This document shows, piece by piece, positions 1-64,000 of a stretch of 64,000 nt of DNA (position 1 is the first letter of the stretch; each line of letters begins with the position of its first letter). Source of the DNA: an uncultured Armatimonadota bacterium (GTDB lineage Bacteria > Armatimonadota > Armatimonadia > Armatimonadales > Armatimonadaceae); assembly GCA_903910385.1 (NCBI GenBank), contig CAIVZM010000065.1, positions 1 through 64,000 of the forward strand, given 5' to 3'. Position numbers and translations under genes: made by a program. The notes below the pieces were generated by a model. The model saw nothing but the letters and a program-made list of their open reading frames with translations, did not search any database and was not told where the DNA came from.

Positions 1-27
1 AGTCTGTATTTTATGCAGAGAACGCTC

Positions 28-83
28 ACAACTATATTATACAACTATATTATACAACTATATTGAACAACTATATTATACAA
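28..83. repeat. 13-bp tandem repeat, four copies
   Basis: Four head-to-tail copies of a 13-bp unit (acaactatattat) lie at 28-40, 41-53, 54-66 and 67-79. The third copy ends in ga instead of at, and a partial fifth copy follows to 83. The block is very AT-rich compared with its surroundings. One reading frame stays open from position 2 to 220 through the repeats, but that is short enough to be chance and I do not call it a gene. Confidence 0.85.
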
Positions 84-105
84 TTTTCCGTGTAACTCAC
101 CTGCA

Positions 106-185
106 ACGCGGCTTCGCCGGTAAAGTCCCGCCTCGCGGGACTCGGCTTATATCCCCATTGCTAAAGCAAGGGGTCTTATGCCGAG
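106..185 (+). other. Nested hairpins, possible IS200/IS605 right end or TnpB guide-RNA remnant
   Basis: A perfect 7-bp hairpin (agtcccg/cgggact, 124-142) is followed by a second, larger one. In it ctcggc (141-146) pairs with gccgag (180-185), enclosing cccc-a-ttgc / gcaa-gggg (153-161 with 166-173) closed by a taaa loop. A small GC hairpin also lies near 108-120. From memory, right ends of IS200/IS605 elements, which double as TnpB-associated guide RNA, often carry a hairpin of the type CCCC..CTAAAG..GGGG after another GC hairpin. No tnpA or tnpB coding is visible between 1 and 105, so this would be a remnant, a non-autonomous copy, or the end of an element lying left of the window. A plain structured intergenic repeat is the alternative. 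Confidence 0.35.
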
Positions 186-201
186 AATCGATAATCGAAA
201 T

Positions 202-252
202 CTGGCGAAACGCCCTGTAATCTACCTACTTTGAGATTACAGGGTTCGCCAG
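202..252 (-). terminator. Long hairpin overlapping the end of the phosphodiesterase gene
   Basis: An inverted repeat with an 11-bp perfect inner stem (213-223 with 234-244) and an 8-bp outer stem (202-209 with 245-252), separated by a 3-nt bulge. The stop codon at 226-228 lies in the loop. No clear U-run follows on the minus strand, so it may act as a 3'-end stabiliser rather than a classic intrinsic terminator. Confidence 0.55.
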
Positions 253-1047
253 CAGGAACTTTCGAAGACCAGGAAGGTCATCCGCATTCAACAGATCGAC
301 GCCCGCATCGCGTTGCACACGCCAGATTTTTTCGCCATCTGGAGCGCCCCAGAACCTGACTTTGTAACCTTGACGGTGCGCCTTATCAATAATCATTTTT
401 AGTTTCTGACGAGATTCCTCCGAAAAATCGCCGATGCCGTACCATCCGAAAGCTTCGCCCCAATCATCGCTGATCCAGGGAAATACGGAAGGCGGCGCTC
501 CGGAATCCAGGTCAGAAAGCCGACCATCGATTCCGCAGAACCGACGCTTTTCCGCCTTTATCGTATCGATATCCCTGCCGCCCGAGATGACGACAGTCAC
601 CGCCTTTTTACGGACGCCGTCTTCTCGAAACTCCGTCAGCAAGTCCGGGTACTTTTTCAAGACCTCGCGCAAAGCGGCATATGTCAATCGTGCATCCGAT
701 TTGACATCGATTAAAAGATAGAATATGTCGTTATCGGGGTAGACGCGCCCCTTGTTTTTACGGACGCGTTCCCGCAACGGATTCAGATACAGAGACTGCA
801 ACGTTCGCTCCGGTTTGACATCCTTCCGATCATGCGCCACCAGAAGTTGACCATCTACCAGATGAATATCCGCCTCAACGCTACAAAATCCCTGATCGAG
901 AGCATCAAACAACGGGCGAACATGCTCGTAATCATTGTGCGCATGCGCATTACGGAGAGCGGACGGTTCCTGCGCCCCTGCGGAAGAAATCAGGACACTG
1001 ACGGAAAAGAACCAGAAAGCCAGATGGACGCGCCTCAGAAATGTCAT
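226..1047 (-). CDS. Secreted PI-PLC/GDPD-like phosphodiesterase, AIM6 type
   Basis: Predicted secreted phosphodiesterase of the PI-PLC-like TIM-barrel superfamily, closest by motif to the Altered-inheritance-of-mitochondria-6-like group. After a signal peptide of about 25 residues (hydrophobic core, then SSAGA) comes the characteristic NAHAHNDYEH, then VEADIHL and LLVAHD, which supply the catalytic and metal-binding His, Glu and Asp of the family. I place the start at 1047 because GAGG sits 5-7 nt upstream of that ATG; an ATG at 1065 is in frame but has no such signal. The substrate is unknown. The gene is separated from the upstream metalloprotease gene by a strong hairpin at 1103-1156, so it is probably a single transcription unit. 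Confidence 0.85.
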   Translation of the reverse strand: MTFLRRVHLAFWFFSVSVLISSAGAQEPSALRNAHAHNDYEHVRPLFDALDQGFCSVEADIHLVDGQLLVAHDRKDVKPERTLQSLYLNPLRERVRKNKGRVYPDNDIFYLLIDVKSDARLTYAALREVLKKYPDLLTEFREDGVRKKAVTVVISGGRDIDTIKAEKRRFCGIDGRLSDLDSGAPPSVFPWISDDWGEAFGWYGIGDFSEESRQKLKMIIDKAHRQGYKVRFWGAPDGEKIWRVQRDAGVDLLNADDLPGLRKFLLANPVISK

Positions 1048-1102
1048 AAATACCTCAGGTGTCATTATTCAGAATGAAACAAAGAGAGTCAAGTCGAAAC
1101 CA

Positions 1103-1156
1103 AAAACAGCATACCCGGAACGGTCACTGTTTCAGCCGTTCCGGGTATGCTGTTTT
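1103..1156 (-). terminator. Long symmetrical hairpin between two minus-strand genes
   Basis: A 21-bp perfect stem (1103-1123 with 1136-1156) and 12-nt loop. The outer part is A-rich on one side and T-rich on the other (aaaacagc...gctgtttt), so a U-tract is present in either direction. It lies directly downstream of the metalloprotease stop codon. Confidence 0.8.
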
Positions 1157-1195
1157 CAAAACTATCAAAGGTTTCTTCAGAGGCTGCGGATAACG

Positions 1196-3868
1196 CTAAT
1201 TGGTAACCGTCACCGCACCCAGAGCGCGGTCTATGCGGTTGAGGCACTCTCGCAGGAAGGGTTGACCGTACTCCCCTTTCGCATTGGGCAGTGCGGTCGC
1301 AATTTGTCCACGCAGAGAGCGCAATTGATCTCCGGCGAGGGTAACGCCGTCCCGGGGCGTACCAGTTCGTTTTCCAAGCGCCGTTTCGATGAGCAAGTCG
1401 AGGTGCTCCCTTTGTAGTGATCGACGCAGACCGGAAATCTCCGCATTCGTTTTTAACTCCGACCAGATGTTACCGGTTACCGAGCGATACAGAGTCGCCA
1501 GCGTCAACGTTTCAGAAGGATTGATGACGCGAAATTCATTGTTGACGATGCGGTTCTGGGCATCCGAAGCGAAAACATTTTCCAGTGTCTGCGCCTGAAA
1601 ACCGGATATCGTATCGAAAACCGGATATCTATGCGCATCCGCTCCCGCCTCTCCGCCAAGATTGTTGGGATTGGGCGTCAACAGCGAGAAATAGCGCTTG
1701 GGATAGTTGAACGCCGTTGGTGCGAACACGTACTGGTTGATCAGGTTCAACGCCCGCTTTTGATCGGTCACGGAAACCGGAGTCAGCGGCGCTTTTTGAC
1801 CGGGATCGCCCTTGAAGTTCGAGGAGACATTCATACCGCCGATATATCGAGTCGCGTAGACGGTCGCCCCAACATAGTAGTTGAACAGACGGGCGTATCC
1901 CCGGGTGAACTCGTAAAAGCTATCGCCCGATTTGGGAGCGCGTTTATCGAGAGTCCGCATCAGGTTGTCCGAAACCTGCATACGTCGCGAAACGTAAGAC
2001 AACGGATCGGACGTGAAGTCAAACCGCGCGATATTGGGGTCCCAGCTATCCGCCATGCCATCGGTCTGAAATGCATGACCGAACCCATTGGTCTGTGATG
2101 CGATTTGACGCAAACGAGGCAATTCTTCTTCCGAAGTTTTCGCCCCGAAGTCGGTGTAACCATACGCGACAGCCCACTTATCGTACGGTCCGACCGTCTG
2201 GGAGAAGTGCGGCACATCCTTCGTTCCCAATGCATAGAGATTGAAGGGAATATAGTCCATGACCGACGAAGTTGCGCCGTTCTTCGCCACAAACACAGGA
2301 TCCGCCAGCTGGGCGGCGGTATACGATTTACTGGCGATAAAGTTGTGGCGTAGTCCCAGACAATGACCCAGTTCGTGAGAGACAACCTGCGTGATGCGCT
2401 GACGGACATACGCTTCCTTATCGAAGGGAACGCCTTCCGGCGCCATCAGTTCTGCCATAGTCATCCCGGCATTGGCGTCAGCAAGACCGGCGCTCGCGTA
2501 ATCGCAATTGCCATTTCTGTCATTTTCGGAAGTTGTTGCGGATTTTGCCGGGAAGAACCGGGAAGGATCGACAAAACCATCGAAATCCGATGCGCCTCCG
2601 GCAGCGAAAACGGCATCCATGTTGATTGCCGCATTCAGCAGTTCGCCGGTAAGCGGATTCGCCCGCATCAGGGCTATCGCGAACGGGTTGCCATTCGTCC
2701 ATCGAATGATGTTGTACCGAACATCCGCGATATCGAAATCGGCATTGTCGGGCATCTGCTCGACCACGATGGCGTTTTTGATGCCAATCTCTTCAAATGC
2801 CTTGTTGTACATCAGGAGACCCTGTTTGACGGCTTCACGGTACTTCACCGGGATGCCATTGTCCATGTACCACTTGATCGGTTTCACCGGGTCGGAAAGC
2901 GGGGCGTTCGGGTCTTTCTTCTTCAGGTTCCAGCGTTCAATCAGATTAACACCCTGATCGGTGTTCGAAGGATCGCTGATATCGCGATAGGAAGTCAGGA
3001 AATACCCGATGCGAATATCGCTAAAGCGCGGCACATAGTCGGTCTGGGGTAAAGCGGACAGATTGTAACTGATCGCAAAGGGGTAGGCGCGTTCTCCCGG
3101 CCCATTCCCTGCGCGATTGAGCTTGTACATCGATCGAATGACGATATTTTCGGGGAATGACTTCAAGCTGTCGATATAGGCGTACGGTCGATCGAATGCG
3201 TAGCCAGACGGACGTCCCGGACCGGGAGCGAATCTTCCGCTGATATCCGGGATATCGCTCTTGAACCAATCCGTCACATCGATCAGGTAAGAATTACGCT
3301 CTTTCTGACGAGCTTTGATATCGAAGGACTGCAGGATCGTGTCGGGGTAGCCGCGCTCCGCTGTCCGTTGCATCGCTTTGTCTTTCGGAGCGCGCGCCTC
3401 CAGATTCGGCTCGATGAAGACGATTCGACTATCATCCACCATGCTCATCCGAAAAGGAATATCGCCCAGAGGACTGCCCTGAAAAGCGTTGAGCGGCGTC
3501 TGCGATAGTCCGGTGCTGGCAGTACATTGGATCAGATAGAGCTTTCCGAGTTGCGCCTCGGTGACTTCCATCAAAATGCTGTCAGAAGCCGCCTTTTTCT
3601 TACGATAAAGCGTCCAAAGACCATCGATTTTTTCGTACTCCTTGACGAATTCATTGATATCTTTTTCTTTTTCCGGCGGTTTCGACGCCTCTGGCTTCGC
3701 CCCCGCAGCCGGGGGAGGCCCGACAGGCGCTTTCACATTCGCACTGTTCGTAGTTGGTGCGGGAGGCGCTTGACCAGCGACAGGAAGGACAAAGACTGGC
3801 AACACAATTGAGCCGACGATTAAGGATGGCGTCAGAGTGACAAAAGGCTTGAACGAAAAATATCTCAC
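1196..3868 (-). CDS. Secreted zinc-dependent metalloprotease, DUF5117/DUF4953 family
   Basis: Large exported metzincin-like protease of 890 residues. An N-terminal signal peptide of about 33 residues is followed by a Pro/Ala-rich linker and a beta-rich region matching what I know of DUF5118/DUF5117. The catalytic domain (DUF4953) has the full metzincin zinc motif HELGHCLGLRH at residues 498-508 and a Met-turn-like SSVMDY about 35 residues later. Family members are found in Bacteroidota, Planctomycetota and Armatimonadota and are probably secreted or periplasmic peptidases of unknown substrate. The start is a GTG at 3868 with no strong Shine-Dalgarno; I see no better ATG before the signal peptide. 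The length fits the family. It appears monocistronic, ending at a strong hairpin. Confidence 0.92.
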   Translation of the reverse strand: MRYFSFKPFVTLTPSLIVGSIVLPVFVLPVAGQAPPAPTTNSANVKAPVGPPPAAGAKPEASKPPEKEKDINEFVKEYEKIDGLWTLYRKKKAASDSILMEVTEAQLGKLYLIQCTASTGLSQTPLNAFQGSPLGDIPFRMSMVDDSRIVFIEPNLEARAPKDKAMQRTAERGYPDTILQSFDIKARQKERNSYLIDVTDWFKSDIPDISGRFAPGPGRPSGYAFDRPYAYIDSLKSFPENIVIRSMYKLNRAGNGPGERAYPFAISYNLSALPQTDYVPRFSDIRIGYFLTSYRDISDPSNTDQGVNLIERWNLKKKDPNAPLSDPVKPIKWYMDNGIPVKYREAVKQGLLMYNKAFEEIGIKNAIVVEQMPDNADFDIADVRYNIIRWTNGNPFAIALMRANPLTGELLNAAINMDAVFAAGGASDFDGFVDPSRFFPAKSATTSENDRNGNCDYASAGLADANAGMTMAELMAPEGVPFDKEAYVRQRITQVVSHELGHCLGLRHNFIASKSYTAAQLADPVFVAKNGATSSVMDYIPFNLYALGTKDVPHFSQTVGPYDKWAVAYGYTDFGAKTSEEELPRLRQIASQTNGFGHAFQTDGMADSWDPNIARFDFTSDPLSYVSRRMQVSDNLMRTLDKRAPKSGDSFYEFTRGYARLFNYYVGATVYATRYIGGMNVSSNFKGDPGQKAPLTPVSVTDQKRALNLINQYVFAPTAFNYPKRYFSLLTPNPNNLGGEAGADAHRYPVFDTISGFQAQTLENVFASDAQNRIVNNEFRVINPSETLTLATLYRSVTGNIWSELKTNAEISGLRRSLQREHLDLLIETALGKRTGTPRDGVTLAGDQLRSLRGQIATALPNAKGEYGQPFLRECLNRIDRALGAVTVTN

Positions 3869-3932
3869 AGTTTACTGGGGACCCTCTCAGATAAGCTTAC
3901 GATTATTAATGGCGGATTCAATGGTCATTCAC

Positions 3933-3946
3933 GAGGAATATTCCTC
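3933..3946. promoter_or_regulatory. 14-bp perfect palindrome
   Basis: The perfect palindrome gaggaatattcctc lies between the metalloprotease start (3868) and the stop of the upstream KOW-like gene (3967). It could be an operator for the metalloprotease or part of the 3' end of the upstream gene. No loop is available, so a hairpin terminator is unlikely. Confidence 0.3.
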
Positions 3947-3966
3947 CCTGGAGTGCGCCAGAGAAC

Positions 3967-5097
3967 TTACCCGATGATTTCGACGTTGGCGCGGGGCACA
4001 ACCGCGAGATTTCCATCAGGCAACGCCGCTTCCAGGACGCGAACGACAGCTCCCGAATCGATTTTTACGGGTAGTGACGGTAATTTTGTTACCGTCGCTA
4101 AAATACCGAAATACGGTTCACGGATAATGCGGATATGCGTTCCGATTGCCAGCGCATGATTGTCTTCAACTCCGTCGGCGGCACGTTTTTCGCTGATATC
4201 CGCAGATTCATCGGCGATAATGACCTCCGGGCGAATGACCCCGGCACGGATCTGTGTGGCTCCCGACAGGGAGGCAAGACGATGATTCCTCTCGGAGAAC
4301 AACCGGAAAGTGCGTGCCGCCATCGCGATATTCCCGAAGCCTTCGGTCAGGATCAGAGTCAGGGGAATATCTTCATGACCGGTAATGGCGACGCCGATAT
4401 CGTAACCCAGAAATTCCACGAGGTCCGTATCAATGATCCCGCCGACAATAATACCCACGACACCGCTTTCCGCCGCCTTTTTCAATGCCGCTCCGGTAAT
4501 ATTCGCTCCGCCGACGATGATCTTCCCAGCGGTTTCCGGGGTGATATCCGTCTCCGTCAACGTGTCCGTCGGGCGCTCCGCCACGCAGAGCAGGGGGGCG
4601 CGACGCTCGCCGCCGACGCCAAAAATTCCCTGCGCCATAGCGCCACGCGCGGTAACGACTGCGCCTTCGCCCGCTATTACCTCCGTGACGATACCGGGAA
4701 TGTAGGCGTTTATCTCAATGGGCGTGGGCGCTTCGCGAATCCCGATATTTCCTGTGATGGGCGAAACCATTTCCACCATTCCGGTTGTGGTGGCTTTTGC
4801 ATCCGATTTGATGAGTCCCCAGAGAGAACTGGAATGCGCTACCACCTGTCCCCGTGTTACCGAATCGCCGATTTTGACCGTAAGAGCGTTTTCCACCTCA
4901 CCCGGTTCCATGCCCAAAGCGGCGGCTGCCTTGACAGTATGCATTATTCCGGGAAGTTCGGCGCGAGCGATGATCGTTTCCGGTCCCACTCGCTGACCAA
5001 TTTCGACCAGCGTTTTCCCTTTGAGCGGAAGCCGTCGCGTTTTCGAAATAATCGTGTCTGGGCTGACGGTCAGCCCCGGTGTGTATCCGGTTGCCAT
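3967..5097 (-). CDS. Uncharacterised protein with barrel-sandwich and KOW/SH3-like segments
   Basis: I recognise no characterised family. Residues about 15-185 look like two barrel-sandwich (lipoyl/RnfC-like) units: repeated Gly/Val-rich strands, a VKIGDSVTRGQVVA stretch and later IPGIVTEVIAGEGAVV. The middle (about 185-260) has a Rossmann-like pattern, IIVGGANITGAALKKAAESG. The C-terminal 70 residues (IGTHIRIIREPYFGILATVTK ... VVPRANVEII) resemble a KOW/SH3 barrel. Similar proteins of about 370-380 residues occur as hypotheticals in several deep-branching phyla, from memory. There is no signal peptide, so it is probably cytoplasmic. I place the start at the ATG 5097; a TTG at 5112 is possible. 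It lies 38 nt downstream of the methyltransferase gene and may be co-transcribed with it. Confidence 0.8.
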   Translation of the reverse strand: MATGYTPGLTVSPDTIISKTRRLPLKGKTLVEIGQRVGPETIIARAELPGIMHTVKAAAALGMEPGEVENALTVKIGDSVTRGQVVAHSSSLWGLIKSDAKATTTGMVEMVSPITGNIGIREAPTPIEINAYIPGIVTEVIAGEGAVVTARGAMAQGIFGVGGERRAPLLCVAERPTDTLTETDITPETAGKIIVGGANITGAALKKAAESGVVGIIVGGIIDTDLVEFLGYDIGVAITGHEDIPLTLILTEGFGNIAMAARTFRLFSERNHRLASLSGATQIRAGVIRPEVIIADESADISEKRAADGVEDNHALAIGTHIRIIREPYFGILATVTKLPSLPVKIDSGAVVRVLEAALPDGNLAVVPRANVEIIG

Positions 5098-5135
5098 AAT
5101 TTGTCTACACAAAGCGATACGGCGCTATTAGTCGC

Positions 5136-5990
5136 CTAAGGCTTCCTTCCCCATAAGAGATGGTAATATAACAACTTTTCGGTAGACTCACCGATGCAAA
5201 AGTTGACGGCGAAAAGATGCTTAAGTTCATCCATAGTAAACCGGCGAAAATAGATACCGCCCTCGTGATGCCCTTCGCGTTCCGACATCCAGTTGATCGG
5301 GGCGCCCCAGCGATAGGCGGAAAGCGCAATCCTTCCACCTTCGGTGCGCGGTTTGAGAACCCGCCCCATTTCGGTCAGGGCGCGACTGCGTGCGTCCGGC
5401 GTTGGAATATGCTCATATACTCCAAAGGAGCCAACACGGTCAAAAGAATCGGATCGTAGCGGCAGTTGCGATAGGTCTGCCTGAATAAACAGCGTCTTCT
5501 CCGCCAGTTCGGGACTTAATTTTTGACGTGCAGCCAGAATCGAGGCGAACGAAAAATCAGCGCAGACGAGTCCACGAACTTTCTGAGAGAACGCCGCCGT
5601 CATTCGTCCCGTACCACACCCCCCCTCCAGCATGAGATGTTGCGGTTCAAGCCACAGATAGCGCAGCGAAAGGGGCAGTTCCACGGCAGTAAAGATGCGC
5701 AGACCAAGCATCCGATCATAGTCTTCCGCCTGGGCGTCACGAGCGTCCATTTCCCGCTTCTTTTCCGCCAGTTCACTGGCATCGCTTACGAGCGGAGCTG
5801 TCGCTTCTTGCAAAAAAGTCGGTAATAGGCAAGGTATCCCCTGCCGTATCGGGTAAGTTTTCCCTTCGATTGTCGTCAAAGTTCCGTAACGGGAAGCGCC
5901 ATCCCATCCTGAAAGCGGTAGTCCTGTCTCAGGACAGACCAATAGGGAAAGCAGTTCGCGGCGGATTTCCGAAGAAGCGAACGAGGACAT
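5136..5990 (-). CDS. Class I SAM-dependent methyltransferase with Trm112-like N-terminus
   Basis: Predicted methyltransferase. The first 60 residues form a Trm112-like module (LLVCPETGLPLSG ... YPIRQGIPCLLP), reduced in that only one Cys of the usual zinc pairs is obvious. Motif I of the Rossmann methyltransferase fold is LEGGCGTGRMT, followed by an acidic strand end (VCADFSF) and the Methyltransf_11-type DRVGSFGVYEHI. Proteins of this layout often modify small molecules, lipids or cell-surface sugars, but the substrate cannot be read from the sequence. The ATG at 5990 fits the domain edge; an upstream TTG at 6026 has no supporting signal. The gene is divergent from the lipoprotein gene at 6181. 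Confidence 0.88.
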   Translation of the reverse strand: MSSFASSEIRRELLSLLVCPETGLPLSGWDGASRYGTLTTIEGKTYPIRQGIPCLLPTFLQEATAPLVSDASELAEKKREMDARDAQAEDYDRMLGLRIFTAVELPLSLRYLWLEPQHLMLEGGCGTGRMTAAFSQKVRGLVCADFSFASILAARQKLSPELAEKTLFIQADLSQLPLRSDSFDRVGSFGVYEHIPTPDARSRALTEMGRVLKPRTEGGRIALSAYRWGAPINWMSEREGHHEGGIYFRRFTMDELKHLFAVNFCIGESTEKLLYYHLLWGRKP

Positions 5991-6101
5991 GGGGTCATTG
6001 TACAGGGAGCCGGGAAGATACGTCAATTTTTGATTGCCCGGTCGGGAACTAATTCGTTCTCCCCAAACGCTAAAAATAACGTTACAAACAGCCGGACAAT
6101 T

Positions 6102-6114
6102 TATGATGTATGAT
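6102..6114 (+). promoter_or_regulatory. Possible -10 region of the LEA-like lipoprotein gene
   Basis: Two overlapping TATGAT hexamers (6102-6107 and 6109-6114) lie in the 190-nt divergent spacer, about 70 nt before the lipoprotein start. A TTACAA at 6082-6087 is a poor -35 at either spacing (14 or 21 nt). This is a weak call. Confidence 0.3.
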
Positions 6115-6180
6115 AGTGTGGGTGCGCTGTAATAGTCCGGTAACCTTTACCACGCCCCACTACATTATTTCTGAGGATTG

Positions 6181-6603
6181 ATGAAAATGAAGAAATCAAA
6201 CATGTTTGGATTTGGCATCGCACTCAGCGTTGCCGTTGGCTTGATTCTGGGCGGATGCGGCGATAGCGCCGCAACCGACGCCGCTAAAGATTCCGCTAAC
6301 ACGGCGGCGACCAAGGCGACGGAAGCGGCAGGAGCCGCTAAAGCCGCCGCTGGCGCTGCAATGAATGCGGCTGGCGATAAGATGGGAGCCGCCGCTGGAG
6401 CGGCGACTGATGCAACCAAAGCCGCTGCTGGAGCGTCGACCGATGCAACCAAAGCCGCAGTAGGCGCCGCAACGGATACCACTAAAGCCGTCGTAGGAGC
6501 AGCAGCGGATAAAATGGGAGCAGCAGCGGACAAGATGGGCGCTGCCGCAGATAAGATGAAGGATGCGGTGAAAACTGCGCCTCCCGGACCCGGAGCCAAG
6601 TAA
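6181..6603 (+). CDS. Ala-rich lipoprotein with LEA-like 11-residue repeats
   Basis: Small exported lipoprotein of 140 residues. A short basic N-terminus and hydrophobic segment end in the lipobox LILGGC. The rest is almost entirely Ala, Lys, Asp, Thr and Gly in repeats: three 11-residue units of the type ATDATKAAAGA, then three 7-residue AADKMGA units. Eleven-residue amphipathic repeats with this composition are typical of group-3 LEA (late embryogenesis abundant) proteins linked to desiccation and stress protection; the functional transfer is inference. GAGG at 6173 supports the ATG at 6181; ATG 6187 is also possible. It ends at a strong terminator and sits just before a related lipoprotein gene. 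Confidence 0.85.
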   Translation: MKMKKSNMFGFGIALSVAVGLILGGCGDSAATDAAKDSANTAATKATEAAGAAKAAAGAAMNAAGDKMGAAAGAATDATKAAAGASTDATKAAVGAATDTTKAVVGAAADKMGAAADKMGAAADKMKDAVKTAPPGPGAK

Positions 6604-6649
6604 TCACCTCTAAGGCAACTCCGTGCCAGGAGATGTCAGGACTAACAGA

Positions 6650-6687
6650 GACCGACGGGGATTCTTCCCGTCGGTCTTCCTTGTTTT
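6650..6687 (+). terminator. Intrinsic terminator after the LEA-like lipoprotein gene
   Basis: A ten-bp GC-rich stem (accgacgggg/cccgtcggtc region, 6650-6660 with 6667-6676) with a short attctt loop, followed by a T-rich tail ending in ttgttttt. Confidence 0.9.
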
Positions 6688-6771
6688 TAGAAGCAGGAAC
6701 ATTCTCCTAGACTGTTCGCTACGTTTCCTGCAATGCGGCAAAGTCGCAAACGAACGGATAGGAGAAAAGAA

Positions 6772-7320
6772 ATGATGACACATCGAACAACAGGATATGT
6801 GGCTGGAATTACTATGGCGCTGAGTATTGCCGTCTTTATTGCGGGATGCTCCCCGGATGCACGGCAGGATCTGGGCGAAGCGGGCGCCAAAGTAGGTTCC
6901 GCAACCGAAAAGTCAGCACAGGCGACCGAAGACGCCGCCAAAAAGACGGGACAGGATATCAAAGTAGGGGCGGAGAACGCAGGCGAAGCGGTCAAGGGGG
7001 GCATTCAGAATGCGGCGGACGCTACCAAAGAAGGCGCACGCATGGCGGGTGAAGCGGTCGGCGGTATCGGTGACAAACTGGAGTTGACTCCAAAAATCAA
7101 AGCGGCGCTCATCGCCGATAAATCTATCGATGCCAGCACGCTGAACGTGGACACTATTGCGGAAAGTAAGATGGTTGTGATCAAGGGTATTGTCCCCTCC
7201 GCAGAAACGAAGTCCCGCGTCACTCGGGTAGCGCAAAAGGTGCTTGACGATACGAGCGAAGGCAAATCCGGCTACAAAATCAAGAACGATGTCACTGTCG
7301 GCGGCGGAACCAAAATGTAG
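6772..7320 (+). CDS. BON-domain lipoprotein with LEA-like linker
   Basis: Exported lipoprotein of 182 residues. The signal peptide ends in the lipobox FIAGC. Residues about 30-100 are an amphipathic repeat-rich stretch (GAKVGSATEKSAQATEDAAKK and similar) resembling LEA proteins and the preceding gene's product. From about 105 a BON domain follows (LTPKIKAALIADKSIDAS ... MVVIKGIVPSAETKSRV), a fold proposed to bind phospholipids and known from OsmY-type periplasmic stress proteins. GGAG about 8 nt upstream decides for the ATG at 6772 over an in-frame ATG at 6733. Its own terminator follows at 7370-7408. A role in envelope protection under osmotic or drying stress is likely but inferred. Confidence 0.88.
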   Translation: MMTHRTTGYVAGITMALSIAVFIAGCSPDARQDLGEAGAKVGSATEKSAQATEDAAKKTGQDIKVGAENAGEAVKGGIQNAADATKEGARMAGEAVGGIGDKLELTPKIKAALIADKSIDASTLNVDTIAESKMVVIKGIVPSAETKSRVTRVAQKVLDDTSEGKSGYKIKNDVTVGGGTKM

Positions 7321-7369
7321 CCTCACTCTCCTCTAAAGAGTAACAGCGAATGAAACATAAATGAAACAT

Positions 7370-7408
7370 AACCGGGTGCGGACTCAGTCCACATCCGGTT
7401 TTCCTTTT
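7370..7408 (+). terminator. Intrinsic terminator after the BON lipoprotein gene
   Basis: A 14-nt imperfect stem (7370-7383 with 7387-7400) with a tca loop, followed by ttttcctttt. It is preceded by a directly repeated atgaaacata (7350-7359 and 7361-7370). Confidence 0.8.
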
Positions 7409-7462
7409 GTCCGAGCGTTAATACAATAGCCTGTAACTATCAAAATAATAGAAACTATTGAT

Positions 7463-7492
7463 TTGCCATATATTTGACCTGATTGGTACAAT
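7463..7492 (+). promoter_or_regulatory. Predicted sigma-70 promoter of the aconitase gene
   Basis: TTGCCA (7463-7468) and TACAAT (7487-7492) are separated by 18 nt, placing a transcription start near 7500 and giving a short leader to the ATG at 7526. A TGGAGGAG ribosome-binding site begins at 7507. Confidence 0.55.
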
Positions 7493-7525
7493 GAATGCAT
7501 AATCAAATGGAGGAGCCGTCTCATT

Positions 7526-10279
7526 ATGGCAAACGAACCACATAACCTGTTCAATTCTTTGAAAGAATTCACGTACGCCGGGGGAAAGACCGGTACATAT
7601 TATTCCCTTCCGCAATTAGAAGCGGCGGGAGTCGCGCCCGTTTCGAAATTGCCGGTCAGTATTCGCGTCATTCTGGAATCCGTCCTGCGGAATGTCGACG
7701 GCAAGCGGGTCAGCGAGAATGATGTCCGAACGCTGGCGAACTGGCAACCGAATTCCGAACGCACCGAGGAAATCCCTTTTGTGGTGGCGCGGATTGTGTT
7801 GCAGGATTTCACAGGCGTCCCGTTACTGGTAGACCTTGCCGCAATGCGTTCCACCGTCGCGAGCCTTGGTAAGAACCCGTCGATTATTGAGCCGCTGGTT
7901 CCAGTCGATCTCGTCGTCGACCACTCCGTACAGGTGGACGTTTCCGAGCGCTCCGATGCGCTGGAAGCGAACATGAAGATCGAGTTCGAGCGCAACTTCC
8001 AGCGGTATCAGTTCCTGAAATGGGGTATGCAGGCGTTCGATACGTTCTCAGTAGTGCCGCCGGGAATCGGTATCGTACATCAGGTCAATCTGGAATATCT
8101 GGCGAAGGGCGTATTGGAAAACGGCGGCGTCTTCTATCCGGACACTCTGGTAGGGACAGACTCACACACGACCATGATCAATGGATTGGGTGTAGTCGCC
8201 TGGGGAGTCGGCGGAATCGAAGCGGAAGCCGGTATGCTGGGTCAGCCGGTATACTTCCTGACGCCCGATGTCGTCGGCGTCAACCTGACCGGAACCTTGA
8301 AACCGGGAGTGACCGCAACCGACCTTGTCCTAACCATCACCGAATTGCTACGTAAGGCGAAAGTCGTCGGCAAATTCGTGGAATTCCACGGAGAAGGAGC
8401 CGTATCGCTCTCCGCTACCGACCGCGCTACCATTGGAAACATGGCACCCGAATACGGCGCGACAATGGGTTACTTCCCCGTAGATGAGGAAACCTGCCGA
8501 TACTTCCTGGCGACAGGACGTTCTGAAGAGCAAGTCGATGCGATTCGCCAGTACTACAAGGCGCAAGGCTTGTTTGGCATTCCCGCCGCTGGGCAAATCG
8601 CCTACAGCCAGTTGATAGAATTCGACCTTTCCATCGTCGAACCAAGTGTCGCCGGTCCGAAGCGTCCGCAGGATCGAATCGCTCTGACCGATGTCAAGCG
8701 GAAATTCAGCGAGTTACTCCTCGCTCCTGTATCGTCATCCGGCTATGGCAAAGGAGAGAGCGATGTCAGTAAACGCTTTATGATCCTGACCACGGTCAAT
8801 GCGGGAAAGACCGCTGATCTGCCCTCCGTCGAGCGGAACCTCGACAATGTAGAACTTGAAAACGGCGCTGTTGTCATTGCCGCCATTACCTCCTGCACCA
8901 ACACGTCCAATCCCTCAGTCATGTTGGGCGCGGGACTGGTCGCGAAGAAAGCGGTTGAAAAAGGTCTGACTGTCCCGGAATATGTCAAGACATCTCTGGC
9001 TCCGGGTTCACGAGTAGTGACTGATTATCTCGAAAAATCGGGATTGCAGGTTTATCTGGATCAAATCGGGTTTCAAACGGTCGGCTATGGCTGCACCACC
9101 TGTATCGGTAACTCTGGCCCTCTGGACGCATCCATCGAACGGACAATAGTCGATAACGATATTGTCGCCGCCGCCGTCCTGTCGGGCAATCGCAACTTTG
9201 AAGCGCGGGTGCATCCCAATGTCAAGGCGAACTTCCTGATGTCGCCGCCTCTGGTAGTCGCTTACGCGCTTGCCGGGAACGTCGAGAAAGACTTGACGAC
9301 CGAGCCGATCGGCAACGGTTCCGACGGTCAACCGGTGTATCTGAAGGATATCTGGCCCACCAACGAAGAAATCAAGGCGGCCGGCGAGTCGGCGAGCTCT
9401 CCGGAGACTTACGCAAAATTCTACGGCGATTTCGAGGCGCAAAATCCTCTCTGGCGCGAAATACCCGCCCCTGCCGGCGAAACTTACGCCTGGGACGAAA
9501 AATCTACTTATATCCAGAATCCCCCCTTCTTCGAGAATTTCACGATGGAACCGGGAACCGCGCAAAATATTGTCGGAGCGCGACCTCTGGGCATTTTCGG
9601 AGACTCCGTCACGACCGACCATATCAGCCCGGCAGGAAATATTAAAGCGACATCCCCGGCGGGCGTTTACCTTCAGGAACAGGGCGTCACCCCGGCGGAC
9701 TTTAACTCCTATGGTTCCCGGCGCGGTAATGACCGTGTCATGACCCGAGGCACGTTCGCCAACGTTCGCATCAAGAACCTGATGGTTCCCGGCGTCGAGG
9801 GCGGAGTGACCGTTCATTACCCCTCTCACGAACAGTTGAGTATTTTCGATGCATCCATGAAGTATCAGGCGGAAAAAACGCCACTGATCATCATCGGCGG
9901 TTCGGAATACGGAACTGGTTCCAGCCGTGACTGGGCGGCAAAGGGTACGCGCCTGCTCGGAGTAAATGCAGTTATCGTACAGTCGTTCGAGCGGATTCAT
10001 CGGAGCAATCTGGTGGGTATGGGCGTTCTCCCCTGCCAGTTCAAGGAAGGCGACTCCGCCACATCCCTGAATCTTGACGGTACGGAAACCTTCGACCTCA
10101 TCGGTGTGGAGAACGGTATCAAGCCCCGGATGGAATTAACGCTACAAATCCATCGTGCGAATGGAACCATGGACAGCGTCCCGGTCATTCTCCGCATTGA
10201 TACCCCGATCGAGGTGGACTACTTCCTGCACGGCGGTATTCTCCCCTATGTCCTCCGGCAACTGGTCGCTCGGGCGTAG
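7526..10279 (+). CDS. acnA: Aconitate hydratase
   Basis: TCA-cycle aconitase interconverting citrate and isocitrate in the cytoplasm, of the AcnA/IRP1 type (917 residues, the normal length). The three cysteines that ligate the 4Fe-4S cluster are present: C457 in the SCTNTSNP motif, and C523 and C526 in [10 protein letters not shown]. The swivel domain with [16 protein letters not shown] lies near residue 800. TGGAGGAG lies 12 nt before the ATG. A sigma-70-like promoter precedes it and a strong terminator follows at 10310-10346, so it is a single-gene unit. The family can bind RNA as an iron-responsive regulator when the cluster is lost; nothing here shows that directly. Confidence 0.97.
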
Positions 10280-10309
10280 TTTCCGATTAAATAAAGTTAA
10301 AAGCAAGGA

Positions 10310-10346
10310 GACTCCCCGGCATACATCGCTCCGGGGAGTCTTTTTT
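10310..10346 (+). terminator. Intrinsic terminator after acnA
   Basis: A perfect 10-bp GC-rich stem (10310-10319 with 10331-10340), an 11-nt loop and six Ts. Confidence 0.95.
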
Positions 10347-10450
10347 GCCATGTCGCCGCCATGAAATATTGGAGATCCCTGTGGTTACTGCCCGGATACG
10401 ATAGTATGGATTATGTGAGCTTTCCCGCAGATTCATCTAACCTTACCGAA

Positions 10451-11692
10451 ATGAAAGATTCCGCTCCCCTTTCCCCGGTGGCGGTATTACGGAGCTATCC
10501 GACATTTCGAAGATTATGGGCGGGGGCGATGGTATCCGCGCTCGGAGATACCCTCACCTGGTTAGCGTTGCTCTGGTTCGTTCTGGAAAAAACGGATTCC
10601 GGCGCGATGGTCGGCGGTGTGTTGCTCTGTTTTGCGCTACCGGCGGCGTTGACCTCAACTCCTATCGGGCGGTTCCTCGACCGATTTCAGCCGCGCACAA
10701 TCATGGTGGTGGATAACGTGCTCCGCGCATTCATTATCGCCGCAATCCCTCTGTTCCATTGGTTGGGGAACCTGACGATCACAGGCGTTTATATAATCGC
10801 CGTCTGCGCTGGGGCGTTATCGCCGGTGACCCAAATAGGGGTACGCGTCGTCATTCCTGCGAGCGTTCCCGACAATGCGCTTCTGGGAGCTAATGCGGCA
10901 ATGGCGCTGACACAGCAGATATCTGTCGTCTTTGGCCCGGTCATCGCAGGGTTGGTTATTGCGCGATGGGGGGCGCCGAATGCGCTTCTACTGGATGCAG
11001 TGACGTTTCTCCTGATGGCATGGGCGTTGGCTGGCGCTCCGGACATTTCCCGAAAAGCGTCGCTTGAGCGAGAGGATTCCGCCAGTATCGGATGGAAAAC
11101 GATGCTAGCTTCGCCTGCCGTGATCACCATGACCCTGGTGTCGTTTGTTTTCTTCTTCGCTTATGGACCGACGGAAACGGCATTGCCGGTACATATCAAG
11201 AAAGCGCTGAACACGGATGCGCAGGGTTTCGGTTGGCTGTGGTCGGCGCTGGGAGTAGGAAGCATACTGGGCGGATTGAGTGTCTCTTATCTATCGAGAC
11301 AGACGAAACCGGGTCTGGCATTAGGCTGGATAGCGGCATTGTGGGGATTCGCTCAGGCGGGCGTGGCGCTCGCTCCAACCCTCAATCTGGCGATTGGCGC
11401 GATGTTTGTAGGTGGCGTTGTCTGGGGGCCATATACCGCACTGGAAACCTCCCTGATTCAACGAATCATTCCCTCACATCGCCTCGGGAGCGTCTTCGGA
11501 GCGCGAACCACACTATTGACACCTGCAGTTCCTCTGGGGACGGCGGCAGGCGGTTTTCTCCTGACAATTGTTTCTGCGCGGGATATTATCCTCATTTCCG
11601 CTTTAGCCTGCGTCTTCGGGGGAACAGTGGCTCTCTTATCGCCCGGCTTGCGCCGCATCAGGCAGGAAAACACGACAGGCGACGGCAAATAG
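10451..11692 (+). CDS. MFS transporter, MFS_3/EntS-like
   Basis: Integral membrane transporter of the major facilitator superfamily with about twelve hydrophobic segments. It has the loop signature GRFLDRFQPRTIM after TM2 and a second-half segment resembling exporters of the EntS/MFS_3 group. The substrate cannot be assigned. I place the start at ATG 10451, where similarity to family N-termini begins (LRSYPTFRRLWAG follows). In-frame ATGs at 10361 and 10406 would add up to 30 residues, and none has a clear Shine-Dalgarno. Only 8 nt separate it from the D-apionate lactonase-like gene, so the two are probably co-transcribed. That could make the MFS protein a sugar-acid carrier, which is inference. 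Confidence 0.88.
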   Translation: MKDSAPLSPVAVLRSYPTFRRLWAGAMVSALGDTLTWLALLWFVLEKTDSGAMVGGVLLCFALPAALTSTPIGRFLDRFQPRTIMVVDNVLRAFIIAAIPLFHWLGNLTITGVYIIAVCAGALSPVTQIGVRVVIPASVPDNALLGANAAMALTQQISVVFGPVIAGLVIARWGAPNALLLDAVTFLLMAWALAGAPDISRKASLEREDSASIGWKTMLASPAVITMTLVSFVFFFAYGPTETALPVHIKKALNTDAQGFGWLWSALGVGSILGGLSVSYLSRQTKPGLALGWIAALWGFAQAGVALAPTLNLAIGAMFVGGVVWGPYTALETSLIQRIIPSHRLGSVFGARTTLLTPAVPLGTAAGGFLLTIVSARDIILISALACVFGGTVALLSPGLRRIRQENTTGDGK

Positions 11693-11700
11693 AAACTATT

Positions 11701-13503
11701 ATGGAAGAAAACGCGATACTTTACGGCGATCCTGATTTCACCCCTCCGACAACGGAATCGCTACGCGCCGGTCCCCTTACCCTGATTTACGAAAACGGGG
11801 AGCTACGGCGGATTCGACTGGGCGAGACGGAATTGGTCAACCGGATTTACGGGGCGATTCGCGGCGACGATTGGGGAACGCCGATTGGATCGCTTAGCGA
11901 AATCGAAAAGACCCTCGGAGAAGATTCGTTCCGCATCGTTTATGAATCCCGTCATACCGAGCCATCAAAAGGGATCGATTTTGTCTGGCGAGGAACATTG
12001 ACGGGAAGCGCCGACGGAACAATCACTTTCGATTTCGACGGCGAGGCGTTATCGACTTTCCAGCGAAACCGCATCGGGATTTGCGTTCTTCATCCCGCCT
12101 CACTAACAGGAACCCCCTGCACTATTGAGCATCCAGATTCCTCCCGCGAAGACAGCGTTTTCCCGGCGACTATTTCACCTCTTCAGCCTTTCGCGAATAT
12201 CACCGCCCTATCGTATCAAGCGAGCCAGACGGCGGGGTTCCAGATCGAATTTACCGGAGATATCTTCGAGACGGAAGACCAACGCAACTGGCTCGACGCT
12301 TCGTACAAAACCTACTCCACGCCGCTGGAACTTCCCTACCCGGTCGAAGTCCCGGCGAACTCTCGGATACGCCAGACCGTTACCTTGAGGATTCAGGGAG
12401 AAACGTCTCAACCACAGTCTGTTTCGGTTCCTTCCTATCCCGGCGCCGATTCGGTTGTCGTCACGCGAGAGCAATGCGGCAGATTCCCCGGATTCGGATT
12501 GTCGCTTCCGGAGAATATTCAGGTTTCCAGCGTCATAAAACAACGGATCGGTGCAGTTCGATTCGATCACTTCCGCGCTATTATCGATGCGAGTTCCGAC
12601 AACTGGCAGGATACGCTCTCCGCCTGCCTGAGACAGGCGAAGCGACTGGATGCGCCCTTGATGGTCGCCATTCAAAATGGAGAAGATTTAAAGGGCGCCC
12701 TTCGGGAAGCCGATGCCGTCGCGGAATGGCAATTGATTGACCCAACTCCTGAAGCGGTGACGGCGGCGCGAGCGAGTCTTCCTGCAGGAACGCACATTGT
12801 GGGCGGATTCGAAGGAAACTTTGAGGCTCTCAATCGCCGTCGCGAGGTAGCCAGCCTCGTTGATGCACTTTATGTTCCGGGCAATCCGCAGATTCATGCC
12901 TTCGATAACCGATCTATCCAGGAAGTCCCGCCGACCATTCAGGATGTCCAGAAAACGGTTTCAGATTTTGCGCCCGGCAAGCCATTGCTGATCGGACCTC
13001 TGACATTTTACGGCCCGTACCACCCGGAAGATGTACGACAACAAGGGTTACTCGGGGCTTCCTGGTATCTGGCGGCGCTTTCCTATGCGGCGCAAAGCGG
13101 AGCAGAGCGTATTACCCTGTGCGGCGTCTCCGGGGCAGGCGGCATCGTCTCCGACAGTGGAGAACCCTACCCGCTCTACAATATGCTTTCTCCGATAGGA
13201 ACGGCGACCGGCGGAACCACCCACCGGACGATAGTCAGCGACCCGGATTCCATTGCCGCTCTGGCGATTCATTCTGAGGACGAAGCATGGCAGGATATAT
13301 TCGTCGCTAATCTCACAGCGCAGGAGCGGACGATTTCGATATCCGGTCTGCTGGGTGAATCGGCGAGAGTGCGTATTTTGGACGCTCGCAACGCTCCCCG
13401 TTACAGCGAATCACGTCCGGCGAATGCGCCGAATAAAACTCTGTCGTTAACGCTTGCGGCATTCGCTATCGCACAAGTCATCACCGGAGACTCCATTTCC
13501 TGA
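11701..13503 (+). CDS. apnL: D-apionate lactonase family protein
   Basis: 600-residue protein matching my memory of the D-apionate lactonase family (ApnL, apiose catabolism). Marker stretches are LRAGPLTLIYENGELRRIRL near the N-terminus, RNRIGICVLHP around residue 130 and DQRNWLDASYKTYSTPLELP around 195. The C-terminal half looks like a beta/alpha barrel followed by a beta-sandwich. In the known pathway the enzyme opens D-apionolactone to D-apionate; no other apiose gene is visible nearby, so the true substrate may be another sugar lactone. The open frame extends far upstream into the MFS gene, but the ATG at 11701 gives the family-like N-terminus. No signal peptide. Confidence 0.75.
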   Translation: MEENAILYGDPDFTPPTTESLRAGPLTLIYENGELRRIRLGETELVNRIYGAIRGDDWGTPIGSLSEIEKTLGEDSFRIVYESRHTEPSKGIDFVWRGTLTGSADGTITFDFDGEALSTFQRNRIGICVLHPASLTGTPCTIEHPDSSREDSVFPATISPLQPFANITALSYQASQTAGFQIEFTGDIFETEDQRNWLDASYKTYSTPLELPYPVEVPANSRIRQTVTLRIQGETSQPQSVSVPSYPGADSVVVTREQCGRFPGFGLSLPENIQVSSVIKQRIGAVRFDHFRAIIDASSDNWQDTLSACLRQAKRLDAPLMVAIQNGEDLKGALREADAVAEWQLIDPTPEAVTAARASLPAGTHIVGGFEGNFEALNRRREVASLVDALYVPGNPQIHAFDNRSIQEVPPTIQDVQKTVSDFAPGKPLLIGPLTFYGPYHPEDVRQQGLLGASWYLAALSYAAQSGAERITLCGVSGAGGIVSDSGEPYPLYNMLSPIGTATGGTTHRTIVSDPDSIAALAIHSEDEAWQDIFVANLTAQERTISISGLLGESARVRILDARNAPRYSESRPANAPNKTLSLTLAAFAIAQVITGDSIS

Positions 13504-13541
13504 CAGAATGGATTCTCGCCTGCGAGAGAGTCAGTGACGGG

Positions 13542-14390
13542 TTAGGAGTCGTCGCCGTCGATTATGCCAAGCGCATGCGGCGCGACTCCTCCCCGAAACA
13601 GGGTAAGAGCGATCAGGGTAATGGCATATGGTAATAGTGTTAGCAAGTCCGGAGGCAAGATAGTCGCCCAGCCGAGCGTCTGCATCGTGACCTGCAATGC
13701 ATCCCCTAACCCAAACAGACAGGCAGCTCCGACCGCTCCTATCGGCGACCATTTACCGAAAATCACGGCGGCAAGCGCAATATATCCCCGTCCCGCCGTC
13801 ATGTTTTCGGTAAAAGCCCCCAAACCGACCAGAGAAAGCGCAGCGCCGCCGGTTCCCGCAAGAATGCCGCTGAAAAAGGACGCCTCGTAGCGTAAACGCA
13901 CTACTGGAATTCCCGCCGAACGTGCGGCGACGGGATTCTCACCGCAGGACTTTAATCGAAGACCGACCGTCGTCCGCGATAGCGCAAAACTGACAAGGAT
14001 CGCGCCAAGAGCGGCGAGTAAGACGATAACGACTGGCGCAATCTGAGGTGCGGATTCATAGAGATCAGAGGACTGACGCAGAGCGAACGTCGTCATTCCC
14101 AACGCCGCCAGATTGATGCCGACCCCGGAAAGCATATGCGGCGTTTTCAGTCGTTGTGTCAAAAAGGCGTGCAACAGACCGATCATTCCCCCGGCGATAG
14201 CCCCAAAAAACAGACCAATAATGGCGTTACCCGTAGCCTTCGCGGCTGCCGCCGCCACGAACGCCCCTGTCAACATAACGCCTTCCAGATGCAACGCGAT
14301 GATCCCGGAGCGCTCCGATACAACGCCGCCTAAAGCCGTAAGAGCAAGGGGAGAGGCGAGCCGTAGTGCGGCGCTAATCAATTCGTACAT
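13542..14390 (-). CDS. ABC transporter permease, nucleoside/BMP type (NupQ/YufQ-like)
   Basis: Membrane permease of the branched-chain/ribose-type ABC family, closest to the nucleoside (NupQ/YufQ) subgroup. It opens with the family-typical ELISAALRLASPLALTALGG and SERSGIIALHLEGVMLTGAF, then 8-9 hydrophobic segments. It pairs with the other permease and the duplicated ATPase encoded just upstream. ATG 14390 matches the family start and overlaps the preceding permease gene by 17 nt; a TTG at 14423 and ATG at 14414 are alternatives. Expected role: import of nucleosides or related purines/pyrimidines. No substrate-binding protein gene is next to it. Confidence 0.9.
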   Translation of the reverse strand: MYELISAALRLASPLALTALGGVVSERSGIIALHLEGVMLTGAFVAAAAAKATGNAIIGLFFGAIAGGMIGLLHAFLTQRLKTPHMLSGVGINLAALGMTTFALRQSSDLYESAPQIAPVVIVLLAALGAILVSFALSRTTVGLRLKSCGENPVAARSAGIPVVRLRYEASFFSGILAGTGGAALSLVGLGAFTENMTAGRGYIALAAVIFGKWSPIGAVGAACLFGLGDALQVTMQTLGWATILPPDLLTLLPYAITLIALTLFRGGVAPHALGIIDGDDS

Positions 14391-15474
14391 CGGCTTTGTG
14401 GTTCTCTCTGCCATCAGCGTCAACGCTGTCGCTGCGGAAATTTCTTCGGATCGGGGTTAATCCCGCTGTCGCGGAGATCGCAACGATTAAAATACCCTGA
14501 ATCACCTGAACGATTTGCTTGGGCGTTCCTACAGAAAACGCCATCGCTTCCGCTCCGGCGTTCATTCCCCCAAAGAGAAGCGCGGCGGGAATCACTCCCC
14601 ATGCGGAACCGCTCGCCAGCAACGCGACGGCAAGACCATCAAATCCATAACCGACCCCGTAGAAATCCGCCGGAAAACGTCGAAAGGGAACTTCGCCCAG
14701 TATCAGGACGGCTCCGGCAAGACCGGCAATCGCCCCCGAAAGGAGCATGGCGGTGACCTGAACGCGCCGAACCGCAATTCCCGCCGCTTCCGCCGCTCCC
14801 TTCCCCTGGCCCACCGCTCGCGTTTCGTAGCCCCAGACGGTATACCGCAACGCCCAGGCGAAAAGGCAAACGAGGATAAGGGCGAGAGGCAGTCCCGCGT
14901 GTACATCGTATGCTGCCCATAGTCTGGGTAAGGTCGCCCCGACCTCCGGCGTTTGGGGAGCTTGCCCTGCCGGGTCTTTCAGGGGATAAGCGGCCAGATA
15001 TCGCGTCAGGTTTTGGGCAATGTAGTTAAACAAGATAGCGGTAATCACTTCATGAACGCCACGTGTGACACGAAGCAAAACAGGAGGAGTCGCCCAGACT
15101 GCGCCAGCCAATGCGCCAACCATGCAAGAGAACGGCAGAAGGCAATAGCCGGGAAGGACATCTTTCAGCCCATACCCGGCGACGGCGGCGGCAAGCCCCC
15201 CTACCGCCATTTGCCCTTCCGCCCCGATATTGAACAAGCCTGCCGAGAGGGCAACCGCTACCGCCATCCCGGTAAGCAATAACGGCATTGTCTGACGCAG
15301 AGTATTCGCCCAACTGCTTGAGGAACCGAATGCTCCCGTAAAAAGAGCGTTATACGCCGCAAAGGGAGCCTTGATATCGTGCTGAAGCGAAGCGATAAGC
15401 GCGCCGCCCAGCAAAAACGCGATAACCAGAGAGAGGCAGGAACGACGAGCCGTTTTCAGGACAGCTCCGGTCAC
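14374..15474 (-). CDS. ABC transporter permease, nucleoside/BMP type (NupP/YufP-like)
   Basis: Second permease of the importer, 366 residues with about ten membrane segments. Family marks include NIGAEGQMAVGGLAAAVAGY, RVTRGVHEVITAILFNYIAQ and GFDGLAVALLASGSAWGV. It starts with GTG at 15474 in a GTGA overlap with the stop codon of the ATPase gene, indicating translational coupling. With the ATPase and the NupQ-like permease it makes a complete transmembrane core. Confidence 0.92.
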   Translation of the reverse strand: MTGAVLKTARRSCLSLVIAFLLGGALIASLQHDIKAPFAAYNALFTGAFGSSSSWANTLRQTMPLLLTGMAVAVALSAGLFNIGAEGQMAVGGLAAAVAGYGLKDVLPGYCLLPFSCMVGALAGAVWATPPVLLRVTRGVHEVITAILFNYIAQNLTRYLAAYPLKDPAGQAPQTPEVGATLPRLWAAYDVHAGLPLALILVCLFAWALRYTVWGYETRAVGQGKGAAEAAGIAVRRVQVTAMLLSGAIAGLAGAVLILGEVPFRRFPADFYGVGYGFDGLAVALLASGSAWGVIPAALLFGGMNAGAEAMAFSVGTPKQIVQVIQGILIVAISATAGLTPIRRNFRSDSVDADGRENHKADVRID

Positions 15475-16994
15475 GATGCCACCACTCCTGTCATAAGCTG
15501 ACCAAGCAGGGTCTCATTGGCTTCCTGTCGGGAAAGGATCGCGACGATTCGCCCGCTCAACATCACCGCTATCCGGTCGGAAAGCGCGAGAATTTCCTGT
15601 AAGTCAAGAGATTGGAACAGCACAGCGACCCCCCGGTCGCGTTCCCGTCGGAGAGCGTTATGAACGAAGGCGGCAGCGGCGAAGTCCAATCCACGTGTTG
15701 GTTGCATCACCGCCACCAGAGATAAATCACGGGAAAGCTCACGAGCGAGAACCAGTTTCTGCTGATTGCCACCCGATAAGGAGCGAACCGGAACGCCGAT
15801 TTCTGCGCCACGCACATCGTAGGCGGCAATTCTATCAGCGAAGAACGCCTGAATCGCAGTTTTATTCAGAATGCCGCTCTTCCGGGAAAACGTTGTCTCC
15901 CGTTGACGCCCCAGAATCATATTTTCCTCACAGGAGAAAGACAGGACAAGCGCCCGTTGATGACGATCTTCCGGGATGTAGGCGATACCGGCATTCCGCC
16001 GAGCCTCGATTGACCAATCGCTGATATCTATACCATTAAGGGAGACTTCTCCCCTGTCCGAGCGTCGCAAGCCGACGACCGCTTCAATCAGTTCCCGCTG
16101 ACCTGAGCCGTCCACACCCGCCAGACCGACGATTTCGCCCGCTCGCACGGTTAGGGATGCTTCGACTACAGATATACTTCCCCGGTGATTGTTAACGCTC
16201 AGCTTTTCCAGATGGAGACGAGTCCCGCCCGGCGTAATCACTTTATTGTCTATCGGTATGTTGAGCCCTGTTTTACCCCCGACCATCGCGGAGGCGATCT
16301 GTTCCGGCGCCGTTTGTGATACTGGTGATGAAAACGTTTTCTCACCGCGACGTAATACCGTCACAAAATCGGCTTCCGCCATTACCTCATCCAGCTTATG
16401 CGTCACGAAAATTATCGTCGTCCCCGTTACGGAGAGTCGTCGGGTCGCTGCCCAGAGTTCGCTGGCTTCAGAAGGCGCAAGCGAGGCTGTAGGTTCATCC
16501 AGTATGAGGATGCGTGCGTTCCGGTAGAGCGCTTTGAGAATTTCTACCCGCTGTTGCGCCGCAATCGAAAGTTCCGCCACACGCACCGAGGGATCGATGG
16601 GCAGGCCGCTTTTCTCCGCCAGATTTCGTACGGTGGATTCAGCGCCCTGTTTATCCAGAAGGATGCCACGACGCATTTCCGCTCCGAGGACGATATTCTC
16701 TGCGACGGTAAACGAAGGAATGAGTTCAAAATGCTGCTGCACCATTCCGATCCCAGAGGCGATAGCGTCTGCGGGCGAGGAGAAGCGTTGCGGTTTTCCG
16801 CCCAGAAGAACATCCCCAGCATCCGGTTGGATCAGACCGAAGAGCGCGCGCATCAGGGTCGATTTTCCGGCTCCGTTCTCTCCTACTACAGCGTTTCGAG
16901 AACCGGGTGGGAACGACAATGTTACCGCATTCAGCGCAATATTTGAGCCAAATGCGACGGTTATCCCGCGCAAAACCACTTCCGGCGTCGTCAT
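15471..16994 (-). CDS. ABC transporter ATP-binding protein with two nucleotide-binding domains (NupO/YufO-like)
   Basis: Fused double ATPase of about 507 residues driving the nucleoside-type importer. The N-terminal domain has a proper Walker A (GENGAGKST), Q-loop region (MVQQHFELIP) and Walker B (LILDEPTASL). In the C-terminal domain the Walker A is degenerate (GVDGSGQRE) while the signature LSGGNQQKL is intact, as usual for RbsA/YufO proteins. The start at 16994 fits the domain boundary; an ATG at 17024 is in frame without a ribosome-binding site. First gene of the three-gene operon reading leftwards. The usual BMP-type lipoprotein gene is missing. Confidence 0.93.
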   Translation of the reverse strand: MTTPEVVLRGITVAFGSNIALNAVTLSFPPGSRNAVVGENGAGKSTLMRALFGLIQPDAGDVLLGGKPQRFSSPADAIASGIGMVQQHFELIPSFTVAENIVLGAEMRRGILLDKQGAESTVRNLAEKSGLPIDPSVRVAELSIAAQQRVEILKALYRNARILILDEPTASLAPSEASELWAATRRLSVTGTTIIFVTHKLDEVMAEADFVTVLRRGEKTFSSPVSQTAPEQIASAMVGGKTGLNIPIDNKVITPGGTRLHLEKLSVNNHRGSISVVEASLTVRAGEIVGLAGVDGSGQRELIEAVVGLRRSDRGEVSLNGIDISDWSIEARRNAGIAYIPEDRHQRALVLSFSCEENMILGRQRETTFSRKSGILNKTAIQAFFADRIAAYDVRGAEIGVPVRSLSGGNQQKLVLARELSRDLSLVAVMQPTRGLDFAAAAFVHNALRRERDRGVAVLFQSLDLQEILALSDRIAVMLSGRIVAILSRQEANETLLGQLMTGVVAS

Positions 16995-17117
16995 CGTGAC
17001 GATTATCGCCGGAAATGGCATCATGAGTCAATTCAATTCCGGATTTCCCAAAAATCCAGACAAGAAAGAGGATTGCTTGGATAATTTGCGTATGCACTGT
17101 TATCCCATTATTGAGAA

Positions 17118-17750
17118 TTATTCGTCAGACCCCGCTCGATTAAGCTTTGTCACAACCAGCAGGGCAGGTATGGCAAATCCAAACAATGCAAAAGAAGCAG
17201 GTTCGGGAGCGGCGACCAATTGCATTATGTATGGCCCCTCCGAATTGGGTTGAACCCCTTTGCTGTTGGCATTCTGGAAATACTCGTTGGCGACATGATG
17301 TCCTGCATCAGAGAGAGTCCACCCCCAATAACTGGAAGAGTTCCCTGTATCCCGAAGCACAATCCAGTAGCGAGTCTGTGCATTGAGCGAGTAGGAGGTT
17401 GATAGACTGTAGACACCAATATCCGGATTGAGTTGGGAATCATTGACTGTCGCCAGAGTCGCCAGAGTCGCGCCAAGACTGGTAGAGTTGTCCGCGACAA
17501 GGTTAATGGTAAAGGAACCGGTAGCCAGTTTCCCATTCAGACCGAGCAACAGATTGACATTGGTCAGAGTGGTGGCGGACTCTGTGGAAAAAGATGCAGC
17601 CTGGAAGATATCGGAAGAGAGACTGTCTCTCTCGAAAGCAGGTTGATTCAGGTTATTGAAAAGATAATCCGCCCGGGCGGATTGGCACATAAACAAAGTC
17701 ATGGCGAGAATCATCATAGCCCATCGCCCTAACCGCTTTATCGAAAACAT
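17118..17750 (-). CDS. PEP-CTERM sorting-domain protein, choice-of-anchor R-like
   Basis: Exported protein of 210 residues. It has an N-terminal signal peptide (to about SARA), a beta-sandwich-like middle with the LTNVNLLLGLNG pattern of the choice-of-anchor R domain, and a C-terminal sorting tag: APEPASFALFGF, a hydrophobic helix, then basic residues. PEP-CTERM proteins are processed by an exosortase and often end up in extracellular matrix; no exosortase gene is in the window. AAAGG lies just before the ATG. A promoter is predicted about 150 nt upstream (17898-17927), with a hairpin in the leader. Confidence 0.88.
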   Translation of the reverse strand: MFSIKRLGRWAMMILAMTLFMCQSARADYLFNNLNQPAFERDSLSSDIFQAASFSTESATTLTNVNLLLGLNGKLATGSFTINLVADNSTSLGATLATLATVNDSQLNPDIGVYSLSTSYSLNAQTRYWIVLRDTGNSSSYWGWTLSDAGHHVANEYFQNANSKGVQPNSEGPYIMQLVAAPEPASFALFGFAIPALLVVTKLNRAGSDE

Positions 17751-17829
17751 AACACAAAGCCTTTCATATTAGCGATAATGAGATTTGAGAATCAGGAATT
17801 CAAGAACATCCAATTTGCATACGATATTC

Positions 17830-17861
17830 ATCGCCATAATCAGGGCTAACTGTATGGCGAT
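17830..17861 (-). other. Hairpin in the leader of the PEP-CTERM gene
   Basis: A 9-bp perfect inverted repeat (atcgccata 17830-17838 with tatggcgat 17853-17861) about 80 nt upstream of the start codon, inside the predicted 5' untranslated region. It could be an operator or an RNA control element. The rest of the gene-free stretch 17751-18080 is AT-rich and otherwise shows only the promoter and the hairpin at 17980-18019. Confidence 0.4.
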
Positions 17862-17897
17862 AGCATCGGGGATTCAACCACCCTATCTCAAGCGCTC

Positions 17898-17927
17898 ATA
17901 TTACCTGAAAATAATAGAACTTGACAA
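17898..17927 (-). promoter_or_regulatory. Predicted sigma-70 promoter of the PEP-CTERM gene
   Basis: Read on the minus strand: TTGTCA (17922-17927), an 18-nt spacer and TAATAT (17898-17903). Transcription would start near 17891, giving a leader of about 140 nt. Confidence 0.5.
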
Positions 17928-17979
17928 TCAGACTTTATCTTCAAGATACAGAAAAGGAAAGTAATGAATAGCACAGATT

Positions 17980-18019
17980 AAAGCCATGATTCCGGCAATT
18001 TAGTCGGAATCATGACTTT
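17980..18019 (-). terminator. Hairpin downstream of the M16 peptidase gene
   Basis: A 10-bp perfect stem (17985-17994 with 18005-18014) extended by AAAG/CTTT across one mismatch. It lies about 60 nt past the M16 stop codon. The minus-strand tail is AT-rich but not a real U-run. Confidence 0.5.
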
Positions 18020-18080
18020 AAAACGTATAATTATTTCTACCTTATCAATACTTCAGAGCCGAATCGGGTTGACTTCCTGC

Positions 18081-21000
18081 TTATTTTCCTGGCAACATTA
18101 CCATCTGAATCACATTGGACGGATTCATATACTTTTGCGCTGCGCTTTTAATTTCGGTGGCATTGAGCGCCTCAGACCGTTGCGCATAGGTTGCGGCGGC
18201 TTCTGCTGTGGCAGGGTCAGCATAACCGGAAAGGAAACGCGCCAGCCAGTATTCGTTGGTACGCAAGTCAACACGATTCTTTTGTCGGAACGTCGCCTTC
18301 ATTTTCGCCATGTCGGCGTCAGTCGGGCCGTTCTCTCGCAAATCGGCGCTAATCTCGGCGACCGCCTTTTCGACTGCGGGAACCTGCGCAGGAGTGGCTC
18401 CAATTACGAACTGCACGATGGAATTTCCTATCGGGACTCGTCGCAGATCGCCGCCAGCATACGGAGAGTAGGCGCTGCCCATATCCTCCCGGATTTTCTC
18501 GATGGTCTTGTTCTCCAGAATATACGAAAGGGCTTCCATGCGCAGATCATCCTGCGGCGTAAAGGGGACTTCATTGCGATACATCACCATAATGTTCGCC
18601 TTGTCTTCGGTTCCCTTTCGGACGGTCTTTTCCAGTTTGCCTTTCGGAGCGCGAACATTCCTGTCTTTAAAGGCGGGTTTGATCGGTCGGGAAGGCAGTC
18701 CGCCCAGATACTTCGCCAGCAAGGGCTTAACCGTTTCTGGCTTGATGCTCCCGACAATATAGAACTGATATCCATATGCATTCCCAAACCGTTCCTGATG
18801 GATTTGCAGACTTCGGGTCAGGGAAACTTTGTCTACATCGGCAGTAGTAGGAGTTCGAGTCGCATACGGGTTACCGCCCGCAAGCAGGTCATACAGGCTT
18901 GCCTGAAAAAAGACATCCGGATTATTGCGCTGTGTCGCTACATAGGAACGCGTTTGAGCTATCTCCGCCTTGAAGAGCGCTTCATCCTTCCGGGGCGCGG
19001 TCATTTTGAGATAGAGCAATTGCAACATCGTCTCAAAGTCTTTGACATTGCTTGCGCCATTTACGCTGTCATGGTACGGAGTTATCGAAAGAGAGGCGTT
19101 CGCATTTCTGCCGGTCAGCAGGCGGTTCAACTGTGTCGGGTTGAACGCGCCGTAGCCCATAGCCCCAACAATACCGGTTGCGAATTGCGCGGAAGGCAGA
19201 TCCGGGACATTGTAAAGCAACGAGCCGCCATAGCGCGTACCGCCCAGAAGAATTTGATCATTCTTGAAATCGGTCGCCTTTACCGTCACAGTGACGCCGT
19301 TACTGAAGGCGTAGGTGGTGGCTCCATCTCGCTGATTGACCGTCGTTTTCGTAATCTGACCGGGGATCGGAGCATTGGGCAACAACGTCTTCGCCGTCAC
19401 CGTTTCGGCGTAAGGTGTCACTTTTGCCGTGCGGGCGTTGTTCAGGGACGCCAGCAATTGCGATTCCGACGGTAACGGAGTTTTTGTCGCGCCGGGCGCC
19501 AGGATCATAGAAAAGGGACGTACTCGCGGATCGGATGTCAATCGTCCCTTCTGTCCGTTGATATCCGACACGGAAATGGCAGGTAACGCCTTGCGGACAA
19601 AATCATACTCCCAGACGACTCCGGGCGCGGCGTCCCCTTCCAGATGATGCGTGATCAATTCTTCGGCGAGCCGAGAGGATTCGATCTTGTCCTTTTCCTT
19701 CGCGGACTGCTCGTAGTTCTGCAACACTTCCGCTTTCGCACGCGCCAGTTCCGCTTCCGTGAATCCGAAACGGCGGACACGTTCCACTTCGGTCGTCAGG
19801 ACGGTAGCGGTTTTTACCGGGTCTCCGCTGGTGCCGCCGACGATGGTCAATGCCTCATATCCGCGCAAAAACCCTCCCCGGGACGCCTGACCGAACAGGA
19901 AAGGGCGATCCGGGCGTTGTCCGACCTCATACAGTCGGGCGTTCATCATCTGGTTGAACAGTTGATCCACTAACGAGGCGCGATAGGCGGCGACATTGGT
20001 GACAGGCTGGCGACGGCGGAAATACTGAATCGTCAACGTCTGCGAGGCGGGCAATTCCTTATCCGTCAGAATCATCGCTTCCGCCTTTTCGCGCTCTGCA
20101 ATCGGCGTGATAGTCGGACGTGGCGTCGGATTATCTGGCATCTTCAACTGCCCAAACAATTCCTGAATCTTCTTTTTGGTAGCCTGTACATCGACATCGC
20201 CCACGACGATGATTGCTTGCAGATCGGGACGATACCACTGTTTGTAAAACGACCTCACTTTGTCCGGAGTGAAGTTTTTCAGTACATCCTCATCGCCAAT
20301 CGGGATACGCTCCGCGTAACGGCTACCGTTCAAAACACGCGGGAAGTACTGTTTCCGTAAACGTTCCTGGGCGCTCTTTCCATCACGGAGTTCCGAAAGC
20401 ACGACCCCGCGCTCTCGATTGATCTCATCCGCATCCAGAGTCGCTTCCCCGGCCCATTCCTTGAGAATCTCCAGCCCTTTATCGAAGTTGGCGGGTTCCG
20501 TTGTCGGAACGGGAAGAATATACACCGTTTCATCGAAACTTGTGTAAGCGTTCAAATCCGCGCCAAAACGGATTCCCAGACCCTGAAGATAGTTCACCAG
20601 TTCATTCTTGGGGTAACCCGGAGTCCCGTTGAACATCATGTGTTCGAGGAAATGGGCGAGACCGCGTTGTTCCTCGGATTCCAGAATGGAACCGGCATTC
20701 ACTACCAGACGCATCTCCGCCTTTTGCGCGGGATAACTGTTGCGCCGGATGTAATAGGTCAAACCATTATTCAGTTTGCCGGAAATAATATCGGGAGCCA
20801 GGGCGGGAATGCCTGCATTCTCCGCCGGGCGCGACCCCGCGGCAAGAGGCGACGCGGGGACGCGAATCAAGACCAAATCCACCTTGCTGGGAGCCTTGTT
20901 GGTCAGGACAGCGTAGCGGGTGTCATTGATGAAAGTCAGTTTTCCTGCGATAGTGATACGGGCAGATACCGCATAGGTGTGATTGGGAATAATGGTCTTC

Positions 21001-21884
21001 GGCTCGTAGGAAATCGAAAACGGAAACGGCGCCTGCTTGCCATTCGCCTTCATCATTTGTTTCCCGAGAGTTTTCGCCGGAGCGTCCGCCAGCGAGACAT
21101 CCGCCAGAGTCACTTCGATGACCGCATCCGGCGGTAACGCCATCCGCTCCCGGTACGTCACCGTTCCTGTCACCTTTGCTGAACCGGCAGGAGAAACCGG
21201 TTTCTGACCAGATAAAGCGGCGGGAGCGACATATTTCCCGGCGATGACCTTATCCAGATCGAGTTTTTCCACCTTTGCGGGTTTTGCGGTGTCAAAGTCG
21301 CCGGTGGCGGGTTCTCCAGCGGGATAAGTAGTCAGGGACACGACGCCGCCAGCGGCAGTTCCAAACCGGGCGAATTTCCGCTCCCATATCGCGCCTTTTT
21401 CCGGGTCTACCAGAGCGGCTGTCGGCGCGCCCAGAGCGCTATCCTTGCTGGTGACCAGAACGATATTCTTACCGGAACGCGTCTTCGTCGGCGCCACATT
21501 GGTAATGTACGCCTGCGACATGTAGAGAATCTTTTTCCGCCCGCTGTCCATTTCGTAGCGAATCAGTGTCTGCCCTTCATTCTCGAAACCGCGACCCATA
21601 CGGTCAGAGACCGCATAAAGAACGGTCTGGTTATCCTTCGAGAGCCAAAATCGCGTCACATCATAAGCGACTATTTTGCTGTTTCCCGCACTTTTGGCGT
21701 AAAGCTTTCCAGAGGGCGCATCGCTATGGTCACGCACCAGACGAACGCGTCCATCGGGAGACGTTGTCACTGCCTGATTTTGTGCATGGGAAGGAGCGCC
21801 CGTTAGCCACAGAGAGATAGAGACAGCAAGAACCCAAAGCATTGTCTTAGTTGACCGCCTTGGATGTCGTAATTCAGAATACAT
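18081..21884 (-). CDS. M16 zinc peptidase fused to beta-propeller-like and YscW/YbaY-like domains
   Basis: Very long (1267 residues) secreted M16-type metallopeptidase. Order: signal peptide (ending near GAPSHAQ); residues about 35-215, WD/TolB-propeller-like strands (TLIRYEMDSGRKKILYMS and similar); about 235-345, a beta-sandwich resembling YscW/YbaY lipoproteins (VTGTVTYRERMALPPDAVIE ... YAVSARITIAG); then the M16 core. The inverted zinc motif HFLEH is at 411-415, with the downstream RGVVLSE glutamate about 80 residues later; inactive M16 repeats follow to the C-terminus, as in bacterial PqqL-like proteins. The start may be ATG 21884 or ATG 21842. Two-domain M16 proteins are usually 900-950 residues, so the first 350 residues are extra. 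It appears monocistronic. Confidence 0.92.
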   Translation of the reverse strand: MYSELRHPRRSTKTMLWVLAVSISLWLTGAPSHAQNQAVTTSPDGRVRLVRDHSDAPSGKLYAKSAGNSKIVAYDVTRFWLSKDNQTVLYAVSDRMGRGFENEGQTLIRYEMDSGRKKILYMSQAYITNVAPTKTRSGKNIVLVTSKDSALGAPTAALVDPEKGAIWERKFARFGTAAGGVVSLTTYPAGEPATGDFDTAKPAKVEKLDLDKVIAGKYVAPAALSGQKPVSPAGSAKVTGTVTYRERMALPPDAVIEVTLADVSLADAPAKTLGKQMMKANGKQAPFPFSISYEPKTIIPNHTYAVSARITIAGKLTFINDTRYAVLTNKAPSKVDLVLIRVPASPLAAGSRPAENAGIPALAPDIISGKLNNGLTYYIRRNSYPAQKAEMRLVVNAGSILESEEQRGLAHFLEHMMFNGTPGYPKNELVNYLQGLGIRFGADLNAYTSFDETVYILPVPTTEPANFDKGLEILKEWAGEATLDADEINRERGVVLSELRDGKSAQERLRKQYFPRVLNGSRYAERIPIGDEDVLKNFTPDKVRSFYKQWYRPDLQAIIVVGDVDVQATKKKIQELFGQLKMPDNPTPRPTITPIAEREKAEAMILTDKELPASQTLTIQYFRRRQPVTNVAAYRASLVDQLFNQMMNARLYEVGQRPDRPFLFGQASRGGFLRGYEALTIVGGTSGDPVKTATVLTTEVERVRRFGFTEAELARAKAEVLQNYEQSAKEKDKIESSRLAEELITHHLEGDAAPGVVWEYDFVRKALPAISVSDINGQKGRLTSDPRVRPFSMILAPGATKTPLPSESQLLASLNNARTAKVTPYAETVTAKTLLPNAPIPGQITKTTVNQRDGATTYAFSNGVTVTVKATDFKNDQILLGGTRYGGSLLYNVPDLPSAQFATGIVGAMGYGAFNPTQLNRLLTGRNANASLSITPYHDSVNGASNVKDFETMLQLLYLKMTAPRKDEALFKAEIAQTRSYVATQRNNPDVFFQASLYDLLAGGNPYATRTPTTADVDKVSLTRSLQIHQERFGNAYGYQFYIVGSIKPETVKPLLAKYLGGLPSRPIKPAFKDRNVRAPKGKLEKTVRKGTEDKANIMVMYRNEVPFTPQDDLRMEALSYILENKTIEKIREDMGSAYSPYAGGDLRRVPIGNSIVQFVIGATPAQVPAVEKAVAEISADLRENGPTDADMAKMKATFRQKNRVDLRTNEYWLARFLSGYADPATAEAAATYAQRSEALNATEIKSAAQKYMNPSNVIQMVMLPGK

Positions 21885-21919
21885 TCACATTCTCACTTTT
21901 TTCAAGGCAAACAGCGGGA

Positions 21920-22222
21920 TTATATTCGTCCCGCCTTCCGACAATGACCGCATGTATGAATAAAAGCAACACCGCTACCCCACTTCGTATCCACCCAGTC
22001 GTGAAGTTTTTCCTGAGAAGTCGCGCACACTTTGATATAGGACTGCGTCCAATGAATCTTATGTGTCGCCTTTTGAGGGTTTATGCAATGACAGTCCGCT
22101 CTGTGAACCGAGATATATTCCGGGCGAGGCGGGTTCCACGACACCAGAACGAACCCCTGCGGATGAGACTGCATCCAATGTCGATATCCTGCCTCATCAT
22201 TGGCGAACACTTCCACAATCAT
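21920..22222 (-). CDS. Small conserved Cys/His-rich protein of unknown function
   Basis: About 100 residues, no signal peptide. The pattern is one I have seen in many unannotated bacterial proteins: an N-terminal YRHWMQSHPQGFVLVSWNPP, then SVHRADCHCI, and a C-terminal HTCGHC. The Cys/His clusters could form a metal site. AGGGGAGGG directly abuts the ATG at 22222, too close for initiation; the in-frame GTG at 22216 (third codon) has better spacing and may be the real start. It lies between the M16 gene and the PhyH operon, with 15 nt to the latter's stop, so read-through from that operon is possible. Confidence 0.75.
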   Translation of the reverse strand: MIVEVFANDEAGYRHWMQSHPQGFVLVSWNPPRPEYISVHRADCHCINPQKATHKIHWTQSYIKVCATSQEKLHDWVDTKWGSGVAFIHTCGHCRKAGRI

Positions 22223-22237
22223 CCCTCCCCTGGAAAT

Positions 22238-23002
22238 TTAGGAAAACTTAAGAATTGCATCATCAGGACTGACCGGGCAGGGGTGCTGCTCCGATGTTTT
22301 CTTGCCGCCGGCGAATTCCGTTAACTGCGGGTTCCCCAGAGCGTTGTAGCAAATGATAAATGAACGCCGGTGCGTCGCGGAATCGTTTGAACCGGATGTG
22401 TGAAGCAGATTGCTATGAAAGAAGAGGGCGTCTCCCGGTTCCATCAGGCAATGAACGCGATCAAAAAGCGGTTCCAGTTGATGAATCCGTCCCGGATCCG
22501 CTCCAGTCTGCGCCCCCACTTTGCCATGCTCCAGTCGTCCCAGCATATGAGAGCCTTTTAAAACCTGGAGACAACCATTCTCCACCGTGCATTTATCCAG
22601 AGCGACGAAGACCGAAATCAAACGCGGAAAGACGAAGCCCTGATTGTACCAGTACCCGTAATCCTGATGCCATTCCCAGGCGCCGCCCGTTCCCGCTTCT
22701 TTGAGCATCACCTTGCCGTGAAAGAAGGCGGCTTCTTCGCGCAGAAGCAGGCGCACTCCGTTGACGATACGCGGATTCGTCGAGACCGCCGCCCAGATAT
22801 CGTCGCCGAGTTCGTGCCAGATGGCGAGTTTCGCCTTACGCCCGGAGGCATCCTCATTTCCCCGTGTATGAGAAACCACACGGCTATTGCCCCCTTCGAC
22901 ATCGTTCAGCATAGCGCGGATTTCGGCGGGCGTAAACAATCCGGGTACAAGCAACGACCCTTCTCGCTTGTACTGGTCAACGTGTTCTTCGGTTATGTAC
23001 AT
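22238..23002 (-). CDS. Phytanoyl-CoA dioxygenase (PhyH) family protein
   Basis: Fe(II)/2-oxoglutarate-dependent dioxygenase of 254 residues. The iron triad is visible as H112 and D114 in WHQDYGYW and H201 in HTSGSN; an Arg pair at 212-213 probably binds 2-oxoglutarate. Substrates of bacterial PhyH proteins vary widely (small hydroxylatable metabolites, halogenation). GAGGGG lies 7 nt before the ATG. It is the last gene of a minus-strand set: Gfo/Idh, sugar isomerase, Gfo/Idh, PhyH. The gap to the preceding Gfo/Idh gene is 36 nt, so it is probably co-transcribed and acts on the same carbon source. Confidence 0.92.
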   Translation of the reverse strand: MYITEEHVDQYKREGSLLVPGLFTPAEIRAMLNDVEGGNSRVVSHTRGNEDASGRKAKLAIWHELGDDIWAAVSTNPRIVNGVRLLLREEAAFFHGKVMLKEAGTGGAWEWHQDYGYWYNQGFVFPRLISVFVALDKCTVENGCLQVLKGSHMLGRLEHGKVGAQTGADPGRIHQLEPLFDRVHCLMEPGDALFFHSNLLHTSGSNDSATHRRSFIICYNALGNPQLTEFAGGKKTSEQHPCPVSPDDAILKFS

Positions 23003-23038
23003 GATTCACCCCTCTTTTTTGCAAGCCTGATTAGATCT

Positions 23039-24184
23039 TCAAATCGTTCGAACTGCGCCAGGAACCTTGCCGATTCCCTCATTGGCAGCGGAGATCGCCG
23101 CAAAGCATAACGCCAGACTCTGGAGGTTTTCCCGGGCGTTGTTTGTGGGAATCCGGTCTTCTTCGATAGCGCACAGTAACTCCCCCATCGTTCCATGAAA
23201 GCCATCGTTGAACCAGGTTCCGGTCAGTTCAGGAGTTGCGGTTCCCTCCGCGGTGTGAAGAGTGACCGACTGCTCGCCCAGATTCGGCCCGACACTGATC
23301 AGGGAGCCTTGGCTTCCGCCGATATAGGTGGCGTCCTGCGCTCCATACAACAACGGCGCATCGAAAATCAGCGAGGCTTGCCCACCGTCGAATTCAAGGA
23401 TGCACTGCGCCAGCATCGGAGGCTTGATATTTTGCCCCTGAGCATAGGAACGAGAAGCCTGAATCCGATTCGCTTTACGACCGGACGACTGCAGCAAAGT
23501 CGTCACAAAGTCAAACCAGTGAATGGCGAAATCGTAAAGGACGACATCGTGAATATTCTCGAATGCGGTTCCCTTGACCCAAGTATGATCCCAGTGAATG
23601 GAGATATGCGCGGAGACCAGATCGCCGATGACGCCCGCCTTGACCGCCTCACGCATATACGAAAGATGCGGCGCCCATCGCCCATTCTGATTGACAGCAA
23701 GTTTGACGCCCTTCTTATCGGCAAGGTCACAAAGGCGTTCCCCGTCATCCAGATTCAGAACGAACGGCTTTTGTGAAAGGACATGTTTCCGGGCGTTCAA
23801 CGCCGCTTCAATCAACGGCAGGCGATCCGCAGGATGAGTTGCGATATCTACAACCTCGATATCGTCGCGACACAATATCTCATCGGCTTCTGCGGTGGTT
23901 ATCGCATCCGGATAAAACTCCGCCCGCCGGGATTCCGCTCGCGCCAAGTTCGCATCACACAGGGCGACAACCTGATAACCGGCGCCGGAATACGCGGACA
24001 GATGCGCGGCGGTTATTCCTCCGCAACCAATGAGCGCGATACGGGGACGATACCCCTTCGGATCACGCGGAAGGTACGGAAGTTCCGGGGCGGCGAAAAC
24101 GCCGCCCGTCGAACGCCCTTTGAGAGCGTAGTCGTCTTTTAACGCCTTTTGATCATCGGTGTCCGTAGATATAATTTCGCTCAA
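23039..24184 (-). CDS. Gfo/Idh/MocA family oxidoreductase
   Basis: NAD(P)-dependent dehydrogenase of 381 residues for a sugar, cyclitol or related polyol. After about 50 residues the Rossmann signature GCGGITAAHLSAYSGAGY appears, then the hallmark loss-of-hand EKP-type motif in the form SQKPFVLN, and the C-terminal beta-sheet domain (IHWFDFVTTLL). It overlaps the preceding sugar-isomerase gene by 4 nt, so translational coupling is likely. The EKP lysine is present. The substrate is unknown. Confidence 0.93.
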   Translation of the reverse strand: MSEIISTDTDDQKALKDDYALKGRSTGGVFAAPELPYLPRDPKGYRPRIALIGCGGITAAHLSAYSGAGYQVVALCDANLARAESRRAEFYPDAITTAEADEILCRDDIEVVDIATHPADRLPLIEAALNARKHVLSQKPFVLNLDDGERLCDLADKKGVKLAVNQNGRWAPHLSYMREAVKAGVIGDLVSAHISIHWDHTWVKGTAFENIHDVVLYDFAIHWFDFVTTLLQSSGRKANRIQASRSYAQGQNIKPPMLAQCILEFDGGQASLIFDAPLLYGAQDATYIGGSQGSLISVGPNLGEQSVTLHTAEGTATPELTGTWFNDGFHGTMGELLCAIEEDRIPTNNARENLQSLALCFAAISAANEGIGKVPGAVRTI

Positions 24185-25035
24185 AGGTTGTTTTCCTGCG
24201 CTTCGGTCAGCAAGGGGTTACCTTCCTTGAATTTCTTCGAGGACAGGTTTTCGGCATTTTGCCGATCCCAGAGTTTCCGGGCGAGAACGCGACGGACTTC
24301 CGCCAGTTGCAGGGCGATTTCCGCATATTCGTTCTGCGCGGAGTGGTGCTCTACCCCCCAATAGCCCTTATAACCGGCATTGAGTAGCAAATCGATCTTA
24401 TCCGCCAGTCTGCCGCCGAACGTGATATTCCGGTCAACATGCGTATGAATCGTGTAAGGCGCAAGGCGGCGGTCGCCTTCATCTGGATCGCCCAGTTCCC
24501 AGTGACCGATATGCAGGAGAATCCCGTATCCGGGGTGATCCACCGCTTTCACGATTGCATCCATGTTGTCCGCCAGCAGGGAAATGCCCCAGTGCGTCTC
24601 TGGTCCGACGGTGAAGCCATGCTCCTCCCCGAAGACGCAGTACTCGCGAAACTTCGACGAGATGTAGTCCAGTTGCTTCGGCGTCATCGGTTCCAGACGC
24701 CCGCCGGTATCGATACGAACAGTCTTCGCACCAAGAGTCGCCGCCGCTTTGAGTTCCTTCAACGCCTTCTGATAATTGCGCTCGCGCGCTTCCGGATCAT
24801 CCTCCCAGACATGGCAACCGTCCGCATGGTAATTGACCAGCGTCAATTCCTTTTCATCCTGCGCCTGCTTGACCTTACGGATGACATCTTCATCGGTCGT
24901 TCCGATGAGGCCGTTCCAGATATCCGCCGTATTCAATCCATACCGATAGCGGCACGATTCCAGATACCCGAAAATGTCGATCTTGCCTTCGGCAAGCAAT
25001 CCATGGACGCTATAACCAGCGATAGAAATATTCAT
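24181..25035 (-). CDS. Sugar phosphate isomerase/epimerase family, xylose-isomerase-like TIM barrel
   Basis: 284-residue AP-endonuclease-2-type TIM barrel of the IolE/IolI/xylose isomerase-like group. Metal-site candidates are E in VGPETHWG, the LHIGHWELGDPDEGDRR stretch and E in WGVEHHS, in the expected order along the barrel. No signal peptide. It sits between two Gfo/Idh dehydrogenase genes, a classic pairing for isomerisation or epimerisation of an oxidised sugar or inositol. AGGA precedes the ATG at 25035. Confidence 0.92.
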   Translation of the reverse strand: MNISIAGYSVHGLLAEGKIDIFGYLESCRYRYGLNTADIWNGLIGTTDEDVIRKVKQAQDEKELTLVNYHADGCHVWEDDPEARERNYQKALKELKAAATLGAKTVRIDTGGRLEPMTPKQLDYISSKFREYCVFGEEHGFTVGPETHWGISLLADNMDAIVKAVDHPGYGILLHIGHWELGDPDEGDRRLAPYTIHTHVDRNITFGGRLADKIDLLLNAGYKGYWGVEHHSAQNEYAEIALQLAEVRRVLARKLWDRQNAENLSSKKFKEGNPLLTEAQENNL

Positions 25036-25085
25036 AGGTTGTTCCTGATGCGACGCTCTGACCGTCTCAGGCAGAGCGAGAATAG

Positions 25086-26180
25086 TTATGGCAATAGTTT
25101 GACAGTGCGCTTTTCTCGCGCCGAAAGGACGGCGCTATCCACGATCTGCTGTCCAACCCGGCATAAGACCGGGTCAAGCGGACCTTCAACCTTTTCGCCG
25201 GTGGAAAGACAGTGGATCAGATATTCCAACGGATTGCGACGGGGCGCCGATAATTCATCTACAGGAACTTCGTGCGTTTCCGGGTTCTCCGTTGTTTGGA
25301 GACGTATGACGGGTTCGTAATCGTAACTCGAAATCGTGCCTTTCGTCCCCATCACGACAAATCCGCATTTGGGTTGCGGTTGCAATGTCCAGGGGTCAGT
25401 GAAAGTCCCCCACCGTGTCTCGTATTTGGAAAGCCCGACATCATATCGGCAGATTGTGACCGAGTGTTCGTCGACTTCCAGACCCGCCTTTTCATCGACC
25501 ATCGAACAAACTTCGATAGGCGCTTTACCGCCATGAAACCAGGTTCCCAGGGTGACGCCATAGCCGAGATAATCGAGTAAAGAACCTCCGCCCGCCGCCT
25601 TTTGGTACCACCATGCCAGTGACTTTTGCCGTGCCGCTTCTTCGGCGCCGATTTCCTCTTTGTCAGCAATATGGCGGAGCGGCCCCCGGTTCCCATCGTA
25701 ATAATGCACTTCGACAACTTCACCGATGACGCCTTCGGTAATCAGTCGGTGCGTTGTCACATGGGGCGGATACCAGGCGAGCGGCCAGTTGATCACCATC
25801 GTTTTGCCGGATTGTTGCATGGCGGCGATCATTCGGTCCGCATCAGCAAGGGAAGCCGCAAAGGGTTTTTCTACCAGCACATTCACGCCATATGGTGCGA
25901 CCCATTCGACATAATCGCCATGTTCACCGGTTTTTGGACAAAGAATGACGATATCAGGCTTCGTCGTTTCGATACACTGCCGGAAATCCGTAAAAACGCG
26001 CTCGTCAGGAATTCCGAACTTCTCTATTGTCCCCTGCATTCGCGCCCGGTCAGCGTCCGCGACTCCGACAATTTCCGCATTCGGGTTTTCATGTGTCAGA
26101 CGCAGGAGGTCACCCATATGCATATGGTCGAAGTTAATTCCCGCCACACGCCAAATCTTCGTTGATGCCGTCTCGCTCAT
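25086..26180 (-). CDS. Gfo/Idh/MocA family oxidoreductase
   Basis: First gene of the operon, 364 residues. The N-terminus (WRVAGINFDHMHMGDLLRLT) is a variant Rossmann loop, with His residues where most members have GxGxxG. The EKP motif is VLVEKPFAASL. The C-terminal domain contains SLAWWYQKAAGGGSLLDYLG, the usual active-site helix region. It probably oxidises a sugar or sugar derivative handed on to the isomerase and second dehydrogenase downstream. The upstream spacer of 74 nt is shared with the divergent SUMF1-like gene and contains the inverted repeat cttga-gaa-tcaag near 26204-26216. Confidence 0.93.
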   Translation of the reverse strand: MSETASTKIWRVAGINFDHMHMGDLLRLTHENPNAEIVGVADADRARMQGTIEKFGIPDERVFTDFRQCIETTKPDIVILCPKTGEHGDYVEWVAPYGVNVLVEKPFAASLADADRMIAAMQQSGKTMVINWPLAWYPPHVTTHRLITEGVIGEVVEVHYYDGNRGPLRHIADKEEIGAEEAARQKSLAWWYQKAAGGGSLLDYLGYGVTLGTWFHGGKAPIEVCSMVDEKAGLEVDEHSVTICRYDVGLSKYETRWGTFTDPWTLQPQPKCGFVVMGTKGTISSYDYEPVIRLQTTENPETHEVPVDELSAPRRNPLEYLIHCLSTGEKVEGPLDPVLCRVGQQIVDSAVLSAREKRTVKLLP

Positions 26181-26254
26181 GCCCTAAGCGTACCAGAATC
26201 AGGGCTTGAGAATCAAGACCGAACTTTAACCACTTCACCGAACGTAGATATTCT

Positions 26255-27091
26255 GTGAAAACTACGATTATTCCGATGCAGCGACATTCGCTGGCAGCGC
26301 TGACAGTTTTGGCGCTGGCGACAGCGGGTGTCTTTGCCGCAGGGCGACTTACCGGCGTCATCCGTCCAGAGGTTTCAGCGACGACGCAGGCAAAGGAGCG
26401 GGCGGCGACCCCTCCCGGTATGGTCTATGTCCCCGGCGGAGATTTCTATCAGGGTTCGGACGACCCGGACGCTGATCCAGAAGTCAAACCGCGCCATAGC
26501 GTCTTTGTCCCATCGTACTACATTGACCGCACCGAGGTGACGAACCGGGAGTTCAAACGTTTCCGACCCGATTTCGTCTATCCCCTCGGCGAAGACAACT
26601 TCCCGGCGACCAACATTATCTACGATGACGCGGCGGCGTTCGCGAAATGGGCGTGCAAGGAAATCCCGACCCCGGAGCAGTGGGAGAAAGCCGCACGAGG
26701 AACCGACGGTCGCCGCTTCCCTTGGGGCGATACATGGGATAAATCCCGCGTCGCGGCACGGGCGAAGACCCTCGGCGTTCCTGCTCCGAAGTTGCCTGAA
26801 TCCGCCCCGCAACAGAAGGTGGCAGGGTGCCGCCTCGGCCCGACGCGCGTGCAACCGGTCGGCTCGAATTTAACGGGAGCGAGTCCGTATGGCGCACTGG
26901 ATATGGCAGGGAACGCCTGGGAATGGGTTCAGGGCTACTATCTCAACAACCCCAATCAACGGGTTCTGCGCGGCGGAGCCGTGGGCTACGGCGAACGCGC
27001 CAACCGCACCTATGAACGCGCCGTCGAAGGCTCCCAGACCACCTGCCGCGACACCGGATTCCGTTGCGCGAAAGCGGTGAATGGCATCTGA
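26255..27091 (+). CDS. SUMF1/formylglycine-generating-enzyme-like secreted protein
   Basis: 278 residues with an N-terminal hydrophobic export or anchor segment, then a complete SUMF1 (FGE-sulfatase) fold: MVYVPGGDFYQGSD, YYIDRTEVTNREFKRF, PTPEQWEKAARG, RFPWGDTW, YGALDMAGNAWEWV, RVLRGGAVGYG and a terminal DTGFRC. In true formylglycine-generating enzymes two cysteines lie between the RGG strand and GFRC (human Cys336 and Cys341). Here that stretch (NRTYERAVEGSQTT) has neither, so sulfatase activation is unlikely. Such domains often serve as carbohydrate- or protein-binding modules. GTG 26255 or ATG 26276 may be the start. Divergent from the Gfo/Idh operon. Confidence 0.88.
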   Translation: MKTTIIPMQRHSLAALTVLALATAGVFAAGRLTGVIRPEVSATTQAKERAATPPGMVYVPGGDFYQGSDDPDADPEVKPRHSVFVPSYYIDRTEVTNREFKRFRPDFVYPLGEDNFPATNIIYDDAAAFAKWACKEIPTPEQWEKAARGTDGRRFPWGDTWDKSRVAARAKTLGVPAPKLPESAPQQKVAGCRLGPTRVQPVGSNLTGASPYGALDMAGNAWEWVQGYYLNNPNQRVLRGGAVGYGERANRTYERAVEGSQTTCRDTGFRCAKAVNGI

Positions 27092-27114
27092 CTACCGCCC
27101 GACGCCCAGCAGAC

Positions 27115-27148
27115 GAAGAATCCAGAAGATAGAAGAATCCAGAAGATA
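27115..27148. repeat. 17-bp tandem duplication
   Basis: Two perfect head-to-tail copies of gaagaatccagaagata (27115-27131 and 27132-27148) in the spacer between the SUMF1-like and GH16-like genes, which converge here. No terminator hairpin is evident in the spacer. Confidence 0.9.
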
Positions 27149-27220
27149 ATGGTCCCGATCCCGACCAGAGGCGCGACGAATCGGTTCTTATGGCAACGAT
27201 CATACCCCTCGTTCCGACAT

Positions 27221-27973
27221 TCACGGCGTATAGGTCACGGATTTGATAACGACTTCCACTTCTTTGCCATCGGTGGGTGGTTTACCTTGAAAGAGCCAGA
27301 GATTGAGGTGGAGCGGGACAGGCTTTTGCGGTATGAGGCGCGAATCCATCGGGGCGTAAGTCCATGTTGCGATACGTTGTTCCGGTCGAACGATATGCCC
27401 TTGATACGAATCATAGACAATTCTGTCACTCACCCATCGGAACCGATGCAGGGACGTATCGCCGTTCAGAGTGAAGGGGAAAGTATGACTTTTGTTTTCC
27501 GGGGCGGGGCCGCTGGCGGGATACACCGTATAGTTGCCGATATTCCACTTCGGGTTGCCCCAGTGGGCGAACTCGATGTCAATCTCGTTGGTTCCGTCCG
27601 TCCCGACATCCGGAGTTGGGTAGGTGAACAAACCGAGGACGATATTGGAGTCGAAGGTATCCGGGCGACCGATCAGTGCGAAGGAATACATTCCGAATCC
27701 CTGACGGGTTGTAGTCGAAAGTTCGGCGCATCTCCACTCCGCTCCGACCTTACGGATTTTGAGATGAAGGTATCCCTGAGAATCCAGCCAGACATTCTGA
27801 GCATCCCACTGATTCGGCCCCGGTCCGCCTTTGCCCGCGCCGCGCACCTTCCAATCAAACCCGGAGAACTTCAAGGTTTTCGCCTCCGATTGTGCGAAGG
27901 TCGGCGACGCTGAGAGCAAAACAGCGCTGATACAGAAGAATCCGGCGGAACGACCCCATTGGATAAAATTCAT
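27221..27973 (-). CDS. Secreted glycoside hydrolase family 16-like protein
   Basis: 250-residue exported protein with a jelly-roll fold. Signal peptide residues 1-28 end at PTFAQ. The GH16 catalytic motif ExDxE is intact: E130, D132 and E134 in NEIDIEFAHWGN (nucleophile, assisting Asp, acid/base). The preceding GMYSFALIGRPDTFDSNIVLGLFTY is the usual cleft-edge strand pair. GH16 enzymes cut beta-1,3/1,4-glucans, agar, carrageenan and similar; the target here is not readable. GGAG 4 nt before the ATG at 27973 decides the start over a longer open frame. Expression probably comes from duplicated TATAAT boxes at 28004-28027. Confidence 0.9.
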   Translation of the reverse strand: MNFIQWGRSAGFFCISAVLLSASPTFAQSEAKTLKFSGFDWKVRGAGKGGPGPNQWDAQNVWLDSQGYLHLKIRKVGAEWRCAELSTTTRQGFGMYSFALIGRPDTFDSNIVLGLFTYPTPDVGTDGTNEIDIEFAHWGNPKWNIGNYTVYPASGPAPENKSHTFPFTLNGDTSLHRFRWVSDRIVYDSYQGHIVRPEQRIATWTYAPMDSRLIPQKPVPLHLNLWLFQGKPPTDGKEVEVVIKSVTYTP

Positions 27974-28003
27974 TATTCTCCTATCATTTCCAAAGCCACC
28001 CGT

Positions 28004-28039
28004 ATTATAGCAGGGGCTTCGATTATAGCAGGGGCTTCG
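28004..28039 (-). promoter_or_regulatory. 18-bp tandem duplication carrying two perfect -10 boxes
   Basis: Two exact head-to-tail copies of attatagcaggggcttcg (28004-28021, 28022-28039). On the minus strand each copy has TATAAT (28004-28009 and 28022-28027), 18 nt apart and upstream of the GH16 start. The box nearer the gene would start transcription about 20-25 nt before the start codon. No consensus -35 is visible; the best is TTACCT at 28045-28050, 17 nt from the distal box. Confidence 0.6.
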
Positions 28040-28098
28040 GAATGAGGTAATATAGAGAAAGCGACGACCGCCGCCCATTAGAAAGCCGCATTCATATC

Positions 28099-29337
28099 AT
28101 GTCCGCTATTGATTTGCTTGACACTGAAACGACGCCGTTTGTCTCCCATGCCGATAAACTGGGGCATTTTGGGGAGTTTGGGGGACGCTTCGTCCCGGAA
28201 ACGCTGATCCCCGCTCTGGATGAACTGACCGAGCGCTACGAAAAAGCGAAGGATGACCCCGAATTTCAGCAGGCGTTCGCCTACCATCTCCGGGAGTTTG
28301 TCGGGCGGGAAACGCCGCTCACCTTTGCCGAAAAGATGACCGCCGAACTCGGTGGGGCGAAAATCTATCTCAAACGGGAAGACCTCTGCCATACCGGAGC
28401 GCACAAAATCAACAACACCATCGGTCAGATTCTGCTGGCGCAGAAGATGGGAAAACCGCGCATTATCGCCGAAACCGGCGCGGGTCAGCACGGAGTCGCC
28501 ACAGCGACCGTGTGCGCCAAATTTGGCTTTGACTGTGTTGTCTATATGGGCGAAGAGGATGTACACCGGCAATCCCTGAATGTGTTCCGCATGAAGTTGA
28601 TGGGCGCCGAAGTTCGCCCTGTCACCTCAGGCACGCGCACTCTGAAAGACGCCACCAACGACGCCCTGCGCGATTGGGTAACCAATGTACGGGACACCCA
28701 CTACATCATCGGATCGGTCGTTGGTCCGCATCCCTTCCCGACCATGGTACGCGACTTCCAGAGCGTCATCGGTCAGGAAGCCCGTGCGCAGATTCTGGAA
28801 AAAGAGGGACGATTGCCCGATGCGGTCATCGCCTGTGTCGGTGGCGGCAGTAATGCGATGGGGATTTTCTACCCCTTCTCCAGCGATGCCTCCGTCCGGT
28901 TGATCGGCGTCGAAGCGGCAGGCGATGGCGTGGATACGCCCCGTCACGCCGCTACCCTGAGTATGGGTCGCCCCGGCGTCCTTCACGGATGCGCATCCTA
29001 TCTTCTGCAGGATCAATACGGGCAAATCGCGGAAGCGCATAGCGTTTCCGCCGGGTTGGATTATCCCGGCGTCGGCCCGGAACATTCCTCGTTCAAGTCT
29101 CGCGGACGCGCCGAGTACGCCAGCATCACCGATCTGGAAGCGCTGGATGCATTTGGCTGGGTCGCTCGCACCGAGGGGATTATCCCAGCGCTGGAAACCG
29201 CTCATGCCTTCGCCCATGTTCGCAAAATCGCACCGACAATGCGCAAGGATGAGATCATTATCATCAACCTCTCCGGTCGAGGCGATAAGGACGTTGACGC
29301 CGTTATGAAAAACCTGAACCGGCTGAACGCGGCGTAA
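28099..29337 (+). CDS. trpB: Tryptophan synthase beta chain
   Basis: PLP enzyme joining indole and serine to make tryptophan. 412 residues, a normal TrpB1 length. The N-terminal [13 protein letters not shown], the PLP lysine K103 in HTGAHKINN, the catalytic [12 protein letters not shown] and the phosphate-binding GGGSNA are all present. Start ATG 28099 has only a weak ribosome-binding site. No trpA or other trp gene is in the window: upstream is the divergent GH16 gene, and downstream a convergent GDPD gene whose stop is 1 nt away. A weak TAATAT at 28048-28053 might be its -10. Confidence 0.97.
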
Positions 29338-29338
29338 T

Positions 29339-30085
29339 CTATAGATCGCCCGTCTCTTTTCCGAGCGATTGTTGCAGGGAACGGAAGACATCCGGGAAAT
29401 CGAGATTGATCAGGTCTAATCTTTCCTCGATGACACGGCGGAATGCCACCGGATCGTTTTCCGTGACCAGCGCCATCAGCGCCACCTCCCTGGAGTGACA
29501 GGCAGACACGATTTCGGGCGATAGACAATCGAGATTGATCTCAATAATCTGAGCGTTATAATCCGCGATGGCGCGTTCAATATCCTGAACCGTCGTCGCG
29601 TTTATTTTCATCGCCAGATTCGGACTCAGCGAGCGGAATTTCATTGCATCCGATTCGTTGTCAAACCAGAAGAAACTGTCTTCCTCAATTCCGATCCGGT
29701 GCGTCATTTCTATCAGGGTGGAAAGATCGGCATCTTTGACATCGAAAAACACGCCTGCTTTCCCTCTGATCCACTGCAAATAGGTTTCCAGACGCGGAAG
29801 CGGTTCGCCCGTAAATTGCGGCGCAAACCAGCTTCCGGCATCCAGTTGGTCGATCTCTTCCGAGTACAGGTCACGAAGTCGTCCGCTGCCGTTGGTGGTT
29901 CGATCTACGGTAGGGTCATGCAAAATGTAAAAGACGCCATCCTTGCTAGTGCGTACATCCACTTCGATATAGCGAGCGCCCCGGTCGATACACGGCTTGC
30001 CCGCCGCCAGCGTGTTTTCCGGAGCGACGCGGTTCGCGCCACGATGGCATACCATACCCACTTCCGAGAATTTTCTCTTCGTCAT
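29339..30085 (-). CDS. Glycerophosphodiester phosphodiesterase family protein
   Basis: Hydrolyses glycerophosphodiesters to glycerol-3-phosphate and an alcohol. 248 residues, no signal peptide, so probably cytoplasmic. GDPD signatures: H14 in CHRGAN with APENT, E41 and D43 in YIEVDVRTSKDG, and H56 in ILHDPTVDRTT. The C-terminal LINLDFPDVFRS fits the last barrel strand. AGGACAGG upstream decides for ATG 30085; a longer in-frame start at 30172 lacks support. Convergent with trpB with only 1 nt between stop codons and no hairpin, so the two messages must overlap. Confidence 0.92.
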   Translation of the reverse strand: MTKRKFSEVGMVCHRGANRVAPENTLAAGKPCIDRGARYIEVDVRTSKDGVFYILHDPTVDRTTNGSGRLRDLYSEEIDQLDAGSWFAPQFTGEPLPRLETYLQWIRGKAGVFFDVKDADLSTLIEMTHRIGIEEDSFFWFDNESDAMKFRSLSPNLAMKINATTVQDIERAIADYNAQIIEINLDCLSPEIVSACHSREVALMALVTENDPVAFRRVIEERLDLINLDFPDVFRSLQQSLGKETGDL

Positions 30086-30187
30086 TGACCTGTCCTGTTC
30101 GGGGGACTCTATCGAATGATCGCAGACCGTCCAGAGTGAAATGTAGCGGTCGCTTGAATCATCCCCTCGCATGTTTCCATAACGTGA

Positions 30188-30216
30188 TTGACAATCCTCC
30201 CAAATGCGCCTAAAAT
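30188..30216 (+). promoter_or_regulatory. Strong sigma-70 promoter of the manD-like gene
   Basis: Consensus TTGACA (30188-30193), a 17-nt spacer and TAAAAT (30211-30216), giving a start near 30223 and a leader of about 40 nt to the ATG at 30266. Confidence 0.75.
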
Positions 30217-30265
30217 CCTCAAAATTCCGGCGCTCTGAGTTACCGCAGGAACGAAAGGCTTTTCA

Positions 30266-31510
30266 ATGAAGATTACCGAAGTGCGGGTGATTGTCACCTG
30301 TCCGGGGCGCAACTATGTGTGCGTCAAGATTATGACGGATGAAGGTCTGTACGGCGTCGGGGATGCCACTCTCAATGGACGGGAGTTAGCGGTAGCGGCG
30401 GCTTTGCAAGAACATATCGCCCCGTTGCTGATAGGTCGTGACCCGGAGCGCATTGAGGATATTTGGCAGTCGCTGTTTCGCGGTTCTTACTGGCGAGGCG
30501 GTCCCATCCAGATGACAGCAATTGCCGGAGTCGATATGGCCCTCTGGGATATCAAGGGAAAGCAGGCGGGATTACCCCTGTATCAACTACTCGGCGGGAA
30601 AACGCGCGAAGGGGCGCTCTGCTATACCCATGCCGGGGGGCGGGACGCCATCGAAGTGGAAGATAATGTCCGTAAATCCCTCGAACGAGGGTTCGAGGTG
30701 ATTCGAGCGCAGGTAGCGGTCCCGAAAGCGATTGGGACATACGGAACGGGCGGCGCGGCGGAAGCCGCTTCTGCATCATGGGCGGGCGCAACGGCGGAAG
30801 GAGTCGGCGACGGTGGCCCTATGCCTTATGTCGAGGCGAACTGGGAGCCACGTGAATATCTGAAGATTGTCCCGAAACTTTTCGCGCATCTCCGCTCGAC
30901 TCTGGGTGAGGATGTCGAACTGCTTCACGATGTCCACGAGCGCCTGAATCCGATCGAAGCCGCACGGTTGGCGCGTGAACTGGAACCGTATCACCTGTTC
31001 TTTCTGGAAGACCCGCTTCGTCCGGAACACAAGGAATCGTTCCGAATGGTGCGTAATGCATCCACAACCCCGATTGCCATGGGGGAACTGTTCCATACGA
31101 AATATGACTGCCTGCCGTTGTTCACCGAGCAGTTGATCGATTTTATCCGTTGTGACCTGACCCATATCGGCGGCGTCACGGAGGCGACAAAGATCGCCGC
31201 CCTCGCGGAACCTTTCCAGATCAAGACAGCATGGCACGGTCCCGGCGATATCGCCCCGATGGCGCATTCCGCCAATGTCCATGTGGATGTTTCCATTCCC
31301 AACTTCGGCATTCAGGAAATGGTATTCTTCCCTGATATTGTGCAAGAGGTTCTACCTGGCGCTCCCGTGTATCGTGAGGGTCGTCTCTGGCCCAACGAAG
31401 CGCCCGGTCTCGGATGCGATATCAACGAGGAAGCGGCGGCGAAATACCCGTATCAACGCAACTACTTGCCCGTCTGTCGTCGCGCCGACGGCGCCGTACA
31501 CGACTGGTAA
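30266..31510 (+). CDS. Mannonate dehydratase-like enolase-superfamily enzyme (ManD/RspA family)
   Basis: 414-residue member of the mandelate racemase/enolase superfamily, ManD branch, which dehydrates D-mannonate (or D-gluconate) to 2-keto-3-deoxygluconate. The three metal ligands are D222 (LLHDVHERL), E248 (FLEDPL) and E274 (MGELFH). H224 next to the first ligand, plus R147 and Y159, sit where I remember the catalytic residues of efficient ManDs. A long active-site loop (161-188, Gly/Ala-rich) matches the family's variable loop. Whether it is a high-activity ManD or an RspA-type low-activity homologue cannot be decided here. Strong promoter at 30188-30216 and a hairpin terminator at 31522-31567 make it monocistronic. 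Confidence 0.92.
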   Translation: MKITEVRVIVTCPGRNYVCVKIMTDEGLYGVGDATLNGRELAVAAALQEHIAPLLIGRDPERIEDIWQSLFRGSYWRGGPIQMTAIAGVDMALWDIKGKQAGLPLYQLLGGKTREGALCYTHAGGRDAIEVEDNVRKSLERGFEVIRAQVAVPKAIGTYGTGGAAEAASASWAGATAEGVGDGGPMPYVEANWEPREYLKIVPKLFAHLRSTLGEDVELLHDVHERLNPIEAARLARELEPYHLFFLEDPLRPEHKESFRMVRNASTTPIAMGELFHTKYDCLPLFTEQLIDFIRCDLTHIGGVTEATKIAALAEPFQIKTAWHGPGDIAPMAHSANVHVDVSIPNFGIQEMVFFPDIVQEVLPGAPVYREGRLWPNEAPGLGCDINEEAAAKYPYQRNYLPVCRRADGAVHDW

Positions 31511-31521
31511 TCTCGAACTGA

Positions 31522-31567
31522 TTCCCCTGCTGAGGCAGATTTAGCGCTTCCGCCTCAGCAGAGGGAA
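31522..31567. terminator. Bidirectional hairpin between convergent genes
   Basis: A 15-bp stem with one bulge (31522-31536 with 31552-31567) in the 60-nt spacer between the manD-like gene and the convergent OstA/LptD-like gene. No strong U-run on either side. Confidence 0.65.
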
Positions 31568-31570
31568 CGA

Positions 31571-34060
31571 TCATGGCTCCGAATTAGTTGTGCTTGGCTC
31601 TGCGCTGACATTTACCCCCTCTGGCAGATTCGAGACACTGGAGTATTTACGCCGTAGCAAGCGATCCAGAAAATCGGAGATGGGATAACTCAAGCCGACA
31701 GAAACACGGGTCAAGCGCTGGTCGAAGCTCAGATACGGTTCCAGGGCTCCGACATATTCCGAAAGATAAACCTGCCATCGTGTCCACCGATGGATGCGCT
31801 TGCTATACTGGTTCATAATATTCAGGTGAAATGACCCCAAAATAAAGTCACCCCGTGCCGTGTAACCTTCGTCGGCGGGGACTTCATCGTAGGGGAACCT
31901 CGGTTTTCCCTTCTCCGCGCTATTCAGGTAGGAAAAGGAAAGCCGGAATCCGGGGGTCAACCGGGTCGTTATGCCTCCCAAACCGCGTAACCAGGAATAG
32001 GAACCGCTTCCCCCGTTTCTGCTCACGCCCTCTGCGCGTAGAAAAAGATGAGTTCCCCGAAAAAGACGAATTGGCGGAGGACCTGCCATACCCAGAGCTA
32101 CCCACCGGGAATCGGAGCCGTATCCATGGTCGTCCACCCGTTCGCGGGAAATTTGAAGGCGGGTTCCCAGGACGTTTCCAAAGCCTTTGGTCCCTTCGAT
32201 CCGCACGGCGTAAGGAATATTATTTGTCTGCTTTAAGTCTGTGCGCTCATCTACATAGTGCAGATTATGCCCAGCATAGACGCCCGTGAAAAGCGCAGGG
32301 CGGAACATACGCAGGTTTTCCCCCAGGGGGCCGTCATTGCGTATATCGTAGTAATAACTACCGAGATACTCTTCCTGAAGGTAATCGGCTTCGGTGAAGC
32401 GGTCGAGACGATCCGTAGTCTGCAGCAGGTTATAATTAAGACCTATTTCCCAGGTGGTTTTGTCACCGGTATAGGTGCGGATTGAAAACGGGATGGTGAA
32501 ACGCTTTGCAAATTTATAAGCGTTCCGGTAACCAAAGGTCACCCCACCACTTTCATACCCGATAGTCGGAAGAACGATCAATTGTGTAATCGGTGACTGC
32601 CCTCTTGGTTCCTTTGGTCCCTCCGGAACGTCGGGCTTGGGCTCGGGCGGGGCGATATAAGTATGAAATTTCGGGATCGTCAGCAGGCGTAACCTCAACG
32701 CTGTTACCTTGACGTTTTCGACATTCAGGTCGTTACCTTCCCCTTTAGGTGTCAGCGAGACCCGGTCTGACTGTACGGATACCAGCGTTTTGCCGTGATA
32801 AAGGGCGAATAGGCCGGGTTCTACGATTTCCCCCTGTTTTTCGTTGAAATCGATATTTTTCGCTCTGAGATCGTAGGGGCCGAATTTGATGCTGAGGTCG
32901 TGAAAGAACCCTCGCATTCCGCGCAAATCCAATCCCATCGCCGATGCTTTCAGACCGAAATAGGAATCCTGAATATCGATGCCTTCGAACGCACGGACGC
33001 CGAATGCGCCAAAGGGAAGGATCAGGGAATCACGAGTGATAACGCGTGTATCCTGACGAGGGTAGAGAACATCATTTCTTAGAGGAAGCGATACCTCTTC
33101 TTCAGGATACAGGCGGGATCGGGCGACGAGCGGTTCCTCCTCGGGAGCGGCGGATCTTAGCAGATCCCACAACACCTGCGGAAATCGATTTAAATCGGTG
33201 GGGGTTCCCCGAGCGTCATCGGTTGATTTCAGGATATCTTCAAGGGTAGTGACACGTTTTTCGATCAGGGATTTGGCTCTGGGTGAGACGCCCGGCGCGG
33301 CTACCGCCTGTTTTGCATAGGTTAATAACCGCTCCAGTGCGCTTCGTCGCTCTTTACGGTCCGGAAGGCACATATAGACCAGCAGTTGCAATCGCCCCAG
33401 GTCTTCGGCGATTTCCGGCGACTTTGCCGGATTGAGAAACGAGAGTGATTTTAGGATTTCCGTCTTGCGTTCGGACAACGCCGTAGATCTTCCGACAGAG
33501 CAGAGGGCGTCAACGGCGTAATGAGCGTTTTCCGACGCCATCAAATCTGATAGCCCCGGATGTTCCAGCAATTCTCCGAGCAACTTTTTTTGCAGGGCGA
33601 GATCGGGCGTATGCTCGAACGTTACCGCGCCGAGTAATCGCAATCGAACAGTAGCATTCAACGCATCGGGCGGCAGAGAGGACAACCGGGTCGCGCCCCG
33701 TTCCCTGAGTTGATCTGTATCGAGTAACCCTTCCGTGGTCGCAACTGCCAGTTCGGGCAGGGAGAGGGTTTCCAGAGGCAGTCGGGCGGCAAACTTCTCC
33801 ACGAGAACGATGTAATTCGCCTTCGTTATGCCGGCATCGGCGATGTATTTGTTGCGCTCTTTGACGAATTCCTGAATCGTGGATGCCGTATCTTCTGGAG
33901 GTTGCGCTTGCAATATTGCCGGATAAAGCGCCGAGGAAATCAGGGATAACAGACACAGAAGCGTTCTCGCCAAAAATATCGCTTTGCGCGTATAATAGGA
34001 ATCATTAACAAAGAGTCGGCGAAGACGTCTGACAGGTTTTCCTTGAGTGAAAGGTTGCAT
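31571..34060 (-). CDS. OstA/LptD-like outer-membrane beta-barrel candidate
   Basis: 829-residue exported protein. A hydrophobic signal segment (FLARTLLCLLSLISSALYPA) is followed by a helical TPR/HEAT-like part to about 300. Residues about 345-480 form strands resembling the OstA/LptA fold (LRAKNIDFNEKQGEIVEPGL ... LTIPKFHTYI, like the inner-strand region of LptD). The remaining 300 residues have alternating aromatic/hydrophobic strands typical of outer-membrane barrels (TYTGDKTTWEIGLNYNLLQT, VSVGLSYPIS). LptD delivers lipopolysaccharide to the outer leaflet; this one lacks obvious disulfide-forming cysteines and I call it only LptD-like. Start ATG 34060 overlaps the divergent gene at 34043; a TTG at 33973 directly before the signal segment is an alternative. 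Confidence 0.7.
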   Translation of the reverse strand: MQPFTQGKPVRRLRRLFVNDSYYTRKAIFLARTLLCLLSLISSALYPAILQAQPPEDTASTIQEFVKERNKYIADAGITKANYIVLVEKFAARLPLETLSLPELAVATTEGLLDTDQLRERGATRLSSLPPDALNATVRLRLLGAVTFEHTPDLALQKKLLGELLEHPGLSDLMASENAHYAVDALCSVGRSTALSERKTEILKSLSFLNPAKSPEIAEDLGRLQLLVYMCLPDRKERRSALERLLTYAKQAVAAPGVSPRAKSLIEKRVTTLEDILKSTDDARGTPTDLNRFPQVLWDLLRSAAPEEEPLVARSRLYPEEEVSLPLRNDVLYPRQDTRVITRDSLILPFGAFGVRAFEGIDIQDSYFGLKASAMGLDLRGMRGFFHDLSIKFGPYDLRAKNIDFNEKQGEIVEPGLFALYHGKTLVSVQSDRVSLTPKGEGNDLNVENVKVTALRLRLLTIPKFHTYIAPPEPKPDVPEGPKEPRGQSPITQLIVLPTIGYESGGVTFGYRNAYKFAKRFTIPFSIRTYTGDKTTWEIGLNYNLLQTTDRLDRFTEADYLQEEYLGSYYYDIRNDGPLGENLRMFRPALFTGVYAGHNLHYVDERTDLKQTNNIPYAVRIEGTKGFGNVLGTRLQISRERVDDHGYGSDSRWVALGMAGPPPIRLFRGTHLFLRAEGVSRNGGSGSYSWLRGLGGITTRLTPGFRLSFSYLNSAEKGKPRFPYDEVPADEGYTARGDFILGSFHLNIMNQYSKRIHRWTRWQVYLSEYVGALEPYLSFDQRLTRVSVGLSYPISDFLDRLLRRKYSSVSNLPEGVNVSAEPSTTNSEP
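33991..33996 (+). promoter_or_regulatory. TATAAT box upstream of the sugar ABC operon
   Basis: A perfect TATAAT at 33991-33996 lies 46 nt before the TTG start of the binding-protein gene and inside the annotated 5' end of the opposite gene. No good -35 is visible. The overlapping tataata also reads as TATTAT on the minus strand, so it may serve both directions. Confidence 0.4.
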
Positions 34061-35413
34061 GAATCCTTGAATCTGCGCGAGTTTCCGTTTGGCTACGCGG
34101 CGCTTTCGATGTTGGCGTTGGCTTTGATCACCGGAACGATTATACTATTAAATCCTCCTCCAAAGAAGGAAGCGGATTTAACGTTCTGGACATTCGCCAA
34201 GCCCCATTATGAGGCTTACGAGAAGGTCTATCACGAATTTGAGAAAGAAAATAACTGTAAGGTTGATTTACAGTTAGTTTCCGGGCAGGGACTTCCACAA
34301 CGCTTGCAGGCAGCCTTCCTTGCAGACCTCAACGATGTGCCCGATATGTGTGAAAATGAGATTTCGGCGGCGGGGTCTTTTTTCCGGGGACCGGTCGAGC
34401 ATATCGGTTTTGAAGACCTGACGGATCGAATCAAAGCGGACGGTCTTGAAGAAAAAATGATCGCATCCCGCTTCGCACCTTACACGAGTCGGGGGCGTGT
34501 TTTCGGTCTGCCGCATGATGTCCATCCTGTCCTGTTCGGATATAACCGCACGATCATGGAACGTGAAGGCATCGATGTGTCGAAAATCGAGACCTGGGAC
34601 GACTTCATCAAGGTGGGGCAAAAAGTCACTATTCCGGATAAACGCTATCTCATCGAAATGTCGGCGACCGGACGAGACCAGTTGGAGATTTGCCTGTTCC
34701 AACGTGATGGCGGTTACTTTGACCCGGCAGGGAAAGTGATTTTCGATAACGATATTGCTGTCGAGACCATGAAATTTTACGTGCCGCTCGTGGCGAAAAA
34801 CAGTAAGACCCGCATCGCCAACACACTCAGTTCATCCTTCGGTGCGGTGATCGCGCAGGGAATGGCGAATGAGTATTTCATTGGCGTCATGCTTCCCGAC
34901 TGGCGCTCTAAGATATTCGAAAATGAAATCGGAACGCTCGAAGGCAAGATGGCTCTTATGCCGCTGCCCGCAGTGACCAAAGGCGGACGACGCACTTCCA
35001 CCTGGGGCGGTACGATGCTGGGCATCACAAAAAAATGTAAAAACAAGGATCTTGCCTGGAAATTCGCCAAGTTCCTGTATCTCAATGAAAAAGACCTGGC
35101 GCGACGTTTCGCCGGAACCAATATCCTTCCTCCGGTTCGTGCCGCCTGGAAAGAGCCTGCGTTCGATAAACCGAACCCTTACTGGAGCGGTCAGAAACTG
35201 GGTCGAATCTATGCCAATCTTGCTCCAGAAGTCCCGGCGCAGTACACGCACCCCTTTATCGGTCTGGCGAAATCGAAATTCGAACAGGCGCTCAATGATT
35301 GCGTCAAACGCTATGAGGCGGAAGGCGATAAGGATTTCGACGCCTTTGTCCGGCAATCACTCAAAAAACGCGCCGACGAAGCGCGACGACAGATAGCGAG
35401 GAACCCTTACTAA
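34043..35413 (+). CDS. Sugar ABC transporter extracellular binding protein
   Basis: 456-residue family 1 solute-binding protein. It has an uncleaved N-terminal membrane anchor (residues about 18-36, YAALSMLALALITGTIIL) rather than a lipobox. The mature part is typical: ADLTFWTFAKPHYEAYEKV, NDVPDMCENEIS, GRVFGLPHDVHPVLFGYNR, WDDFIKVGQKV, and a C-terminal helix with KKRADEARRQI. It captures a sugar or oligosaccharide for the two permeases encoded next; the 1-nt TAATG overlap with the first permease shows one operon. The start is probably TTG 34043 (TTG 34055 is also in frame). It overlaps the divergent OstA/LptD-like gene by 18 nt. Confidence 0.9.
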   Translation: MSERLHESLNLREFPFGYAALSMLALALITGTIILLNPPPKKEADLTFWTFAKPHYEAYEKVYHEFEKENNCKVDLQLVSGQGLPQRLQAAFLADLNDVPDMCENEISAAGSFFRGPVEHIGFEDLTDRIKADGLEEKMIASRFAPYTSRGRVFGLPHDVHPVLFGYNRTIMEREGIDVSKIETWDDFIKVGQKVTIPDKRYLIEMSATGRDQLEICLFQRDGGYFDPAGKVIFDNDIAVETMKFYVPLVAKNSKTRIANTLSSSFGAVIAQGMANEYFIGVMLPDWRSKIFENEIGTLEGKMALMPLPAVTKGGRRTSTWGGTMLGITKKCKNKDLAWKFAKFLYLNEKDLARRFAGTNILPPVRAAWKEPAFDKPNPYWSGQKLGRIYANLAPEVPAQYTHPFIGLAKSKFEQALNDCVKRYEAEGDKDFDAFVRQSLKKRADEARRQIARNPY

Positions 35414-36360
35414 TGAGCGCTACAACGCTATCACGCGGAAAAGAGAATGACCTTGGCGGCAGTAGCGGATATCTGAAATGGCAGGCGAAAGCCGCCCCCT
35501 ACCTTTTTATCGCGCCGTTTTTGATCCTGTTCGCCGTCTTCGGCGCGTACCCGATCATCAAGAGTCTCTCGCTTTCCTTTTACGCCACTAATGGTCCAAA
35601 GGATGCGGTACCGGTAGGCATTGCGAATTACTCTTTCTTGCTGTCCGATCCCGATTTCTGGATTGCGGTCAAGAATACAGTCGTCTACGCACTATTTTCT
35701 ATCTTCCTGCAGTTACCCATTGCTCTCGGTCTGGCGCTTCTGCTTTCGCAGGATTGGGTGAAAGGTCGCAGTTTCTGGCGACTGGCGTTTTTCTCACCGA
35801 ATCTGATGGGTCAGGTATTTGTCGGTGTGCTTTTCGCTATTTTGTTTCAGCCGCAATTCGGATTGATCAATATTGCGCTGAATAAACTGACAGGCGGTTA
35901 CATCCCCCTCGACACGAAATGGTTGAACGATTCCGCGAACGTTATGCCGGCGCTTGTCATCACATCCATCTGGATGTACGCGGGCTTCAACATGATCTAC
36001 TTCCTTGCCGCTCTTCAATCCGTGGACAAGGATCTGTACGAAGCCTCCGCTGTCGATGGCGCGAATCTCTGGCAACAGTTCCGTCATGTGACCATTCCAG
36101 CGATTATGCCGGTCATTACGTTCGTTCTGGTCACATCCACCCTGGGTTCCCTGCAACTCTTTGAACTGCCTTACCTGCTACTTGGTAACGGGCCGGGGCC
36201 GGACAATGCCGGTTTGACCATTATCATGTATCTGTACGACCGGGGATTTGTCACGGGCGATCTGGGCTACGCCTCCGCCGTCGGTTGGACGCTTGCCATC
36301 GGAATGTTGATCATCAGTCTGATTCAGGTCAAGTTGACCGGAGCGAGTCGGGAAGCATAG
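35413..36360 (+). CDS. Sugar ABC transporter permease, MalF/UgpA type
   Basis: 315-residue inner-membrane permease with six hydrophobic segments and the EAA loop YEASAVDGANLWQQFRHVTIPAI that docks to the ATPase. First of two permeases. The start codon shares its A with the stop of the binding-protein gene (TAATG). No signal beyond the first transmembrane segment (YLFIAPFLILFAVFGAYPI). Confidence 0.95.
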   Translation: MSATTLSRGKENDLGGSSGYLKWQAKAAPYLFIAPFLILFAVFGAYPIIKSLSLSFYATNGPKDAVPVGIANYSFLLSDPDFWIAVKNTVVYALFSIFLQLPIALGLALLLSQDWVKGRSFWRLAFFSPNLMGQVFVGVLFAILFQPQFGLINIALNKLTGGYIPLDTKWLNDSANVMPALVITSIWMYAGFNMIYFLAALQSVDKDLYEASAVDGANLWQQFRHVTIPAIMPVITFVLVTSTLGSLQLFELPYLLLGNGPGPDNAGLTIIMYLYDRGFVTGDLGYASAVGWTLAIGMLIISLIQVKLTGASREA

Positions 36361-36464
36361 ACGCGTTTCTGCTACCTGCGCTCCCCTCAAGAGCGCTTCT
36401 ATATCAGGACGGAACTTTCGGACGGACCAGGAGAACGGTTACGTCTTCAATCGAAAAGACATTT

Positions 36465-37280
36465 ATGGGAAGAACCATCGGGCGATTCGCCCTCTATATA
36501 ATCCTTGTACTGGCGGCGATTCTGGCTTTGGTGCCGTTTGTGTGGCTGATTGCAGCAACCGTCAAGCCATCGCAAGATATGTTTGTTTATACATTTTTCG
36601 GGCCACGGGTGACTTTCAAGAACTTCACCGAGTTGTTTACCACGGTGCCTTTTGCGCGGTACATTATCAACAGCGTCTTCATCGCCTGCGCCTCAGTTTG
36701 CGTCCAGTTATTTCTTTCCTCTCTGGCGGGCTTTTCGCTCGCGAAGTACCAGTTCAAGGGGAAGAAATTCGTTTATCTTTTGATGCTGGCGACATTGATG
36801 ATTCCGGGACAATTGACAATTGCGCCGACATATGAATTGCTCTATCGCATGGGATTTGTCGACACCTATATCGGTCTGATTATTCCCGCCGCCGTCAGCG
36901 TCTTCGGGATTTTTCTGTTCGAACGTTCCATGAGGCAGGTTCCAGACGAACTTCTGGATGCCGCCCGCATCGATGGATGCACCGAGTTCCGCATCTACCG
37001 GGATGTGGTCATTCCTGTCTCACGACCGATGATCGGAGCGTTCTGCCTGATCGCATTCATGGGAGCCTGGAACTCGTTCCTGTGGCCCCAGATCATGTTG
37101 CACAGCAACCACCGCTTTACGCTACCCATCGCTCTGAACCAGATGGTCAATCTGTACAGTCAGTCCTATGGCTTGCTCATGGCAGGAACCTTCCTCGCCA
37201 TCTTGCCCGTTATCGCTCTTTTCTTCCTGTTGCAGCGGGAGTTCGTCGCTGGACTCACAGCAGGGGCGGTAAAGGGATAA
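36465..37280 (+). CDS. Sugar ABC transporter permease, MalG/UgpE type
   Basis: Second permease of the importer, 271 residues, six membrane segments, EAA loop LLDAARIDGCTEFRIYRDVVIPVSRP. A longer frame from 36285 reads into the previous gene, but MGRTIGRFALYIIL at 36465 is the family-like N-terminus. The operon has no ATPase gene; in many bacteria such importers share one MsmK/UgpC-type ATPase encoded elsewhere. Confidence 0.94.
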   Translation: MGRTIGRFALYIILVLAAILALVPFVWLIAATVKPSQDMFVYTFFGPRVTFKNFTELFTTVPFARYIINSVFIACASVCVQLFLSSLAGFSLAKYQFKGKKFVYLLMLATLMIPGQLTIAPTYELLYRMGFVDTYIGLIIPAAVSVFGIFLFERSMRQVPDELLDAARIDGCTEFRIYRDVVIPVSRPMIGAFCLIAFMGAWNSFLWPQIMLHSNHRFTLPIALNQMVNLYSQSYGLLMAGTFLAILPVIALFFLLQREFVAGLTAGAVKG

Positions 37281-37284
37281 TCGG

Positions 37285-37827
37285 ATGGTCGAAGTCACTC
37301 TGCATCGAACCCAATCGGAATCAGAGGATCAGGTTGTCAGAAATCTCTTCGCGGGTTATTTCGCCGATATGGCGCGATATGACGACAACCTGGTAATCAA
37401 TCAGTACGGCGTGCCCACCTGGAAACCGTTCGGACTTCCCGGCCCGACGACCCTCGCGGAATGCGCCACTTTCAACTGGTGGATACGGGATAAATGCGAT
37501 CTGTACCTTATCCGCTTCGGAGGCGCTCCCGCCGGTTTCGCCATTGTCCTCTCAGATCGCACTCATCTCTATACCGGGGTTGATTTCGAACTGATGGATT
37601 TTTTCATCGCCCCGAAATACCGTGCGCAGGGAATCGGAACAAAAGCCGCTCGCCAGATTTTTGAGGAGCGACGGGGGGCATGGCAACTTTTCATCCTACT
37701 AAAGAATGAACCCGCGCGTTCTTTCTGGCGTAAGATAGTTAATGAGTACTCGGGCGGAAACTACCGAGAATTGCAAGAAGGAACCGAGATACAGTTCAAT
37801 AATACGTCGTTTGCACGAGAGAAGTAA
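37285..37827 (+). CDS. GNAT family N-acetyltransferase
   Basis: 180-residue acetyltransferase. Motif A of the GNAT fold is clear: LMDFFIAPKYRAQGIGTKAA, with the acetyl-CoA pyrophosphate loop R113-AQGIG-118. A terminal NEPARSFWRKI helix matches motif B. The gene starts 4 nt after the sugar permease stop, so it belongs to that operon. Possible roles are acetylation of an imported aminosugar or an unrelated small molecule; the sequence does not decide. Confidence 0.9.
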   Translation: MVEVTLHRTQSESEDQVVRNLFAGYFADMARYDDNLVINQYGVPTWKPFGLPGPTTLAECATFNWWIRDKCDLYLIRFGGAPAGFAIVLSDRTHLYTGVDFELMDFFIAPKYRAQGIGTKAARQIFEERRGAWQLFILLKNEPARSFWRKIVNEYSGGNYRELQEGTEIQFNNTSFAREK

Positions 37828-37859
37828 GAGAAAACAGACGTAGACTAGGAGAACAAACG

Positions 37860-38825
37860 ATGAAAAACAAGTTCATTTTTTCCACCTTATCTCTTGCGGT
37901 AATCCTGGGAGTGATGCCGTTCCTACTTCCCGCAAACGGGTTCGCGCAGAATGCAAGCCCACGAAACGCCGCTATCGCGCTCACGCCGGATCGGTTAGAA
38001 AGACTGGTTGCGCCTGTAGCGCTGTATCCAGACCCTGTTCTGGCACAGATTCTTCCCGCGACCACTGCGCCCGACGACATACAAAGGGCGAACGCCTTTT
38101 TACGAAGTAATAATTACCGACCCACCGCCGCGATCAATAACCAGCCCTGGAATCTCAGCGTCCGTTCTCTTTCCTACTATCCTCCGGTCATCAATGGACT
38201 GGCGAATAACCAGAACTGGACGACTCTGGTAGGGCAAGCCTTTGTGACGCAGGAAAGAGATGTTCTGGATGCCATTCAACGGCTACGTGGCAGGGCATAC
38301 CGGAACGGATCCTTGCGGTCTTCCTCGCGTCAGCGGGTGGTGATCAATGGCAACACGATTGTCATTTATTCCACCCAGCCGAATTCGCTTTATTTGCCGC
38401 AGTACAATCCCGATCTGTTCTGGTCGACGACCGTCACTCAACCGGGAAGTCCGATTTCCATCACCTATAGTAACGCCCTACCCGTTGGTCCGTGGCTCAA
38501 TCTTGATCTCAACTGGGACAGTGGTGAAGTGTACTACCATGGATGGAATACCAATGTCGGGGGATGGGTATCCTACTATCGCCCGAATGTGACTGTCAAT
38601 GGGGGCGGAGTCTATGTGAATAACGGCTATGATGACAGTTATTTTGTCAATAACAATGTCATTTACCGTCCGTCGCCACCCTTTGGCGGCGGGGTCACCT
38701 ACCCGTCATTCCCTGTCATTGTGAATCAACCCTGGCGACCAGGCGCAGATACACTCAACCGCCCTACGGGCGTTCCGCATCCGGCCGTCGGCTCCGTTCC
38801 CCATCCAGGCGGATTCAAACCCTGA
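37860..38825 (+). CDS. Secreted DUF3300 domain protein
   Basis: 321 residues. A signal peptide (to about NGFAQ) is followed by a clear DUF3300 domain at about 40-185: LVAPVALYPDPVLAQILPAT, then WNLSVRSLSYYPPVINGLAN, WTTLVGQAFVTQERDVLDAI and a strand ending SLYLPQYNPDLFW. The C-terminal half is Asn/Tyr/Gly-rich and low in complexity (NNGYDDSYFVNNN), ending in a Pro/His tail. The domain's function is not known; members are exported. AGGAG 9 nt before the ATG supports the start, 32 nt after the GNAT gene. Confidence 0.92.
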   Translation: MKNKFIFSTLSLAVILGVMPFLLPANGFAQNASPRNAAIALTPDRLERLVAPVALYPDPVLAQILPATTAPDDIQRANAFLRSNNYRPTAAINNQPWNLSVRSLSYYPPVINGLANNQNWTTLVGQAFVTQERDVLDAIQRLRGRAYRNGSLRSSSRQRVVINGNTIVIYSTQPNSLYLPQYNPDLFWSTTVTQPGSPISITYSNALPVGPWLNLDLNWDSGEVYYHGWNTNVGGWVSYYRPNVTVNGGGVYVNNGYDDSYFVNNNVIYRPSPPFGGGVTYPSFPVIVNQPWRPGADTLNRPTGVPHPAVGSVPHPGGFKP

Positions 38826-38865
38826 GTCCAGATGGCATATATTGCCCTCTGATGAGGTATCAATC

Positions 38866-39936
38866 ATGCATCATGTTACCGTAGCATTCGAACCGGGACG
38901 GTTCAAAGGGTGGCCGGCGAATTACGGTCTCTGGGTCTGGGAGGATGAAGTTCTTGTGATGTACGAGGATGCCATTTCCGATACTTCGGATATCAATCGG
39001 CATACCTTCGACCCATCGAAAGGATTGTTCGTCGAGCAAGCCCGGAGTAAGGATGGCGGTAAGACATGGCGCATCGAGAAATGTCCCATCTTGCGCCCCG
39101 GCCCTCAGGGCAAGCCCTGGAATGGTCAGGACGGGCCGCCCGTCACCGCATTACGCGAACCGATCAACTTCCAGCATCCTGATTTCGCTATACTATTTCG
39201 ATCGGCATGGCACGAATACGGGCCGCATTATTTCTTCTACACGTACGACCGAGGCAGGACATGGCATGGACCGTATGCGTTGCCCTCATGGAAATATGAA
39301 GCGGTCTTCGCACGGACTTGCTTCATAGCGGATAGCGCAAATGAGGGAATTGCCTTCCTCTCCGGCGGCAGGGACGACAACAATGAAGATGGCGCGGAAA
39401 CGTTCATGGTACGGACTAGAGACGGTGGCATCAACTGGGAATGGGTCGCCCGCTCGAATCGTCCGACACCGGAACAAGGCGTCCGTCAATCGAATTTCAC
39501 CATTATGCCTGCTGCAGTGCGAATCAGTCCACAGTCATTACTATGTCTGGGACGTTGCACCGAGCGAACGAAGAACCATCACTGGATAGAAGCCTGGGCT
39601 TCCGGGGATGATGGCGCGACATGGAGTCACCGTTCGATGGTGGACACCTCTAACTCTTCCACGCCCCCGGCGCTGTTACGGTTGCCGGATTCACGTCTTG
39701 TACTGACCTATGGCTATCGTATTCCTCCCTTCGGCATACGGGCGCGAATCAGCGAAGATGACGGCAGAACATGGGGTGATGAGATTGTTCTTCGCTCCGA
39801 TGGCGGCAATTTTGATCTTGGCTATACGCGAAACGTTCTTTTGAGAGACGGATCTATTCTGACCGCTTATTACTTTAACGATGACCCGCATAAAGAGCGT
39901 CGAATCGAAGCGACTCTCTGGCATATCGACCAGTAG
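38866..39936 (+). CDS. Sialidase-like protein with Asp-box repeats
   Basis: 356-residue six-bladed propeller protein of the exo-alpha-sialidase/BNR superfamily. Five Asp-boxes of the type SxDxGxTW are visible: SKDGGKTW, TYDRGRTW, TRDGGINW, SGDDGATW and SEDDGRTW. No signal peptide, unlike most secreted sialidases, so it may be cytoplasmic, or a glycosidase-like protein with another role. GAGG about 8 nt upstream decides for the ATG 38866; a TTG at 38842 is in frame. It follows the DUF3300 gene and precedes an NAD-dependent epimerase gene with its own promoter. Confidence 0.9.
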   Translation: MHHVTVAFEPGRFKGWPANYGLWVWEDEVLVMYEDAISDTSDINRHTFDPSKGLFVEQARSKDGGKTWRIEKCPILRPGPQGKPWNGQDGPPVTALREPINFQHPDFAILFRSAWHEYGPHYFFYTYDRGRTWHGPYALPSWKYEAVFARTCFIADSANEGIAFLSGGRDDNNEDGAETFMVRTRDGGINWEWVARSNRPTPEQGVRQSNFTIMPAAVRISPQSLLCLGRCTERTKNHHWIEAWASGDDGATWSHRSMVDTSNSSTPPALLRLPDSRLVLTYGYRIPPFGIRARISEDDGRTWGDEIVLRSDGGNFDLGYTRNVLLRDGSILTAYYFNDDPHKERRIEATLWHIDQ

Positions 39937-40048
39937 AGATTGATTCCGGCAAGAGGCGATTCGATGCATTATGATAGACCCACAAACTTTTTCTCCGATT
40001 TTCCCGTCGTAGAGATGACTTTCTGCGACGACGAACCGCCGCAACCTT

Positions 40049-40057
40049 TGATATAAT
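40049..40057 (+). promoter_or_regulatory. Extended -10 promoter of the epimerase gene
   Basis: TGATATAAT, a perfect TATAAT with the TG extension, begins at 40049. No good -35 is present, which extended -10 promoters tolerate. The leader to the ATG at 40132 would be about 68 nt. Confidence 0.5.
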
Positions 40058-40131
40058 GCGTTCCAGCTATTCCCGCCCATCGTTGCGAAGGGACGGTGAG
40101 CAACGAGTCGAGATGCAGAGGGAGTAACAGT

Positions 40132-41019
40132 ATGAAGCGAGTATTGGTAACAGGTACAAGCGGACGCGTCGGGTCGGTAACAGCCAATGAGTTTCTGGTT
40201 CACGGATACCAGGTGCGCGGTCTGGATGTTCGTCCGCCTCATGAAAGCCTTCGGGGGAAAATCGAGACAACTTATGTCGATCTGACTGACCGTCTCGGAT
40301 TGATGCGGGCTGTCGAAGGATGTGACATGATCGCTCATCTGGCGGCGATCCCCTCCCCTGACCGGGATGGAGAAAAGATATTTCCGGTCAATGTGCTGGG
40401 AACGCAAAACATTCTGGATGCGGCGGAAGCGAACGGCATCAACCGAGTGTCGTACGCTTCCTCGTGTTGTGCGTTTGGCATCTACTTCGCTTCCCGGCAA
40501 ATCGATCCGCAATACTTGCCCATGGACGAAAAGCATCCGACCCTGACGCAAGACCTGTACGGATTATCTAAAGTCCTCAATGAAGAAACGGCGGCGGCAT
40601 ACACCCGGCGTATGGGGATGACCACTATCGGACTTCGCCTGACGACCGTCATGAACTTCGCTTCCGTGTCTCATTCCCGCTGGTTACGCCACGGCCTCAC
40701 CTCGGATGAAGACCGGCGAAACGATCTCTGGAGCTATATTGAAGTGCGAGATGCTGCCCGCGCGTTCCGTCTGGCGCTGGAAAACGCGCCGGAAGGGACG
40801 CATCACACGGCGATCATTGCGGCGCGGGATTCCTTCACCTCACACGATATACGGCATCTGGTGCGCCGCCATTTTCCCGATCTGGCGCAACAAATCGAAC
40901 ATCTGAGTCCGACAGACTGCCTGTATGATACTTCCCTTGCGGAAAACGCCTTCGGTTTCGTCGCGGAACGCTCCTGGCGAAATGAACCCGAACTTGCCGA
41001 TATTGCGGCGTCCCGGTGA
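40132..41019 (+). CDS. NAD-dependent epimerase/dehydratase
   Basis: Extended short-chain dehydrogenase of 295 residues. The Rossmann motif is TGTSGRVG (about 7-14), followed by an acidic strand end RGLDVRPP, HLAAIPSP, NVLGTQNILDAAEANG and the catalytic YGLSK, although the usual Ser is in SYASSCCAFG. Proteins of this type act on sugars, sugar lactones or nucleotide sugars, including uronate dehydrogenase-like enzymes. GGAG 8 nt upstream supports ATG 40132. It is followed after 37 nt by the DUF4380 lipoprotein gene, probably co-transcribed. Confidence 0.92.
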   Translation: MKRVLVTGTSGRVGSVTANEFLVHGYQVRGLDVRPPHESLRGKIETTYVDLTDRLGLMRAVEGCDMIAHLAAIPSPDRDGEKIFPVNVLGTQNILDAAEANGINRVSYASSCCAFGIYFASRQIDPQYLPMDEKHPTLTQDLYGLSKVLNEETAAAYTRRMGMTTIGLRLTTVMNFASVSHSRWLRHGLTSDEDRRNDLWSYIEVRDAARAFRLALENAPEGTHHTAIIAARDSFTSHDIRHLVRRHFPDLAQQIEHLSPTDCLYDTSLAENAFGFVAERSWRNEPELADIAASR

Positions 41020-41056
41020 GGGCTTTCATAGTATTTCTATGAGGGAGGAAGCGAAG

Positions 41057-42127
41057 ATGCGGAGCGGCATTATCCAGTTCCTGACGATTACAGGTCTGAT
41101 TCTCACCGGATGCGAAAACTCGGAGATAAAAGCAAGTTATGCGGAAACGATGAACACGCAGGTAACGGTGTCACAGACGGTATACAAGACGGAATACAAA
41201 GGGTGGAAAGACGCCTATCGACTGTCCAACGGGACTGTGGAAGTTATTGTCGTCCCTTCGGTCGGGCGCATCATGCGCTACGGATTTATCGGCGGGCCGA
41301 ATATTCTCTGGGAAAATCCGGCGGAGGCGGGAAAGATGATTCCGTCGGGACGGTGGACAAATACGGGCGGTGACAAAATCTGGCCCTGGCCTCAGGATGA
41401 TTGGGGAAAGATACTATCCTATGCCTGGCCGCCGCCGGTCAATGCGGATCAAGCCCCGCACCGTGCGGAGATTATCGGTAAGGACACTTTACGTCTGACA
41501 TCGAAAGTTGTTGCGCCCTGGGGAATACATATCGTACGCGACATCAAACTCGCATCCACCGGAACCCGGGTTTCTTTCGTGAATCGCTTCGTGAAATCTA
41601 TCGATACGGATCCTGCTCCTGCAGTCGGCGTATGGACGATAACCCAGATCCCAGCTACAGAGTGGATAATCGGGCGACTCAAGCAATACCCGGACACGTC
41701 TTCAGCTACCGCTTCGAACAATCAGCGTTACCAATCCATGAGCGGCGATATGACTTTCAAGTCAGTCAAAGTTCAGTCGAACAATGTCCTTGTTGTGGAA
41801 AGAAATCCCTCGGTAGCGACCAAAATCGGATTTGACGGCGATATGCTGGCGACTGTTCAGGGCGATACGCTTTTCACCATCCGCAGGGATCAGGAGAAAT
41901 CGTCCGACAACATAGGCGCTGTCTATGCAGTCAATGAGCGTTTACAACTTTACAGTCATCCCGATAAATCTGATGTCCCACCGTATATCGAGATGGAAAT
42001 GACTTCGCCGAAAAAGATACTCAAAAGCGTCGGCGATTCGCTTACTCTGGCAACCATCTGGGAGTTAAAACTCCTGCCTGAGGGAAAACGGGACCCCGCC
42101 AGTGTAGCGCCATTGCTGACCGATTGA
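41057..42127 (+). CDS. DUF4380 domain lipoprotein
   Basis: 356-residue exported lipoprotein: a short hydrophobic signal ends in LILTGC. The rest matches the DUF4380 fold, a galactose-mutarotase-like beta-sandwich: YRLSNGTVEVIVVPSVGRIM, GGPNILWENP, GGDKIWPWPQDDW, VAPWGIHIVRDIKL. A role in carbohydrate binding or conversion is suggested by the fold but not established. GGGAGG 8 nt before the ATG at 41057 decides the start over ATG 41039. Convergent with the NIF3-like gene, with 44 nt between. Confidence 0.88.
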   Translation: MRSGIIQFLTITGLILTGCENSEIKASYAETMNTQVTVSQTVYKTEYKGWKDAYRLSNGTVEVIVVPSVGRIMRYGFIGGPNILWENPAEAGKMIPSGRWTNTGGDKIWPWPQDDWGKILSYAWPPPVNADQAPHRAEIIGKDTLRLTSKVVAPWGIHIVRDIKLASTGTRVSFVNRFVKSIDTDPAPAVGVWTITQIPATEWIIGRLKQYPDTSSATASNNQRYQSMSGDMTFKSVKVQSNNVLVVERNPSVATKIGFDGDMLATVQGDTLFTIRRDQEKSSDNIGAVYAVNERLQLYSHPDKSDVPPYIEMEMTSPKKILKSVGDSLTLATIWELKLLPEGKRDPASVAPLLTD

Positions 42128-42171
42128 CGGGCGGGTTCATGCTCTATCGTGTCCGGGCTCAGAAGAAATGG

Positions 42172-43284
42172 CTATGCATATTCATTTCGAGTATCGCCAT
42201 CGGGAGCGTGAAACGAAACGGCAAGACTTGGGAGCGACGATGCGAGACGGCGCGCGAGTTCTTCGGTTCCCGGTGTCTCTGTGGCGGAGTGTCCCGCATC
42301 TAGAAGGAGTAGACCCCGTTCGGCGGCATCGACAAATTCATGATGCCGGACATCAGAGGTCACATAAGCGTCCGCTCCGGCAGCGATTGCATCCGGGGCG
42401 AATTCTGCGCAGGCTCCTCCTCCTACCGCAACCATCTTCACCATCCGCGTTTGTGGACCGCCCATGCGGACGGCATCATAATCTAAACCCTTCCGTACAT
42501 GACGGAGAAAATCGTCCGGTGTCATCGCTTCAGGCAATACGCCAACTCGTCCCAGACCAAATTCCGAACCGGTATTTCGGAGGGGATAGACATCATAGGC
42601 GACTTCTTCATAAGGATGCGCCTTTCGCATCGCCGCAATGACCGCAGGAAAACGACCTTCAGAACAGATCATTTCCAGACGTTCCTCGCTTGCCGTTTCC
42701 TGCCGACCAACAGCGCCGACGAACGGCGTTGCGCCGGGAAGAGCGCGGAAAGTCCCCTTTCCAGTTGACCAGAATCCGCAACGGTCATATTTACTGCTGG
42801 CGATTTCGCCTGCTCCCGCAACGGACATAGCATCGAATATCACGTCGTGATATTCGGGAGTGATATACACCGCAATTTTTACCAACGGTTCTCGGTCGGT
42901 GATATGTAGCGGACGCACATCCTGTAATTCGAGCCGATGCGCCAGAACATCGTTGACACCTCCGGGCGCAATATCCCAGTTCGTATGGGCGCAGGCGACC
43001 GCGATGCTCTGCCGGGCGCATTCCAGAGCCACTGGCGCGGGAAAAGCGGCGTCCATCCGTAGCGATTTGAGAGGATGATAGATAAGAGGATGGTGCGCGA
43101 TGATCATTTGCGCTTGCCGCTCTTTTGCCGCCTGTACCACTGCAGTCGTCACATCGAGAGCGACAGCGAGCGAAGTCACTTCCGCCTCTGGATCGCCGAT
43201 CAATAGCCCGGTGGGATCATTCCCATATTTCAAATAGGGCGGGGCGATGAAATCCAGCGCATCGAGGACCTGACTTACCTTCAT
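42172..43284 (-). CDS. NIF3-like dinuclear metal-centre protein (YqfO type)
   Basis: 370-residue cytoplasmic protein of the NIF3/YqfO family, long form with an inserted PII/CutA-like domain (about 120-235: LVKIAVYITPEYHDVIFDAM ... AHPYEEVAYDVYPL). Metal ligands of the NIF3 domains are visible as H64-H65 in AHHPLIYHP, a His-x-x-x-D in CAHTNWDIAPGGVND and a final His in LLDAGHSATE. The family is widely conserved and often annotated as GTP cyclohydrolase 1 type 2, though the cellular role is debated. ATG 43284; 101 nt downstream of the apt stop. Confidence 0.93.
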   Translation of the reverse strand: MKVSQVLDALDFIAPPYLKYGNDPTGLLIGDPEAEVTSLAVALDVTTAVVQAAKERQAQMIIAHHPLIYHPLKSLRMDAAFPAPVALECARQSIAVACAHTNWDIAPGGVNDVLAHRLELQDVRPLHITDREPLVKIAVYITPEYHDVIFDAMSVAGAGEIASSKYDRCGFWSTGKGTFRALPGATPFVGAVGRQETASEERLEMICSEGRFPAVIAAMRKAHPYEEVAYDVYPLRNTGSEFGLGRVGVLPEAMTPDDFLRHVRKGLDYDAVRMGGPQTRMVKMVAVGGGACAEFAPDAIAAGADAYVTSDVRHHEFVDAAERGLLLLDAGHSATETPGTEELARRLASSLPSLAVSFHAPDGDTRNEYA

Positions 43285-43385
43285 GTCGTTTATTCCCTTC
43301 GATTTTGGATGATACGCCCCGGACGCTCATTAAGACCGCCCTCTCTTCCGAGGTGAACCAACCCGATTGATATCAACTTTTCGTA

Positions 43386-43898
43386 TCAATAGGTTGTAAT
43401 AGCGACAACTTCGTAGCCGGGAAGGCGATCACGCCCTTGCAGAAAGCCAAGTTCGATCAGAAAGCAAAACCCTGCGACAATCCCGCCCAGAGCTTCCACC
43501 AGTTTGGCGGCGGCTTCCGCCGTTCCGCCCGTCGCCAGAAGATCATCGACAATGACAACACGTTGTCCGGGTTGAATGGCGTCGGTATGCATCTCGACAA
43601 TCGCCGCACCATACTCCAAGGCGTATTCTTCGCGAATCGTCGTATGGGGCAGTTTGCCTGCTTTACGGGCGGGAGCGAAACCTACCTTCAGATCACAGGC
43701 TACCGGGACACCGAAGATGAAACCGCGTGACTCGATACCGACGATGACATCGGGCTTCATCGCCCGCGCCGCATCGCTCATCGCGGCGATGACTTCGCAA
43801 AGCGCGTCGGAGTCGCTGAGGACCGGGGTAATGTCTTTAAACAGGATTCCCGGTTGAGGAAAATCGGGAATATCACGAATGAGAGTCAATGCGCGCAT
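43386..43898 (-). CDS. apt: Adenine phosphoribosyltransferase
   Basis: Purine salvage enzyme making AMP from adenine and PRPP; 170 residues, the usual length. Markers: IRDIPDFPQPGILFKDITPVL at the N-terminus, GIESRGFIFG, RKAGKLPHTT and the PRPP-binding VVIVDDLLATGGTA. AAGGA about 8 nt before ATG 43898 decides against a 15-residue longer frame. Confidence 0.96.
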   Translation of the reverse strand: MRALTLIRDIPDFPQPGILFKDITPVLSDSDALCEVIAAMSDAARAMKPDVIVGIESRGFIFGVPVACDLKVGFAPARKAGKLPHTTIREEYALEYGAAIVEMHTDAIQPGQRVVIVDDLLATGGTAEAAAKLVEALGGIVAGFCFLIELGFLQGRDRLPGYEVVAITTY

Positions 43899-43978
43899 GG
43901 GTAAAATCCTTGTTTTCACGACATTTAGGGAGCATGCCTTCAAAAAAGCGTCTGAAAGCAGCGGAAACGATTATACCC

Positions 43979-44839
43979 TTAATTCGCCGTAGAACCGATG
44001 CCTGACCCGCCGGTAAGGTTTTCCAGACTGCGTAACGCCTGTTCGGCGGCGGCGAGATGACGGGATGCGGCGCCGCGTAACTCTTCCCGATTATCGGGAC
44101 GGGAAACGGCGTTCCGCAGGGTCGCAAGATAAGTCTTCAACTCTTTGGAAACCTCTCCGACTCCATCGCGAAGCGGAGGGGCGAAGTTATCCGGATGGGC
44201 GACAACCGAAATATTAGCATCAACGCCATTGGACAGATCCAAAATCCGTTGCATAGATCGGCGGCGGGCAGACTCTGAAGATAAATCCGTATTCCGGGAA
44301 TCCGAGACATCATCCTCGCGGGTCTGCATAGCGATAGGCATAGAGTTAGCGTCCCCGGATGAGAATCCGGTGTTGACTACTCTACTATCGAAATCTTGGA
44401 CAGTCACCATCAAATCCTTCAATGGGGACAGGGAAGCCGCCGCTTCACGCCGTTGACTCTCCACTGCGAACGCCGTCCCGGGAGCTATCATTGCAGGTGG
44501 CATGAGGGAAGAGGATGCGGGAGCCACATAGGTAGATGCCGGAGCCGCGCCGAGGGGTTGACCGGATGCATAGGCGGCGTTTGCTGCGCGGGGGTTCGAG
44601 ACCGCTCCGCCGCCTGCAACGGTCGGAAGACTGTTGAGGGGAGTATCAGGTACAGCATCAGCATCGTTTCCGCTCTGCTGGCTATAGGTTCCCTGGACGC
44701 CCATACGCGCCTTTGTGATTGTCCGTTGCACTGCCACAACAATCAGAGCGACGAGAGTAAACGCCACCAGAGTTGCGACCCAGCGGAGAAAGATGGCGAC
44801 CTGCTCGTCGCGCCCTTCCTCCGTCCACTTATGTATCAT
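43979..44839 (-). CDS. Single-pass membrane protein of unknown function
   Basis: 286 residues. A charged N-terminus (HKWTEEGRDEQ) leads into one transmembrane helix (about 18-41, LRWVATLVAFTLVALIVVAV), then a Ser/Ala/Pro/Tyr-rich low-complexity linker and a more helical C-terminus (VSKELKTYLATLRNAVSRPD ... RHLAAAEQALRSLENL). No family recognised. GGTGGAG before the ATG supports the start. It lies between ychF and apt, all on the minus strand, 80 nt before apt. Orientation is uncertain. Confidence 0.78.
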   Translation of the reverse strand: MIHKWTEEGRDEQVAIFLRWVATLVAFTLVALIVVAVQRTITKARMGVQGTYSQQSGNDADAVPDTPLNSLPTVAGGGAVSNPRAANAAYASGQPLGAAPASTYVAPASSSLMPPAMIAPGTAFAVESQRREAAASLSPLKDLMVTVQDFDSRVVNTGFSSGDANSMPIAMQTREDDVSDSRNTDLSSESARRRSMQRILDLSNGVDANISVVAHPDNFAPPLRDGVGEVSKELKTYLATLRNAVSRPDNREELRGAASRHLAAAEQALRSLENLTGGSGIGSTAN

Positions 44840-44988
44840 CGTTCTCCACCTGGTCAGGAAACGCAGGGCGCACAGCAGACGACAGCAAAAAGGCTTGACA
44901 GATTTGTTACGCCTTCATATGACAAATTCTTCATCCCGACCCCGGTTTCCTCTCTCTTGATTGCACGAGAAGCGAAAAGGTTTCCTCC

Positions 44989-46104
44989 TTACACTTGAAA
45001 AAGAATATTCATGACGTCCCCATCCTGAACGACATATTCCTTTCCTTCCACCCGCAACCAACCCCGTTCCTTCGCGCCGGGAATGCCGCCCGCCGTAACC
45101 AGTTTTTCCCAATCCACCACTTCGGCGCGGATAAACCCTCGTTCCAGATCGGAGTGAATGACTCCTGCCGCTTGTGGAGCCTTTGTCCCTGCACGAATCG
45201 TCCAGGCACGCACTTCTTGCACTCCGGCGGTAAGGAATGTCCGCAGACCGAGCATTCGATAGGCGATATGGATCAAGCGGTTCAGACCGGGTTCCTCCAG
45301 TCCGAGGCTTTGCAGATATTCCGCTGCCTCATCCGCTTCCAGATCACCCAGTTCGGCTTCGATACGCGCCGAAATAACGACTACTTCGGCTCCCTGCTTC
45401 GTAGCGTGGGCGCGTAACGCGGCGACATGCGGGTTATTGGCGCCATCCGGCAAATCTTCCTCGGCGACATTGGCGACATAAATTCCCGGTTTGGAAGTCA
45501 GCAAGGTCAATACCTTGAACGCTCTCGCCTGCGCTTCCGGATCACTGTGGACATACTCACGAGCAGGTCTTCCCTGATCAAGCAAGGCGTACACCGGTTC
45601 GGCGACATCGAGGAGTTCTTTATCATCCTTATTGGTGCGGGAGGATTTTCGCAAGCGTTCCATCCGCTTTTCGAGCGATTGCAAATCGGCAAGGGCAAGT
45701 TCGGTGTCAATCGTCTCGATATCGGCGATTGGGTCTACCTTTCCTTCCACATGGATAATATTGGTATCTTCGAAACAACGAACGACATGCGCGACCGCTG
45801 CGACCTCACGGATATGAGCCAGAAACTGGTTGCCCAGACCTTCTCCTTTGTGAGCGCCGCGAACGAGCCCGGCGATATCCACGAATTCGACGCTGGTTGG
45901 GACAATCGGCGGAATGCGCTCGCCTTTGATATAAAGCTTTTGCAACGCATTCAGGCGTTCATCCGGCATGGCGACCACGCCGACATTCTTATCAATAGTG
46001 GCGAACGGATAATTCGCCGCCAGCGCTCCCGCCTTCGTAATCGCGTTAAACAAGGTGGACTTGCCCACATTGGGCAGTCCCACAATACCCACTCCCAGAG
46101 CCAT
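44989..46104 (-). CDS. ychF: Ribosome-binding ATPase YchF
   Basis: OBG-family P-loop protein (371 residues) that prefers ATP and associates with ribosomes. The N-terminal MALGVGIVGLPNVGKSTLFN contains the P-loop; VDIAGLVRGAHKGEGLGNQFL is the switch region. The coiled-coil insertion and the C-terminal TGS domain (VRAWTIRAGTKAPQAAGVIH ... VQDGDVMNILFQV) are complete. GGAAAG precedes ATG 46104; a longer frame from 46218 is not family-like. Confidence 0.97.
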   Translation of the reverse strand: MALGVGIVGLPNVGKSTLFNAITKAGALAANYPFATIDKNVGVVAMPDERLNALQKLYIKGERIPPIVPTSVEFVDIAGLVRGAHKGEGLGNQFLAHIREVAAVAHVVRCFEDTNIIHVEGKVDPIADIETIDTELALADLQSLEKRMERLRKSSRTNKDDKELLDVAEPVYALLDQGRPAREYVHSDPEAQARAFKVLTLLTSKPGIYVANVAEEDLPDGANNPHVAALRAHATKQGAEVVVISARIEAELGDLEADEAAEYLQSLGLEEPGLNRLIHIAYRMLGLRTFLTAGVQEVRAWTIRAGTKAPQAAGVIHSDLERGFIRAEVVDWEKLVTAGGIPGAKERGWLRVEGKEYVVQDGDVMNILFQV

Positions 46105-46245
46105 AAATAAAATCTTTCCGGAAAATTCCCGTACTACGTTACGGCATCGCCGGAGAAACGTCAAACGGCGTTTCCGTAGCGATCCCTGCATCTGAGTCTG
46201 ACGAAGGGATCGCGCCACAGATTCCGATAGAAAAAGCGTTCCCGA

Positions 46246-47256
46246 TTACGACTGTTTAGGCAGTGTCGGAAGGACGCCAGAACGCCATGCGGCGATCAAT
46301 TGATCTTCGAACTCGTTTTCTTTTACCGGAGCGTTCTTGCTGTTGGCGTCCCCCCAATCAATGGTGCGGGAAGCGCCTTCGCTGAGTGGGATCAGTTGAC
46401 CGCTGTAGTCGGTATGAGCTTTGATCTTTCGATTATCGAAGATACTGGGCCATGCAAAAATATCTTTCGTCCCGCCCGAATAATGCGGCGCAACCTGCAC
46501 CAGAATATCGGTGGGAATAAAGATTGGGTTATACGTTCCTCCGGCTGCCGCCGCGACAATTTCCCCATAGGTATTCCAGGTCATGTACTCATCGCCCGTG
46601 ATGTTGTAGGCTTCCCCGTAGGTTTTTTTGTTACCCATGACGCCGATAAAACCACGCGCCACATCATCGACATGACAGGACGCCCACAGATTGGTGCCAT
46701 CGCCGGGAACGATCACTGGCAGACCGGTACGCAACCGGGCGATATGCGATTCCGCCGGACCGAACGGGCGGATTAACAGACCGCCTTCGCCGTAGGAATG
46801 AGAAGGTCGCATGATGGTGGCAGGAAATTCGCTTTCCGAAAATGCCGCCATCAGTAATTTTTCGCATTCCGCTTTATTCTTGCCATAGCCGCCCGGCGAA
46901 TGGAAAGGCTCTGTCTCCGGAGTCGGGATGGTGATCGGCGGACCAGAGTACACACAGACCGTCGAGCAGTGGATAAATTGCCCGCACCGACCGGAAAACG
47001 CTCGAATCGCTGATTTCGTATCATCCGGGTGAAAAGCGACCATATCAACGACTACATCGTAGGTTTTATCGGCGAAAGTCGCTTCAAACGTCCCGACATC
47101 CTTTCGGTCGCCCAGAATCACTTCATACGTCCCATCTTCCAGTCGACTTTCGGACTTTCCGCGATTGTAGCAGGTCACCTGATGCCCCTGTGCGATCAAC
47201 TGCCGGGCGATCGCTGTCGATATCAGCCCGGTGCCACCGATAAATAGAACATGCAT
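46246..47256 (-). CDS. NAD-dependent epimerase/dehydratase, atypical SDR
   Basis: 336-residue extended SDR resembling the CSP41/atypical group. Rossmann motif GGTGLISTAIARQL near the N-terminus; acidic region GDRKDV; active-site region FIHCSTVCVYSG with the Tyr/Lys of YGKNKAECEKLL. Substrate-binding C-terminal region GDEYMTWNTYGEIVA is typical of plant and bacterial CSP41-like reductases. The substrate is unknown. It ends 141 nt before the start of ychF. The upstream spacer is shared with the divergent atpG promoter. Confidence 0.92.
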   Translation of the reverse strand: MHVLFIGGTGLISTAIARQLIAQGHQVTCYNRGKSESRLEDGTYEVILGDRKDVGTFEATFADKTYDVVVDMVAFHPDDTKSAIRAFSGRCGQFIHCSTVCVYSGPPITIPTPETEPFHSPGGYGKNKAECEKLLMAAFSESEFPATIMRPSHSYGEGGLLIRPFGPAESHIARLRTGLPVIVPGDGTNLWASCHVDDVARGFIGVMGNKKTYGEAYNITGDEYMTWNTYGEIVAAAAGGTYNPIFIPTDILVQVAPHYSGGTKDIFAWPSIFDNRKIKAHTDYSGQLIPLSEGASRTIDWGDANSKNAPVKENEFEDQLIAAWRSGVLPTLPKQS

Positions 47257-47348
47257 AATTCTGAATCACTCCCCTGTTGAGTCAGATATCCGTTCGCCAT
47301 TCCCGAAAGGATTCCCTGCCCCGAAATCGTTTCCGTGGAGCGTAAACG

Positions 47349-47377
47349 GTGACAGAACAGCGGGGAAGCGGTATAAT
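47349..47377 (+). promoter_or_regulatory. Predicted sigma-70 promoter of atpG
   Basis: GTGACA (47349-47354), a 17-nt spacer and a perfect TATAAT (47372-47377); start near 47384 and a leader of about 93 nt. Confidence 0.7.
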
Positions 47378-47476
47378 ATTCAGGCTTTCCGTACGGTAGC
47401 GTCCCTATCGCTTGCTTTCCGCAATGGCTCGCATGCCGAACGGTCACGATTTTCAGGGAGACGAGTTCAGCGCTAT

Positions 47477-48346
47477 ATGCCCACAACCCGACAGATCCGA
47501 ACGCGTATTCGCACTGCGAAAAACATTCAGCAAATTACCAAGGCGATGAAAATGGTCGCCGCCGCCCGCCTCAAAAAGGCGCAAGACCGCGTTCAAGCGG
47601 CTCGTCCCTATTCGGAGAAGATGCGCGAGGTGATGGCCTCCCTCGGCGAGGCTGCCGGCGGTTCCGTAAGCCATCCACTTCTGGAAACGCGCGAGGTCAA
47701 TCGCGTCGGCTTCATCGTTATCTCCGCAGATAGAGGTTTGTGCGGTTCGTATTCCACAAACCTGCTCAAAAAGGCGGCGGAAGCTGTTCGTCCCTATCAG
47801 TCGAATCAAACCCGAATCCTGGCAGTCGCCCGAAAAGGCGCAACCTACTTCCGACGACGAAATTATCCTATCTCGGCGGAGTATGAACTCAACATGACCG
47901 GAGCGGCCTTCGCGGAAGCGCAGGAAATCGGAAGTCAAGCGCGGCAACTGTATATCTCTGGCGAAGTCGATGCAGTTTATCTCGTTTACACAAAGTTCAT
48001 TTCCGCCCTGACTCAACGTCCTTTGACCATTCCTTTGCTGCCACTGTCAGCGGAAGCGACCGGCGAAGGCGAAGCGTCCGCAGGCGGAGAAGATTACATC
48101 TACGAACCGGGTGCAGAGGCGATCCTTTCGCGATTGCTCCCGCAGTATGTGGATGTTGTCATCTACCAGGCGCTTCTGGAAGCGGTCGCCAGTGAACACG
48201 GTTCCCGTATGACTGCAATGAGCAGCGCGACCGATAACGCAGGAAAAATGATCTCGACCTTGACCCTTGCCCTGAACCGCGCACGTCAGGCGAGCATCAC
48301 CAAAGAGATCGCCGAAATCGTCGGCGGCGCCGAAGCGATGAAATAA
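47477..48346 (+). CDS. atpG: ATP synthase F1 gamma subunit
   Basis: Central rotor shaft of the F1 ATPase, 289 residues, normal length. The N-terminal helix TTRQIRTRIRTAKNIQQITKAM and C-terminal SRMTAMSSATDNAGKMISTL are diagnostic. The open frame extends upstream to 47231, but ATG 47477 gives the family N-terminus; no strong Shine-Dalgarno is visible. It has its own promoter and no other atp gene beside it: an epimerase lies divergently upstream and an esterase downstream. In most bacteria atpG sits between atpA and atpD. Confidence 0.97.
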   Translation: MPTTRQIRTRIRTAKNIQQITKAMKMVAAARLKKAQDRVQAARPYSEKMREVMASLGEAAGGSVSHPLLETREVNRVGFIVISADRGLCGSYSTNLLKKAAEAVRPYQSNQTRILAVARKGATYFRRRNYPISAEYELNMTGAAFAEAQEIGSQARQLYISGEVDAVYLVYTKFISALTQRPLTIPLLPLSAEATGEGEASAGGEDYIYEPGAEAILSRLLPQYVDVVIYQALLEAVASEHGSRMTAMSSATDNAGKMISTLTLALNRARQASITKEIAEIVGGAEAMK

Positions 48347-48422
48347 GCCGTACATCAACATTCAGGCATGGTTGAAAGCGTCCGTATCGCGATGAAAAGG
48401 GAACTGTTTCCCGACGTTTCTC

Positions 48423-48442
48423 GCGCTACGGGCGCTTTTTTT
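48423..48442 (+). terminator. Short GC hairpin with T-run after atpG
   Basis: A four-bp stem gcgc/gcgc with a tacgg loop, followed by seven Ts. The stem is short, so termination may be partial. It lies 10 nt before the next start codon. Confidence 0.35.
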
Positions 48443-48452
48443 GGAGAATGAA

Positions 48453-49685
48453 ATGAATCGTTTTTATCTGAGCGTAGCATTGGGCTTGCTGACCTGTGGA
48501 ACTGCGATGGCGCAGGAAGCGCCACGCAACCCCGGAGCTTTTGCGGAATCATTGAAGAGACCGCGAAACGCGGAAGAACTCGCCAATGGCGTCCGTAAGT
48601 GGTTCGGCGCCGACAATCTGAAAAAAGGGCCGGGACCAAAAGTATCCAATACCGAAGCCGCATGGGCAATCGAGATACCAAACGTCACCAGTAAAGCGGG
48701 CGAACCCCGCATCATTTCAGAAGATAACTCCCTGACGCTTCCCCTGAAGCGGATCGGCAAAACGGACGTTTTTGCGTCGGCTGTCAAATTACCGGAAGGC
48801 GCCGCCTTCCGCTGGGCCTACGAAGCGGACGGCAAGAAAATCGGCGATTGGCGCAACCTTGAAGTTTACACTGACCCGGTGGAATTCACTCCTAATCCCA
48901 ACGCGCCGCACGGCGCGACGACCGCAATGCCCAAGTTTCGGAGCAAGGTTTTCGAAGGCACTTCCCGCGACTGGTGGGTCTACATTCCCGCGCAGGTCAA
49001 AGAGAAACCGGATGTTCCTGCCGCCCTGATGGTGTTTCAGGACGGGCAATGGGAAAAAGACTCGATCCCGGTGGCGTTAGACAATCTGATCAGCAAGGGG
49101 GATATTCCCCCGATGGTCGCAGTGTTTATTACGCCCGGAACCTTTGACAATGGCGGTTCCAACCGCTCCGTCGAGTATGACACCCTTTCGCCGAAGTTCT
49201 CGCAGTTCCTGATCGAAGAAATCATTCCGGAAGTCAATAAACTGGCAAAAATACGCACGGACGCCGCCGGCAGGGGCATTTCCGGTATCAGTAGCGGCGG
49301 AATTTGCGCCTTTACGGTCGCCTGGGAACGACCCGACCAGTTTCATAAAGTTCTGAGCGGCGTCGGTTCCTTTACCAATCTGCAGGGCGGCGCCAACAGC
49401 ATCAGCGGCGGACATAATTACCCGTTTCTGATCCGTAACGAAATCGGATGGGACAAAAAGGGCAAGAATCGCCCGATCCGTGTCTTCCTCAGCGACGGGA
49501 AAAACGATCTGGACAACAAGGCGGGAAACTGGCCTCTGGCGAACCAGCAGATGGCAAAAGCGTTAGAGTTCGGCAGTTATGATTACAAGTTCGTCTTTGG
49601 GAATGGTTTTCATAGCGGCGCGTTTCATCACGCCCTCTTTCCTGATGCCATGCGCTGGCTCTGGCGGGATGAAGTGAAGAAATAA
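48453..49685 (+). CDS. Secreted esterase, enterochelin-esterase-like alpha/beta hydrolase
   Basis: 410-residue exported hydrolase: signal peptide to about GTAMAQ, an N-terminal CBM48/immunoglobulin-like domain (about 65-160), then an esterase D/Fes-like catalytic domain. The nucleophile elbow is GISSGG; the acid is probably in VFLSDGKNDLDN and the catalytic His in FGNGFHSGAFHH. Related proteins cut siderophore esters, feruloyl esters or acetylated sugars; no siderophore genes are nearby, which favours a polysaccharide side-chain role. GGAG 6 nt before ATG 48453 decides the start. It ends at a long hairpin shared with rsmE. Confidence 0.92.
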   Translation: MNRFYLSVALGLLTCGTAMAQEAPRNPGAFAESLKRPRNAEELANGVRKWFGADNLKKGPGPKVSNTEAAWAIEIPNVTSKAGEPRIISEDNSLTLPLKRIGKTDVFASAVKLPEGAAFRWAYEADGKKIGDWRNLEVYTDPVEFTPNPNAPHGATTAMPKFRSKVFEGTSRDWWVYIPAQVKEKPDVPAALMVFQDGQWEKDSIPVALDNLISKGDIPPMVAVFITPGTFDNGGSNRSVEYDTLSPKFSQFLIEEIIPEVNKLAKIRTDAAGRGISGISSGGICAFTVAWERPDQFHKVLSGVGSFTNLQGGANSISGGHNYPFLIRNEIGWDKKGKNRPIRVFLSDGKNDLDNKAGNWPLANQQMAKALEFGSYDYKFVFGNGFHSGAFHHALFPDAMRWLWRDEVKK

Positions 49686-49697
49686 ACGGACATCGAA

Positions 49698-49754
49698 GGT
49701 CGGAGCGGTAATCCCTGATCGGCGTCCCTCGCATCAGGGATTACCGCTCCGACC
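49698..49754. terminator. Very long perfect hairpin between convergent genes
   Basis: A 22-bp perfect stem (49698-49719 with 49733-49754) and a 13-nt loop. The stop codon of rsmE (49741-49743) lies inside the right arm. It can form in transcripts from both directions; no U-run follows. Confidence 0.8.
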
Positions 49755-50499
49755 AGAATAAAATTTGGGAGAGCGCGACCAGAGCCGCCGTTTCCGTACG
49801 CAGAATGAGCGGCCCCAGTGATATCGGTTTCGCTCCCTGACGGGTAAACAGCTCAACTTCAACGTCAGTGAACCCGCCTTCCGGGCCTACCAGCGCCAGC
49901 AACTTCGCGGGAGCGCCAGGTGTCCCGGCAAGCGCGTTCATGGTTTCCTGTAAGGGTATCGTCGCGGATTCGTGAAGAATGAGGACGCCATCATAACGGG
50001 GGAAAGTCTGAGCCACTTCTCTGGCTCCCGCTAACCAGGTGACCGAAGGTAACACTCCCCTTCCAGACTGTTCCGCCGCCCCCTGAACGATTCCCTGCCA
50101 GCGAAGAACCCGCTTCTCGATTTTATCCTTGCCTTCCATTCGGGCAACCGAACGATCGGTCTGGAAAAGGACGAATCCTTCCGCACCGATCTCCGTCCCG
50201 TGTTGCAAGACCTGTTCCGCTTTATCCACGCTTTTGGGAAGCGACTGTCCCACCGTGATCGCAATCTTCGGTTCCACCTGCAACTCCCGCACATTCCGAA
50301 TGACGACGCTGACCGTGTCCCGCGTGATTTCCTGGATCACTGTATCGTAGGCGCGGTTTTTCCCGTCGTGCAGGGTGATCGCTTCGCCAACGCGCATACG
50401 TAAAACCGTCCGGGCATGACGACCCGCTTCCGGAGGAAGTAGGAACGTCGTGTCGATAGTAGGGGAAGCCGGGACGAAAAATCGGGGGATTGAAGACAT
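49741..50499 (-). CDS. rsmE: 16S rRNA (uracil(1498)-N(3))-methyltransferase
   Basis: SPOUT-class rRNA methyltransferase of 252 residues. PUA-like N-terminal domain (RFFVPASPTIDTTFLLPPEA) followed by the knotted SPOUT core: LLALVGPEGGFTDVEVELF and ISLGPLILRTETAALVALSQ are the SAM-binding signatures. It methylates U1498 in the 30S decoding region. It follows holB by 31 nt and is probably co-transcribed. Confidence 0.95.
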   Translation of the reverse strand: MSSIPRFFVPASPTIDTTFLLPPEAGRHARTVLRMRVGEAITLHDGKNRAYDTVIQEITRDTVSVVIRNVRELQVEPKIAITVGQSLPKSVDKAEQVLQHGTEIGAEGFVLFQTDRSVARMEGKDKIEKRVLRWQGIVQGAAEQSGRGVLPSVTWLAGAREVAQTFPRYDGVLILHESATIPLQETMNALAGTPGAPAKLLALVGPEGGFTDVEVELFTRQGAKPISLGPLILRTETAALVALSQILFWSER

Positions 50500-50530
50500 A
50501 AAAGGTTTACCGGCGTCAGGTCTACACGAA

Positions 50531-51604
50531 TCAGACTTTTTTAGGCGTTAATTTGAGCATCAGCGCTTCCGTGGCTAATTGTGCATTGGCGTTCCGGGTC
50601 AGGTAACGGCGGAACTTCGCCAGCGTCTCCGCGTTTTCCGTCAGTTGCTCGAGACGATAGCGCGAAGCGGCGGACTGGATAGCAGTACGGCGATCCTCAT
50701 GAATCAACGGTGCGTCCCCGCCGCGCAATGAGATCGCCAGCAAATCGGAATACCAGGCGGATAGGACATCGAGCGAGCGAGCGAGGTCGCCCCTGCCGCT
50801 TTTCTCTTCGCCTGCATCAGCGTCCTCTCCTTTTTTCGGTTTTGCCGGTTTTGCGCCATTTCGCAGTTCTTCCGCCAGACGAAAGGCGGCGATTCCCGGA
50901 CTTCGTGCGATTTTCTCCGCCAGATCGAGCAGGGATGCACGTTGATCCCGCAATTCGGTGGCGTCCGCCAGACGAATCGCTCTGCCCGGTCCCCCTTCGC
51001 TGTAAGCAGCCAGCATTCGCGCTTCCGCCAGCGATACTCCCTTCCGTTCCGCTACCGTGCGTGCGATTGCTTCGGCAGGAACCTGCCGGAATCGTACCAT
51101 CTGGCACCGGGAAAGAATGGTAGGCAGGACAGCGGAAGGAGATGGAGCGCACAAAATAAAGTTGACGTAACGGGGTGGTTCTTCGAGCGCTTTCAGCAAC
51201 GAATTGGCTGACTCATCATTGAGCGTTTCCGCCCGTTCCAGAAGGTAGATTCGTCTTGGCGCGGCAACCGGAGCAAAGGACAACGTCTCCAGAGCGCCCG
51301 TCGGATGTCCGGATCGTGACCATAACTGCCAGATACGCGTGAAATCTCCCTCAGGCGCGATGCGGGTGAAATCTGGATGCTCGTTGGCGTTGATTCGGTT
51401 ACAGTTCACGCAGGAATCGCACGGATCACCATCGGGCGAGGGGCGCTTGCAACAAAGAGCCTTCGAGAACTCGATCGCCGCCGTGGTTTTGCCGACCCCT
51501 TCCGATCCGACGAAGAGATACGCTTGAGGGACGGCATCCCGATTGATCGCCGCCTTCAAAGCCGCAATCGCCGTATCCTGACCAATTAACGAAGAAAAAG
51601 ACAC
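50531..51604 (-). CDS. holB: DNA polymerase III delta-prime subunit
   Basis: Clamp-loader subunit, 357 residues. AAA+ Walker A GSEGVGKTT (33-41), a four-Cys zinc module (CC ... CDSCVNC, about 50-66), sensor region ERAETLNDESANSLLKALEEP and LPTILSRCQMVRF. A Lys/Glu/Gly-rich insert (AKPKKGEDADAGEEKSG) interrupts the C-terminal domain. The Walker A is intact although delta-prime does not need ATP hydrolysis. First of a probable holB-rsmE unit. Confidence 0.94.
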   Translation of the reverse strand: MSFSSLIGQDTAIAALKAAINRDAVPQAYLFVGSEGVGKTTAAIEFSKALCCKRPSPDGDPCDSCVNCNRINANEHPDFTRIAPEGDFTRIWQLWSRSGHPTGALETLSFAPVAAPRRIYLLERAETLNDESANSLLKALEEPPRYVNFILCAPSPSAVLPTILSRCQMVRFRQVPAEAIARTVAERKGVSLAEARMLAAYSEGGPGRAIRLADATELRDQRASLLDLAEKIARSPGIAAFRLAEELRNGAKPAKPKKGEDADAGEEKSGRGDLARSLDVLSAWYSDLLAISLRGGDAPLIHEDRRTAIQSAASRYRLEQLTENAETLAKFRRYLTRNANAQLATEALMLKLTPKKV

Positions 51605-51681
51605 TTTCCGCTTATCTTACCATTCGGCGCATCGATCTTGCTTTCTCGAACCCGGAGAAAGATGAAGACGGATGATAGCGC

Positions 51682-53397
51682 TCAGGGGGCGTTCATGCCG
51701 GGGGATTTGGTCTCTCCGGATACCTGCCCGGTCTTGGTCGCCGCTTCCATCAGGGTCGACAGACCGCGCTTTGCCGCTTCCGGGTGGTTTTCCAGCATAT
51801 AGATCATTTCTTCCTGGCGTTTCGCTTTGTCCGGCTCATCATTGCGGGTGTAAAGATCCCTCAACGCGCGGTGGACAGAGATATCGTCCGGGCGGTTTCG
51901 TTCCAGGTCTTCGAGTCGGGAAACTTCGGTAATGTATTTAGCCAGTTGATCGGCCTGTTCCCTCGTTTCCTTCGCCTTATCGATCTTGCCGATGCGTTGA
52001 TACGCCTGTGCGAGAAGGCGAACGGCGAGGATGTTACGTGGGTCGCCTTCCAGAGCCTCAACCAGCAGAATCCCGGCGTCCGCAGCGGAGCTGGCATCGG
52101 CGCGATCCAGCAAGAGTTGCGCCAGACGGATTTTCACTATAGGAACATTCGGTTCGATTTTTAACGATGTTCTCAGATGCTCTTCCGCTTCCGCGATGCG
52201 AGCGTTGTCCGCTTTGCCATTGAGAATAATGTTCGCCAGCAGATAGTGGCTTCGTGCGTCCTCCGGGGCGGCGGCAAGTCTTCGGCGCAAGATCGTTTCG
52301 GCTTCGTCTGCATGGTAGGTAAAGGTCAGCGCATCCGCAAAATACGGATAGAAATCGGTTCGGTTCGGCGCCAGTCGTTCGGCGTTTCGGAAAGATTCCA
52401 GAGCGCGATCCATACGAAAAGCCTGTTGCAGGTGAGCGCGTCCCAGCCCGATCCAAGCGTCAACATCGTTTGGAGCGAACTTGACTGCCTTCTCATAGTT
52501 TTCGATAGCGAGACGAAAAAGGGACTTTTCGACAGCGACGGCTCCCAGACCTTTCAAAGCCGGTAACCAGTCAGGACGGAGGCTGAGAGCCGCCTTATAT
52601 TGTAGCCCCGCCTTGGCAAATATCTTCCCCTGGAACAGGGCGTCGCCGTAAGCGAGACGGATTTCCGGTGAATCAGGAAAGCGGGTGACCAGTCGCCGCG
52701 ATTCCGTTTCCGCTTCAGGCAACCGACGATTCTTGCTCAGCGCTTGCACCCATCGCGCCTGCGCCAGAGAATCATCAGGTTTAGCGAGGGCTTGCTTCTG
52801 TCGAAACGAAAAACCTCCCCGCTCCGGATCGCTTTTTTGTCGGTAGTTCATTACCGGGTTCAAAAAGCTTCCGCTCGCATAAAGGGCGACCAGCGGACGA
52901 ATGCCATCCGGGCTGATGACAGAAGCGATAGCGGTAGGGTCAGGAGTCTGACCAGTACGTTCGGCTTCCGCGAGGGGGGCTTGCAGACGAGAAAGCGCTT
53001 CCCGAGCAGGGCCGGAAGGTTGGCACTTTCCAGACCCTACCGCAAGTTGTAAAACGGCGCGAGCTTTGTTCAAGTCATTTGCTGCAGCAAAGCAAGAAGC
53101 CCAGGTGAGCCACAGCGCAGGTTCTCGAATACCTGCCCCAACCGCTTTTTCACAGATTGCTGTTGCAGTGGTGTATTCTTTCGCTTCCGCCAGTCGCGCC
53201 GCCAGCAAGGCGAGAGACCGGGCGTCCGCAGGGTCTTGCCGGACGCGTTCTTCCAGTTCCGGAAGGAACGCTTCCCGGCGCCACTCTTCTTGCAAAGCGT
53301 TACGAACGGCGAAGACGCCCCCTCCGATCAGGGCGAACATGAGAACAGCGACCAGAACAAGGCGCGTTATACGCCGATTAACAGGGCGTTCCATCAA
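51682..53397 (-). CDS. Membrane-anchored tetratricopeptide repeat protein
   Basis: 571 residues: one N-terminal transmembrane helix (about 11-31, LVLVAVLMFALIGGGVFAV) and then TPR units almost to the end. Good examples are AIENYEKAVKFAPNDVDAWIGLGRAHLQ, ALESFRNAERLAPNRTDFYP and AEEHLRTSLKIEPNVPIVKI. It probably acts as a periplasmic or surface scaffold. No catalytic domain. A small hairpin (51641-51661) follows the stop. It precedes holB by 77 nt. Confidence 0.9.
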   Translation of the reverse strand: MMERPVNRRITRLVLVAVLMFALIGGGVFAVRNALQEEWRREAFLPELEERVRQDPADARSLALLAARLAEAKEYTTATAICEKAVGAGIREPALWLTWASCFAAANDLNKARAVLQLAVGSGKCQPSGPAREALSRLQAPLAEAERTGQTPDPTAIASVISPDGIRPLVALYASGSFLNPVMNYRQKSDPERGGFSFRQKQALAKPDDSLAQARWVQALSKNRRLPEAETESRRLVTRFPDSPEIRLAYGDALFQGKIFAKAGLQYKAALSLRPDWLPALKGLGAVAVEKSLFRLAIENYEKAVKFAPNDVDAWIGLGRAHLQQAFRMDRALESFRNAERLAPNRTDFYPYFADALTFTYHADEAETILRRRLAAAPEDARSHYLLANIILNGKADNARIAEAEEHLRTSLKIEPNVPIVKIRLAQLLLDRADASSAADAGILLVEALEGDPRNILAVRLLAQAYQRIGKIDKAKETREQADQLAKYITEVSRLEDLERNRPDDISVHRALRDLYTRNDEPDKAKRQEEMIYMLENHPEAAKRGLSTLMEAATKTGQVSGETKSPGMNAP

Positions 53398-53431
53398 AAA
53401 TTGCCAGCGTTACTCCAGGGTTACCAGACGG

Positions 53432-53692
53432 CTACTTGTTATAATTTTTCAGCTGATCCCGAACGCCCGCCGGGATATTGGGATTACTTGCCGCTGAATT
53501 CATGTTCGTTGGAGTGACAGCATTGGCGGCAGGAGCACCGGGCGCAGGCGTTGGCGCGCCTTTTTCCGCCGGTTTAACAGGAGCTGCGGCATCTTCCGTT
53601 CCGGAAGAACTGCATCCAACCATACACAGGGACGCCATCATTGTGATGACGGGTAAGAACTTTCGGACATTCATGACAGTCATAGATTTCAT
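53432..53692 (-). CDS. Small lipoprotein
   Basis: 86 residues. The signal peptide ends in the lipobox CMVGC; the mature part is Ala/Pro/Lys-rich and disordered, ending NIPAGVRDQLKNYNK. No family recognised; the length and tail resemble small exported lipoproteins found next to prepilin-like genes in related genomes, from memory. ATG 53692 is used; ATG 53674 is also possible. It lies between the prepilin gene, with a terminator in between, and the TPR gene. Confidence 0.75.
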   Translation of the reverse strand: MKSMTVMNVRKFLPVITMMASLCMVGCSSSGTEDAAAPVKPAEKGAPTPAPGAPAANAVTPTNMNSAASNPNIPAGVRDQLKNYNK

Positions 53693-53716
53693 TCACTCTC
53701 GTGATAGATTTGAGGT

Positions 53717-53764
53717 TAAAAATAGATTCGGCGCAGAGCAAGACAATCCTGCTCTGCGCCGAAT
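53717..53764 (-). terminator. Intrinsic terminator of the prepilin gene
   Basis: A 15-bp perfect GC-rich stem (53726-53740 with 53750-53764), a 9-nt loop, and a tctattttt tail in the minus-strand direction. Confidence 0.9.
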
Positions 53765-53780
53765 TTAACGTTCGAACAGA

Positions 53781-54662
53781 TTACGGGGTGAAGGTCGTGG
53801 TGGGCTTCTGCTTCTTGAAGAGGTAGAAGTCGTTCTTACGGGTAGCGCCGTAGGTGAGCGATTTCACGTGACCGTCGGTGAAGACGTAGTTGCCCTGATC
53901 CTGATGACCCTTGATACCTGCGGTGCTGTTGAAAGCAGCCTTACAACCGGGAACGATATCAGCATCCTGACCCTTTTTGCGACCCGCCAACTTGTAGGTA
54001 TCGCAACCGGTGAACAGGGAACCCCACGCGGTGCCGTAAGCGGCGTCTCCGGCGGAGCCTTCGGAGCGGGACGTGTCATCGCCATTGAAACCACGGATTT
54101 CCACCAGCGCAATGGTATCGGCAGGCTGATCGATGGCGGCAAGCGAGGCGCCGGGACGACCCCAGTCAGAGAAGTCATCGCCAATCTGGGTGTACTGCGT
54201 AACGCCGGTATTGGAGTCATTCTTACCGGGGCTCTTCTGTTCGCCTTCTACAGTACGGATCGCGCCGGAATAGGTGTAGGAGCGAGCGGTAGACTTGGTA
54301 CCGGCGAACGAGCCGTCCCAGAGAGAACCCTTGTCCAGCGGCGGTGGAGCGGGCTGATTCGCGCAGGTCCAGACGCCGGTGCTCTTGATATAGGGCTGCA
54401 ACTGGCATTCCAGCGGGATTCGGTCCAGGGTTCCGCCGTTGATCGGGGTTACCTGAAGGAAGGCGCCAGGATACGTTTCATCGTAGTCCTGAACGTACAT
54501 GGCAAGGGCGAGGCCGACTTGCTTGGTGTTGGAAAGGCAGGCTGCCTGACGAGCCTTGTCTCGCGCCTGAGCGAAGACAGGGAAAAGGATAGCCGCCAAA
54601 ATAGCGATGATGGCGATAACGACGAGGAGCTCAATGAGCGTAAACCCTCTGCGACGTAACAT
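53781..54662 (-). CDS. Prepilin-like protein with N-terminal methylation motif and H-x9-DG tail (DUF1559-like)
   Basis: 293-residue type II secretion/type IV pilin-like protein. The N-terminus [19 protein letters not shown] is a class III/IV prepilin peptide: cleavage after G6 and E at mature position +5. The following [19 protein letters not shown] and [11 protein letters not shown] are typical of the large pseudopilin families of Armatimonadota and Planctomycetota. Near the C-terminus is [18 protein letters not shown], the H-x9-DG signature. GGAGG 8 nt before ATG 54662 decides the start. It has a consensus promoter about 225 nt upstream, a structured leader and a strong terminator, so it is a monocistronic, probably highly expressed gene. 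Confidence 0.95.
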
Positions 54663-54822
54663 AGGAATTCCTCCGGTGTCATTCAATACAAATGATAGTC
54701 CTGCGATAAAAAAGGTTATGCATCAAAACAGGAAAACTAAAGAGGGAAGACTTAACTCTTTCATTCTTTGCAACCCTGCTTTCGAACGTCTACGATGATC
54801 TGATGCGGTCTTGGAAATGAAC

Positions 54823-54864
54823 CAAAATAAAACCGTACCGCACAGGCCTTTCGTAGCCCTGTGC
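54823..54864 (-). other. Structured leader element, possible attenuator
   Basis: In the minus-strand transcript a 7-bp GC stem (54858-54864 with 54840-54846) encloses gctacgaaag and is followed by gtacgg and the U-rich ttttatttt: an intrinsic-terminator-like unit 25-65 nt after the predicted start and about 180 nt before the prepilin gene. It could be a transcription attenuator or the end of a riboswitch; no known class could be assigned. The rest of 54663-54983 holds the promoter and otherwise AT-rich leader. Confidence 0.5.
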
Positions 54865-54894
54865 TCCCTTTGACTATCAATTTGTCTTAACGAG

Positions 54895-54923
54895 AATTTA
54901 ACACAAGATAGCCTTCCTGTCAA
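54895..54923 (-). promoter_or_regulatory. Consensus sigma-70 promoter of the prepilin gene
   Basis: On the minus strand: TTGACA (54918-54923), a 17-nt spacer and TAAATT (54895-54900). Start near 54888; leader about 225 nt. Confidence 0.75.
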
Positions 54924-54983
54924 GGAGAAAACAATTATTCTTCTGAAAAAGAGAACATGAACCCCTTAGGAAAGCGGTTTCCG

Positions 54984-56681
54984 TTAACGTTTAATGGTCA
55001 TATAACACCCTAATAGCGGAGTTGATATTACAGATGTCCCTCCGCCGGGCCAACGTACGGTAGCGCTTTCTATTTTCGTCGCCGTCCCAAGACCGAACAA
55101 CGTCCGGGGGTCGGAGGCGGACATATAAGAACCGGCGGACTGGCAGATTTTGGTCTGGGTTAATCCTTCCGCTTTCACAGTCACGACCGCCCCGTAGGCG
55201 TCACGCCCTGATTTGTCCAGTAAACGGAAACCGATCCAGTTGTTGGCGCCGACTTCATTGTGCAACAGTAAAGGACTCCCCTCACTATCAACGATCAGGA
55301 CATCGATTTTGCCATCGTTGTCATAATCGCCGGACGCCAGACCGCGACCGACGATGGGTGGCAGACTGCCTATTCCGCTGCTCTGAGTAGCATCCTCGAA
55401 CTGTCCGGGCGCGGAATTTCGCATCAGGACGACCGGCTGCGGATAATCGACATTTTCAATCTGCTTGATATTGTCCTGAACATGCCCGTTGCACAGGATG
55501 ATATCCTGCCAGCCATCATTGTCGAAATCCAGAAATTTCGCCCCGAAAGTGACATAAGGCAACGCAGGGCGAGCGACACCGGCAGGATAGCTGATATCCG
55601 TGAACAGAGAACCCCCATCGTTTCGGTACAGCGCCTTCGCTTCATTCCGAAATGTGGCGACAAACAGATCGAACTTGCCATCATTGTTGTAATCGCCGAA
55701 ATCCACGCCCATACCACCATGTACAGAACCGCTTCGGTCACGCGCTGTACCGGACACTTCTCCGATATTCTCGAATGCCATTGCCGTCCCCTGTCGGGCA
55801 AACAGATCACCGGGAGCCTCATCGTTTGCGACCGCGACCGCGATGCGACCGGAATTATCGATATCGGCGAAAGCGACACCCAGACCGCGACCATTATGCG
55901 TATCGAAGCCCCATTGTTTTGTCACATCGACGAACTTCCCGCCAACGTTGTGATACATTGCCCCTTTGATCCCGGTATAGTAACGCGGGCCGCAGGAGGA
56001 CAGGACATCGCCATGATCTTTGGTCTGGAATTTACAGAGTTGTGGCTTCGTCTCTGGCGAAAAATCCGCATAGTTACAAATGTAGAGATCCAACGCGCCG
56101 TCGCCATCCAGATCGGCGAACCCTGCCGAGGATCCCCACGGTTGCGGTTTCAGGCCGGATGATGCCGAGACATCGGCGAATCGCTTTCCGCCCTGATTGT
56201 GCAGGAGACGACCTTCACGATAGCCCGAAAGATAGATATCAGGGTGTCCATCGTTATCGTAATCGCCTACCGCGCAACCCAGAAGATAGCCTTTGAGTGC
56301 GGAAATGCCGGTTTCGGCAGAGACATCTTTGAATTTGCCTTTACCATCACCCCGATAGAGCGCCGGCGCCGGTCCAACCAGCAGAATATCCAGATTGCCA
56401 TCGCCATCGTAGTCCAGAAAGGCGCAACCATTTCCGATCGTCCCGAGAATAGTCAACGGCCGCTTGCCCGGAGAAGACCAGCGATAATTCAGACCCGCTT
56501 CCTGCGCGACATTACGAAAAATTGATGTTTGCGGGTTCTGCGAGGGCGCCGTGGAACTGACGGAAGGCGAAGTTGCGGTGCGCGAGGTCGATCTGGAACC
56601 GACCGGATTTACACAACCTGCAAGACTGACGGAAGCGCAAATAAGGAAAAAAAGGGCGATTGATACGAGGCGGCTCTGCAT
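54984..56681 (-). CDS. CRTAC1-like lipoprotein with FG-GAP repeats and ASPIC/UnbV domain
   Basis: 565-residue exported lipoprotein: signal peptide ending SLAGC, a Ser/Thr linker, then seven or more FG-GAP/VCBS propeller blades, each with a Ca-binding DxDxDG or variant (LDYDGDGNLDILL, GDYDNDGHPDIYL, ADLDGDGALDLYI, GDYNNDGKFDLFV, LDFDNDGWQDIIL, GDYDNDGKIDVLI). The ASPIC/UnbV domain closes it (NWIGFRLLDKSGRDAYGAVVTV ... SATVRWPGG). The family is found on bacterial surfaces and in extracellular matrix of animals; its role is unknown. ATG 56681 gives a proper signal peptide; 56714 is a longer alternative. Confidence 0.93.
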   Translation of the reverse strand: MQSRLVSIALFFLICASVSLAGCVNPVGSRSTSRTATSPSVSSTAPSQNPQTSIFRNVAQEAGLNYRWSSPGKRPLTILGTIGNGCAFLDYDGDGNLDILLVGPAPALYRGDGKGKFKDVSAETGISALKGYLLGCAVGDYDNDGHPDIYLSGYREGRLLHNQGGKRFADVSASSGLKPQPWGSSAGFADLDGDGALDLYICNYADFSPETKPQLCKFQTKDHGDVLSSCGPRYYTGIKGAMYHNVGGKFVDVTKQWGFDTHNGRGLGVAFADIDNSGRIAVAVANDEAPGDLFARQGTAMAFENIGEVSGTARDRSGSVHGGMGVDFGDYNNDGKFDLFVATFRNEAKALYRNDGGSLFTDISYPAGVARPALPYVTFGAKFLDFDNDGWQDIILCNGHVQDNIKQIENVDYPQPVVLMRNSAPGQFEDATQSSGIGSLPPIVGRGLASGDYDNDGKIDVLIVDSEGSPLLLHNEVGANNWIGFRLLDKSGRDAYGAVVTVKAEGLTQTKICQSAGSYMSASDPRTLFGLGTATKIESATVRWPGGGTSVISTPLLGCYMTIKR

Positions 56682-56798
56682 GATTACGTGTACATTCAAG
56701 AGGCGGCGTCTCAATTGACACTGCCGACTTTCCGCCGTTATCTTATCATTTCCGCTTTTGATTCTGTAACCGCCCGTGATCCGCGTCGCCGTCTGGAA

Positions 56799-58514
56799 TC
56801 AGGGCTTTACAGGTTTCGGCTCCGACTTGATCACCTCTGGAACGCTTTTCGTTTCTTCTTTCGACGCATCGGCGCCGGAACCGGATGACTCCGCCTTACG
56901 CGATGAGGTAGCGGCATCACCTTCGGATTTGCCTTTGGCGCCCCCTCCCTTGCTTGCAAAAACCGTCGCTTCACTCTTTGGGGCCGGCGGGAGCAACGTC
57001 ACACGGGTAACGCCCAGCGCCCCCTTCGCATATAGACCGATAATGCGTACCGCATGGTCGGATTCTTGTAACGCAGCGTAGAAATGCGCCGCCGTTAACG
57101 GATCGCCTTTTCCATCGAAATACAGCGTCGCCGGCGAAGTGACAGCGGAAATGCCCTTCCCTTCGCTTTTGCCAAGGATTCCCTGCCAGTTCGTCAAATC
57201 GGATACCGTAAATTTGCCTTCTGTTGCGTTGATTGATTTCGGCGTCCCTTCCGCCGAGGCGGCGAAAGCGGGCAAATTATCGGGTTCGGCAATCGAGGCG
57301 CGAACTGCCCGGAATGTCGCGGTCACCGGTTCATACGATCCTTCCACGGCTAGACGCGCCTTCTTCCCTTTGAGCGCATCGAAGAATTGTTCCGAGGTAA
57401 TAAGCAGACCGCCGGGACCTCGCAAGACGGCGTCCGCTGTCAACTGTGCGGTAATCGCGCGTGCGGTGGGCATCAAGCCCTGCGCCTGTACGGGGGAAAG
57501 GGTCACGGACAGCGTTGGTGCGTCGGCGCTTTCCAGAGCGCCCTCGAAACCTGCGATTTCCATGCCGGGCGCATTCTCGCCGTAGATGGCGACAGTGTAT
57601 GCGTTGACGCGCTTTGTGTCCGGCGAGAGAACGCCACGCACCGCCACTTTATACCCTTCTTTTAAGATAGGGTTCGGCGTCGCTGTAGAATTGAAGTACC
57701 GAACGGCATCACTGGCGGATACGGTAACGCTACGATTGGGAGCGATTCCCAGCGAAAACGTCGTTTCCTTTTCCCCGAAGTGCAAATCACTCACCGCTCC
57801 GGTAAAGGTGGCGGGAATCTGGCGTTCCGTCTGCGCTAACCCTTCCCATTTCGCTTCCTTGATCGACGGCGTGACGCGCCCGTCACGAATCAGGGTTTTC
57901 GCCAGATCGAACGCCAGCGCAAGATTCTGCTTTCCATTTCCAAAATCACGGGGCTTTTCCAGGGAAACAGTAATTTGAGGGTTGTCTGAGGCGTCACGAC
58001 CTACGGAATCGGCAATGGGCAGTGAAAGCGCGGCGGCGGCTCCGGTAGGAAGCAGAGAGAACCCTTTTCCAAAAGTGATACGGGCGCGGGTATACGATTT
58101 TCCGGTGGGGACCGCTCCCACGCCGACCAGAGCGAACCGTGGCGCTTTTTCATTGACCAACTGTGTCAGATCGGTAACGAAATTATCCGTCGCGCCGTCG
58201 AAGACAATGGCGCCTGTCTCATCCGCGTCCAGAAGTTCGATCTTCCGTATATCGACCCAGAATCGGTCATATCCGGCGACAGCGCCAGCAACCGTGATAA
58301 AGATTCCCAGACGTCCACGTTCCGCCTCTCCCTTAACGGATTTATCGGTCGCCGCGTCCGATGAACGAGAAGACGACCCGGAAGCCAACCCGGTGGAATT
58401 TGGATTGGTATTGATTCCCGAACCGCCGCATCCTGTCAAAACGGTGATCGTCGCTCCTGCGCCGACCATCATCAGCCACAATTTCCGTCTCTGAAGCGCG
58501 TTCCGTAACCGCAT
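56799..58514 (-). CDS. DUF4382-like lipoprotein
   Basis: 571-residue exported lipoprotein (lipobox VLTGC, then a Gly/Ser/Asn linker). The domain at about 65-185 (RLGIFITVAGAVAGYDRFWV, KIELLDADETG, LTQLVNEKAPRFALVGVGAV, ARITFG) resembles DUF4382; later parts repeat OB-like strands such as FTGAVSDLHFGEKETTFSLG and IAGFEGALESADAPTLSVTL. The tail is Lys/Glu/Ser/Pro-rich and disordered. No enzymatic motif seen. GGGAG 8 nt before ATG 58514 decides the start over 58571. Same strand as the CRTAC1-like gene, which starts 118 nt downstream. Confidence 0.8.
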   Translation of the reverse strand: MRLRNALQRRKLWLMMVGAGATITVLTGCGGSGINTNPNSTGLASGSSSRSSDAATDKSVKGEAERGRLGIFITVAGAVAGYDRFWVDIRKIELLDADETGAIVFDGATDNFVTDLTQLVNEKAPRFALVGVGAVPTGKSYTRARITFGKGFSLLPTGAAAALSLPIADSVGRDASDNPQITVSLEKPRDFGNGKQNLALAFDLAKTLIRDGRVTPSIKEAKWEGLAQTERQIPATFTGAVSDLHFGEKETTFSLGIAPNRSVTVSASDAVRYFNSTATPNPILKEGYKVAVRGVLSPDTKRVNAYTVAIYGENAPGMEIAGFEGALESADAPTLSVTLSPVQAQGLMPTARAITAQLTADAVLRGPGGLLITSEQFFDALKGKKARLAVEGSYEPVTATFRAVRASIAEPDNLPAFAASAEGTPKSINATEGKFTVSDLTNWQGILGKSEGKGISAVTSPATLYFDGKGDPLTAAHFYAALQESDHAVRIIGLYAKGALGVTRVTLLPPAPKSEATVFASKGGGAKGKSEGDAATSSRKAESSGSGADASKEETKSVPEVIKSEPKPVKP

Positions 58515-58622
58515 AATCGTTTCTCCCTGTCCACTCATTATATCGTCCGTTCCCGGCGAGATTACCTTCAAAACCGACGGAAATTACCCGGGAAAAAACC
58601 TCGCGACACTTTGCATTTCCTG

Positions 58623-58652
58623 TTGCGGCGAAGCGTCTGGCTGTGCTACAAT
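58623..58652 (+). promoter_or_regulatory. Predicted sigma-70 promoter of the DUF1844 gene
   Basis: TTGCGG (58623-58628), 18-nt spacer, TACAAT (58647-58652). Start near 58659, leader about 60 nt. Confidence 0.55.
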
Positions 58653-58721
58653 CGCCCGTGCACGGAATTATAACCACAATGGAAATCTGTGGTGTAAAAC
58701 GATTTCGTAGAGAAGAGAACT

Positions 58722-59216
58722 ATGGCTGACGAACGTGAAGAGGAAGAAGGCGGGTTTACAGTAAGAGACCGGAGACGGTTTCTGACGGAGGATACGCCTT
58801 CGGAGCCAACGTCAATCCCCACATCCCCTATCAATTCATCTCCGCTGGTGCAAGACGCCCCGGAGGGATCACGCTTCGAAACCATAGGGAATCTCATCGA
58901 TGCGCCTGAAAGCGATGATACCTACGGAGGTGATCCGGAAGCGCAGGAAACGAATGAGTTACCGGATATTTATTCCGTTGTCGCCATTTTTCTCGACGAG
59001 ATGCGCAGTCATGCGATTTTACGCCTCGGCCTCGCTCCTAACCCCATGACAGGACAATCGGAGCAGGATCTCGCTCAAGCGAAAATCGCCATCGATACCG
59101 CTGTTTTTCTGGGTTCACAGTTGGAGAGCGTCCTCACGGCGGAAGAGAAACTTCCGTTACGCGCCATGCTCAGCGAACTGCAGATGTTATTTGTCGAACA
59201 AAGCAAGAAGGCTTAA
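58722..59216 (+). CDS. DUF1844 domain protein
   Basis: 164 residues. The acidic, Pro/Ser-rich first 80 residues look disordered; residues about 80-150 are a DUF1844 domain (IYSVVAIFLDEMRSHAILRL, GLAPNPMTGQSEQDLAQAKI, AIDTAVFLGSQLE). Proteins of this family are small, cytoplasmic, widespread and of unknown function. The stop is followed by a hairpin-like cttccgcccttacggaag at about 59222-59239. AGAGAAG lies before the ATG. Confidence 0.9.
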   Translation: MADEREEEEGGFTVRDRRRFLTEDTPSEPTSIPTSPINSSPLVQDAPEGSRFETIGNLIDAPESDDTYGGDPEAQETNELPDIYSVVAIFLDEMRSHAILRLGLAPNPMTGQSEQDLAQAKIAIDTAVFLGSQLESVLTAEEKLPLRAMLSELQMLFVEQSKKA

Positions 59217-59311
59217 GACATCTTCCGCCCTTACGGAAGGGGATGTGATCCCAGTCTCCCAAGCGACACGTTCTACTGATTCGCGCACGAATCTGTTGTT
59301 TTATTTAAGGG

Positions 59312-59347
59312 TTCTTTCCTGTGAAAACGCCTCAACACAGGAAAGAA
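59312..59347 (+). other. 12-bp hairpin upstream of a hypothetical gene
   Basis: Perfect inverted repeat ttctttcctgtg (59312-59323) with cacaggaaagaa (59336-59347), 40 nt before the start at 59388. No U-run follows on the plus strand. It might end the DUF1844 message or control the next gene. Confidence 0.45.
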
Positions 59348-59387
59348 GGCGGCAGTGCGATGCCGCTTATCGGAGGAGAGTAAAATA

Positions 59388-59909
59388 GTGATTAAGACGG
59401 CTAACCCCACACCGTCCGTCAGTCAGTTTCGATTGCGGTTCAACAGCGAATCGCGTCGAGCGCGGCGCGTTCTCGAGCGCCGCCGTCATACCAGCGTTTC
59501 CTCAGCGCAGGACATGCAGCAAACCTATAACGCCCTGCGTGATAGTATCGCTGCCTATCGGGAGTTAGAGCCACGTTTCGAAGATATCGTCAGCCTGTTT
59601 TGTATCGCCGCCCATGAAGGCGTCACGACAGAGCGAGAAGCGGAATTCCGGACACATCGCGCCTGGTTCCTGAAGCATTATTCAGGATTCCAGAGTTACT
59701 TACAAGATTATCTGGTAGCCGATGCGAGTGATCGCGCTCCGGGGTGGTGGCGCTCACGCCCCTGTGACGCTTTCGAGGCGTTATTTTTGCCCCGAACGCT
59801 TACCGCCGCCCTGGAAAGCGATAATGGTCATCTGATCCATCGCCTGACAAGGACTCAAAACGCGATGCTCGCATGGCAGGACGCTCTACGCCGCCACGTC
59901 AAAATTTGA
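59388..59909 (+). CDS. Hypothetical helical protein
   Basis: 173 residues, basic N-terminus (RLRFNSESRRARRVLERRRH), otherwise helical with many aromatic residues (HRAWFLKHYSGFQSYLQDYL, APGWWRSRPCDAFEALFLPR). No signal peptide, no recognised family. Start: GTG 59388 is preceded by GGAGGAG, a strong ribosome-binding site, which decides against ATG 59355. Same strand as the DUF1844 gene and convergent with the FAD-oxidoreductase gene. Confidence 0.75.
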   Translation: MIKTANPTPSVSQFRLRFNSESRRARRVLERRRHTSVSSAQDMQQTYNALRDSIAAYRELEPRFEDIVSLFCIAAHEGVTTEREAEFRTHRAWFLKHYSGFQSYLQDYLVADASDRAPGWWRSRPCDAFEALFLPRTLTAALESDNGHLIHRLTRTQNAMLAWQDALRRHVKI

Positions 59910-59957
59910 CGAGCAGGTTTCTGAGGAAAGAATAGCCCCCAGTAAGCAGCGTCACTG

Positions 59958-61361
59958 TCACAGGGGGTTCAAAATCCCGGCGGGATCAAGCCCCGCTTTG
60001 ATGACCTGCAAGACCTTCATCGCCGTCGTTCCTCTTTCCACGGCAAATGCATTCCTGCGCGCTTCGCCGATTCCGAAGTGATGCGCGATGATGCCTCCCT
60101 CATGCAGGCAGGCGCTGTAGGCGCTTTCCGCTATCCGATTATAGAGGTCGATAGAATCCGTCGTTGTTGGAGGTTCCGCTTGCGCTTCCCATCGCCATTC
60201 CAGCGCCGCTCCCTCTGTCGTCGGGTGAGCGATTTCCAGGGCAAGACTCGTTGTCAGAGGTGACATCGCCGCTCTTACCGCCGCCTCGATATGCTTCAAT
60301 TGGCTCCAGGTCGCGCCAAAAGCGAAAACATCGGCGATTCCGCCGGGACGACCGTTCGCCGACCATGCCGAAGTCTCTTCGCGTCGCTCAAACCACTCAT
60401 CCCCCGGCGATGTGGGAGATTCCGGAATCGACATTCCCCCGATTTGCTGGCAGACCGCATACGCCAACTGATAGTTCCCTGCCTGGCGGATTTCCTCTCC
60501 TTCAAAGCCCATCAGCAGGAGCGCTCCCCTCTCAGGCGCCGGGTATATGGTCGAAGCCGCTTCCGTATCGAAAACGCGCAGGACAGCGGGATCGGAATCT
60601 GACCGACTGATCAGACGCATCGCATCGATAGCATCGTTCAGAGAATCGAAGGCGAACGCGACCCAGGCGCGAACCTCTGGCGCGGGTTGCATACGAAACG
60701 TTACGGAAGTGATGACCCCGAATCGTCCTTCCGCGCCGATAAAAAGCGAATGCAAATCGAATGCGGCGTTTGCGCCAGGAGCGGAGGAAGTCCGAAGAAT
60801 TTCCCCTTCGGGTAGAACCGCCTCGATACTGACAGTCAAATCAGATTGTCGCCCGTAACGCCCGGATAGCAAGCCAATGGCGTTGGTCGCCGCCGACCCC
60901 CCTACCGTCGCCAGTCGGACGCTCCGGGGCAGATGCCCCAGAGTATAGCCGTGGCTTCCCAGTTGTTCTTCCAGAGACGCCAACAGGACGCCTGCGCCCG
61001 CTGTGACGAGTAAGGATTCCTCATCCCAGGTAACGCTATTCAGTCGGGACAAATCGAGAGCGATTGGGAAAGCGTCGATATCCCCGCCATTATCGCCCCT
61101 GTGCGTCCCGTTCCCGGTCACATTAGACCCGCCGCCCATAATATGAACGCGGGTTCGTATCTGGCTGGCGAGACGCAGAATCGCCGCAACCTCCTCCGTA
61201 TCGGATGGCGCAACAACGGCAGCGACCGACGATACCCCGCCGCCGCGTCGCTTAATCTGAACAGGATTCCAGGAAGCGAGCGCACGGAGCCGCGATTCCT
61301 CATCAGTCCTGACATTCTCCGCGCCAACGATTGCGATCAGAGCGGCTAACGTTTCTTTCAT
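59958..61361 (-). CDS. FAD-binding oxidoreductase, GlcD/AGPS-like (PCMH type)
   Basis: 467-residue flavoenzyme of the FAD-linked oxidase C family. FAD-binding PCMH domain: AVVAPSDTEEVAAILRLASQ, HIMGGGSNVTGN (pyrophosphate loop), LGHLPRSVRLATVGGSAATN and LFIGAEGRFGVITSVTFRM. The C-terminal cap ends IIAHHFGIGEARRNAF ... KAGLDPAGILNPL, the usual closing motif. It resembles both glycolate oxidase subunit D and alkyl-dihydroxyacetonephosphate synthase; substrate unassigned. ATG 61361 lies 11 nt after the upstream peptidase stop, so the two form an operon. Confidence 0.92.
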   Translation of the reverse strand: MKETLAALIAIVGAENVRTDEESRLRALASWNPVQIKRRGGGVSSVAAVVAPSDTEEVAAILRLASQIRTRVHIMGGGSNVTGNGTHRGDNGGDIDAFPIALDLSRLNSVTWDEESLLVTAGAGVLLASLEEQLGSHGYTLGHLPRSVRLATVGGSAATNAIGLLSGRYGRQSDLTVSIEAVLPEGEILRTSSAPGANAAFDLHSLFIGAEGRFGVITSVTFRMQPAPEVRAWVAFAFDSLNDAIDAMRLISRSDSDPAVLRVFDTEAASTIYPAPERGALLLMGFEGEEIRQAGNYQLAYAVCQQIGGMSIPESPTSPGDEWFERREETSAWSANGRPGGIADVFAFGATWSQLKHIEAAVRAAMSPLTTSLALEIAHPTTEGAALEWRWEAQAEPPTTTDSIDLYNRIAESAYSACLHEGGIIAHHFGIGEARRNAFAVERGTTAMKVLQVIKAGLDPAGILNPL

Positions 61362-61372
61362 CGCGTAACTCT

Positions 61373-62974
61373 CTACCCGGCAGCCTTTTGCAGATGTCGG
61401 ACAAAATGCGTGGGGTTCAACGGTTCCCCGGTAGCGGATTCGATCAACGCATTCCAAGGTAGCCGGGCTCCGCAAGCGAAAATCTGATGGCGCAGATAAT
61501 CGCCCACTGCCGGGGAAGAAACGAGATAGTCATCGTCGCCGGAAGGAAGCGTCTTTTCCTGAAGATAATCCAACAACTGGGACGCCATCATCTCACCGAG
61601 AAGATAATTATGGTAATAGACAGGGGCAAGAGCCAGGTGCAACTTCGCCGCCCAGTCAGGCGCGTTTCCGCCTTCGGGCTTGCGCACATTCTGGTACCGT
61701 GCAACCAGAGTCCACCATAAAGCATTCAAATTCTGAGTCGGATCTGTGTACAGGGCGCGTTCGAAATGCGCCATCACCGCTACCCAGCGCACAAGAATCA
61801 GCAGTTGCGCCGCCGTTTCCGCATTGCCTTCCGCTGACACCGCTTGCGCTTCCGCCGCAGGCACTCCCACATACCGCGTCAGAAAGGCGGCGTTGCGTGA
61901 GAGTCGCCCCATCAGCATGGCGACCGCCTCCGTCGTCAACGTATGCGAAGGTCCCCGGAGGAAAAAAGGCAAATCCTCACCGATGTATTTGTCGTAGACA
62001 GCGTGCCCGAACTCATGCAGCATCGTTCCCATCCATCGTTCAGATTCGTTGCAATTGCAGAGGACACGAACATCGCCGTACCGCCCCACAGTGATGCAAA
62101 AAGCGTGCTGGCATTTGTTGTCGCGTTCATACAGGTCGGAGCGGGCGAGAATGTCACGAACGTCCAGACCGATCGCGTCAAAGAAATTGGTGGTCAGCGT
62201 TTCGAGGTTTTTGTTTTTGTAGAACGCATCGAAGTCGGTTTCCCCGGTAGGAGCTTCCTGAAAGAAGGGATCGGGATAATGCCATGCTTGCAATTCGTCG
62301 ATGGTCACTTTGAAGCGGGCGGCAAGGCGGGTGTCCAGATCCGCCTTGTAAGACCTCCAGAGCGATTCCGTCCGCTTTGTGACATCTTCCAGAAGCGCGA
62401 AGAGCGTCTCCTCGTCCTGCTCCTGCAAGCGTAGCGACATCTGATAATAATTTGCGTAGCCCAGACGTCGCGCTTCCTGATTGCGAATCTCTACCAGACG
62501 CAGTACATCCTTCTCGACATGGACGCCGATTTCCTTACTTGCCTCCCATGCCTTTCGGCGTAATTCGGAATCATCGGAAACACGAAGGATATCGCGAAGC
62601 GCATTCTCCCCGGTCGGTTGACCGAGCAATTCGGGACGGTAGGTATTGTAGGCGCTTTCCACGCGCCGTTCGGTATCCACCAGTTCTTCAATGACGGCGT
62701 CTTCCATCTGATTCCCGGCGACGGTGTTCAGCAGGAGGTAGTGTTGCCGCACATGATCCGCTTCAAACCGGGATGTATCCATTCCGCGCAGCGTCTCAAA
62801 CATCGCTTTGTCCGCATACAGTCGCGTAATCGCTTTCTGCGCATTCCCGGCGCGCATCTCACTTTCCTCAGATGCCGATACATTCGCCTGCCACCAGGCG
62901 TCGCTCATTTCGATTTCCAGAGGTTCGACACGCGCCCGCAACGCGGACAAAAAGGGTTGTATATCGTTTGTCAT
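61373..62974 (-). CDS. M2-type (ACE-like) gluzincin metallopeptidase
   Basis: 533-residue helical zinc peptidase without signal peptide. The zinc motif HEFGH is at 320-324 and a third ligand E349 follows 25 residues later in LTTEAVAMLM, matching M2 peptidases (angiotensin-converting-enzyme-like) and close to M3. Other family stretches are RNQEARRLGYANYYQMSLRL and LQAWHYPDPFFQEAP, which I know from bacterial M2 proteins. Probably cytoplasmic oligopeptide degradation. First gene of a unit with the FAD-oxidoreductase gene. Confidence 0.9.
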   Translation of the reverse strand: MTNDIQPFLSALRARVEPLEIEMSDAWWQANVSASEESEMRAGNAQKAITRLYADKAMFETLRGMDTSRFEADHVRQHYLLLNTVAGNQMEDAVIEELVDTERRVESAYNTYRPELLGQPTGENALRDILRVSDDSELRRKAWEASKEIGVHVEKDVLRLVEIRNQEARRLGYANYYQMSLRLQEQDEETLFALLEDVTKRTESLWRSYKADLDTRLAARFKVTIDELQAWHYPDPFFQEAPTGETDFDAFYKNKNLETLTTNFFDAIGLDVRDILARSDLYERDNKCQHAFCITVGRYGDVRVLCNCNESERWMGTMLHEFGHAVYDKYIGEDLPFFLRGPSHTLTTEAVAMLMGRLSRNAAFLTRYVGVPAAEAQAVSAEGNAETAAQLLILVRWVAVMAHFERALYTDPTQNLNALWWTLVARYQNVRKPEGGNAPDWAAKLHLALAPVYYHNYLLGEMMASQLLDYLQEKTLPSGDDDYLVSSPAVGDYLRHQIFACGARLPWNALIESATGEPLNPTHFVRHLQKAAG

Positions 62975-63064
62975 AATTTCTTGAGACTCTATGATACCGT
63001 GAAGCGATCCTCAGGTTATACAGGCATGCGCTTTATGCAGAACTGCGCTGATAATAAGCGCACT

Positions 63065-63619
63065 CTACGATATCTGACCACGGATTTTATACAAAGGCGC
63101 AACTGAAGGCATCAACGCCCTTGACAAGAGCCCGAGGGGGAAGATACGCCGGTAAGCATTCCATACCTCGGCAACCTCATTGTAACGTTCACGCACCAGA
63201 GCAATTTCCGCTTCTATTTCCCGCACTTTCAAGACCGCTTCGCTTACTTCCGGATCACCATCTGTATGTAACAAATTTTCTTCTTCGGCTTCTTTACACA
63301 ACCAGAGTACCAGACGGGAAAGTTCCTGCTCCGCCTCCATTTGCATCTCGCGACGATTCGAAATCACAGGATCGCTTCTTCGCTTGAGCGCTCCTCGCAC
63401 ATCGTCGGCCGGAAATCGCAATTCGTTGTAATAACTGGTCCTTTGAATCAAAGTTGGCAAGCTCTCGGCACGTCGTGCGTACAGCGAGTCCATATTCTGA
63501 AGTTCTTCCAGTATGCTCATCCAGCGCAACTTCATCGATGCGCCGTCTCTGAAAAAGGCGAGCAGGATGCAGGCGCCAAGAAAGAATAACGCAATCGCTA
63601 TTGCGAAGGTATCGGTCAC
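63065..63619 (-). CDS. LemA family-like membrane protein
   Basis: 184 residues: an N-terminal transmembrane helix (FAIAIALFFLGACILLAFF), then a long helical bundle. The C-terminal VREIEAEIALVRERYNEVAEVWNAYRRIFP closely follows the LemA signature. The usual RRxDLIPNLV appears only as the divergent YARRAESLPTLIQR. GTG 63619 overlaps the preceding stop codon in a GTGA arrangement, which decides the start over a longer frame from 63691 and shows coupling. LemA proteins are of unknown function. Confidence 0.75.
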   Translation of the reverse strand: MTDTFAIAIALFFLGACILLAFFRDGASMKLRWMSILEELQNMDSLYARRAESLPTLIQRTSYYNELRFPADDVRGALKRRSDPVISNRREMQMEAEQELSRLVLWLCKEAEEENLLHTDGDPEVSEAVLKVREIEAEIALVRERYNEVAEVWNAYRRIFPLGLLSRALMPSVAPLYKIRGQIS

Positions 63620-63993
63620 TTGCGGAGCCCTTTCACGTATTCGCTTATCGTGAAACGAATAGGCGGAGCATCGGCGGGCGTTAATATACAATAGGCGGCA
63701 AGCCCGAAGGATAGTGTAGCAAGGATCGCCAGCAACATTCCGGCGAACGGCTTACGGGAGAACAGACGGGAATATGCCCCCTCAACAATGATCAGGCACT
63801 GCGCTACCGGATCGTAGCCGACTCGCTCTTCATGGTGACCGGGAATCGGGGATGCAGTGCGGTAACGTCGCCCCCATACCGTCACCAGCGCCCGTTCGGG
63901 TAGAAAATAGATTTCCGTTTTTGTATCTCCTGCATAAGGGGGCGCAGGAAATGATTCCACCGGGATATCGTTATAATAACGAGCGACGCGCAA
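63616..63993 (-). CDS. Small membrane protein upstream of the LemA-like gene, possibly partial
   Basis: At least 125 residues; one transmembrane helix near the C-terminus (FAGMLLAILATLSFGLAAYCIL) and a polar N-terminal domain (TKTEIYFLPERALVTVWGRRYRT). The frame stays open to the right edge of the window, so the 5' end may lie outside; TTG 63993 is the last start codon inside. No family recognised. Translationally coupled to the LemA-like gene, which suggests a joint envelope role, perhaps like the TPM/E3-domain partners often found beside lemA (not seen here). Confidence 0.65.
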   Translation of the reverse strand: MRVARYYNDIPVESFPAPPYAGDTKTEIYFLPERALVTVWGRRYRTASPIPGHHEERVGYDPVAQCLIIVEGAYSRLFSRKPFAGMLLAILATLSFGLAAYCILTPADAPPIRFTISEYVKGLRK

Positions 63994-64000
63994 TGGATGA

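Follow-up and report, generated by a model that had tools for sequence, protein, structure and literature searches.

The chemistry considered here is of a known kind, found in the levoglucosan (lgd) pathway and in the 3-keto pathways of C- and O-glycosides. As described in PMC7676230, the lgdA-lgdB1-lgdB2-lgdC genes of Bacillus smithii provide a levoglucosan dehydrogenase and enzymes annotated as 'sugar phosphate isomerase', which carry out the elimination and the hydration; the reduction of 3-keto-glucose falls to a Gfo/Idh/MocA enzyme. In the glycoside pathways (DgpA with DgpB-C, and OGE), 3-oxidation precedes the action of a metal-dependent TIM barrel whose catalytic His lies two residues past a metal ligand (excerpts of PMC8563793 and PMC10628242); DgpA is a Gfo/Idh/MocA enzyme (excerpt of PMC11239390). 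It was reported that the O-glycoside eliminase AtOGE has the ligand set H-x-H, D, H, E, its catalytic His again standing two positions past one of the ligands, and that AgCGD2 has Glu147 and His149 as an E-x-H pair; the strand-6 metal ligand is Asp163 in AtOGE and Asp179 in AgCGD2 (PMC10628242 and PMC8563793, in the same excerpts). A further precedent is ycjQRS of E. coli, where a D-guloside 3-dehydrogenase, a 3-dehydro-D-guloside 4-epimerase and a D-glucoside 3-dehydrogenase are annotated in a row for glucoside/guloside interconversion. YcjQ is not known to be a Gfo/Idh enzyme.

The window, which is the whole stretch of 64,000 nucleotides that was analysed, contains a locus with the same dehydrogenase-TIM-dehydrogenase gene order as ycjQRS (Table 1).

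Table 1. Genes at the locus, with position in the window, strand and assignment
Gene	Position	Strand	Family and remarks
GfoA	25086..26180	-	Gfo/Idh/MocA oxidoreductase; PF01408
TIM (P0003)	24181..25035	-	xylose-isomerase-like TIM barrel, predicted keto-sugar lyase; PF01261
GfoB	23039..24184	-	Gfo/Idh/MocA oxidoreductase; PF01408; start overlaps TIM stop by 4 nt
PhyH (P0001)	22238..23002	-	Fe(II)/2-oxoglutarate dioxygenase; PF05721; candidate O-demethylase or hydroxylase
100-aa ORF	21920..22222	-	no Pfam or NCBIfam match; 15 nt past PhyH; possibly co-transcribed
SUMF1-fold gene (P0005)	26255..27091	+	divergent, secreted-looking; FGE-sulfatase PF03781; judged outside the pathway

The five open reading frames named in an earlier, sequence-only reading of this DNA were all borne out in coordinates and family by ORF calls and Pfam searches. 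The Pfam scores were 120.1 bits for PhyH (cut-off 22), 70 and 66 bits for the Gfo/Idh pair, 65.3 bits for TIM (AP_endonuc_2, cut-off 31.1) and 129.1 bits for the SUMF1-fold protein (cut-off 23.3). From GfoA through TIM and GfoB to PhyH, the genes are tightly packed, with gaps of 50, -4 and 36 nt. PhyH had been taken as the end of the operon, which did not hold up: the 100-aa ORF follows closely, and the gene of a 1267-aa M16-type peptidase lies 35 nt further, both on the same strand as PhyH. No homologue of the 100-aa ORF (E up to 1e-8) was found in 23 GfoA, GfoB or PhyH loci. In a promoter and terminator scan the divergent gap contained nothing promoter-like, and the counts over the whole region (5 promoter-like sites versus 3.6 expected, 11 terminator-like sites versus 6.5 expected) were uninformative.

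We tentatively read the locus as a local operon for the catabolism of a glycoside, an anhydrosugar or an otherwise modified sugar, acting by keto-activation as a variant of the known oxidation-elimination-reduction route; its probability is put at roughly 0.45. One Gfo/Idh enzyme, most likely GfoB, would oxidize a ring hydroxyl, probably at C3, to the ketone. His148 of TIM would then take the neighbouring proton, with the ketone polarised by a divalent metal on E146, H175, H199 and E229, and TIM would thereby eliminate the substituent two carbons from it. Hydration of the resulting unsaturated keto-sugar would follow, after which the second Gfo/Idh enzyme (GfoA, most likely) would reduce the product to a usable sugar and recycle the cofactor. 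PhyH might act on the same substrate, earlier or later; its most likely role would be to hydroxylate a methylated sugar or to remove the methyl group by oxidative O-demethylation. The organism's own genome has six matches to PF06439, the 3-keto-disaccharide hydrolase family, all on other contigs, and these were counted in favour of this model. Counted against it were the four-gene order, seen in no other genome examined, the single TIM, the position of PhyH beside GfoB in one other genome, and Gfo scores below cut-offs.

Like the lgd pathway, the locus combines a putative dehydrogenase, a predicted lyase of an isomerase-like family and a putative reducing Gfo/Idh/MocA enzyme. Unlike it, there is one TIM among the ORFs here versus two lyase/hydratase genes there, and no PhyH is mentioned in the excerpt of PMC7676230. 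The levoglucosan dehydrogenase model (NF052479) requires 650 bits, and GfoB and GfoA scored only 46.7 and 36.5 bits.

The structure model of TIM (pLDDT 85.8) has the same fold as the 3-keto-glycoside eliminases (7bvr; VIA-align Z 23.7, rmsd 2.7, 234 aligned, 18% identity). Residues E146, H148, H175, H199 and E229 are invariant. The E146-x-H148 pair, with the His two residues past the strand-5 metal ligand as in AgCGD2, was present in 40 of 40 distinct sequences, and so was the strand-6 His175; these counts were not taken from the 42-row alignment A1, which lacks L042 and L136 and includes two distant TIM sequences. His175 aligned to an Asp in 4ovx and 3wqo, and it differs from the strand-6 Asp of the eliminases as given in the excerpted sources. 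TIM also differs from AgCGD2 in having no Lys at the place of Lys271 (excerpt of PMC8563793), and no small beta-subunit gene like that of the eliminases was recognised among the operon ORFs. The TIM sequences form a predicted lyase subfamily with an altered metal site.

In the ycjQRS-like alternative, a 3-keto-sugar would be made, TIM would epimerise the adjacent carbon, and the second dehydrogenase would reduce the product. Besides the E. coli precedent, the fold searches speak for it: Foldseek placed P0003 among sugar 3-epimerases (YcjR, 6wn6, at rank 40), and the upper VIA-align ranks were mostly epimerases and isomerases. However, the rankings mix epimerases with eliminases and cannot separate them, so that the fold by itself is not decisive. 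Strand 5 reads E-T-H in P0003 versus E-P-L-N in YcjR, which has no His there, and a YcjR-like site is thus absent; P0003 moreover has His for Asp in strand 6. A difference between the two loci is that the ycjQRS cluster contains no PhyH. Because the E-x-H pair of the 3-keto-glycoside eliminases is kept, a lyase fits the residues of TIM better than an epimerase, and epimerisation is considered unlikely.

Both Gfo/Idh proteins kept their catalytic residues. GfoA has the EKP lysine K105, D203, and Tyr207 where His is usual, and its nucleotide loop, GINFDHMH, is non-canonical. K105, D203, Y207 and F17-D18-H19-x-H21 were invariant in all rows of a 19-row alignment. The best solved relatives of GfoA were aldose-aldose and glucose-fructose oxidoreductases; a GfoA structure predicted from the single sequence was discarded (pLDDT 32). 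GfoB carries the QKP lysine and a DFxIH motif (row L100, in a wrong reading frame, was ignored in this comparison). Its two best solved matches were DgpA glycoside 3-dehydrogenases (E 1.6e-15 and 1.4e-14, N-terminal domain), almost equalled by the inositol 2-dehydrogenase 4hkt (E 2.2e-14, residues 48-367, nearly the whole length). The top NCBIfam model of GfoB was iolG, inositol 2-dehydrogenase, at 83.3 of 355 bits; the disaccharide 3-dehydrogenase and levoglucosan dehydrogenase models also matched GfoB below cut-off, and no NCBIfam cut-off was reached by GfoA or GfoB. The sequence-only reading had proposed that the two Gfo/Idh enzymes oxidize and re-reduce a sugar epimerised by TIM. The conserved residues are in line with the redox part of this proposal and the lyase-type residues of TIM are not in line with its epimerisation step; its four-gene pathway is partly supported.

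Conservation was surveyed in 291 genomes of the phylum, 19 of which, our own included, contain GfoA. The four-gene order, whose lack of conservation the sequence-only reading would have counted against its proposal, was found in 0 of the 18 other GfoA genomes. What is conserved is the adjacency of GfoA and GfoB (13/18; G115, whose contig stops past GfoA, was not judged) and the co-occurrence of PhyH. Among 100 relatives, all nine genomes with GfoB at an identity of at least 44% fell among the ten with GfoA (p 5e-12); homologues at 33-36% identity (G038, G042, G055, G067 and G078) were left out as non-orthologues. Close PhyH (57-76% identity) occurred in five of the 291 genomes, each with GfoA (p 1.1e-5 excluding our own genome); this statistical link between the dioxygenase and the Gfo pair speaks for their grouping in the sequence-only reading. 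The count excludes PhyH homologues of at most 48% identity (E up to 1e-25), present in another 12 of the 101 genomes. It also excludes the second homologue of G093, the only other genome where PhyH adjoins GfoB. In the set examined the exact four-gene set is thus a single local arrangement, parts of which recur in relatives.

TIM is distributed differently, and this bears on the possibility that GfoA-GfoB, with PhyH in some lineages, form one sugar module, and that TIM belongs to another route and was inserted between the pair in this lineage. Of the 291 genomes, 38 carry TIM, and most of these lack GfoA (6 have both, our own included); its presence in 5 of the 18 other GfoA genomes was not significant (p 0.06). 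In G005 and G009 the three genes TIM, GfoA and GfoB are each on a different contig, and 11 of the 13 other adjacent-pair genomes had no P0003 orthologue at E 1e-60. Against separate routes stand the 4-nt overlap of TIM and GfoB and the neighbours of TIM genes, since 9 of 39 distinct loci had a same-strand Gfo/Idh gene no more than 250 bp away (~0.7 expected; 39 rather than 41 because L031/L127 and L032/L136 are the same contigs). A different TIM gene also immediately precedes GfoA-GfoB in G146 and G148; in G181 such a gene is found one gene further upstream. The residues in G146 and G148 are H-x-H, D, H, E, the set of AtOGE as excerpted from PMC10628242. A phmmer search for PDB matches to the non-orthologous G148 protein gave none, and its iolE match reached 62 of the 290 bits required. 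A two-route origin has a fairly small chance of being correct. The Treponema and Clostridia TIM loci, flanked by an FtsX/ABC set with a glutamate-synthase-domain gene and by an AraC regulator with a carboxylesterase, gave no substrate clue in their neighbours.

The Fe ligands of PhyH, H112-x-D114 and H201, were invariant in 5/5 sequences. PhyH shares PF05721 and these ligands with the PHYHD1-like O-demethylases described in part of PMC12709175, and matched human PHYHD1 (2opw) at E 1.6e-8; leucine hydroxylase, ectoine hydroxylase and others matched it better than PHYHD1. According to the same excerpt, some tested PF05721 members showed no demethylation. PhyH may O-demethylate a methylated sugar. 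A broader proposal is that the locus encodes an undescribed pathway whose substrate would be a sugar or glycoside that is O-methylated or otherwise O-alkylated. Oxidative demethylation by PhyH would be combined with keto-activated elimination, through which the Gfo/Idh-TIM-Gfo/Idh set, having the non-canonical loop in GfoA and a novel E-H-H-E metal site in the TIM lyase, would open or rearrange the sugar; as a whole this proposal is rather unlikely. A search for published work that combines PhyH, Gfo/Idh and TIM found no such title, with subscription journals mostly outside the search.

MocC has a TIM-barrel fold, and MocDEF acts as a demethylase. Rhizopine catabolism, which uses mocBA, mocC and mocDEF (excerpt of PMC10107442), would be paralleled if the Gfo pair were inositol or inosamine dehydrogenases (as MocA), TIM an inosose dehydratase-like lyase and PhyH an O-methyl-inositol demethylase. 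Such cyclitol breakdown is quite improbable: the iolG and 4hkt matches of GfoB, a weak match of the TIM profile to the IolE structure 3cny (E 6e-5) and the weak iolE match of the G148 protein are in its favour, but every score is under the family cut-off, P0003 matched no NCBIfam model, iolE included, and iolB was absent from all ten genomes searched, our own among them. As a control, iolB, the sole iol gene sought, was detected in 3 of 14 genomes (B. subtilis, C. vibrioides and C. glutamicum). The inositol or scyllo-type compound suggested by the sequence-only reading is therefore weakly supported at best.

Neither the SUMF1-fold gene nor the inverted repeat seems to be part of the pathway. 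The 74-nt divergent gap and its repeat, CTTGA-GAA-TCAAG at 26205-26217, exist as the sequence-only reading described, but a role in shared control was not borne out. A perfect 5-bp repeat with a 3-nt loop occurred in 8.2% of random 74-mers from the window (46% with loops of 0-10), and with one mismatch allowed the window had three matches versus 1.7 expected. In the 300 nt preceding GfoA, the 17 relatives checked out of 18 (L096 was omitted) showed neither the full repeat nor its 4-bp core. Being at chance level and not seen in these relatives, the repeat was rejected as an operator. SUMF1 relatives at 60-61% identity occurred in G005, G006 and G009, all from the window's own family; the copies of G005 and G009 were on contigs without GfoA. 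Two of these three genomes carry GfoA (p 0.026). Nevertheless, no SUMF1 homologue (E up to 1e-8) was found in the 23 GfoA, GfoB or PhyH loci, and the gene was rejected as the pathway partner it had been proposed to be. The cysteines of P0005 are solely at 134, 192, 264 and 271, none of them within the RGGAVGYGERANRTYER stretch, which we take to be the expected place of the active-site Cys pair of formylglycine-generating enzyme.

Keto-activated, non-hydrolytic glycoside cleavage is a recently recognised way of breaking glycan bonds. The survey defines a conserved GfoA-GfoB module, with PhyH and an SIS sugar isomerase as statistical partners; together with the predicted TIM-lyase subfamily, it occurs mainly in a phylum that has seen little biochemistry. 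Should PhyH prove to be a sugar O-demethylase, the locus would link oxygenase demethylation to keto-activated glycoside cleavage.

The genes for two Gfo/Idh/MocA oxidoreductases (GfoA and GfoB), a xylose-isomerase-like TIM barrel (TIM, protein P0003) and an Fe(II)/2-oxoglutarate dioxygenase (PhyH) were closely packed, with GfoA/TIM/GfoB/PhyH spacings of 50, −4 and 36 nt. Because a 100-aa ORF and an M16-type peptidase gene lie closely downstream, the transcript need not end at PhyH. The peptidase carries a YscW-type domain (PF09619, E 7e-38), a domain pairing that looks odd. The genes of a sugar/nucleoside-type ABC transporter, which could be the importer of the substrate, were found on the same strand. 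The D-mannonate dehydratase ManD scored 553.2 bits, barely over the NCBIfam cut-off of 550. The assembly holding the window consisted of 84 contigs.

Features of the GfoA-GfoB region in the window
Feature	Position	Strand	Remark
GfoA	26180-25086	-	Pfam family confirmed
TIM-barrel gene	25035-24181	-	Pfam family confirmed
GfoB	24184-23039	-	Pfam family confirmed
PhyH	23002-22238	-	Pfam family confirmed
100-aa ORF	15 nt after PhyH	same as PhyH	without Pfam or NCBIfam match
M16-type peptidase gene, 1267 aa	18081-21884	same as PhyH	35 nt beyond the 100-aa ORF
ABC transporter genes	13542-17024	same as PhyH	ATPase and two BPD_transp_2 permeases
SUMF1-fold gene, secreted-looking	start 26255	divergent	74 nt from GfoA; Pfam family confirmed
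ManD	30266-31510		

Orthologs were sought over 291 genomes of the window's phylum, the Armatimonadota, and GfoA (E ≤ 1e-90), PhyH (E ≤ 1e-75; 57–76% identity) and TIM (E ≤ 1e-60) were present in 19, 5 and 38 genomes, respectively. The order GfoA-TIM-GfoB-PhyH was seen in 0/18 other GfoA genomes. A same-strand GfoB followed GfoA in 13 of these 18 (G004, G010, G011, G022, G034, G036, G093, G101, G114, G116, G146, G148 and G181), with a 526-nt gap and a small ORF between them in G034 and GfoB cut by the contig end in G004. The two genes were on separate contigs in G005 and G009; GfoB was not seen within the fetched stretch in G090 and G150, and in G115 the contig stops after GfoA. Among 100 relatives, GfoB at ≥44% identity was found in nine genomes, all within the ten having GfoA (p 5e-12), and all five PhyH genomes fell within the 19 GfoA genomes (p 1.1e-5, own genome excluded). 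From this adjacency and co-occurrence it was concluded that GfoA-GfoB is a genuine module and PhyH its genuine partner. Among the other PhyH genomes, PhyH adjoined GfoB in G093 only, and in G036 it lay inside a TIM-PhyH-Gfo-TIM block. In G022 (L104:6656-11215), an AraC-type regulator was followed by three PhyH-family genes, the first 69% identical to the window's PhyH.

The setting of GfoA-GfoB in relatives is sugar-catabolic. The order in G148 (L112:3590-11444) was SDR, ROK kinase, SIS sugar isomerase, FAD oxidoreductase, TIM, GfoA and GfoB, and similar sets (SDR, SIS, TIM, GfoA, GfoB) were present in G146 and G181 (L111; L114). In G010 and G011, a GH127-family gene, truncated to a fragment by the end of the contig in G010, preceded GfoA, GfoB, SDR and SIS, and these were followed by genes resembling methionine synthase and lactonase. 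A GH35 gene adjoined the pair in G101, and GH123-type and GxGYxYP genes flanked GfoB in G009. SIS (≥68% identity) was present in 7/10 GfoA genomes and two others among the 100 relatives (p 2.5e-7), and was not found in the window's own genome at E 1e-30.

The tie of TIM to GfoA was not significant (5/18 other GfoA genomes, p 0.06). A same-strand Gfo/Idh gene lay within 250 bp of TIM in 9/39 distinct loci against ∼0.7 expected from the Gfo/Idh frequency among distant genes (2/210); the p of 4e-8 is a guide only, the loci being related. A non-orthologous TIM gene stood immediately upstream of GfoA-GfoB in G146 and G148, and yet another one gene further upstream in G181, beyond a phosphotriesterase-family gene. 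Therefore, the grouping of a TIM with two dehydrogenases arises repeatedly, by more than one route.

TIM had been read as an epimerase. Its predicted model (pLDDT 85.8) matched epimerases and eliminases alike, so the fold does not decide. E146, H148, H175, H197, H199, E229 and H231 were invariant in 40/40 distinct sequences. The E-x-H pair corresponds to Glu147/His149 of AgCGD2 (PMC8563793) and His132/His134 of AtOGE (PMC10628242), both 3-keto-glycoside eliminases, whose His is described as the base removing the C2 proton. The E. coli 4-epimerase YcjR, in contrast, has no His there. The residues thus favour elimination. The TIMs beside GfoA-GfoB in G146 and G148 have H-x-H, D, H and E, the set reported for AtOGE, and that of G181 has E-x-H, D, H and E. 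H175 aligned with an Asp of the solved structures 4ovx and 3wqo; in this TIM subfamily (the window gene; L031-L044, L116-L142), found in the window's phylum, a Treponema and a Clostridia MAG, His replaces the usual strand-6 Asp metal ligand (40/40).

The catalytic residues of the oxidoreductases were retained. The lysine and DFxIH motif of GfoB were kept in the eight relatives read. In GfoA, K105, D203 and Tyr207 (at the usual His place) were invariant (19/19). Its best solved matches included aldose-aldose and glucose-fructose oxidoreductases, which also use Tyr at this place. The GfoA dinucleotide loop is GINFDHMH instead of GxGxxG, with F17, D18, H19 and H21 invariant (19/19), suggesting that cofactor binding may differ. 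By analogy with the levoglucosan (lgd) pathway and the 3-keto-glycoside eliminases, most likely one Gfo/Idh enzyme would form a keto-sugar, TIM would carry out elimination, water would be added to the product, and the second Gfo/Idh enzyme would perform the reduction. The lgd pathway is outlined as oxidation, elimination, hydration and reduction, and its authors suggest that LgdB2 alone is capable of elimination and hydration (PMC7676230); a single TIM here is therefore no fatal gap.

PhyH retains H112-x-D114 and H201. The precedent most helpful for it is that PF05721 enzymes, including bacterial ones, O-demethylate 2'-O-methyl nucleosides, though some tested members did not (PMC12709175). A methylated sugar would therefore be a fair guess for its substrate, but the better-matching PhyH enzymes hydroxylate amino acids or other compounds. 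O-methyl-cyclitols are also possible substrates. Inositol breakdown, suggested earlier, is weakly supported at best: iolG was the best NCBIfam model for GfoB, but at 83 of the 355 bits of its cut-off; TIM had no iolE match among NCBIfam models, and iolB, the one iol gene searched for across genomes, was missing in 10/10, whereas the control genomes gave hits. The best two solved matches of GfoB were DgpA enzymes, over the N-terminal domain, with inositol 2-dehydrogenase close behind over nearly full length.

The repeat CTTGA-GAA-TCAAG between GfoA and the SUMF1 gene exists, but as part of a shared control region it is at chance level: such a repeat occurred in 8.2% of random 74-nt window pieces (46% with loops of 0–10), and none of the 17 relatives examined carried it upstream of GfoA. 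SUMF1 relatives (60–61% identity) were located elsewhere in three same-family genomes and in 0 of 23 fetched GfoA, GfoB or PhyH loci (E 1e-8). Two of these three genomes also carry GfoA (p 0.026), but on other contigs. The repeat and the SUMF1 gene were set aside as pathway parts.

Taken together, the sequence-only reading made a real observation and overstated its extent. The epimerase, the shared control region and the conserved four-gene pathway were wrong or unsupported; oxidative sugar chemistry was right in kind, and it is here a variant on an already known type.
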